Origin: Gemella sp.
GTDB lineage: Bacteria > Bacillota > Bacilli > Staphylococcales > Gemellaceae
Direction of reading: 5' to 3'
Assembly: GCA_030529855.1 (NCBI GenBank)
Contig: JAUMWC010000020.1
Location: 1-33,293 of the forward strand
Length of the DNA: 33,293 nt
A model generated the notes under the pieces. The model ran no database searches, was not told the origin of the DNA, and saw nothing but the letters and a program-made list of their open reading frames with translations. Of the stretch, positions 1 through 33,293 are shown one piece after another. The translations under genes were made by a program, and so were the position numbers. The number at the start of each line of letters is the position of its first letter. The first letter of the stretch is position 1.

Positions 1-53
1 TTCAGAACTAAATCCTTTAGTTAAATACTGTCCAACTTTTTGGGCGCAGTACA
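1..53 (+). mobile_element. Right end of an IS3-family-like insertion sequence (partial)
   Basis: The first 24 bases read FRTKSFS-stop, which resembles the C-terminal tail of IS3-family OrfB transposases. They are followed at 29-53 by a TGTCCAACTTTTTGGG...CA sequence of the kind that ends IS3/IS150-group elements. The rest of the element lies outside the window, so the other inverted repeat and any target duplication cannot be checked. Recognition is from memory of the family. Confidence 0.5.
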
Positions 54-73
54 AAAGTAGATGTTTAAATTTT

Positions 74-397
74 TTATCTTTTACCAAGCGCAGTTAATTG
101 TTCTCTCTTTGTATAGATAACTGCGATAATCTGCACACACTTATCTTCTAAATTTATCCAATAATAAATATAAAAATTATTAGTCAGTATTCTTCTTATT
201 CCTTCTTTCCCATACTTATTCTCTATCAATAAAGGATTTCTTTCTGGAAATATATCCAGTTTTTCTATTCCTTCTTTTAGTTTTTTTAAAGTATTTCTAG
301 CTGCAATTGGAGATTTTAAATCATTCTTAATATAATTTATTATATTTTCTAAATGTTCTTCAGCTTGTGATGTAAATTCTATATGATATTTATCCAT
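74..397 (-). CDS. RelE/ParE-family toxin of a type II toxin-antitoxin pair
   Basis: This 107-residue basic protein has the RelE/ParE layout. A helical N-terminal half (residues 5-50, EFTSQAEEHLENIINYI) is followed by a beta-strand C-terminal half with IRRILTNNFYIYYWIN and a final strand, VQIIAVIYTKREQ. Family members are mRNA interferases acting at the ribosome or gyrase poisons; the sequence does not settle which. The start codon overlaps the antitoxin stop by one base (TAATG), so the two are translationally coupled with the antitoxin first. The ORF is intact and there is no reason to think it inactive. Confidence 0.82.
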   Translation of the reverse strand: MDKYHIEFTSQAEEHLENIINYIKNDLKSPIAARNTLKKLKEGIEKLDIFPERNPLLIENKYGKEGIRRILTNNFYIYYWINLEDKCVQIIAVIYTKREQLTALGKR

Positions 398-699
398 TAG
401 ATCTCACTTTCTAATTTAGAAAATACCGAATCCATACTTTTCGATTTTCCTTCTTTTGCTTGAGACAGACCATTCACTAATATCTCATCTAACTCTTCTG
501 GACTCAGTGTATCAGCAGTTAACGGCTCATTAGTTACTGTTAGTGGGAATGGTATACCTTTATTCATGATTATTTGTCGATAAAACATGTCAATAGCGAC
601 AGATCTTGGCAACCCAATTTTTTCAAGAATTGCTTCCGCTTGTTGTTTTATATCTTCTTGTATTCTAGCACTAATATTAGCTGTCTTTAATGTACCCAT
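397..699 (-). CDS. RelB/DinJ-family antitoxin
   Basis: This 100-residue protein has a ribbon-helix-helix N-terminus (residues 3-45, TANISARIQEDIKQQAEAIL...GLPRSVAIDMFYRQI) typical of RelB/DinJ antitoxins, which bind operator DNA as dimers. An acidic, disordered-looking C-terminal half (residues 58-100) would wrap the toxin. It is the first gene of the pair, preceded by AAAGGAGAAG as ribosome binding site. It probably represses its own promoter at 739-767, where a palindrome lies between the -35 and -10 boxes. The partner is the RelE/ParE-like toxin immediately downstream. Confidence 0.85.
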   Translation of the reverse strand: MGTLKTANISARIQEDIKQQAEAILEKIGLPRSVAIDMFYRQIIMNKGIPFPLTVTNEPLTADTLSPEELDEILVNGLSQAKEGKSKSMDSVFSKLESEI

Positions 700-738
700 A
701 TAATATCTTCTCCTTTTGTTACTATATATATTATCATT

Positions 739-767
739 ATTGTACCACGATGTATCTACATCTGCAA
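739..767 (-). promoter_or_regulatory. Toxin-antitoxin promoter with embedded operator
   Basis: On the minus strand TTGCAG (762-767) and TACAAT (739-744) are 17 bp apart, and TGG directly before the -10 makes it an extended -10. The palindrome GATGTA-TC-TACATC (749-762) fills the spacer, where a bound ribbon-helix-helix antitoxin would block RNA polymerase. A second palindrome, ATTCGAAT, lies just upstream at 771-778. Confidence 0.6.
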
Positions 768-794
768 TACATTCGAATACACTTAATAAAATAA

Positions 795-816
795 AAAAGC
801 CTATTTCTAGGCTTTT
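795..816 (-). terminator. Intrinsic terminator attached to the displaced rlmD tail
   Basis: On the minus strand a stem AAAAGCCTA / TAGGCTTTT closes on a GAAA tetraloop and runs into TTTTTTATTTT. It closely resembles the terminator behind intact rlmD at 4685-4708, and sits in the same position relative to the stop codon of the rlmD-like tail at 815-853. Confidence 0.75.
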
Positions 817-853
817 ACTTAATTTTTGTCAGTAAAACGACTGCCTCAACATG
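815..853 (-). repeat. Displaced copy of the rlmD 3' end (12 codons plus stop)
   Basis: The minus strand reads HVEAVVLLTKIK-stop, aligning without gaps to HVECVVLMTKNS-stop at the end of intact rlmD (from about 4745 down to 4707). The stop codon and following terminator also correspond. Upstream of the CAT codon the similarity stops, so this is only a tail. It most simply marks the far junction left by insertions into the rlmD 3' end, or a duplicated tail carried by an element. Confidence 0.75.
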
Positions 854-854
854 A

Positions 855-983
855 ATGGGGATGATGGCTGTGTTTGATAAATTGAAAGTAGGATATAGGG
901 AATATAGCTTTTCTAAAATTATTATAGTAGAACTATTTGGACAATCTGTATCATTTAATTCTTTAAAATATGTTCTACTCTAA
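855..983 (+). CDS. Possible 42-codon small ORF, perhaps a gene relic
   Basis: An ATG at 855, with nearby alternative ATGs at 861 and 864, opens a 42-residue frame (GMMAVFDKLKVGYREYSFSK..., ending VLL) that runs nine bases into the 3' end of rhuM on the other strand. The upstream AATGGGGATG is a poor ribosome binding site. Composition is protein-like but I recognise no family. It may be a fragment left by the insertions that formed this island. Confidence 0.22.
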   Translation: MGMMAVFDKLKVGYREYSFSKIIIVELFGQSVSFNSLKYVLL

Positions 984-1997
984 TTCCAATAAAAATCTAT
1001 CAAAATCAGATAAATATTTTCTGTCTTGTATCACACGATACTTTTCAAATTCTGTTTCTGCGTGCAATTTCGCTTGCTCTGCACTAATTTTCCCTGCTCC
1101 TGTTAATAAATCTCTACCATTAAATTCAATAAATCCATCTAGACGTTTTGCCCAATCTTCCATGCTCATCGGAATTTTTTGTTCAGCCTGCAATTCAGCA
1201 TAGTCTAAATACATAGTTACGATTCTCTCCAAGAAATTCATTTCTTCCTCTGTTAAATAATTCTTCGCAACCGTAACATCTGTCTTTAAAATTTTTCCTT
1301 CAGGAGCATTTTCCCATGAAGTTAATCCCATATTATTTTTTGATGCATCAGCTCGTTCTACAATTAATTCTGCAGCAGTATGGCGATGAACAGCATAATG
1401 TAATTTATTTTGGACTGTTTGAAAAAATAATTGCGTCGTTTTTGAATGCTTATCATAATCAAAGGCAGTGGCATATAAGTCTGTAACTTTTTGATAAAAT
1501 TTTCGTTCAGATAATCTAATCTCACGGATATATTGTAACTGTCTATCAAAGTATTCATCTGTAAACATATGACCTTTTTTCAGACGTTCTTTGTCCATTG
1601 TCCACCCTTGAATCGTATAGTCTTTGACAATTTGACCAGCCCATTTTCTAAATTGAACTGCACGTTGATTATTGACTTTAAAACCCACAGATATGATGAG
1701 TTGAAGATTGTAATGCTCTAAATTACGCGTAATTTGTCTACTACCTTCAATTTGAACTGTTAAGAATTTCTTAACAGTTGCCTCTTGAGAAAGTTCTCCA
1801 TCCTCATATATTTTTTTAATATGTTGAGAAACAGCCGAAACAGATACATCATATAAACTAGCCATCATTTTTTGCGTTAACCAGATATTTTCATCTTCAT
1901 AACGCATCTCATAACTTTCTTCATTACTCCCTGTGGACGCTACAAAAGTCAAATATTCCGCTGCACTTGATCTAATATTTAAGTCATTCTTTGTCAT
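975..1997 (-). CDS. rhuM: RhuM-family (virulence RhuM) protein
   Basis: This 340-residue protein matches the RhuM family in order and motifs. It has an N-terminal winged-helix-like region with IWLTQKMMASLYDVSVSAVSQHIKKIYEDGEL, then FLTVQIEGSRQITRNLEHYNLQLIISVGFKVNNQRAVQFRKWAG, and a helical C-terminal half. The family was first seen in a Salmonella pathogenicity island and is frequent in mobile islands; its biochemical role is not established. I start at ATG 1997 because AGGAGGT (2001-2007) lies four bases upstream; a start at 2015 would place that site inside the coding region. Rlm-tail repeats on both sides (815-853 and 2311-2340) suggest it arrived as a small module. No terminator is visible after it. 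Confidence 0.85.
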   Translation of the reverse strand: MTKNDLNIRSSAAEYLTFVASTGSNEESYEMRYEDENIWLTQKMMASLYDVSVSAVSQHIKKIYEDGELSQEATVKKFLTVQIEGSRQITRNLEHYNLQLIISVGFKVNNQRAVQFRKWAGQIVKDYTIQGWTMDKERLKKGHMFTDEYFDRQLQYIREIRLSERKFYQKVTDLYATAFDYDKHSKTTQLFFQTVQNKLHYAVHRHTAAELIVERADASKNNMGLTSWENAPEGKILKTDVTVAKNYLTEEEMNFLERIVTMYLDYAELQAEQKIPMSMEDWAKRLDGFIEFNGRDLLTGAGKISAEQAKLHAETEFEKYRVIQDRKYLSDFDRFLLELE

Positions 1998-2034
1998 GAT
2001 ACCTCCTAAACTCATGATTGTTTCTATTGCTTTT

Positions 2035-2043
2035 ATTATACCA
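2035..2043 (-). promoter_or_regulatory. Extended -10 promoter of rhuM
   Basis: TGG-TATAAT on the minus strand lies about 38 bp upstream of the rhuM start. No good -35 box is visible at 17 bp, which fits an extended -10 promoter. Confidence 0.5.
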
Positions 2044-2097
2044 CAAGTCAGTTATATCTTTTATCAAATCGCTTAAAACAACACTACATTTATAAAC

Positions 2098-2235
2098 CTA
2101 TATTTCTCTAAAAAATCCGAGTGCCACCAAAATTTTGGCGACACCCAGAATCCCCTTGATATCAACGATATTTACTGTAAATTCTTTATTTTTTATCAAC
2201 AGAGCTATACGCTCAAGCAGTTCGCTGTTCCCGTA
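2098..2235 (-). pseudogene. Open 45-codon relic in a GC-richer patch
   Basis: On the minus strand a frame without an ATG runs from after a TGA at 2236-2238 to TAG at 2098. It contains LLIKNKEFTVNIVDIKGILG and then VAKILVALGFFREI. It looks like coding sequence but lacks a start and recognisable family. It sits in a stretch (about 2105-2345) visibly richer in G+C than its surroundings. The stretch also carries an imperfect 24-bp palindrome centred on CCAAAATTTTGG (2121-2144) and a perfect CTGACGTCAG (2294-2303). It is probably the remains of a transferred element. Confidence 0.25.
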
Positions 2236-2310
2236 TCATGTCGTCGCTATGCTCCTATTCTACGACAGCTAGTGCATAAGCCATTCGTAATTGCTGACGT
2301 CAGTCTATAA

Positions 2311-2340
2311 CCTTGTCAGCAAAACGACTACCCACATGTG
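2311..2340 (-). repeat. Second, degenerate copy of the rlmD 3' tail
   Basis: The minus strand reads CATGTGGG, then TAGTCGTTTTGCTGACAAGG. It matches the tail at 815-853 in 16 of 17 bases over AGTCGTTTTRCTGACAA, but has lost three bases and so its frame. No GCCT-type terminator follows it. Together with 815-853 it brackets the rhuM segment in direct orientation. Confidence 0.6.
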
Positions 2341-2412
2341 CTGAGAGCTTTCTTCTATACTAATATAAGAAAGGATGTGAAATTGATGTTAGAATGATAC
2401 TGTGGAACAAAA

Positions 2413-4137
2413 CTATTCTAATAAAGTCTTTAGTTTTTCTTTCATACAAGTAACCCTATCATTATAGAAAGCCTCAAAATCCGAAAACTCTAAGCTAGTT
2501 TCATTAGAAATGAATAGTTTATGTCTAGAAACATCATTTTCTTCTACCCATAATTTCAACAATTTATCATTTTTTGCAATATTCAACTCACTATTCAGTA
2601 ATTGCAGATTCCCAAGTTTATTCCAATTATTTGAGACACGACTTAGCAAATCACCGTACTCCGAATTTTTCTGTTTAAATAAAGTTTGTGGATGAAGATG
2701 ATCAACATGGAAGTTTTGATTGTAGTAATCGAGTTCTGGATAAAATAAAGATAAAACGAAGAATACGTCCCCACCATATGTACGTTCAAACAAATCATCA
2801 ATAAATTCTGAATCGAAATTGTAGTTCTTCGTTGGATGAGATTTAGCTTTATTGATAATGGATTGAAGTGGAAATTCCCCATCATTCTGTTCATTTATTA
2901 TTTTTCTAAGTTCCAAGAGTACTGTATCGGCCTGGCTACCAAAAATTCTCTTTAAGAAAGCAAGAATCAGCCATTTCTTAATTGATCTGTGATTTTGAGT
3001 TCCAATGAATTGAGCTTTAACTATTTCATGTTCCAATTGATGTTTATAAACAAAATAAATAATAGGGATAGCCGCATTTAATGCAGGGAAAGTCTGACTA
3101 TTGAATCCCATCTTATAAAACATTTGGAAGACATTTGAAATGACTATCTTAATGCGATACCAATCTTTAAGTACCTTTCTCATCAATTCTTGGTCAAAAT
3201 TCTTCACCCTATTTTTTATATCCGACGAATAAATTACCAAGATTGATTTAATAATCAAATCCGAACTAATATTGAAATCCCCAAAATTTCTAATATCTTT
3301 AATCAGTTCATCAAATTCATCACGACTTTCTTGCCAATGAGTAGTTAAAACTGACATCAGTAAATCTGAAAAAGTTAACTTAGTTCCACCATCGTTAGTT
3401 CTAATAAAAATGTCTAATATCTTATCTAAATCCTGTTCATCTTCTTGGTAATAATTTAAAATTTTATCTTCTCTGATAACCTTATTCAATTTTTGTAACG
3501 TATTGCGAGCATACTTTTTATCCAAAATATCTTCATGACTATTTACGAAGTCAGAAATTTCTTCAAAAATATCATCTTGATTAAGTGATAAAATATCTGT
3601 TACCTTATACCAACAGTTATTACCGTCCTCCTCTGATTCAACTTGAGTCAAAAATCTAAAGTCATACTGTCTATCAACACTAGACTCACTAGTAAATTCA
3701 AATGAAATATTTAAAAATAAAAATTTTTCATCAAAATGATCCGATTTATCAATCCACTGTTTGTGTGATTTTTTTACAGTATAACTCCCTTTCAACCCAA
3801 TATATAAACTGTTCAATCGCTGTTGCCCATCAATTACAGCAAAAAAGTCAGAATCTGATGCAGTTTTATTAATCAATGCGTTCTCCACAGCAAATCTTTG
3901 TTTATATTTCCTCAAAAAAGAATAATAATTATATTCATTTTTTATTTTTGGATCTGTGATTTCCCATAACATTAGTGAGTTCATTGGATAATCCCTCATG
4001 ATACTATCAAATAATAATTCGATTTGTTCAGGTTGCCAGACAAACCGTCTCTGAATTCCTGGTAAAACAAATTTATTTTCATCAATCTTATCCATTGCTT
4101 CCTTTATTGTTATTGGACTTTGAAACCCTTTAACCAT
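2413..4137 (-). CDS. DUF262 / HNH-type (GmrSD-like) putative restriction protein
   Basis: The 574-residue protein begins with a DUF262 (ParB/Srx-like) domain: PGIQRRFVWQ at 26-35, DGQQR at 103-107, and FIRTNDGGTKL at 244-254. It ends with an HNH-like DUF1524 module: HVDHLHP at 477-483 and NKLGNLQLLNSELNIAKND at 506-524. The same two domains make up the GmrS and GmrD parts of type IV restriction enzymes, which cut modified phage DNA using NTP energy. Activity here is inferred. The ATG follows TTAAGGAG. The gene lies 33 bp behind a small XRE regulator on the same strand, inside the rlmD-downstream island. All hallmark residues I looked for are present. Some DUF262 proteins have other roles. Confidence 0.82.
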   Translation of the reverse strand: MVKGFQSPITIKEAMDKIDENKFVLPGIQRRFVWQPEQIELLFDSIMRDYPMNSLMLWEITDPKIKNEYNYYSFLRKYKQRFAVENALINKTASDSDFFAVIDGQQRLNSLYIGLKGSYTVKKSHKQWIDKSDHFDEKFLFLNISFEFTSESSVDRQYDFRFLTQVESEEDGNNCWYKVTDILSLNQDDIFEEISDFVNSHEDILDKKYARNTLQKLNKVIREDKILNYYQEDEQDLDKILDIFIRTNDGGTKLTFSDLLMSVLTTHWQESRDEFDELIKDIRNFGDFNISSDLIIKSILVIYSSDIKNRVKNFDQELMRKVLKDWYRIKIVISNVFQMFYKMGFNSQTFPALNAAIPIIYFVYKHQLEHEIVKAQFIGTQNHRSIKKWLILAFLKRIFGSQADTVLLELRKIINEQNDGEFPLQSIINKAKSHPTKNYNFDSEFIDDLFERTYGGDVFFVLSLFYPELDYYNQNFHVDHLHPQTLFKQKNSEYGDLLSRVSNNWNKLGNLQLLNSELNIAKNDKLLKLWVEENDVSRHKLFISNETSLEFSDFEAFYNDRVTCMKEKLKTLLE

Positions 4138-4170
4138 AGTAGTTCTCCTTAATTTTTTATTATTTATATT

Positions 4171-4398
4171 TTACCACAAAAACGCAAAAAACGGGCTAGT
4201 TTCCCATCCACAAAGATAACTAGGACTTGTATTCAAGGTTTTAGCAATCGATACTATCTTTTCTTTTGGAATATTTGAAATTATTCCTTGTTCATACTTA
4301 TGAATATTTTGTCGACTAATATTTGTTCTATTTCCTAATTCTTCAAGTGTTAAATCGTTTTTCAATCTTAATTCTTTTATTCTACTTCCAATGTTCAT
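4171..4398 (-). CDS. Small XRE-family regulator preceding the DUF262 gene
   Basis: This 75-residue protein is almost entirely one helix-turn-helix domain (MNIGSRIKELRLKNDLTLEE..., with recognition helix SRQNIHKYEQG around residues 28-38). It ends YLCGWETSPFFAFLW, where longer phage-type repressors continue, so it may be a minimal controller or a truncated repressor. I start at ATG 4398 because GAGGTGG is correctly placed upstream; a GTG at 4407 falls inside that site. It shares a strand with the DUF262 gene 33 bp away and probably controls it, like the C proteins of restriction-modification loci. A TATAAT -10 lies at 4431-4436. Confidence 0.75.
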   Translation of the reverse strand: MNIGSRIKELRLKNDLTLEELGNRTNISRQNIHKYEQGIISNIPKEKIVSIAKTLNTSPSYLCGWETSPFFAFLW

Positions 4399-4430
4399 AA
4401 ATACCACCTCTAGTTTTAAATTTATTCATT

Positions 4431-4436
4431 ATTATA
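4431..4436 (-). promoter_or_regulatory. Probable -10 box of the XRE/DUF262 operon
   Basis: TATAAT on the minus strand lies 33 bp upstream of the XRE start. No convincing -35 box is visible because the upstream DNA is the T-run of a terminator hairpin. Confidence 0.4.
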
Positions 4437-4451
4437 TTACCACAAATTAAA

Positions 4452-4479
4452 AAAAGAGAACCAAAGGTCCTCCTCTTTT
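4452..4479 (-). terminator. Hairpin and T-run in the gap between rlmD and the XRE gene
   Basis: On the minus strand AAAAGAG pairs with CTCTTTT around an inner GGACC/GGTT bulged stem, followed by seven T. It acts on transcripts coming from 4480 upward, where no protein gene lies. It may end a short RNA or block readthrough from rlmD. Confidence 0.55.
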
Positions 4480-4684
4480 AAGTAAAGTAGCATTATGCTA
4501 AAGATATATTGTAACATAAAGTGTAATAACATTCATAATAAAATTTTTATAAAAAAACTCTTTTTAATTTCTATCATCAATATTAATCACTCAAACTACT
4601 AATACTCAAATTAATCGCTCAACCAAATTATTAAGATTAATATTTTATATTTTCTCATAATTTGTTACAACATTACAAAAATAA
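4480..4684. other. Non-coding gap between the rlmD terminator and the XRE leader
   Basis: No ORF of note. Visible items are a 13-nt palindrome TAGCATTATGCTA just upstream of the hairpin at 4452-4479, a minus-strand TACAAT near 4509-4514, and two near-identical ATTAATCRCTCAA copies at 4582-4594 and 4610-4622, 28 bp apart. A short minus-strand RNA ending at 4452 is possible. Confidence 0.3.
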
Positions 4685-4708
4685 AAAAGCCTATGTTTCA
4701 AGGCTTTT
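4685..4708 (-). terminator. rlmD terminator
   Basis: On the minus strand AAAAGCCT / AGGCTTTT around an 8-base loop, followed by TTTTTTATTTT. It overlaps the rlmD stop codon and resembles the copy at 795-816. Confidence 0.75.
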
Positions 4709-6047
4709 AACTATTTTTTGTCATCAATACTACACACTCGACGTGACTTGTTTGTGGGAACATATCTACTGGTTGGACTTTATCTGCTTTGTATCCTAAC
4801 TCTTGCATTATTTTTATATCTCTTGCTAAACTTGCTGGGTTACATGATACGTAAACAACTTTACTTATTTCCATCGCTGCTAAGTCTTGCAGGAATGACT
4901 CTTCACACCCTTTTCTTGGTGGGTCAACGATTACTGCATCTATTTTAACATTTCTATCAATAAGTTCTTTTATCTTATCTTCACTCTTACCTAGTAAGAA
5001 TTCTGCATTGTTAAGACCATTGTTCTTCGCATTTTCTTTTGCATTTTCTACTGCCGTTTCTACAATCTCAATTCCATAAACCTGCTTAACTTTTCTTGCT
5101 GCAAATAGTGAAATTGTTCCAATTCCGCAGTAAGCATCAATAATTGTATCATTTTCTTTTAGGTCTGCTAATTCAATGGCTTTTTGGTATAAAGTCTTAG
5201 TCTGCTTTGGATTAACTTGATAGAACGATCTTAGTGAAATGTTAAACTTAATCCCATCTAAATCATCAGATATATAGTCTTTCCCATATAATACATGACT
5301 CTCATCTCCAAATATTACATTTGTTCTCTTTGAATTAATATTCAGCATTACTGATTTTATTCTATCGTCTAAGGCTACAATCTTTTCTACAAATTCATCT
5401 ACTCTAGCAAATTTTTCCTTAGCAATAATTGCCACCATAATCTCTGTCTTATCAGTATTTGTTCTAAACATCATGTGTCTAATAGCACCTTGATGTTTTT
5501 CTTCATCATAAACCGATAAGTTCAAATCAGAAATTATCTTTCTAATTTCATTAGTTAGATAGTTATGCTCATCAAATTGAATAATACACTTATTTGTATC
5601 TACTACATCGTGACTTCTAGGTCTATAGTATCCCATTTTAAGGCTACCATCTTTTCTTTGTACTGGCACTACTGATTTATTACGGTAATGATATGGATTT
5701 TCCATTCCAATCGTATCTAGGACTTCTATCACATCACGACCTAGCATTTTGTCCATAGTATTTTTAACTTGCTTTGTCTTAAAACTTAATTGTTCTTCAT
5801 AAGACATATGCATAAGGTTGGCACCTGATGTTTTTTCTTTAACTTCTACTCTTTTGTCTGAAGCTTTAATTATATTTATTACTTTCCCATAAGCAAGATT
5901 TTTCTTAGTTTTAATAACTTTAATCTCTACTTCTTCTCCTACTATTACATCTTCAATAAAAATAGGAAAGTTATCTACCTTAAGAACACCCATTCCATCG
6001 TGGGTATAATCACTTATTACTCCGCTATAAATTTCATTTTTATTCAT
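4707..6047 (-). CDS. rlmD: 23S rRNA (uracil-5-)-methyltransferase, RlmD/RlmCD family
   Basis: This 446-residue enzyme uses S-adenosylmethionine to make m5U in 23S rRNA. A TRAM domain occupies about residues 1-60. The C-terminal Rossmann methyltransferase has DAYCGIGTISLFAA (SAM site), DPPRKGC and VYVSCNPASLARD, whose Cys is the catalytic nucleophile. The Fe-S cluster cysteines of E. coli RlmD are missing: the corresponding segment reads TSGANLMHMSYEEQL instead of CGGCQ.QH. In Bacillus one such enzyme modifies both U747 and U1939; that may apply here. Start ATG 6047 follows AAGGGTGAAAAG; an upstream in-frame ATG at 6095 lies within the preceding gene's end and terminator. The 3' end is the attachment-like hotspot described in the findings. 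Confidence 0.93.
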   Translation of the reverse strand: MNKNEIYSGVISDYTHDGMGVLKVDNFPIFIEDVIVGEEVEIKVIKTKKNLAYGKVINIIKASDKRVEVKEKTSGANLMHMSYEEQLSFKTKQVKNTMDKMLGRDVIEVLDTIGMENPYHYRNKSVVPVQRKDGSLKMGYYRPRSHDVVDTNKCIIQFDEHNYLTNEIRKIISDLNLSVYDEEKHQGAIRHMMFRTNTDKTEIMVAIIAKEKFARVDEFVEKIVALDDRIKSVMLNINSKRTNVIFGDESHVLYGKDYISDDLDGIKFNISLRSFYQVNPKQTKTLYQKAIELADLKENDTIIDAYCGIGTISLFAARKVKQVYGIEIVETAVENAKENAKNNGLNNAEFLLGKSEDKIKELIDRNVKIDAVIVDPPRKGCEESFLQDLAAMEISKVVYVSCNPASLARDIKIMQELGYKADKVQPVDMFPQTSHVECVVLMTKNS

Positions 6048-6061
6048 TCTTTTCACCCTTA

Positions 6062-6093
6062 TAAAAATAGAGCGTGGCACTAGGCCACAGCTC
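6062..6093 (-). terminator. Terminator after the obg/ACT-domain operon
   Basis: On the minus strand GAGC-T-GTGGC pairs with GCCAC-GCTC (one bulged T, CTAGT loop), followed by TATTTTTAT. It lies directly behind the ACT-domain stop and ahead of the rlmD ribosome binding site. Confidence 0.7.
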
Positions 6094-6094
6094 A

Positions 6095-6538
6095 TTATAC
6101 TGAAAATCCTATAACCTTAACTACATTAACGTGATTTAGATTCTCTATTCTACTCTTTAATTTATCAACATCTGAAATTTCTAAATTCATATTTAGCGAA
6201 CAGATGATTGTCGCCCTATCATTAATAGGTACTGTTTGGTGTATCGTTATAACGCTACATCCTTCTTCATTTATTACTGCCAAGATTTTACCAAGTATTC
6301 CAACCACATCTTCTACATTAATAGAAAGCGAAAGTACTGATTGCTTTTTAAAATCTTCTATTAAGAAAATTGTATCTCTATATTTGTAAAAAGCTGATCT
6401 ACTTAATCCTTGCTTCTTAACTGCCTCTTGTATAGAAAGTCCTGGATTTTCTTCCAGGTCTTTCTTTACTTTGATAGTTTTCTGCACGGCTTCTGGCAAT
6501 ACATCTTCACTTATTACATAATAATTTTTCTTTTGCAT
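6095..6538 (-). CDS. ACT domain-containing protein (PheB / UPF0735 family)
   Basis: This 147-residue protein has an N-terminal helix-turn-helix-like region (residues 10-60, with LSIQEAVKKQGLSRSAFYKYRD). A C-terminal ACT domain follows (residues 70-147, LSLSINVEDVVGILGKILAVINEEGCSVITIHQTVPIN...). ACT domains usually bind amino acids. Bacillus PheB, next to obg and pheA, has this layout, but the family's exact job is unclear. Its ATG overlaps the obg stop by one base (TAATG), so it is co-translated with obg. A terminator follows at 6062-6093. No pheA is seen here. Confidence 0.88.
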   Translation of the reverse strand: MQKKNYYVISEDVLPEAVQKTIKVKKDLEENPGLSIQEAVKKQGLSRSAFYKYRDTIFLIEDFKKQSVLSLSINVEDVVGILGKILAVINEEGCSVITIHQTVPINDRATIICSLNMNLEISDVDKLKSRIENLNHVNVVKVIGFSV

Positions 6539-7845
6539 TATTCTACGAACTCGAACTCACCTTTAAGTATTTTAACTGTATCTCCATTTGAACATCCACG
6601 TGCTCTTAGGGCGTCATCTACACCCATAGTACGCATTTGTTGAGCAAATCTTCTAATTGACGCATCACGGTTGAAGTCTGTCATTAAGAAGGCACGTTCA
6701 ATACCAGCACCTGATACTACATAAGCACCTGTGTCATCACGAGTAATTGTGAATGATTCATCTTTTGGCTTGTGTTTGTAAAGTACACGGTTTTCGAAGT
6801 TTTCTTCTTCAGTATCCATTTCGTATACTAAGTTTGGATCAATATTGTCTAATATATCACTGACTTTGTATAGTAAGTTATCTAAGTTTGTTCTTGTGAA
6901 TGCTGATAATTCAATGATTTCTACATCATCGTGTCCATCAGCAGCAAGTTTTTCTTTGAATACTTTTAAGTTTTCAGCTGATTCTGGAATATCCATTTTG
7001 TTGGCTACTAAAACTTGTGGTCTTTCTAATAGACGCATATTGTATTCTTCTAACTCTTTGTTGATAATCTTGTAATCTTCGTACGGATCACGACCATCAG
7101 TTGCCGACATATCAATTACGTGGATAATTACTTTAGTTCTTTCGATGTGACGTAGGAACTGGTGACCAAGACCTACCCCTTGGCTAGCTCCTTCGATTAA
7201 TCCTGGTAAGTCTGCCATAACGAATGATTTATGATCTTTAGTCTCTACCATTCCTAAGTTCGGAACTAATGTTGTAAAGTGGTATGCGGCAATCTTTGGC
7301 TTAGCTTTTGATGTGATTGAAAGTAGAGTTGATTTCCCTACTGATGGGAATCCTACTAAACCTACATCCGCCATAAGTTTAAGCTCTAGAGTTAAGTTTC
7401 TCTCTTCTCCTGGCTCTCCATTTTCAGCGATTTCTGGAGCTGGGTTGGCTGGCGTTGCGAAACGAATGTTTCCACGTCCACCACGACCACCACGCGCTAC
7501 CATTACTTCTTGCTCGTGTTTAGTTAAATCTCCTAGGATTTCTCCTGTATCTGTATCTTTAATTACTGTACCTGGTGGAACGATTAGTACTAAGTCTTTA
7601 GACTTACGACCGTGCATTCCTTTAGACATTCCGTTCTCTCCGTTTTCAGCAACGAATTTCTTTTGGTAACGGTAGTCCATGAAAGTTCTTAATCCTTCAT
7701 CTACTTTGAAAATAACGTTAGCTCCACGTCCACCGTCTCCTCCAGCTGGTCCACCATTAGCTACATATTTTTCCCTTCTAAATGCAACCATTCCGTTTCC
7801 ACCATCTCCAGAACGGACGTATATCTTGACCTCATCTATAAACAT
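6538..7845 (-). CDS. obg: Obg/CgtA GTPase (ribosome-associated)
   Basis: The 435-residue protein has all three Obg parts. The glycine-rich Obg fold spans residues 1-158 ([19 protein letters not shown]). The GTPase domain has GFPSVGKST at 165-173, DLPG at 212-215 and NKMD at 282-285. The C-terminal OCT domain covers about 355-430. Obg binds the 50S subunit late in assembly and links growth to GTP/ppGpp levels. It is full length, with AGGAGGTAAGCT before the ATG. It leads a two-gene operon with the ACT-domain gene. The rplU-rpmA genes that often precede obg are absent; a plus-strand membrane protein gene diverges from it instead. Confidence 0.97.
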
Positions 7846-7895
7846 AGCTTACCTCCTATTTTTTCTTTATTACTATATTAGTTTCAATCTTTACA

Positions 7896-7904
7896 ATTAT
7901 AGCA
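7896..7904 (-). promoter_or_regulatory. Extended -10 promoter of obg
   Basis: TGC-TATAAT on the minus strand lies about 50 bp upstream of the obg ATG. The -35 region is weak, as expected for an extended -10 promoter. Confidence 0.5.
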
Positions 7905-7993
7905 TAAAGAACAAAATATTTGTACTAATACCCTTGTTACAAAATATTTATTGTGTTAATATTATTATAATAAACCTTTAGGAGAGATTTTCT

Positions 7994-8476
7994 GTGGATT
8001 TACACAATTTATTTACTTATTTAAATATTTTTGAAATTTTGTTTTATATTTTCTCTTTAGTTATGACTCAATTTATAGCTACTGAAATAACTAAACGATT
8101 AAATATAGACAAGTCTAAAGCAAGATTTGCTTGGCTACCAATTTACGGTACTTTTGTTTTATCTAAGCTAACACTTAATTCTTACAAATATGCTGCTTGG
8201 ATACTGATAACAAGTTTTATATCTGTTATTAGCATTATTGGAGCTGTTTTTATTAGTATTTTATTCGGTGTAAGCAGTAGCCCAATTACTATAATTATCG
8301 CTGCTATTATTTCTCTTATCTCAGCTATACTAACGTTAATATTAACATACAAAATATATAGAGGTGTTTCTAAAATATTTTGTTACGGTACAGTCGCAAC
8401 TATATTATCACTATTCTTCGCACCTATAGTATGGCTAGTATTTATACTTTCAAAAGATGACAAAGACTACATTTAA
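7994..8476 (+). CDS. Small four-helix membrane protein of unknown function
   Basis: This 160-residue hydrophobic protein has about four membrane segments (near residues 10-30, 60-88, 95-120 and 130-153). The loops are short and charged and the tail, SKDDKDYI, is charged. It starts with GTG after TAGGAGAGA, eight bases upstream; no better ATG exists nearby. It is a single-gene unit, diverging from obg and ended by a strong hairpin at 8481-8513. I do not recognise a family. A TATAAT at 7966-7971 is a plausible -10 box. A short membrane-channel or transporter-accessory role is possible, but nothing in the sequence shows it. Confidence 0.8.
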   Translation: MDLHNLFTYLNIFEILFYIFSLVMTQFIATEITKRLNIDKSKARFAWLPIYGTFVLSKLTLNSYKYAAWILITSFISVISIIGAVFISILFGVSSSPITIIIAAIISLISAILTLILTYKIYRGVSKIFCYGTVATILSLFFAPIVWLVFILSKDDKDYI

Positions 8477-8480
8477 TTTT

Positions 8481-8513
8481 AAAAAAACTATTTCTTAATG
8501 AAATAGTTTTTTT
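8481..8513 (+). terminator. Terminator after the small membrane protein gene
   Basis: Perfect 14-bp arms (A7-CTATTTC / GAAATAG-T7) around TTAAT, ending in T-run. Confidence 0.88.
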
Positions 8514-8557
8514 CATTTACATCGATTATAAAAGGCATTCTAAACTTTCTTTAACTA

Positions 8558-8566
8558 TGCTATAAT
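8558..8566 (+). promoter_or_regulatory. Extended -10 promoter of the PH-domain gene
   Basis: TGC-TATAAT, 23 bp upstream of the ATG; the hexamer 17 bp upstream (TTCTAA) is a weak -35. Confidence 0.5.
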
Positions 8567-8589
8567 AAATAAAAAAGGAGATTTATATT

Positions 8590-8946
8590 ATGCAACAAAT
8601 ACTGGAATGGAACTTTATCGCTGAAACATCAATACCAGACGATGTTAACTATTTATTAACAGAAGGAGAAACTGCTATCGCAGCCTACAAAACGTTAAGA
8701 GATTCTGCAATTTTTACAACTAAAAGATTAATCGTAAGAGATGCTCAAGGATTAACTGGTAAAAAAGTAGAAATCTACTCCCTACCTTACTCTACTATCA
8801 ATATGTGGTCTACTGAAAATGCAGGTACATTTGACCTTAGTGCAGAAGTAAGTCTTTGGACTAGAGCTGGAAAAGTAAAAATTAACCTGCGAAAAGGTGT
8901 AGATATAAGAAAAATTGACAAAATAATAGCTGAAGCTGTTATATAA
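8590..8946 (+). CDS. Bacterial PH domain protein (PF08000-like)
   Basis: This 118-residue protein is one bacterial pleckstrin-homology fold. Strands around LLTEGETAIAAYKTLRDSAIFTTKRLIVRDAQGLTGKKVEIYSLPYSTINMWSTENAG are followed by DLSAEVSLWTRAG and a C-terminal helix (VDIRKIDKIIAEAVI). The pattern TTKRLIVRD...GKKVEIYSLPY is the hallmark of the family, found in many Firmicutes; its ligand and role are unknown. There is no signal peptide, so it is cytoplasmic. The ATG follows AAAAAAGGAG. It is a single-gene unit between two strong terminators. Confidence 0.85.
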   Translation: MQQILEWNFIAETSIPDDVNYLLTEGETAIAAYKTLRDSAIFTTKRLIVRDAQGLTGKKVEIYSLPYSTINMWSTENAGTFDLSAEVSLWTRAGKVKINLRKGVDIRKIDKIIAEAVI

Positions 8947-8951
8947 AATTA

Positions 8952-8983
8952 AAAATGCACTAGCAAAATTGCTAGTGCATTTT
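8952..8983. terminator. Bidirectional terminator between the PH-domain gene and potD
   Basis: Perfect 15-bp arms, AAAATGCACTAGCAA and its complement, around AA. The A- and T-rich ends make it work for both converging genes. Confidence 0.9.
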
Positions 8984-8985
8984 CT

Positions 8986-10065
8986 CTATCCTCTATTAAT
9001 GTTTATCTTAAATTCAAGCAATAAATCATTCTGTAATTGAGTTGTTTTTTGATCTAAAGCATCATAAACTTCTAATTTTTCCATTGTCTCATCTGTTGGA
9101 TAGAATTGTTCATCAGATGTAACTTCTTCTCCTAGAATTTCATAAGCATCTAATACTGGCGTTGCATAACCAACAAACTCTGCGTTTTTAGCTGCATTTT
9201 CTGGACGAAGCATGAAGTCTATAAACTTGTGAGCTGCTTCTGGGTTTTTAGCAACTTTCGGTATTGCCATATTATCAAACCATAAGTTTGATCCATCTTT
9301 TGGTACTGAGTAAGCTAAATCTTCATTAGCATCCATCATTTCTGCTGCTGATCCAGAGAAAGTAACGGCTGCCTTAGCTTCTCCATTAGCCATAAGTGGA
9401 ATCATCTCATCATTATTAATAGCTCTAATGTTTTTACGCATTAATTCTAATTTTTCTTTTGCTAATTTTAGAGAAATCTCATCTGTTGAGTTAAGTGACT
9501 TACCTTCTGATTGAAGGGCTAAACCTAATACTTCACGTGCTCCATCGATTAATAGAACATCATTCTCTAATCCTTCTCCCCATAGATCATTCCAATCTTC
9601 GAAAGTTTGGTCTTCTCCAACCATTTTAGTATTATATACAATACCTAATGTTCCCCAGAAATAAGGAATTGAATATTTGTTTTCAGGGTCAAATGAAAGA
9701 TTCATCAACTTAGGATTAATTTTATTTAAATTTGTTAATTTAGATTTATCAACTTCTTGTAATAAATCTAATTCTGTCATCTTCTTAATTGTATAATCTG
9801 ATGGAACTACAATATCATAAGCAGTTGATGAATTTTTTAACTTTGTAAGTAAGGCTTCGTTAGAATCAAATGTTTCATAGATAACCTTAATTCCTGTTTC
9901 TTCCTCAAACTGAGTGATAAGTTCTGGGTCAATATATTCTCCCCAGTTATAAACTGTAAGTGTTCCTTCTCCAGACTCTGTACCAGCATCGATATAATCT
10001 CTTGCTTGCAGAAGTCCTACCGAAACTAAAATAATTGCTAAAGCAGATAATAATAATTTTTTCAT
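8986..10065 (-). CDS. potD: Spermidine/putrescine ABC transporter substrate-binding protein
   Basis: This 359-residue protein is a PotD-type periplasmic-binding-protein fold. It has LTVYNWGEYIDPELITQFEEETGIKV near residues 36-61, YDIVVPSDYTIKKM, IPYFWGTLGIVYNT and a late FIDFMLRPENAAKNAEFVGYATP. The N-terminus (residues 1-22) is hydrophobic, but no lipobox cysteine follows (VGLLQARDY). It is therefore probably held by its uncleaved N-terminal helix, not by a lipid. Its ATG overlaps the potC stop by one base, so it is the last gene of potR-A-B-C-D. It hands polyamines to the PotB/PotC channel. Confidence 0.94.
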   Translation of the reverse strand: MKKLLLSALAIILVSVGLLQARDYIDAGTESGEGTLTVYNWGEYIDPELITQFEEETGIKVIYETFDSNEALLTKLKNSSTAYDIVVPSDYTIKKMTELDLLQEVDKSKLTNLNKINPKLMNLSFDPENKYSIPYFWGTLGIVYNTKMVGEDQTFEDWNDLWGEGLENDVLLIDGAREVLGLALQSEGKSLNSTDEISLKLAKEKLELMRKNIRAINNDEMIPLMANGEAKAAVTFSGSAAEMMDANEDLAYSVPKDGSNLWFDNMAIPKVAKNPEAAHKFIDFMLRPENAAKNAEFVGYATPVLDAYEILGEEVTSDEQFYPTDETMEKLEVYDALDQKTTQLQNDLLLEFKININRG

Positions 10066-10871
10066 TATTTAGCTACCCCCTTTTTCAATTTACTTACATT
10101 AATCACGTAGTAAATTACTACTGCAACTATTACGAATAGAGTAATAATTGTAGATAAGGCATTAATTTGTAAGTTTATACCTTGACGCGCCATAGAGTAA
10201 ACTTCTACAGATAACGTCTGGAATCCATTACCAGTAACAAAGAACGTTACCGCAAAGTCATCTAGTGAATAAGTTAATCCCATAAAGAATCCAGCTAAAA
10301 TCCCTGGCGTAATGTAAGGAATAACTACTTTTGTAATAACTTGTCTGTAAGATGCTCCTAAGTCAATTGCTGCATCAATCATAGAAATTGGCATTTCGTA
10401 TAACTTAGGAAGTACCATTAAAACAACGATTGGTACTGAGAAACCAATGTGCGATAGTAATACTGACCAAAATCCTTGCAGTCCATCTAATCCTAACGCT
10501 TCTGAAATAAAGCTAAACATTAATAAGAATGAAGAACCAATGATAACGTCAGGACTTACTATTAAAATGTTGTTTGTTACTAAGTAAGAATTTTTAAATT
10601 TGTTAGTTTTTAACGAGTAGATACCTAAAGCTCCAAGTGTTCCTAAAATTGCTGAGAATACACCTGATAATAAAGCAACTACTATAGTGTTGATTACTAT
10701 TACTATAAGCCTAGTATTTTCCATTAATTCTTGGTAGTGAACCCAAGAGAATCCTTCAAAAGTTACCATATTTTCTCCAGCAGAGAATGAGTAGTAAGCT
10801 AGGTAAAATATAGGAATGTAAAGTATAAAGAAAACTAGACCTAGATATAATTTAGAAGATATTTTATTCAT
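10065..10871 (-). CDS. potC: Spermidine/putrescine ABC transporter permease PotC
   Basis: This 268-residue inner-membrane permease has about six membrane helices. The cytoplasmic EAA loop (MIDAAIDLGASYRQVITKVVIPYITPGIL, about residues 168-196) docks on PotA. N-terminal LYLGLVFFILYIPIFYLAYYSF and the FSWVHYQELM segment are typical of PotC. It is full length and overlaps potB and potD by one base each, giving tight translational coupling within the transporter operon. Confidence 0.94.
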   Translation of the reverse strand: MNKISSKLYLGLVFFILYIPIFYLAYYSFSAGENMVTFEGFSWVHYQELMENTRLIVIVINTIVVALLSGVFSAILGTLGALGIYSLKTNKFKNSYLVTNNILIVSPDVIIGSSFLLMFSFISEALGLDGLQGFWSVLLSHIGFSVPIVVLMVLPKLYEMPISMIDAAIDLGASYRQVITKVVIPYITPGILAGFFMGLTYSLDDFAVTFFVTGNGFQTLSVEVYSMARQGINLQINALSTIITLFVIVAVVIYYVINVSKLKKGVAK

Positions 10872-11683
10872 TATCTTTTACCTCCTAATTTATTTTTCGT
10901 ATTTGTTAAGACCATAATAACAGCCATAACTAGAATTAAGAATACTGCTATCGTAGACCCTAACCCAACATTTTGAGTTACTAGGAAATGTTGTTCAATA
11001 GCTGTACCTAAGTTTATAATTTTGTTACCTGCGATTAAACGAGTAATCATAAAGATTGATAAAGCAGGAATAAAAGTTACCTGTATCCCAGTCTTAACTC
11101 CTTCCATAGATAATGGAAGAATAACTTTTGTAAATGTCGTTTTAAAATCAGCTCCTAAATCATATGAAGCATCAATTAAGTTCTTGTTAATACCAGCTAC
11201 AGCATTGTAGATTGGTAGTAACATAAATGGCATAAAGATATATGCTGATACAAATACAAATGAGAATGAGTTAAATAGTAACGACTGTGTCCCTACTCCA
11301 ATGTATTCTAAAAATGCATTAACTGTACCTTGCTTACCAAATAATCCAATAAAGGCATAAGTTTTTAATAGGATATTAATCCATGTTGGCAAGATTATTA
11401 ATAATAAGATTATCTCTCTATACTTACTTCTTGAAATTATAATAGCTAGTGGATAAGAAATAACTAAACACACTAGAGTAATTATAAGTGCATACCAGAA
11501 TGAATAAACCGTCATCCACATATATGTCTTACCAAAGAACTCTTTATAGTTAATTAATGACCATTCTCCATTAGTGTCCTTAAATGATGAATATAGGATT
11601 AGTAACATTGGAAATACTACGAAAGTTAACATCCAAGCTACATAAGGAATCATAAAAAAGCTTCTACTTTTTTTATCAAACAT
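10871..11683 (-). CDS. potB: Spermidine/putrescine ABC transporter permease PotB
   Basis: This 270-residue permease partners PotC. It has about six membrane helices and an EAA loop, LIDASYDLGADFKTTFTKVILPLSMEGVK, around residues 168-196. An N-terminal PYVAWMLTFVVFPMLLILYSSF helix and LIILPTWINILLKTYAFIGLFG are typical of PotB. It starts two bases after the potA stop and ends overlapping the potC ATG by one base. It forms the transmembrane path with PotC and is powered by PotA. Confidence 0.94.
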   Translation of the reverse strand: MFDKKSRSFFMIPYVAWMLTFVVFPMLLILYSSFKDTNGEWSLINYKEFFGKTYMWMTVYSFWYALIITLVCLVISYPLAIIISRSKYREIILLLIILPTWINILLKTYAFIGLFGKQGTVNAFLEYIGVGTQSLLFNSFSFVFVSAYIFMPFMLLPIYNAVAGINKNLIDASYDLGADFKTTFTKVILPLSMEGVKTGIQVTFIPALSIFMITRLIAGNKIINLGTAIEQHFLVTQNVGLGSTIAVFLILVMAVIMVLTNTKNKLGGKR

Positions 11684-11685
11684 TT

Positions 11686-12774
11686 TTATTCCTCCTCTTC
11701 GTAAGCTTCTAGACGAGCATCGAACTCCTCTTCTGTCTCACCTGGAACCATAATATGAATTGCTTCTGGCTCGAAGTCTAGACTTACAGCTTGACCTGGA
11801 CTAGCAGCTTTTGTAGAGTGAACAATCCACTCATTGTATTGATCGTCTAAACAGCAGATTTCATAATGTACCCCACGGAATAACTGAGTATCAACCACAA
11901 CCTTGATTTTCCCTTGGTCTGCTGGTTTAATCTCTAAGTCTTCTGGACGGATAACTACTTCTACACGTTTGTCTTTTGGAAGCCCCGCATCAACACACTC
12001 ATACTCTCTACCGTAGATTTCTACCTTGTAGTCTTCAAGCATTACTGCGTTAACAATGTTAGACTCTCCGATAAAATCAGCTACGAATCTGTTAACTGGC
12101 TCATCATAGATATCTAAAGGCGTTCCTGATTGTTCAATCTTACCTTTGTTCATTACGAAAATGTAATCACTCATGGCTAGAGCTTCTTCTTGGTCGTGAG
12201 TTACATAGATAAATGTAATTCCAGTCTGTTGTTGAAGTTCACGAAGTTCATATTGCATCTCTTGACGCAGTTTAAGGTCAAGGGCTGATAATGACTCATC
12301 AAGTAAGATAATTTCTGGTTCGTTAACAATAGCACGAGCAATCGCAACACGTTGTTTTTGTCCACCAGACATTTCAGAAATTTCTCTCTTTTCAAATCCT
12401 TCTAAGTTGATTTGTTTTAGAGCTTTTCTTACTTTTCTATCAATAGTTTCTTTATTTTCATTTTTAATTCTTAATCCGAATGCTATGTTTTCATATACAT
12501 TCATATGTGGGAATAAGGCGTAGTCTTGGAATACAGTGTTTACTTGTCTTAAGTTAGCAGGTACTGTATTTACTACCTTATTATCTAATAATACTTCTCC
12601 GCTAGTTGGCTGTAAGAATCCACCGATTAATTTTAAAATAGTAGACTTACCACAACCAGAAGGTCCTAATAGAGTGTAGAATTTACCTTTTTCAATTTCA
12701 AGGTCAATATTTTTTAAAACATTATTTTCACCAAAAGACATTGAAACGTCTTTAAATTCAACGATATTTGCCAT
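11686..12774 (-). CDS. potA: Spermidine/putrescine ABC transporter ATPase
   Basis: This 362-residue protein is an ABC ATPase with Walker [10 protein letters not shown] (37-45), Q-loop [10 protein letters not shown] (81-90), signature MSGGQKQR (135-142) and Walker B IILLDES (155-161). It ends in a TOBE-type C-terminal regulatory region (about 240-355). It hydrolyses ATP to drive polyamine uptake through PotB/PotC. The acidic tail [18 protein letters not shown] is longer than I expect. It follows the cupin regulator by nine bases with AGGAGAAAAC before the ATG. Confidence 0.95.
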
Positions 12775-12783
12775 TGTTTTCTC

Positions 12784-13329
12784 CTATAAATATGAATTTG
12801 TCGCTACTATTAAAACTTCACACTCTTCATCAAATGGATTTGATAAAGTATGCTCGTCAGTAGCCGTAAAATAAAATGTTTCTGCTGTTTCAGCTATATA
12901 TTCTTCGCTACCAAAAGTTAGTTTACACTTACCTTTCAGTACATAGCAAAGAGTGTCCGACTCTGATGGGTCGAATGTTTTGTATGAAGACTTACTTTCA
13001 AGAGTTAGGATTAAAGACTCCATTTCTTTTTCATTAGATTCAGGAACAAGCCAATTTAATTTATACATATCATCAGTTTCTTCATATAAAGTTTGATCTT
13101 CTTTTGTATATAAAATTTGTTGTTCTTCTGCTTCTTTATCAAAGAAATCCTTAGGTTTACATCCTAAAACTTGCAAGATATCAAAAAATGTTTCCATAGA
13201 TGGAGAAGATAAATCACGCTCTATCTGAGAAATATATCCCTTAGACAGGTCTGTTCTCTCTCCCAACTCTTCTTGAGTTAAACCTTTTTGAATTCTTAAT
13301 TTTTTTATTCTATGTCCTATAGAGTTCAT
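12784..13329 (-). CDS. potR: XRE-cupin regulator of the polyamine transport operon
   Basis: This 181-residue protein has an XRE helix-turn-helix (residues 6-60, HRIKKLRIQKGLTQEELGERTDLSKGYISQIERDLSSPSMETF). A C-terminal cupin domain follows (about 108-180, SSYKTFDPSESDTLCYVLKGKCKLTFGSEEYIAETAETFYFTATDEHTL). XRE-cupin proteins next to potABCD are known polyamine-responsive regulators, comparable to PuuR. Here it is the first gene of the operon, nine bases before potA. Its likely operators are the three 19-bp sites at 13342-13422. Ligand identity is inferred from context. The ATG follows GAAAGGA. Confidence 0.88.
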   Translation of the reverse strand: MNSIGHRIKKLRIQKGLTQEELGERTDLSKGYISQIERDLSSPSMETFFDILQVLGCKPKDFFDKEAEEQQILYTKEDQTLYEETDDMYKLNWLVPESNEKEMESLILTLESKSSYKTFDPSESDTLCYVLKGKCKLTFGSEEYIAETAETFYFTATDEHTLSNPFDEECEVLIVATNSYL

Positions 13330-13341
13330 AAATATCCTTTC

Positions 13342-13360
13342 AGTTTACTTTTAATAAACT
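13342..13360. promoter_or_regulatory. Operator 1, AGTTTA-N7-TAAACT
   Basis: A 19-bp inverted repeat starting 13 bp upstream of the potR ATG, next to its ribosome binding site. It is one of three matching sites spaced 31 bp start to start. Confidence 0.7.
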
Positions 13361-13372
13361 TTAATTTTAAAA

Positions 13373-13391
13373 AGTTCACTTAAAATAAACT
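13373..13391. promoter_or_regulatory. Operator 2, AGTTCA-N7-TAAACT
   Basis: Second 19-bp site, with one mismatch (C for T) in the left half. It starts exactly 31 bp after operator 1, about three helical turns, so bound proteins would lie on one face of the DNA. Confidence 0.7.
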
Positions 13392-13403
13392 TATTGTTTA
13401 GAA

Positions 13404-13422
13404 AGTTTAGTAATAATAAACT
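13404..13422. promoter_or_regulatory. Operator 3, AGTTTA-N7-TAAACT
   Basis: Third site, with perfect half-sites, starting 31 bp after operator 2. A further left half-site AGTTTA at 13426-13431 follows without a matching right half. Confidence 0.7.
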
Positions 13423-13503
13423 AAAAGTTTATTATTTTTAACAACAAGAATATATTTTACTTCAAATAAATGTAAATTGCAAGTGTTTTTCTACTATTCT
13501 TTA

Positions 13504-13532
13504 TTGCTTTTTTTATAGAATAAAATTATAAT
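13504..13532 (+). promoter_or_regulatory. Promoter of the aminotransferase gene
   Basis: TTGCTT (13504-13509), 17-bp spacer, TATAAT (13527-13532), 30 bp upstream of the ATG. It faces away from potR. Confidence 0.65.
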
Positions 13533-13562
13533 TTAATTAGTATTATAAAAAAGGAGTCTATT

Positions 13563-14801
13563 ATGTCATTTTTTTCAAAAACTGGGCAAAATATGATTTT
13601 GCCTAAAGACGTTCTAATTCAATCAAAAGAAACAAATGAAGTTGCTGGTGCACTTAATGCGACTATCGGTATGGCTGTTGCTAATGGTAAGGTTATGTCA
13701 TTACCTTCATTAGATGAAGCTATCAAAAAACTTTCTTATGAAAAATATCTACCATATGCACCTACACCAGGACAAGTTCCAGCAAGGTCACTATGGAAAG
13801 AAAAAATATTAAAAGAAAATACTAATGTAAAAGCTGAGTACTTATCAGAGCCAATCGCAACAACTGGTATCACTCAAGCTATTGATGTAGTAGCTAACCT
13901 GTTCTCTGAAGAAGGAGATGCCCTATTATTACCAGACCTATACTGGCAAAACTATGCTCAAATTTACAGCGTAAAACTTGGAGCTACTATCCACACTTAC
14001 GACCAATTTGTAAATGGAGTATATAACCTAGAAGGAATTAAAGAGAAATTACACTCATTAAAAGAAGAAAAGATTTCTATCTTACTTAACTTCCCTAATA
14101 ACCCTACTGGATATACACCAAGTAAGGAAGAATTAGAAAGTCTAAAAAATATTATCAAGGACTTCGCTAAAGAAAATCCTAACAAAAAAATCGTTATCCT
14201 ATGTGATGATGCTTACTTTGGACTATTCTTCGAAGAAAACCACAAGAATTCTACATTAAACCTAATGGCTGACCTAGTAGAGTTAGACAACTGTATAATC
14301 GCTAAATTAGATGGTATTACTAAAGAATACTACGCTTGGGGATTAAGACTAGGTTACGTTACTTACTACCTAAACAACGATGAATTAAGACATCAAATAG
14401 TAGAAAAATCTCAAGGTTTCTTACGTTCTTCTACATCATCAGGTTCTGCCCTAGCTCAAGCTCTTGTTTCTGAAATAGTAAATAACAAGGACTTACAAGC
14501 AGAAAAAGAAGCAAATGATAAAATTATCGAAGAAAGATACTTCACTCTAAAAGAAGCAATCAAGGAAGAAGAATTAGACAAATATGCAGAAATTCTACCA
14601 TTCAACTCTGGTTACTTCTTTACAATCAAATTAGATTCTATCAACGCACACGAATTTAGACTAAAATTACTACACGACTACAAATTAGGTCTATACTCTA
14701 TGGATGATAAGCACATAAGAATCGCCTTCTCTTGTGTTGACAATGACAACATCAAAGATATGATTAAGAAAATTAAAGATTGTTTTGAATCTTGGAAATA
14801 A
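13563..14801 (+). CDS. PLP-dependent aminotransferase, class I/II fold
   Basis: This 412-residue protein has the fold-type I layout. It has NNPTG at 179-183 (substrate/PLP Asn), LCDDAYFGLFF at 213-223 (the Asp that contacts the PLP nitrogen), and K254 in DGITKEYYAWGLRLGY as the probable Schiff-base lysine. R262 is in the conserved LRLGY. N-terminal YLPYAPTPGQVPARSLWKE is near the substrate site. It converts an amino acid to its keto acid with a 2-oxo-acid partner; substrate specificity cannot be read, although aromatic aminotransferases are the closest style. It diverges from potR and may share its operators. The ATG follows AAAAAAGGAG, and the gene ends at a strong terminator. Confidence 0.85.
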   Translation: MSFFSKTGQNMILPKDVLIQSKETNEVAGALNATIGMAVANGKVMSLPSLDEAIKKLSYEKYLPYAPTPGQVPARSLWKEKILKENTNVKAEYLSEPIATTGITQAIDVVANLFSEEGDALLLPDLYWQNYAQIYSVKLGATIHTYDQFVNGVYNLEGIKEKLHSLKEEKISILLNFPNNPTGYTPSKEELESLKNIIKDFAKENPNKKIVILCDDAYFGLFFEENHKNSTLNLMADLVELDNCIIAKLDGITKEYYAWGLRLGYVTYYLNNDELRHQIVEKSQGFLRSSTSSGSALAQALVSEIVNNKDLQAEKEANDKIIEERYFTLKEAIKEEELDKYAEILPFNSGYFFTIKLDSINAHEFRLKLLHDYKLGLYSMDDKHIRIAFSCVDNDNIKDMIKKIKDCFESWK

Positions 14802-14815
14802 GAATATATAAAAAA

Positions 14816-14843
14816 TTAAGCACGGAAAATTTTCCGTGCTTAA
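14816..14843. terminator. Bidirectional terminator, perfect 28-bp palindrome
   Basis: Arms TTAAGCACGGAAAA and its exact complement. It ends the aminotransferase gene on the plus strand (T6 follows) and overlaps the stop codon of the minus-strand membrane protein. The 30 bases from its upstream AAAATTAAG onward recur at 16770-16797. Confidence 0.88.
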
Positions 14844-15268
14844 TTTTTTATATTTAATGAACCTTTAGATAATTTATTAATCTTTCTTCTAGCATTCAAT
14901 TTTTCTTGCGTTTCTTTAATAAAGAATAAATCTATAGTTTCTACAATAGCTATTAGTAATAAACCTAGAGCCACTACTTTAGTTTGCGTTTCTAAATAAT
15001 TAACATCATATGCATCCCAAATTAAGAAAATTGCTAACATAACATTAAAACTCATAAATATATATTTGCTTGATTTTTTTGCAAAAATTTTAGCTAGGTA
15101 ATCTATATCTCTAAATTTTAGTGAAAATGAAGCTGCTAAAATTCCAAACATTGATATTGAAGATACTATATCTATATACTGAAACTTGCTAAATGATTCT
15201 GTTTTTATATAAACAAATATCACTAATATTGCTATTCTAATAATTAATTCTAATATTTTCTTTATCAT
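14840..15268 (-). CDS. Small four-helix membrane protein, second gene of the pair
   Basis: This 142-residue protein has about four membrane segments (residues 5-22, 32-50, 70-86 and 95-113) and a basic C-terminal tail (KLNARRKINKLSKGSLNIKN) likely in the cytoplasm. No family is recognised. It follows the other membrane protein gene by 16 bp. Both share a 21-base leader through their start codons, AAAGGAGAATATTTATTATGA less its last base. That suggests a tandem duplication of an ancestral gene, though the proteins have diverged widely. The pair may be the target of the adjacent XRE-TPR regulator. Confidence 0.78.
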   Translation of the reverse strand: MIKKILELIIRIAILVIFVYIKTESFSKFQYIDIVSSISMFGILAASFSLKFRDIDYLAKIFAKKSSKYIFMSFNVMLAIFLIWDAYDVNYLETQTKVVALGLLLIAIVETIDLFFIKETQEKLNARRKINKLSKGSLNIKN

Positions 15269-15284
15269 AATAAATATTCTCCTT

Positions 15285-15695
15285 TTATAAACTAAAACTT
15301 TCTTTTATCTTTCTATATTCTACAAGTTCAACATAAACTAATACTACTACCACTAATAAATATAATAGAATATATTTTACCACCCCTACATATAATAAGT
15401 AAGCTGGAATAACTGTTAACAAGGATACACATTTTAAAATCATATTCCTTCTATGTTTTTGCAACTTTTCCTTTGAATCGAATAAATATTTTAATTCATC
15501 TAATTTATAAAATATTCCCATTTTTTCAAAATACAAATACATTGCCACTGAAGAATAAATCGCTAAAAGTATTCCTCCGACAATACCAATCATAGCATAT
15601 TTTTCTTTAAGTAGTAAATTCCATTTCATAGCTGTAAGAAATATCATACTACTCACTACTAGTAACGACCTTAAAATAAATGTCTTTTTAGTCAT
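15285..15695 (-). CDS. Small four-helix membrane protein, first gene of the pair
   Basis: This 136-residue protein has membrane segments near residues 8-24, 33-54, 88-104 and 106-124. A charged central loop (KMGIFYKLDELKYLFDSKEK and on to RRN) separates two hydrophobic halves. No family is recognised. It is driven by a clear promoter at 15747-15775 and coupled to the next membrane protein gene. Its position directly behind an RRNPP-like regulator on the same strand is reminiscent of quorum-controlled effector or immunity-type membrane proteins, but nothing in its sequence proves that. Confidence 0.78.
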   Translation of the reverse strand: MTKKTFILRSLLVVSSMIFLTAMKWNLLLKEKYAMIGIVGGILLAIYSSVAMYLYFEKMGIFYKLDELKYLFDSKEKLQKHRRNMILKCVSLLTVIPAYLLYVGVVKYILLYLLVVVVLVYVELVEYRKIKESFSL

Positions 15696-15724
15696 AATAA
15701 ATATTCTCCTTTAACTAATGATAT

Positions 15725-15734
15725 GAAAGGCCTT
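15725..15734. promoter_or_regulatory. Palindrome AAAGGCCTTT in the membrane-protein leader
   Basis: A perfect 10-bp palindrome at about 15725-15734 between the -10 box and the ribosome binding site. It could be an operator or the base of a weak hairpin. Confidence 0.3.
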
Positions 15735-15746
15735 TTCTTTAATTAA

Positions 15747-15775
15747 ATTTTACTACTTCTTAAAGGCATTGTCAA
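15747..15775 (-). promoter_or_regulatory. Promoter of the two membrane-protein genes
   Basis: TTGACA (15770-15775) and TAAAAT (15747-15752) on the minus strand with a 17-bp spacer: a consensus -35, so basal expression could be strong unless repressed. Confidence 0.7.
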
Positions 15776-15827
15776 TAAAAATAATTCATTTTTGATTTTT
15801 TTAAAAATATTTATGTTTTATTATAGT

Positions 15828-16694
15828 TTAATAATTTTCTTTTAGGTGTTGCTCTACTTTAAGGGCTAACTTTTCATTCTTATCTTCTTCATAATAGAAA
15901 ATAGCCTTTTTGTAAAACTTCTTGACTTCTTCAATCTCCTTGAAATCTTCGCTTATATCACCTAATAGACAATATAAATCACCCAAGGCATAGGATACTC
16001 TATGCTTTTTACAAAACTCTATTGTTTCCATAAGTTCTTCTAGTGCTTTTTGATTTTTGTCATTTGAGTATAGGTATAATGAATAGTTATATCTGAAGCG
16101 AATGATTGTATACACTTCTTCTAGTTTTATAGTTTTTATTTTATTAAATACAAGTGACGTTTCTTCATAACATTTCTCATAAGCTTTAGTATCATCTATC
16201 TCTAAAAAGAAATTTAATAAAGTATTAGCAATAACTAGGTATAGTATATCTTTTTCACTCACTTGTTGTAATGTTTTTTCTAATTTTGTTATTGCATTTT
16301 TCTTCTTATTATCTACGTAAAAATCTACCATAGCACCTATCCAAGATAGATATACTTGGTCAGATATCGTTAATTTACTTACTTTAGATACTTCTAACTC
16401 ATATAGATATTTTAAATTTTCATAATCATTCTCATCTAATAATTTTCGTGTTAATTCCCTAAAATTATCAAGCGATTCTGATTTTTCTTCTACATTTTTG
16501 TCAAAAAAGTATTCTACACTCACATTTAACTTTTTAGCTAATTGATATAACAACTCTGCTCCAGGAGAATAGTTCCCCCTTTCAATTCTACTAATCCTAG
16601 CTTGTTTGCAAATTCCTTCTGCAACTTCTGCTTGTGACATATTTAATTCTAATCTTCTATTTTTAAATCTTGTTGCTAATAATCCACTAGTCAT
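15828..16694 (-). CDS. XRE-TPR transcriptional regulator (RRNPP/Rgg-PlcR type), paralog 1
   Basis: This 288-residue protein has an N-terminal XRE domain (residues 6-62, LATRFKNRRLELNMSQAEVAEGICKQARISRIERGNYSPGAELL). A fully helical C-terminal region with TPR-like repeats follows (about 75-288). RRNPP regulators use this region to bind small secreted peptides. The closest relative in the window is the gene at 17986-18861, with the same opening and GNYSPGAELL. Start ATG 16694 follows AAGGTGG; a GTG at 16703 overlaps that site. No pheromone-like small ORF is seen beside it. It lies 133 bp upstream of two membrane-protein genes on the same strand. Confidence 0.85.
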   Translation of the reverse strand: MTSGLLATRFKNRRLELNMSQAEVAEGICKQARISRIERGNYSPGAELLYQLAKKLNVSVEYFFDKNVEEKSESLDNFRELTRKLLDENDYENLKYLYELEVSKVSKLTISDQVYLSWIGAMVDFYVDNKKKNAITKLEKTLQQVSEKDILYLVIANTLLNFFLEIDDTKAYEKCYEETSLVFNKIKTIKLEEVYTIIRFRYNYSLYLYSNDKNQKALEELMETIEFCKKHRVSYALGDLYCLLGDISEDFKEIEEVKKFYKKAIFYYEEDKNEKLALKVEQHLKENY

Positions 16695-16769
16695 AATAAC
16701 CACCTTAAATTATTCTTTTATGTATCTTTATAAAATATATTAACATATTTTTCGTTTATCATAAAGAAA

Positions 16770-16793
16770 AAGCACGGAAAATTTTCCGTGCTT
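16770..16793 (-). terminator. Terminator identical to the palindrome at 14818-14841
   Basis: Arms AAGCACGGAAAA and its complement, overlapping the stop codon of the 71-residue gene; on the minus strand it continues into TTTTTC. The shared identity with the other copy extends from the AAAAT before the stop codon through the hairpin (30 nt). Confidence 0.82.
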
Positions 16794-17007
16794 AATTTTG
16801 TTTTTCTTCTACTGAAGTAACTTCCACTCTATTCTCTTCTAAAACGTTAAGTAATGGGGTTATAGTTCTTCCTTCTTTTACTTCTACTCTTAGTGGTGAC
16901 CAACTTATTACATTAGAATTTCTTTCTATAAACATTCTAAGTGCTGGGTCAATTTCTGTATTTGTATTTATTATAAACTCTCTTCTATTACTTCCTTTTT
17001 TTGCCAT
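16792..17007 (-). CDS. Small hypothetical protein (71 residues)
   Basis: No family recognised. The N-terminus is basic (MAKKGSNRREF), followed by an apparently folded stretch (TEIDPALRMFIERNSNVISWSPLRVEVKEGRTITPLLNVLEE) and an acidic tail. No signal peptide or membrane segment. I choose ATG 17007, with GAAAGG ten bases upstream; TTG 17025 would add six residues but lacks a good site. It ends inside a terminator, so it is a separate unit from the regulator behind it. Confidence 0.6.
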   Translation of the reverse strand: MAKKGSNRREFIINTNTEIDPALRMFIERNSNVISWSPLRVEVKEGRTITPLLNVLEENRVEVTSVEEKQN

Positions 17008-17115
17008 TTCAAAATAACCTTTCAAGTATTTTATCTCATTATAGCATTATAACAATAAATTATCACTTGAAATTTTATTTACCATAAAAAAACTTAAAAC
17101 AAAGTTATTTTCCTA

Positions 17116-17484
17116 CTAATTACCAATTATCTTTTCACTATCCTTAAATTCTTGTGTTAGAGCATGATAATTTGTATATTCTATACACTTCTTTCGGGTT
17201 TCGGGATAATAATATTTAATTAGCGTAACGTCATGAATAGGTGCATAAACGAATCCTCTTTTTTCTTTATAAAGGAGAGCATTTAAAAATTTTATTCTTA
17301 CATAATGCGCACATATCATAAGAATTTCACATAAATATGGAGAATCTTTACTAATCAAGATAGTGTTGTTTTTAGTTACGACTATATTATTAGGGATGTT
17401 GTTATGTTTTAAGTCTTCTACAAAAGCATCATAGTATGTATTAAAAATAAATGTATCTTTTGTTTTAAATATAGTTATTGTCAT
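17116..17484 (-). CDS. Hypothetical protein (122 residues)
   Basis: No family recognised. It is rich in beta-branched and aromatic residues (MTITIFKTKDTFIFNTYYDAF, later LCEILMICAHYVRIKFLNALLY and YAPIHDVTLIKYYYPETRKK), with no obvious membrane span, and is probably cytoplasmic. ATG 17484 follows GAAAGGAATTAG; the upstream GTG (17508) starts inside a TATAAT-like sequence and is less likely. The next gene is 108 bp downstream on the same strand. Its flank at 17509-17985 is decayed DNA. Confidence 0.6.
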   Translation of the reverse strand: MTITIFKTKDTFIFNTYYDAFVEDLKHNNIPNNIVVTKNNTILISKDSPYLCEILMICAHYVRIKFLNALLYKEKRGFVYAPIHDVTLIKYYYPETRKKCIEYTNYHALTQEFKDSEKIIGN

Positions 17485-17508
17485 TCTAATTCCTTTCTTA
17501 TTATACAC

Positions 17509-17985
17509 TAATTACTGCTATTTTAGATACCATCTTAAACACTTCTTTCTTCCAGAACTCTTACACCTATTCCTCTTTATCAAATTATAATGGTTTCTTT
17601 TATATTTCATTATTTTGTTTTTCTTCAATTACTTCTCAGAAAATTTTATATAACCATACACTTAGAAAACAATAAGATTCTTTGTTATTTACTGTCAAAT
17701 CATAAAATAATATTATACTTTCACCCAACTACTATAAATTAACTGAATACTGGAATTTATCTATATTCTGGTACTGACCATAATATTAAGACATCTAGTA
17801 CTTCTTCCAATGTTATAAAATTCTTCCTTATCCTTCTCTAAATTAAATTTTCTAAACTTTAACATTTTTCCTTTTTAAAAATTTTCTGTATATTTACTAA
17901 ATACTATACATCAAAATTATATTTTTGTAAATATTTTAATTTTATATTTATATAAAGATATATTTAATTAAATAAAAAAGAGAAC
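17509..17985 (-). pseudogene. 477-bp gap with a decayed gene on the minus strand
   Basis: No intact long ORF. An ATG at 17865 behind AAAAAGGAAAA opens a 34-codon frame to 17761 (MLKFRKFNLEKDKEEFYNIG...). Shifting one base after EEFYN gives FITLEEVLDVLILWSVPEYR-stop. Further down the same strand, LGESIILFYDLTVNNKESYC and FLSVWLYKIF appear after stops. Coding-like pieces in shifting frames fit a degenerate gene of unknown family. The short ORF could instead be a real peptide gene behind the regulator, but it has no secretion signal. Confidence 0.4.
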
Positions 17986-17999
17986 TTAATTTCTCTTTT
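17976..17999 (-). terminator. Terminator of XRE-TPR paralog 2
   Basis: AAAAGAGAA / TTCTCTTTT hairpin (loop CTTAAT) overlapping the stop codon, with TTTTTTATTT after it on the minus strand. Confidence 0.7.
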
Positions 18000-18861
18000 C
18001 ATAATTATCCTTTAGATATTTTTCTAAAACTAATATCATATTTTTATTGTCATCAAGTTTGTAAAGTGTATGTGCCGCTTCATAATACTCTTTGACTTTC
18101 TCTTCACTTAGAAAATCTTGACTCACAGTTCCTAATAAAAAATATAAATCTCCTAATAAATATCTAGAATTATATTTTTTACTCAATTCCAATATATCAG
18201 TTATCTCTACGATAGTTTCTTCAACTTGCTTATTTTCCCATAGATGATGACAGTAATTGTATTTGAATTTTATCAGTGCTTCTACATCTTCCACACTTAA
18301 AATTTTTATTTTAGATAACCTACTAGAAATCTCTTCGTATAATTTCTCATATTCTTCTTTCATATTTGATTCAGAATACATATTTAACAAATCAAAGTTT
18401 ACTTTAAGATATAGTTTATCTTCTTCACTAATTTCTTGCGATAAACCTTCTAATTTTGCGATGGCTTTTGCACTATCTTTTTCTATATTATATATTATAA
18501 CCGCTTCTACCAATTCTAAATAATGTTGTTCTCTAATTGTTAATTTCTGCTTTTTACTTATTTCTAGGTCGTAGACATATTTTAATTTTTCATAATCTCT
18601 TTGAGATAAAAAGCTTTGAGCAATTTCTTTAAATTTTTCTAAACTTTCTATTTCTTCCTCCACCGACTCATCAAAAAAATAATCCATTGGAACTCTTAAT
18701 TTTTTAGCTAATTGGTTAAGTAATTCTGCACCAGGAGAATAGTTCCCTTTTTCTATAAGACTTAGCTGCCCTTGTTTACATATCCCTTCTGCAACTTCTA
18801 CCTGAGATAATTTTAACTCTAATCTTCTATTCTTAAATCTTGTAGCAAGTAATGTACTCAT
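17986..18861 (-). CDS. XRE-TPR transcriptional regulator (RRNPP/Rgg-PlcR type), paralog 2
   Basis: This 291-residue paralog of the gene at 15828-16694 shares LATRFKNRRLELKLSQVEVAEGICKQ, GNYSPGAELLNQLAKKL and the overall length. An XRE domain occupies residues 5-62 and a helical TPR-like region about 75-285. The recognition helix differs (GQLSLIEKG against ARISRIERG), so operators may differ. The ATG follows AGGAGAAAGT. Its leader holds a perfect inverted repeat with 13-bp arms (18883-18913) between a TATAAT and the ribosome binding site, suggesting autoregulation. It has no adjacent pheromone gene that I can identify. Confidence 0.85.
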   Translation of the reverse strand: MSTLLATRFKNRRLELKLSQVEVAEGICKQGQLSLIEKGNYSPGAELLNQLAKKLRVPMDYFFDESVEEEIESLEKFKEIAQSFLSQRDYEKLKYVYDLEISKKQKLTIREQHYLELVEAVIIYNIEKDSAKAIAKLEGLSQEISEEDKLYLKVNFDLLNMYSESNMKEEYEKLYEEISSRLSKIKILSVEDVEALIKFKYNYCHHLWENKQVEETIVEITDILELSKKYNSRYLLGDLYFLLGTVSQDFLSEEKVKEYYEAAHTLYKLDDNKNMILVLEKYLKDNYEKRN

Positions 18862-18882
18862 ACTTTCTCCTAAATATTTTTA

Positions 18883-18913
18883 TATAAATAATAAACTAAA
18901 TTTATTATTTATA
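18883..18913. promoter_or_regulatory. 31-bp perfect inverted repeat before XRE-TPR paralog 2
   Basis: Arms TATAAATAATAAA and its complement around CTAAA, between a minus-strand TATAAT (just upstream) and the ribosome binding site. Probable operator of the adjacent regulator, or an RNA hairpin; A/T-only arms make chance occurrence somewhat more likely. Confidence 0.45.
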
Positions 18914-18923
18914 ATTATATCAT

Positions 18924-18957
18924 ATAAAAAAGAAGTAGCCTTTTATTTCTACTTCTT
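18924..18957 (-). terminator. Terminator of the triple-repeat protein gene
   Basis: AAGAAGTAG / CTACTTCTT stem with a 10-base loop, followed by TTTTTTATATG on the minus strand. Confidence 0.78.
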
Positions 18958-18968
18958 ACGCACAAAAT

Positions 18969-20201
18969 TTATTTCTTTCTTAATAGATTTTTCAACCAAT
19001 TAATAAATTTATTTTTATCTATATATAAATCACCCAATAAAGATTTCAATAATAAATTCTTTACATTCTGTTTATTTTGTTCATGAGCAAGTGCATATAA
19101 GACCTCAAAATATGTTCCTCCCATATGGTCTGATATATCAAGAAAATCAAATCCTAATCTTATCAATGCCCATTTTTGTTGCAAATTAGAATTTAATTCT
19201 GTTTGTAATTTATTTTTTAAATTAAATTCTCGTAAATCATTCCTTAATAGTTCATCTCCTATTTTAGAATAAGAGTAAATATATTCATTGTCACCTTCTA
19301 TATTCTCTAATCCTAATTTCAATAAAATATTTGGAAGAGTTTCTTTCAATCTCTTTCCTTCTTTTTCTGCAATACTCACTTTATTTTTAGGAGTTTTATC
19401 ATTTGAGTTAAACTTATTTAACTTTGTAGTTAATGATAATTTATATAATTTTTTCCAAATTTCTGAATGTTCTTTAACTATTTGTTCTAAACTAACATCG
19501 CTATACTTATCCGAAAATTTTTCTATTACAACATTTCCTTCTTTTGGAGCAATATAATATTTTGGATTAGAATTGACTACCCTTGCATCTTCTAATCCTA
19601 TTCTTTTCAAAGTTATAAAATCTGGAATTAGAATTTTCATTTCTCGTGATTCGTAAACATTATATTCACCTATTATGGTTTCAAATTTTTTTAAATCTTC
19701 CCATTTTTTACTGTGAATTTGTATTAACTCTTCAATATCTAAATTATTATATACCTCTTTAAAACTTCTAATTTCAAAAATATTTTGCTTATTTAATCCT
19801 AAATAGTGATCAGGTTTTTCATCTACTTCAATCCTCACATTCTGTTTTTCAAAGAAATCGTCACATATCTTCTTCGGAATAAAATATATTTCTTCACTTA
19901 ATTCATAAATTATAAACTCGTCTTTAGAAAGTGTTTCTAGATGTAAATTTTTCCAATATCCCGAATATTTTTCTATCATTTCTTCAATTAACAAATTAGA
20001 TTGTACTCTAACCTTTTGATATACTCCATCATCTTTTAAATATACAAAAAAATCAAAGTTTTTCCCCTCTATTTCTTCTTCACTAACTTTTTTAATAGGT
20101 TTAACTTTCCATTTTTCTAAATTTATCTCTCTAGGAGTTAAAACATATTTAGTTTTAACCTTATAAACCGTAAAATCTTCTTTCTTTAATCCTATTATCA
20201 T
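18969..20201 (-). CDS. Hypothetical protein with three internal repeats (410 residues)
   Basis: Three copies of an approximately 80-residue unit lie at about residues 7-88, 93-174 and 178-254. Each opens with a (D/E)(F/Y)xVYE-like strand. Each has a mid motif such as YVLTPREI, YFIPKKI or ILIPDFI, and each closes with an amphipathic helix: LIEEMIEKYSGYWKNL, IEELIQIHSKKWEDLKK or LEQIVKEHSEIWKKLYK. A basic linker (255-285) leads to a helical C-terminal domain (286-410; LGFDFLDISDHMGGTYFEVLYALA). There is no signal peptide or membrane span. I know no family for it. It is a single-gene unit, with AAGGGAAGAAG before the ATG. Confidence 0.8.
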   Translation of the reverse strand: MIIGLKKEDFTVYKVKTKYVLTPREINLEKWKVKPIKKVSEEEIEGKNFDFFVYLKDDGVYQKVRVQSNLLIEEMIEKYSGYWKNLHLETLSKDEFIIYELSEEIYFIPKKICDDFFEKQNVRIEVDEKPDHYLGLNKQNIFEIRSFKEVYNNLDIEELIQIHSKKWEDLKKFETIIGEYNVYESREMKILIPDFITLKRIGLEDARVVNSNPKYYIAPKEGNVVIEKFSDKYSDVSLEQIVKEHSEIWKKLYKLSLTTKLNKFNSNDKTPKNKVSIAEKEGKRLKETLPNILLKLGLENIEGDNEYIYSYSKIGDELLRNDLREFNLKNKLQTELNSNLQQKWALIRLGFDFLDISDHMGGTYFEVLYALAHEQNKQNVKNLLLKSLLGDLYIDKNKFINWLKNLLRKK

Positions 20202-20221
20202 TACTTCTTCCCTTAATAAAA

Positions 20222-20247
20222 AAATCTAAACTTTGCAGTTTAGATTT
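20222..20247 (-). terminator. Terminator of the yqhY-nusB-xseAB-ispA operon
   Basis: Perfect 11-bp arms AAATCTAAACT / AGTTTAGATTT, loop TTGC, then T-run on the minus strand. Confidence 0.88.
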
Positions 20248-20256
20248 CCTTCACTT

Positions 20257-21120
20257 CTATTTCTCTCTCTTCAATAATAAGTCTGCAAAATCAACTAGTA
20301 AATAGTTATCCAAACCTTTTGCTTCTTCTATAGCTTTTTCTGTATGTTCTTTTAATAAGTCTTCACACTTTTCTATTCCATAAAATGATAAATAAGTAAT
20401 CATACCTTCATCACTTGGTTTCTTACCAATCTTTTCAAAGTCTCCGTAATAGTCTAGAATGTCATCCTTGATTTGGTAAGCTATACCTAGTTCTGAACCA
20501 AAGTTTTCCAGTCTTTCTAATTCTACTTCTTTACCTGCTACATTCCCTGCGAATAGTAATGGTAGAATTATTAACTTACCAGTTTTTAGGGCATGCATAT
20601 TATGTAAATATTCTGCTGATACATCATAGTTTCCTTGTTTAACATCAAAGATTTGACCTGCTATCATTCCTTTAGCCCCTGAGTAATCAGCTAATAGTTT
20701 TACTAGTTTTATCTTAATATCAGCAGTCGCAAATTTATTGTCTGCGATTAATTCGTAAGCTAATGCCTGCATAGCATCTCCTGCAAGAATTGCAATATCT
20801 TCACCATAGACCTTATGATTAGTTAATTTACCCCATCTATAGTCATCGTTATCCATAGCAGGAAGGTCATCATGAAGTAATGAGTATGTATGAATTAATT
20901 CTATTGCCAAGGCAATATCTAGATAGTTTTTAAAGTCTAATTCATAATGGTCAAGCATGGCTAGGAATATAAGTGGTCTTAACTTCTTCCCATCATTTAC
21001 CAAAGAATAAATAATAGATTCTTTTAATTCTTTTGGTATGTCTAGTGCCTCTACTTTGTCATTAGCAAACTTGTTTAAAATATCTTTGTTGTTTGATAAA
21101 AATTCTGCTATTTTAGTCAT
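20257..21120 (-). CDS. ispA: Farnesyl diphosphate synthase (geranyltranstransferase)
   Basis: This 287-residue prenyltransferase condenses IPP with DMAPP/GPP to make farnesyl diphosphate for the undecaprenyl and quinone/heme-side pathways. It has GKKLRP (44-49), the first Asp-rich motif DDLPAMD (84-90) with a second DD at 92-93, and the second motif KDDILD (218-223). The pair YS at 79-80, ahead of LLHDD, favours a short product. It overlaps xseB by 8 bases and is the last gene of the operon, before a strong terminator. Confidence 0.95.
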   Translation of the reverse strand: MTKIAEFLSNNKDILNKFANDKVEALDIPKELKESIIYSLVNDGKKLRPLIFLAMLDHYELDFKNYLDIALAIELIHTYSLLHDDLPAMDNDDYRWGKLTNHKVYGEDIAILAGDAMQALAYELIADNKFATADIKIKLVKLLADYSGAKGMIAGQIFDVKQGNYDVSAEYLHNMHALKTGKLIILPLLFAGNVAGKEVELERLENFGSELGIAYQIKDDILDYYGDFEKIGKKPSDEGMITYLSFYGIEKCEDLLKEHTEKAIEEAKGLDNYLLVDFADLLLKREK

Positions 21121-21313
21121 AGTCTACTTCCTTAGTCAGTCCTGCTACTTGTTCCTTCGCTGATTCTAATATCTTATTACAATCTTTAATTAGACTAATT
21201 CCTTTTTTGTATTCTTCTAATGCCTCATCTAGACTTAATTCATTATTTTCTAATTTTGCTACTACTTCTTCTAGTGCATGCAACTGACTTTCAAATGTTT
21301 TTTTTCTAGCCAT
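21113..21313 (-). CDS. xseB: Exodeoxyribonuclease VII small subunit
   Basis: This 66-residue helical protein has the XseB pattern (FESQLHALEEVVAKLENNELSLDEALEEYKKGISLIKDCNKIL). Several XseB chains bind each XseA to form the single-strand nuclease. I start at ATG 21313, eight bases inside the xseA end, because GAGGAG lies seven bases upstream; an in-frame start at 21331 would lack a site. It overlaps both neighbours by 8 bases, showing tight operon packing. Confidence 0.93.
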   Translation of the reverse strand: MARKKTFESQLHALEEVVAKLENNELSLDEALEEYKKGISLIKDCNKILESAKEQVAGLTKEVDYD

Positions 21314-22577
21314 TTGTATTCTCCTCTTCAATATTTACAACCTTGGCTGTAATTTTTCCATCTTTTAAATCAATAGAGATATTTTTATCTACTTCTACAT
21401 TCTTAACAGAAGTCAACCTCTTATTGTCTTCATCTCTAACTAAGGCATATCCTTTTTTAAGAATGTTTAATGGTGAATTATGTTCTAATTTCTCTATAGT
21501 ACTTTGTAATTTCTGACTTTCTTTTTCAATAATATCCAGCTTTAAGAAAGTTTCTTTTAACCTAGTATAGTCAGATATTTTCTTATCTAGTTTATTTTTT
21601 AATAACAAGTCCATCCTTGCTTTAATATTTACTACATCTTTTTCTTTTTGAGAATAGATATTGGTAAAGTTTTTTATCTGATAAGAATTTGCTAGTTGAG
21701 CTACATGTTTTTTATGTAAATCTATTTTTTGATTTACTAATCCTTCTATCTTTATCTGTGTCGCTTTAAAGTGATTCAATAAATCAGCAAGTGTTACTGA
21801 TGTAGCCATTTCAGCTGCTGCTGTTGGTGTTGAGGCATACTTATCTGACACATAATCTGCTAATGCCGTATCTGTTTCGTGCCCAATCCCTGTTATTATA
21901 GGTGTCTTAGCCTTGAATATAGCTCTTACTACTTCTTCTGAGTTAAATGCCCATAGGTCTTCTATAGAACCTCCACCTCTAGCCAATATAATTACATCAT
22001 TATTATCTTGGTCTGCTAATCCAATTTTTTGAACCAAGTCATCTATAGCTCCTGGCCCTTGAACTAATGATGAATATACATTTAGTTTTGCTATTGGATA
22101 TCTTCTATTTATAGTTCTTGTTATGTCCTGAATAGCAGCTCCTGTCTTTGCTGTTACTACTGCTATAGACTCTGGAAATCTTGGTATTGTCTTTTTGTGA
22201 GCTGGATCAAATAAACCTTCATTATTCAGTTTTTCTTTTAATTCGACTAACCTTCTATATAGATCCCCTATACTGTCTTTTTCTATCTGAGATACTATTA
22301 ATCTAGCCTCTCCGTATGGGAAGTAGAAGTTTAACTCTGCTGTTACTAGAACAGAATCCCCATCTCTAATATCTAAGTTTCCTGCTCTAAATTTTAAGGC
22401 ATTAATCTTTGTATTAGAGTCCTTAATAGAAAAATAAAGTGTCCCATTTGTATGTAACTTACAATTAGACACTTCACCTTTGATATAAATTGTCTTTAGA
22501 TAGGGGTCGTTAACATACTTTCTTTCTATATATTTATTTAAAGCTGTGACTGTTAAGTACTTACTATCTTTTGACAT
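21306..22577 (-). CDS. xseA: Exodeoxyribonuclease VII large subunit
   Basis: This 423-residue protein has an N-terminal OB domain (about 5-100, YLTVTALNKYIERKYVNDPYLKTIYIKGEVSN). The catalytic domain has AVVTAKTGAAIQDI, ARGGGSIEDLWAFNSEEVVRAI and GIGHETDTALADYVSD. A long coiled-coil region binds XseB. It degrades single-stranded DNA in repair. Its ATG follows the nusB stop without a gap (TAGATG). Full length for Firmicutes. Confidence 0.96.
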   Translation of the reverse strand: MSKDSKYLTVTALNKYIERKYVNDPYLKTIYIKGEVSNCKLHTNGTLYFSIKDSNTKINALKFRAGNLDIRDGDSVLVTAELNFYFPYGEARLIVSQIEKDSIGDLYRRLVELKEKLNNEGLFDPAHKKTIPRFPESIAVVTAKTGAAIQDITRTINRRYPIAKLNVYSSLVQGPGAIDDLVQKIGLADQDNNDVIILARGGGSIEDLWAFNSEEVVRAIFKAKTPIITGIGHETDTALADYVSDKYASTPTAAAEMATSVTLADLLNHFKATQIKIEGLVNQKIDLHKKHVAQLANSYQIKNFTNIYSQKEKDVVNIKARMDLLLKNKLDKKISDYTRLKETFLKLDIIEKESQKLQSTIEKLEHNSPLNILKKGYALVRDEDNKRLTSVKNVEVDKNISIDLKDGKITAKVVNIEEENTNG

Positions 22578-22970
22578 CTATTTTTCTTCTTTCTCAACTA
22601 CACCTTTTAATACACCATTAACAAACTTGTAGCTATCATCTTTTTCACTATATTTCTTAGATAATTCTACTGCTTCGTTAATCGAAACTTTGAATGGTAT
22701 ATCACTATATACGATTTCATAAATAGCAATTCTTAAAATTTGTCTATCCATTTTAGAAAGTCTATCGATTGTCCAACCTTTTAAGTTATCAGTGATAACC
22801 TTATCGATACTTTCTTTCTTCTCGTAAATTTCTGTTACTGTATTTTTTACATATTCATCATATGATTCTTCTTCATCTAAATCAAAAATGCTTTCTAGCG
22901 TAATTTCACTGCTTTCTAATTGGAATAACAGTTTAAATACACTTTCTCTTAGTTCATGTCTTTTTGCCAT
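22578..22970 (-). CDS. nusB: Transcription antitermination factor NusB
   Basis: This 130-residue helical protein has the NusB pattern: RHELRESVFKLLFQLE at the start, GWTIDRLSKMDRQILRIAIYEI in the middle, and VSINEAVELSKKYSEKDDSYKFVNGVLKGV at the end. With NusE (S10) it binds boxA RNA of rRNA operons and supports antitermination. It sits between yqhY and xseA, its usual position in Firmicutes. AGGAGT precedes the ATG. Confidence 0.95.
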   Translation of the reverse strand: MAKRHELRESVFKLLFQLESSEITLESIFDLDEEESYDEYVKNTVTEIYEKKESIDKVITDNLKGWTIDRLSKMDRQILRIAIYEIVYSDIPFKVSINEAVELSKKYSEKDDSYKFVNGVLKGVVEKEEK

Positions 22971-22978
22971 ACTAACTC

Positions 22979-23317
22979 CTAGTAATCAATTCCTACTATA
23001 TTAACATTTACTGAATTAGCTTCAATTTCCGTCATGTTATATAGTGAATTTCTTATATTGTCTTGAATTTTTCCAGCAACACTTGCTACTGGGTACCCTG
23101 CTTTTAAGTTACAGAATATTTCTATATTTAAGTTTTCTTCTTCAAAAGATAACTTAACTCCTTTAGAGTATTCTTTTTTTCCTATTTTTTCTAAAGTAGT
23201 GTTTTTTAAGTTTCCTACTAATTTTGAAACACCTTCTACTTCACTTGCTGCAATTGATACAATTACTGCTAATGCTTGTGGTTTAATTTCGATATTTCCT
23301 AGGTTATTTTTTGTCAT
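22979..23317 (-). CDS. yqhY: Asp23/Gls24 family protein (YqhY-like)
   Basis: This 112-residue protein has the Asp23/Gls24 pattern: NIEIKPQALAVIVSIAASEVEGVSKLVGNL, EEENLNIEIFCNLKAGYPV and VAGKIQDNIRNSLYNMTEIEANSVNVNIVGIDY. YqhY lies ahead of nusB in many Firmicutes and is linked to the control of acetyl-CoA carboxylase; a direct role is not certain. It is the first gene of the operon behind a TTGCTA-17-TATAAT promoter, with AGGAGAAGAG before the ATG. Confidence 0.88.
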   Translation of the reverse strand: MTKNNLGNIEIKPQALAVIVSIAASEVEGVSKLVGNLKNTTLEKIGKKEYSKGVKLSFEEENLNIEIFCNLKAGYPVASVAGKIQDNIRNSLYNMTEIEANSVNVNIVGIDY

Positions 23318-23352
23318 TTTCTCTTCTCCTATAATCTTTATAGTTATATAAA

Positions 23353-23381
23353 ATTATACACTAAATAACCCTTATTAGCAA
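23353..23381 (-). promoter_or_regulatory. Promoter of the yqhY operon
   Basis: TTGCTA (23376-23381) and TATAAT (23353-23358) on the minus strand, 17-bp spacer. Confidence 0.65.
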
Positions 23382-23404
23382 ATCAATTTTTTCAAAATAA
23401 AAAA

Positions 23405-23424
23405 GGGATTGCAATAGCAATCCC
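23405..23424 (-). terminator. Terminator of the tRNA cluster
   Basis: GGGATTGC / GCAATCCC around TATT, followed by TTTTTTATTTT on the minus strand, four bases past tRNA-Asn. Confidence 0.88.
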
Positions 23425-23428
23425 CCTA

Positions 23429-23502
23429 CTCCACAGGCAGGACTCGAACCTGCGACCCTCTGATTAACAGTCAGATGCTACTACCAACTGAGCTACTGTG
23501 GA
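23429..23502 (-). tRNA. tRNA-Asn (GTT)
   Basis: Acceptor TCCACAG / CTGTGGA with discriminator G, anticodon loop CTGTTAA, T-arm GCAGGTTCGAGTCCTGC. The 3' CCA is not encoded (TAG follows), unlike the other four tRNAs of this cluster, so it must be added by the CCA enzyme. Confidence 0.95.
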
Positions 23503-23506
23503 TTAA

Positions 23507-23582
23507 TGGCGGTCCCGACGGGAATCGAACCCGCGATCTTCGCCGTGACAGGGCGACGTGATAACCGCTACACCACGGGACC
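23507..23582 (-). tRNA. tRNA-Asp (GTC)
   Basis: Acceptor GGTCCCG / CGGGACC, anticodon loop CTGTCAC, T-arm CGGGTTCGATTCCCG, discriminator G, encoded CCA. Confidence 0.95.
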
Positions 23583-23593
23583 ATATAAAAAAA

Positions 23594-23667
23594 TGGAGCG
23601 GGTGATGAGAATCGAACTCACAACATCAGTTTGGAAGACTGAGGTTTTACCACTAAACTACACCCGC
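23594..23667 (-). tRNA. tRNA-Gly (TCC), copy 2 in transcription order
   Basis: Acceptor GCGGGTG paired with CACCCGC (one mismatch-free stem), anticodon loop CTTCCAA, encoded CCA. Identical to the copy exactly 200 bp away at 23794-23867. Confidence 0.95.
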
Positions 23668-23691
23668 TATATAAAATTTATTAAATTAAAA

Positions 23692-23784
23692 TGGAGGAGG
23701 AAAGGGGATTCGAACCCCTGCGAGCTTTTACACTCCTGTCGGTTTTCAAGACCGATCCCTTCAGCCGGACTTGGGTATTCCTCC
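23692..23784 (-). tRNA. tRNA-Ser (TGA)
   Basis: 93 nt including CCA, with the long variable arm of class II tRNAs. Acceptor GGAGGAA / TTCCTCC, anticodon loop CTTGAAA (TGA), T-arm AGGGGTTCGAATCCCCT. Confidence 0.95.
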
Positions 23785-23793
23785 TAAATAAAA

Positions 23794-23867
23794 TGGAGCG
23801 GGTGATGAGAATCGAACTCACAACATCAGTTTGGAAGACTGAGGTTTTACCACTAAACTACACCCGC
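23794..23867 (-). tRNA. tRNA-Gly (TCC), copy 1 in transcription order
   Basis: First gene of the cluster; same sequence as 23594-23667, including the encoded CCA and the TTTT that follows. Confidence 0.95.
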
Positions 23868-23893
23868 TAGTTGTTTAATTAATTTACTTTTAT

Positions 23894-23922
23894 ATTTTAT
23901 AAAAATTTTAAATTTTTGTCAA
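23894..23922 (-). promoter_or_regulatory. Promoter of the tRNA cluster
   Basis: TTGACA (23917-23922) and TAAAAT (23894-23899) on the minus strand, 17-bp spacer, 27 bp upstream of tRNA-Gly. Confidence 0.75.
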
Positions 23923-23963
23923 TACTTTTTTTAAAAAAATTTATACTAAAAAAATTAAAAAAT

Positions 23964-23995
23964 AAACCCCTGAAACGTTGAGGTTTCAAGGGTTT
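23964..23995 (-). terminator. Terminator after rpmG
   Basis: A 13-bp stem (AAACCCTTGAAAC / GTTTCAGGGGTTT, one G-T pair) followed by ATTTTTTAATTTTTT on the minus strand. Confidence 0.85.
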
Positions 23996-24004
23996 TAAAA
24001 GAAA

Positions 24005-24154
24005 TTATTTAGTTTCTCTGTGTAGAGTTACTTTTTTTAATCTTGGACAGTATTTTTTTAATTCGATACGGTCAGGATTGTTTCTTTTGTTTTTCTTAGT
24101 AATGTAGTTTCTGTCACCACATTCTGTACAAGCTAATGTTACATTTACGCGCAT
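24005..24154 (-). CDS. rpmG: 50S ribosomal protein L33
   Basis: This 49-residue protein opens [20 protein letters not shown], then continues [20 protein letters not shown] and ends [18 protein letters not shown] and KYCPRL are the L33 hallmarks. Three cysteines remain (C9, C12, C36) of the four in zinc-binding L33; the fourth position after YCP is R, so zinc binding is probably lost. AGGAGG precedes the ATG. It stands alone here, without the secE-nusG genes that often follow L33. Probably cytoplasmic and part of the large subunit near the E site. Confidence 0.95.
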
Positions 24155-24241
24155 GAATATAACCTCCTATTTAATATATTTTACAACTTTTTCATACAAC
24201 GATATATATTATATCACTAAAATTTATAAAAATCTAGTATT

Positions 24242-26797
24242 TTATTTAGTTAGTTGTTTTCTTTTTTCTTTTAGTTCTTTTATTTTTGCAAGTTTTTCTT
24301 CTTGTTTAGATTTCTTTTCTTCTCTTGCTTGACTCTTAATCGGTCCCTTAGCTAAATGCTGTTTAGAATCATTTGTAATTAGAACTTGGTTGTCCTCTTT
24401 CATCTCAATTTCTTCGTGACGTTCAACCTTGATTCTTAATAAGTTTGTAGTAACACTGTCCTCAATTTCATCAATCATATTCTCAAACATTATGTGACCT
24501 TCGTTTCGGTATTCACGTAAAGGATCGATTTGTCCATATGATCTTAAGAAAATCCCTCTTCTTAATTGATCCATTTGATCAATGTGATCAGTCCAGTGTT
24601 GATCAATTGAATTTAATACAATATATTTCTCAAATGAATCAAATGTTTCATCAGTTAATAGTTCTCGCTTTTCTGATAAATCTGCATTAATTCTTTCTAT
24701 TACAATATTAGCAAATTCGTCATTATCTGCATGTTCAATTTCTTTTGTTAAAGCAATTGGATTTTCAAAGAAGTATTTATCATTAATCAGTTTAAGGATG
24801 TCTTTGTTTTCTAATTCTTCTCCATATTGATCTGAAGAAGCGTAATCAATCGTTTTGTTAACTGCATTAGAAATCATATCGTCTACAATATGAGTAACTT
24901 TTTGACTTTCAAGAATTTCGTTACGCTCTCCATACATAACTTCCCTTTGTTTTCTAAGTACATCATCATACTGAAGAACTTGTTTCCTTGCATCAAAGTT
25001 GTTTCCTTCAACACGTTTTTGAGCTGATTCTACTGATCTAGAAATCATTTTTGATTCTAATGGAGCATCGTCATTAGCTTCCATTAATTTCTTAAGTCTA
25101 TCCGCACCGAATCTCATCATTAATTCATCTTCTAATGATAAGTAGAATCTTGAGTAACCTGGATCCCCTTGACGTCCAGCACGTCCACGTAACTGATTAT
25201 CAATACGACGTGATTCGTGACGCTCTGTTCCAATAACAGCTAGTCCACCAAGTTCTCTAACTCCTTCTCCTAACTTAATGTCAGTCCCACGTCCTGCCAT
25301 GTTAGTTGCGATTGTTACAGAACCTCTTTGTCCTGCAAGTTTAATAATTTCAGCTTCTGATTCATTTTGTTTAGCATTAAGTACTTTATGTGGTACTCCT
25401 ACTTTGTACAGTAAACTTGATAACAATTCACTCGTCTCAATCGCTACCGTTCCTAACAGTACTGGTTGTCCTGTTAAGTAGCGCTCTTTTACTTCTTCTA
25501 CGATAGCTCTGTATTTAGAGTTCATACTTGAATAAACTAAGTCTGATGCATCGATACGAGCTATTGGTTTATTAGTTGGAATTGTTGTTACAACCATGTT
25601 GTAAATATTTCTAAACTCTTCTTCTTCTGTTTTAGCAGTACCAGTCATACCTGATAATTTCTTGTACATACGGAAGTAGTTTTGGAATGTGATTGTAGCC
25701 ATTGTTTTATTTTCTCTTTGTACTTCTACACCTTCTTTTGCTTCGATTGCTTGGTGCAGTCCTTCTGAGAATCTACGTCCTGGCATAGTACGTCCAGTAA
25801 ATGGATCTACTATTTGGATTTCTCCTTCTTCCACAACATAATCCACGTCTAATGCCATTGTATAGTTAGCTTTCAATGCTTGGTTAATGTGGTGTAATAA
25901 ATCTACATTTTTTAAATCAAATAAGTTTCTGATTCCAAAGTACGATTCAGCTTTATCAATCCCATGTTCTGATAATTGAATAGCTTTCGTTTTAATGTCT
26001 AGAGTGTAATCTCCATCAGATCCATCTTCTTCTGTAGCTCTACGTAATGTTTTAACAAAAGCGTTAGTAGCTCCATATAATGAAGTAGATTCTTGCCCTT
26101 CTCCAGAAATGATAAGTGGCGTTCTAGCTTCATCGATTAATACTGAGTCAACCTCATCAATAACTGCGTAACTTAAAGGTCTTTGTACCCTATCTTCTAC
26201 ACTACGAACCATGTTGTCACGTAAGTAGTCAAACCCTAACTCATTATTTGTTGAGTAAGTAATATCACATGCATACACTTCTCTCTTTTCTGCTGGAGAT
26301 AATGAGTTTAAGTTAAGACCTACTGTAAGTCCCATCCATTCATAGAATGGAGCCATTTCTTCTTTATCACGTTGAGATAAGTATTCGTTAACTGTAATTA
26401 CGTGTACCCCTTCTCCTAATAGGGCATTTAGATATACTGGTAAAGTTGCTGTTAGAGTTTTCCCTTCTCCAGTACGCATCTCTGCTATATCTCCACGGTG
26501 TAGTGCCATCCCACCCATAAGCTGAACTTTATAAGGTTTCATTCCAATCGAACGGTAAGCCCCTTCTCTTGCAGCCGCTAAAGCATCAATTAAAATTGAA
26601 TCAAGGATATCTTGGTTAGATTTACCTTTTTCTTTTTGCTTAGCAATAATTTCTTTAAATTCTACTGTTTTGTTTTTTAATGCTTCGTCTGATAACTTAG
26701 CATATTCATCTTCTTTTGCTATAATTTTATCTGCTAATTTGGATAGAGATTTTACTTCTCTTTTATTAGCATCAAATAGTTTTCCAAATATTCCCAT
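24242..26797 (-). CDS. secA: Preprotein translocase ATPase SecA
   Basis: This 851-residue motor pushes preproteins through SecYEG. Walker A MRTGEGKT is at 107-114; [19 protein letters not shown] carries Walker B (about 208-226). Later motifs are [13 protein letters not shown] and [26 protein letters not shown]. The C-terminal tail is lysine-rich and lacks the CxCxSGxxxxxCH(C) zinc motif that binds SecB; this is common in Gram-positive SecA forms. AGAGGAC precedes the ATG. No clear terminator lies between it and rpmG. Its leader holds a 17-bp palindrome at 26811-26827. Confidence 0.97.
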
Positions 26798-26810
26798 TGT
26801 TTGTCCTCTC

Positions 26811-26827
26811 AGTTAATTAAATTAACT
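26811..26827. promoter_or_regulatory. 17-bp palindrome in the secA leader
   Basis: AGTTAATT-A-AATTAACT lies between the -10 box (26844) and the ribosome binding site of secA. It could be an operator or an RNA hairpin affecting translation. Confidence 0.4.
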
Positions 26828-26843
26828 ACATTAATATCCCTGT

Positions 26844-26872
26844 ATTATACCATTTTAATTATATTTAATCAA
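26844..26872 (-). promoter_or_regulatory. Promoter of secA
   Basis: TTGATT (26867-26872) and TATAAT (26844-26849) on the minus strand, 17-bp spacer, with TGG before the -10 (extended -10). Confidence 0.75.
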
Positions 26873-26889
26873 AGGATACATTACAGAAT

Positions 26890-26917
26890 AAAAGCCCAGT
26901 TTAATAACTAGACTTTT
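26890..26917 (-). terminator. Terminator after gltX
   Basis: A 12-bp stem with G-T pairs (AAAAGTCTAGTT / AACTGGGCTTTT), loop ATTA, then a weak T-run on the minus strand. Confidence 0.65.
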
Positions 26918-26927
26918 ATCACAATCA

Positions 26928-28379
26928 TTATAATTGAGCTTTTAATCTTTCGATTACTAATTCTTTACCTAATAACTCTAAACTTAGGTTAAGTTCTGGC
27001 CCGTGCATTTGTCCTGTTGTTGCAACACGGATAGGCATAAATAAGTTTTTACCTTTAACTCCTGTTTCTTTTTGAATTTCTTTAATTAAATTCTTAATGT
27101 TATCAGCAGTAAAGTCTTCACTAGCTTCAGTTTTCTCAATTAAAGCTGTGTATACTTGCGCATTAGTTTCTAAAGCTAAAACTTCTTTTTCTTCATCTGA
27201 GAATGATAATTCTTTGTTGAAGAATAGTTTTGTAAGTTCTACTATTTCAGCTCCATATGACATTTGTGGTTGGTATAGAGCGATTAATTTTTCAAACCAT
27301 TCTTTGTTAGAATCAATATCTGATTGAGTAACCACTCCTTCTTTTACTAAGAATGGTAATGATAGGTCTACGATTCTTTCTAGTGGTTGTTTCTTGATGT
27401 ATTGGTTGTTAATCCAAGTAAGTTTTTGGTTATCAAAGAATGCTGGTGATTTAGATAGTCTCTTCTCATCAAAAATCTTAGCAAATTCATCACGACTAAA
27501 GATTTCCTCTTCACCTTCTGGTGACCAACCTAATAGAGCGATAAAGTTAAAGATAGCTTCTGGTAAGTATCCTAATGAATCGTATTGCTCGATAAATTGG
27601 ATAATTGATTCATCACGTTTAGATAATTTTTTCTTGTTTTCATTAACGATTAGTGTCATATGTCCAAATGTTGGAGCTGTAAAGTTTAGCGCTTCGTATA
27701 CTACTAATTGTTTTGGTGTATTAGAAATGTGGTCATCTCCACGTAATACGTGTGAAATTTCCATTAAGAAGTCATCAACTACTACACAGAAGTTGTATGT
27801 AGCTACTCCATCATTTTTAATAATAACGAAATCTCCAAAGTCTTTACCTTCGAATGATAAATCACCTTTTACCATATCGTTCCATTTATATGTTCTATCT
27901 TGTGGTACACGAATACGGATAGATGGTTTTCTTCCTTCTGCTACAAAAGCCGCTTCTTCTTCAGCAGTTAAGTTAGCATGTTTCCCTCCATATCTTGGCG
28001 GCATTCCATTAGCAATTTGTTCTTCACGCTCTGCTTCTAATTCTTCAGCAGTCATGTAACATCTGTAGGCTTTACCTTCATCTATTAATTGCTGTGCATA
28101 TTTTTGATATATTTCTACACGCTCAGACTGACGGTAAGGTCCAAATCCTTTTTCTTTGTGAATTCCTTCATCATAGTCTAGACCTAGCCACTCTAAATAT
28201 TTAAGTTGACTTGCTTCTCCATCTACTGTATTACGTTTAGAGTCCGTGTCTTCAATTCTTAAAACAAATTCTCCATTATTTCTCTTAGCAAATAGATAGT
28301 TAAACAGCGCTGTTCTGGCATTTCCTATATGCAGGTTACCCGTTGGTGACGGTGCATATCTTACTCTTACTTTTGTCAT
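26928..28379 (-). CDS. gltX: Glutamyl-tRNA synthetase
   Basis: This 483-residue class I synthetase has the HIGH signature [10 protein letters not shown] (11-20) and the KMSKS-like loop KLSKRDES (251-258). The C-terminal helical half recognises the anticodon. In most Firmicutes this enzyme also charges tRNA-Gln with Glu for later amidation; nothing in the sequence contradicts that, but gatCAB is outside the window. The promoter lies at 28416-28445. It is a single-gene unit. Confidence 0.97.
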
Positions 28380-28415
28380 TAATTAATCTTCCTTATAAAT
28401 TATATTTTACAAATA

Positions 28416-28445
28416 ATTATAGCATATTCTAACAAAAAATTTCAA
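28416..28445 (-). promoter_or_regulatory. Promoter of gltX
   Basis: TTGAAA (28440-28445), 18-bp spacer, TATAAT (28416-28421) on the minus strand with TGC before the -10. No T-box leader is visible in the short 5' region. Confidence 0.65.
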
Positions 28446-28528
28446 TGTTTGTAAAATTTTATAAACTTTTCTTCATATTAATATGTAATATTTAAATACG
28501 ATTACAAATGGCTCTACTACTTACTTTA

Positions 28529-28557
28529 TTGAATATTTGACGCTTATATTATATAAT
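28529..28557 (+). promoter_or_regulatory. Promoter of the mnh operon
   Basis: TTGAAT (28529-28534), 17-bp spacer, TATAAT (28552-28557), 37 bp upstream of the mnhA ATG. Confidence 0.65.
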
Positions 28558-28594
28558 ATTACTTGTAAATAAATTTAGAAAGAGAGGTTTTTTC

Positions 28595-30940
28595 ATGTTA
28601 CATTTGAGTATCTTGCTACCTTTATTTGCAATTTTCTTGATACCTGTTATAAAAAAATATGTTAAAAATGTACATCTAGGATCATTTGTTTTCTTTGTTC
28701 CTGCAACAATATTTGCATATTTTTTATCTAATATCAGTAATATAAATCAAGGTGCAACAATTATTCAAAATTTTGCCTTTGCTTCAAATGTCGGTCTTGA
28801 TTTTAACTTTAGACTCGATGGTTTGTCGCAATTATTTACTTTATTAATAAGCGGAATCGGAACTTTAGTAATTCTTTATTCTGTATTTTATATGGAAAAG
28901 AATGATCCAAAACTTCATAAATTTTATATATACTTAATGATGTTTATGACTGCTATGTTAGGTTTAGTATTATCTGACAATCTACTTAGTATGTATATGT
29001 TTTGGGAATTTACTTCTGTGTCATCATTCTTATTAATTTCATATTGGCACGAAAACGATGCATCTAGACGTGGTGCACTTAAATCATTAATCATCACAGT
29101 TTTTGGTGGAATGTTAATGTTATTAGGAATTATCATTCTAAGACTAATAACTGGTTCATTCAACATCAGTGAAATCATTGCTTATTCAACAAGCAACGAT
29201 ATGGGATCACTTGCTTATGTAGCGATGGTATTAATTATTATTGGTGCCTTTTCTAAATCAGCCCAATTCCCATTCCACATTTGGTTACCAGATGCTATGG
29301 CTGCGCCAACACCTATTTCATCTTACCTTCACTCAGCGACAATGGTTAAGGCTGGTATATATTTATTACTAAGAACAGGAGTTGTCTTCTCATTCACTTC
29401 TAGTTTTTCACATACACTAATAGTATTTGGTGCTATCACTATGTTACTAGGATCTGTGAATGCTGTATTCCTAAAAGATTTAAAATCTGTACTTGCCTAC
29501 TCCACTATAAGTCAACTAGGTATGATGACTTTAATGATTGGTATTGGAAATCTAGGATTATACAATAGAGCAGATGTTGTATATACATTCGCTTTCTATG
29601 CTGTAACTTTCCATATTATTAACCACGCTGCTTTCAAAGCAAGTTTATTCATGGTTACAGGTATAATTGACCATACTATGCACTCTCGTGATATCTCTAT
29701 GATTAGAGGTCTACGTGCATTTTTACCAGTATCGTTTGTTATCTCTATTTTAGGTGGAATGTCTATGGCTGGGGTACCACCATTTTCTGGGTTCTACTCT
29801 AAAGAGTTCTTCTTAAACGTAGTATTCTCTTTAATCAATGTAAACCCTATATACTGGATTGTAGTTATCATGACTGTAGCAGCAGCATTAGGAACATTTG
29901 TTTACTCAATGATTCTTGCCTTCAAACCATTCCTTGGTGAATATAGCGACAAGCCACTTGGTAGACACAAAATGCACCTTGCTAATAAGGGAATATTGAT
30001 TTCGCCTGCAATTTTAGCGGTATTTACAATAGCTAACAACTTCTTTAAAGATGTTATTGTTATACCTGCACAAAAAACAGTTGTTAATTCTACTGAATTT
30101 GTAAGTAGTGTTCACCATGATCACTTATTAAGCCCTGAATTAGTTACAACTATTGTAGTTATTATTCTAGGGGCTGCACTATATATTAAATTCGCTAGTA
30201 AAAATGTTGTTTATGAAGTTAGCCCTGTTATTGTTAACATTCAAAAACTTTACGATAAAACTGGAGAACTTATCTATAAAGGATCAGAATTCTTACACAA
30301 CGCCTTTATCACTAACAAGATAAGAAGAAATATGTCTTATATCTTCGTCAGTCTTTCGGCTACAATTATCTTAGGATACTTTGCTTTAGGTAATCCTTTA
30401 CTAGTAACTTCTTTCTCAAAAATAAGTTACTTTAATATAGCAATTGCTGTTGGTATTGCAATTTGCTGTGTAGCTTTATCTGTTATGACTAATAGATTGG
30501 TTCTAATTATGACATCTTCTGGTATAGGATTTATGATGACTGCTATTTATGTATCATTTAAAGCTCCTGACCTTGCTATGACTCAATTTGTTATTGAATC
30601 TATTTCTACTATCATTTTCTTAGTAGCATTTATTCTATTAACAGATAAAACAAAACATATCGAAGCTCCTAAGTTCAAACTTACTAATGCTGTTATCGCA
30701 GCATTAAGTGGTATAAGTTTCACTATTGTTGGACTAGTAGCTTGGGCTTATAAAAATCCATCAGCCCTTAGCGGATTCTTCAAAGAAAATGTAATCCCTT
30801 CTGGTGGTGGTAACATAGTTAACGTAATCATCGTAGACTTCCGTGGTTTCGATACTCTGTTCGAAGTTGTGGTTATGGCTATGGTTGCACTTATTGTGTA
30901 CGCTATGTTCAAACTAATTAAGAAAGGAGCTAATAAATAA
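28595..30940 (+). CDS. mnhA: Na+/H+ antiporter subunit A (MnhA/MrpA)
   Basis: This 781-residue membrane protein is related to complex I NuoL. It has E138 (MFWEFTS), K221 (AFSKSAQFPFHIWLPDAM), H246 and K252 (SYLHSATMVKAG), the proton-path residues of the family. Its C-terminal part (about 590-781) is the MrpA-specific region, with FMMTAIYVSFKAPDLAMTQFVIES. Length is normal. It starts the Mrp operon, in which all subunits form one antiporter that exports Na+ for protons. GAGAGG precedes the ATG. Its stop overlaps the mnhB start by one base. Confidence 0.95.
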   Translation: MLHLSILLPLFAIFLIPVIKKYVKNVHLGSFVFFVPATIFAYFLSNISNINQGATIIQNFAFASNVGLDFNFRLDGLSQLFTLLISGIGTLVILYSVFYMEKNDPKLHKFYIYLMMFMTAMLGLVLSDNLLSMYMFWEFTSVSSFLLISYWHENDASRRGALKSLIITVFGGMLMLLGIIILRLITGSFNISEIIAYSTSNDMGSLAYVAMVLIIIGAFSKSAQFPFHIWLPDAMAAPTPISSYLHSATMVKAGIYLLLRTGVVFSFTSSFSHTLIVFGAITMLLGSVNAVFLKDLKSVLAYSTISQLGMMTLMIGIGNLGLYNRADVVYTFAFYAVTFHIINHAAFKASLFMVTGIIDHTMHSRDISMIRGLRAFLPVSFVISILGGMSMAGVPPFSGFYSKEFFLNVVFSLINVNPIYWIVVIMTVAAALGTFVYSMILAFKPFLGEYSDKPLGRHKMHLANKGILISPAILAVFTIANNFFKDVIVIPAQKTVVNSTEFVSSVHHDHLLSPELVTTIVVIILGAALYIKFASKNVVYEVSPVIVNIQKLYDKTGELIYKGSEFLHNAFITNKIRRNMSYIFVSLSATIILGYFALGNPLLVTSFSKISYFNIAIAVGIAICCVALSVMTNRLVLIMTSSGIGFMMTAIYVSFKAPDLAMTQFVIESISTIIFLVAFILLTDKTKHIEAPKFKLTNAVIAALSGISFTIVGLVAWAYKNPSALSGFFKENVIPSGGGNIVNVIIVDFRGFDTLFEVVVMAMVALIVYAMFKLIKKGANK

Positions 30941-31365
30941 TGAAAACTAATGATTTAATTTTAAAAACACTAGCTGGAATTATAGCTGCCTTTACTTTTA
31001 TATTATCAATTTATCTATACTTTAAAGGGCACTTTTATCCTGGTGGTGGTTTCGTAGGTGGTCTGCTATGTACTATGGCTATAGGACTTGCTATGTTCGC
31101 TTACGGTATTGACACTGTAAATAAAGTTCTTCCTTTAAACTATATCAAAATGACAGCAATCGGAGTTGTTTTAGCTATTGGTACTGCCGCTTCTGGTATG
31201 TTAGCAGGTAAAAACTTCTTCAAACACCACTTCACTCACGCTCACATTCCATTAATTGGAGAAGCGGAATTGCATACAGCTGCAATTTTTGACCTTGGTG
31301 TTTACCTTGTAGTTGTCGGTGTATTAATGTCTGTTATTCTTGCATTTGGAAAGGATGGTAAATAA
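30940..31365 (+). CDS. mnhB: Na+/H+ antiporter subunit B (MnhB/MrpB)
   Basis: This 141-residue protein has four membrane helices and the MrpB signature HFYPGGGFVGGLLCTMAIGLAMFAYG (about 31-56) and a late LHTAAIFDLGVYLVVVGVLM. It is part of the Mrp complex. It overlaps the mnhA stop by one base and ends two bases before mnhC. AAGAAAGGAG lies upstream within mnhA. Confidence 0.95.
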   Translation: MKTNDLILKTLAGIIAAFTFILSIYLYFKGHFYPGGGFVGGLLCTMAIGLAMFAYGIDTVNKVLPLNYIKMTAIGVVLAIGTAASGMLAGKNFFKHHFTHAHIPLIGEAELHTAAIFDLGVYLVVVGVLMSVILAFGKDGK

Positions 31366-31367
31366 TT

Positions 31368-31730
31368 ATGGAACTTATTATGATAATACTTTGTGGTATT
31401 CTTGTAGGTTTTGGAGTTTACATGATGCTTTCTAAATCAACTATGAGAATCATAATTGGTGTGGGACTTTTTGGTCACGCAGCAAATACAATCATTCTAA
31501 TTGCAGGTGGATTAAACGATGGTGATATTCCTATTATTTCTGAATTAGGAAATAACTATATCGACCCTATTCCTGCTGCCCTAATTCTTACAGCTATCGT
31601 TATTGGTTTTGCGGTAACTTGCTTACTTATAGCAATCTACATCGCCAACTACAAACTTAAAGCTAGTGATGATATTAATGAATTAGAAGATGTTGACTTT
31701 TATAAGGAGGTAAGTAAAGATGACAAGTAA
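31368..31730 (+). CDS. mnhC: Na+/H+ antiporter subunit C (MnhC/MrpC)
   Basis: This 120-residue NuoK-like protein has three membrane helices. RIIIGVGLFGHAANTIIL (about 27-44) and DPIPAALILTAIVIGFAVTCLLIAI (about 66-90) are typical of MrpC. It overlaps mnhD by 11 bases. It closes the antiporter membrane part between MnhA and MnhD. Confidence 0.95.
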   Translation: MELIMIILCGILVGFGVYMMLSKSTMRIIIGVGLFGHAANTIILIAGGLNDGDIPIISELGNNYIDPIPAALILTAIVIGFAVTCLLIAIYIANYKLKASDDINELEDVDFYKEVSKDDK

Positions 31731-33198
31731 TTTACCAGTTCTTCCTATATTTATACCTCTGCTTTTCGCAGCATTAACAATCTTTTTTAAAGATAAGATA
31801 CAAACACAAAAAACATTAACTTTAATTGCTAATGTTCTACTAGTAGCAACTGCAATTTATAATCTATTGCAAGTTAATACACATAAATTACTATACTTAG
31901 AAATGGGTAATTGGGTAGCTCCTTTTGGTATTACACTAGTTCTAGATGGTTTTGCAGCTATACTAGTTCTTACTTCTTCTATAGTATTCTTAGTAACTTT
32001 ATTATATTCATTTAAAACTATCGATGAAAATAGTGAAAAATCATTCTTCTATAGTGGTTTCCTTTTAATCACTGCTGGTATTAATGGCGCTTTCACAACT
32101 GGAGATATTTTTAACCTTTTCGTATTCTACGAAATCCTGCTTATGGCATCTTACCTACTACTTCTTGTAGGAATTAGTAAAGAACAACTTAAATCATCTA
32201 TTTCTTATGTATTGATGAATGTTTTTGCTGGTTCTTTATTCGTTATAAGCGTTGGTTACTTATACACAATAACAGGTAGCCTTAACATGGCTCATGTTTC
32301 TGAAATTATTCAAACACTGCCTGATAAAAGAGGTTTATTCTTAGTTGGTTTAGTTATGATATTTGTATTCGCAATGAAAGGTGCCCTATTCCCATTATTT
32401 ACTTGGATGAATAGAGCTTATGCTGCACCACCAGTTGCTGTATCGATAATATTCTCAGCACTACTAACTAAAGTTGGTCTTTACTCTATAGTAAGAACAT
32501 TCTCATTATTCTACTATGAGTCAAGTGTAATTAAATACTACTTATTAGTACTAGGTCTTGTATCTATCGTTGCTGGTTCTATCGGAGCTATTTACCAAAA
32601 GAACTTAAAACAAATTGCTATTTACAATATCGTTATTTCACTAGGAGTTATGGTTACTGCAGTAGCTGCTTCTACTAATTCTTCTATAAAAGGATTAATT
32701 CTTTACACAATAAACGATATTCTACTAAAAGCAGCCTTATTCATAATTATTGGGTTAATAATTTATGTATCAGGTGTTAGAAACATTAAGAAATCTGGAT
32801 TAATTAATAAATATCCACTTCTTGCATGGACATTCTTTGTCCTTACATTATCTCTTGCCGGAGTACCACCACTACCTGGTTTCTATGGTAAGGCACTAAT
32901 AATAAAAGGTTTAGCTGAATCTAATCACCTTGTTGCCGCTGTTATCGTAACATTATCTGGGTTAATTGTATTCTACTCACTTATTAGAATATTCTTAGAA
33001 GTATTCTACGACAATATCAACAAAGAATTAGATTTAAAACCTCTTCCAAAGAGTTTAACTTTCACAGCTATCAGCCTTATGGCAATAGCAATTGTTGTTG
33101 GTCTATCTAGTAACTATTTCGATTTCTTCTTGGAAAACAGTATAGCTACTATCTTAGATCCTAAAAATTATATAGATATAGTCTTGAAGAAAGGATAA
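31720..33198 (+). CDS. mnhD: Na+/H+ antiporter subunit D (MnhD/MrpD)
   Basis: This 492-residue NuoN/NuoM-like subunit has E138 (FVFYEILLMASY) and K220 (VFAMKGALFPLFTWM), the proton-path pair, and SLAGVPPLPGFYGKALI near residue 385. About 14 membrane helices. AAGGAGG lies upstream within mnhC. It ends seven bases before mnhE. Confidence 0.95.
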   Translation: MTSNLPVLPIFIPLLFAALTIFFKDKIQTQKTLTLIANVLLVATAIYNLLQVNTHKLLYLEMGNWVAPFGITLVLDGFAAILVLTSSIVFLVTLLYSFKTIDENSEKSFFYSGFLLITAGINGAFTTGDIFNLFVFYEILLMASYLLLLVGISKEQLKSSISYVLMNVFAGSLFVISVGYLYTITGSLNMAHVSEIIQTLPDKRGLFLVGLVMIFVFAMKGALFPLFTWMNRAYAAPPVAVSIIFSALLTKVGLYSIVRTFSLFYYESSVIKYYLLVLGLVSIVAGSIGAIYQKNLKQIAIYNIVISLGVMVTAVAASTNSSIKGLILYTINDILLKAALFIIIGLIIYVSGVRNIKKSGLINKYPLLAWTFFVLTLSLAGVPPLPGFYGKALIIKGLAESNHLVAAVIVTLSGLIVFYSLIRIFLEVFYDNINKELDLKPLPKSLTFTAISLMAIAIVVGLSSNYFDFFLENSIATILDPKNYIDIVLKKG

Positions 33199-33205
33199 AA
33201 CAAAT

Positions 33206-33293
33206 ATGGCAATTCAATTTTTTATTAACATATTTTTGGGTTTTTTATGGATGTTTCTATCTAGTGGATTCGACCATGAATACTTTTTCGTTG
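33206..33293 (+). CDS. mnhE: Na+/H+ antiporter subunit E (MnhE/MrpE), cut by the window end
   Basis: Only the first 29 codons are present (MAIQFFINIFLGFLWMFLSS and on to EYFFV). A first membrane helix with FLWMFLSSGF is typical of MrpE. AAAGGA at 33190-33195 serves as ribosome binding site, and the position after mnhD fits the A-B-C-D-E-F-G order. mnhF and mnhG presumably follow. Confidence 0.85.
   Translation, partial: MAIQFFINIFLGFLWMFLSSGFDHEYFFV

Follow-up and report, generated by a model that had tools for sequence, protein, structure and literature searches.

A predicted PotR operator array in the leader of the Gemella potR-potABCD operon

A contig of Gemella sp. of 33,293 nucleotides, analysed here over its whole length (the window), carries three short inverted repeats at even steps between a regulator gene, potR, and a divergent aminotransferase gene. 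Their arrangement raises the question of which protein would bind them, which of the flanking genes they serve and in what direction they would act.

The potR operon and its repeats

The potR gene (12784..13329, minus strand) encodes a regulator of 181 aa with an XRE helix-turn-helix and a Cupin_2 domain, HTH_3 and Cupin_2 both exceeding their gathering scores as expected of an XRE-cupin protein. Its closest relatives belong to Gemella, and conservation within the protein is highest in the helix-turn-helix, which is nearly invariant in 85 orthologues. As in the potRABCD operons of other Bacilli, potR heads a polyamine-uptake operon with the genes for an ATPase (potA, 11686..12774), two permeases (potB, 10871..11683; potC, 10065..10871) and a substrate-binding protein (potD, 8986..10065), all on the minus strand. 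The ATPase scores above the cut-off of TIGR01187, with the other three having PotB, PotC and PotD as their best matches, below cut-off. Among the potR loci, potA directly follows potR in 109 of 110, a count in which some genomes appear twice as they came from two collections. Two similar proteins of 291 aa are encoded elsewhere in the window on the minus strand (15828-16703 and 17986-18861), each having an XRE domain at the N-terminus followed by a long C-terminal region; they give the impression of peptide-responsive regulators of the Rgg/PlcR kind and are possibly a duplicated pair.

The repeats follow the pattern AGTTTA-N7-TAAACT and are numbered here along the minus strand from the promoter side. 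O2, the promoter-nearest of the full dyads (13404..13422, AGTTTAGTAATAATAAACT on the plus strand), and O4 (13342..13360, AGTTTACTTTTAATAAACT) are exact, while O3 (13373..13391, AGTTCACTTAAAATAAACT) has one mismatch. Start to start, both steps (13342, 13373, 13404) measure 31 bp, and O4 stops 1 bp short of the potR ribosome-binding site AAAGGA (13335..13340, minus strand, from sequence). A palindromic matrix trained solely on 73 non-Gemella potR leaders, with a consensus of about AGTTTACTATTAGTAAACT, placed O2, O4 and O3 as the top three sites of the 33-kb window (scores of 22.1, 21.5 and 13.1), the fourth-best scoring 10.0. Across the whole 1.61-Mb Gemella genome the exact pattern was found twice, both times in the potR leader. 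When one mismatch was allowed, 20 sites were found in the genome compared with 23 for the reversed control, so that there is no excess otherwise, and three of these 20 lie within these 81 bp. With two mismatches allowed, 8 matches were counted in the window where 8.4 would be expected and, because this count is at chance level, such loose matches carry no meaning. The three operators proposed at these positions by a first-pass annotation are thus borne out by the pattern matches, the uniqueness of the exact copies and the matrix ranks.

Upstream of O2 lies a half-site, O1 (13426..13431, minus strand), which reads TAAACT on the minus strand and precedes the corresponding arm of O2 by 22 bp. The partner that would complete its dyad (13439-13444) is degenerate, and a full dyad at this place scores only 3.1 in the window. 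The interval given in the first-pass annotation ran up to 13431, where O1 also ends, although the half-site was left unnamed. In 59 of 84 orthologous leaders TAAAC is present at exactly −9 to −5 before the first dyad, with three leaders at most for any other neighbouring offset, and this conserved half-site is the right arm of the dyad displaced by 22 bp. A possible accessory half-site, TAAACA (13395..13400, minus strand), was seen between O2 and O3, again at −9 to −5 before the dyad (here O3); it is weak, because TAAAC stands at exactly this offset in only six of the 26 later sites of Gemella. In leaders of Bacillaceae (e.g., L058 and L074) a sequence resembling TTTATTGACT recurs in the 12-bp spacer before the second dyad, its AC sitting at the same offset as in the TAAAC half-site. 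This sequence could be an accessory half-site that has become degenerate, or else a second, weak −35 element.

Conservation of the sites across Bacilli

To compare the leaders, sequences were taken from 109 potR loci, of which 85 were left once near-identical ones had been removed, and dyad pairs were counted at a threshold of 5 bits with 30 rounds of dinucleotide shuffles as control. Dyad pairs at exactly 31 bp numbered 34 in non-Gemella and 20 in Gemella leaders, with none in the shuffles. Dyads so spaced stand before potR in Bacillaceae and the other Bacillales (30 of 34 adjacent pairs), in Listeria and in Gemella. The exact period read from the window is therefore upheld, the same step dominating the orthologous leaders, and the scan of related genomes suggested in the first-pass annotation found the dyads before orthologous potR-potA operons from Gemella to Bacillus and Listeria. 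The window leader shares with those of many other Bacilli the dyad, the 31-bp spacing and the half-site upstream. A chance origin in AT-rich DNA, with which the loose matches in the window would agree, has next to no probability and is already refuted by this comparison, as site, spacing and half-site are all kept across Bacilli. The retention of sites and spacing before orthologous potR-potABCD operons supports their reading as operators of PotR, which from sequence comparison they very probably are. Because the same sites and spacing recur across Bacilli, it is very probable that they are real and constitute an ancient self-control switch of polyamine uptake.

The number of dyads differs between lineages, the family assignment of some of the source genomes in this comparison being derived from relatedness. 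One dyad per leader was found in Staphylococcaceae, Enterococcus and Exiguobacterium, mostly two in Bacillaceae and other Bacillales, two or three in Listeria and two to five in Gemella. Some Gemella leaders (e.g., L010) have a fuller dyad at the O1 position and a series of 22-31-31-31. In Gemella haemolysans (L038, the same as L010) this gives five evenly stepped sites at roughly 33-167 bases before potR, the longest array among the leaders compared; its dyads farther from the promoter have drifted to AGTTAGATAATAATAAACA, in which the left arm is altered.

Beyond these orthologues, 13 XRE regulators from the same order but more distantly related had no site above 6.9 bits in or near the gene; a 40%-identical potR from another family had a site scoring 17.5. 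When the matrix was applied to part of the window's own Gemella genome, no convincing second PotR target was found. The other candidates score lower, and three of the strongest (12.9 to 15.9) fall within reading frames such as infA; a second target is therefore not claimed, and a whole-genome PotR regulon was rejected.

Position of the sites and likely mode of action

A sigma-A promoter of potRABCD was predicted at 13454..13482 on the minus strand (TTGCAA-17-TAAAAT) by a promoter scan and has counterparts in relatives, its motif placing the transcription start of potR at about 13447. Given this start, all of the operator sites lie in the leader, between the start and the potR ribosome-binding site. 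The operators had been expected to cover both the potR leader and the potABCD promoter; the first holds and the second does not, every site being downstream of the promoter motif. This is also the case in nearly all of the leaders, with the first dyad beginning 19-32 bp past the −10 element in most of them. At 10.5 bp per turn, 31 bp corresponds to 2.95 turns and 22 bp to 2.1 turns, and bound dimers would therefore occupy about one face of the DNA, which agrees, roughly, with the alignment on one face that had been suggested.

Taken together, it is considered likely that the sites form an autoregulatory PotR operator array of potR-potABCD, the cooperative filling of which represses the operon, with polyamine promoting the repression. 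The 19-bp dyads, with a consensus of about AGTTTACTATTAGTAAACT, would be occupied by PotR dimers in an array that begins by the transcription start with the half-site and a dyad 22 bp apart and then runs in 31-bp steps, nearly on one DNA face, up to the ribosome-binding site. Filling of the array, probably cooperative, would block promoter clearance or elongation, and PotR would thereby repress its own operon. A repressor that stops clearance or elongation suits sites placed between the transcription start and the start codon. Polyamine would most likely favour repression, resulting in end-product control of import. A co-repressor role for polyamine is suited by data from a Staphylococcus aureus mutant, in which 1 mM spermine lowered potA, B, C and D by 2.1 to 4.7 log2, or 4- to 25-fold (PMC6276629, Table 1). 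Against this, pot was induced in co-culture and the effect likened to that of polyamine exposure (PMC6851120), which implies that polyamine, like co-culture, shifts pot expression upwards.

The position of the sites also bears on whether PotR could instead activate potABCD, the array being an activating site that polyamine releases or alters. Activators normally bind upstream of the promoter, whereas these sites are downstream of it in nearly all leaders, and the promoters of many Bacillales are near consensus (TTGAAG or TTGCAN with TATAAT); both points count against this reading. PotR of S. aureus is nevertheless called an activator of potABCD (PMC9871828, citing Yao and Lu 2014), and lowered potABCD with spermine would also be expected if polyamine switched an activator off. 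Activation is judged unlikely and, because the literature on PotR and the polyamine effect conflicts, the repressor sign proposed for PotR is based on site position.

As the repeats fall within the predicted potR transcript, they could also, instead of being DNA operators, work as leader-RNA hairpins in attenuation or the control of translation, and the 118-nt leader RNA does fold better than shuffles (z −4.3). Good folding is, however, expected of any set of inverted repeats, and the predicted fold leaves the ribosome-binding site unpaired. In the 147 sites compared, the arms hold one consensus without covariation (pairing between columns 7 and 13 occurs in 41 sites, compared with 50.6 by chance), and hairpins need no exact 31-bp steps. 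A search of the leader against Rfam gave no family match. An RNA element, regarded as highly improbable, was rejected on the lack of covariation and of an Rfam match, and DNA operators are the better reading.

If the sites are such operators, the differing copy number could possibly reflect a graded switch, a tentative idea in which lineages would keep the recognition sequence constant and add 31-bp units, in phase with the helix, downstream of the transcription start; PotR dimers lined up on the leader in a polyamine-dependent chain would then tune repression cooperatively.

It had further been suggested that control may extend to the aminotransferase, which is divergent from potR with 233 bp between the start codons. 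The comparison does not support this. The likely aminotransferase promoter (13504..13532, plus strand, TTGCTT-17-TATAAT), recognized by eye and below the promoter-scan threshold, lies outside the array, approximately 70-80 bp away from the closest operator element. Among the potR loci, the aminotransferase adjoins potR only in the window and in Gemella sp. GL1; its orthologues in 12 further Gemella genomes are located elsewhere, away from potR, and no array was found at any of these 12, the best single-site scores being 1.6 to 11.9. Control of the aminotransferase by PotR is thus unlikely, and the chance that the array also governs this gene is rated as slight.

Significance and relation to known systems

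The PotR-type regulator and its operon are already known, and it is likely that the operator array is new in detail; in the literature searched, no PotR operator sequence or array was found. The array offers an operator code, open to testing, for polyamine import in many Bacilli, including Staphylococcaceae, Listeria and Enterococcus, for which the literature on the pot regulator leaves the sites, and even its sign as activator or repressor, unsettled. The graded differences in how many phased sites each lineage has also provide a natural series for the study of cooperative repression.

Like PotR, PuuR of Escherichia coli combines an XRE and a cupin domain and is polyamine-related, and it gave the best full-length NCBIfam match to PotR of the window. 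At 53.8 bits against a cut-off of 211, PotR was rejected as a PuuR equivalog. PuuR leaves its site on binding putrescine (PMC7901475), whereas the S. aureus pot genes fall with spermine (PMC6276629). The Pseudomonas regulators PauR, PsdR and ErfA resemble PotR, as it is proposed here, in being XRE-cupin proteins that control local metabolism and bind palindromes as dimers; their consensus sequences differ among themselves, and the portion of the source seen makes no mention of a 31-bp-stepped array for these repressors (PMC7901475). The nearest counterpart is the PotR/potRABCD system of S. aureus, which, as described in papers citing Yao and Lu 2014, has the same potR-potA-B-C-D order, an XRE regulator and a link to spermine/spermidine uptake, its PotR having been called an activator there, unlike the repressor proposed here. 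The leaders of Staphylococcaceae carry the same dyad with the half-site at 22 bp, with one dyad in place of the three plus half-site of the window.
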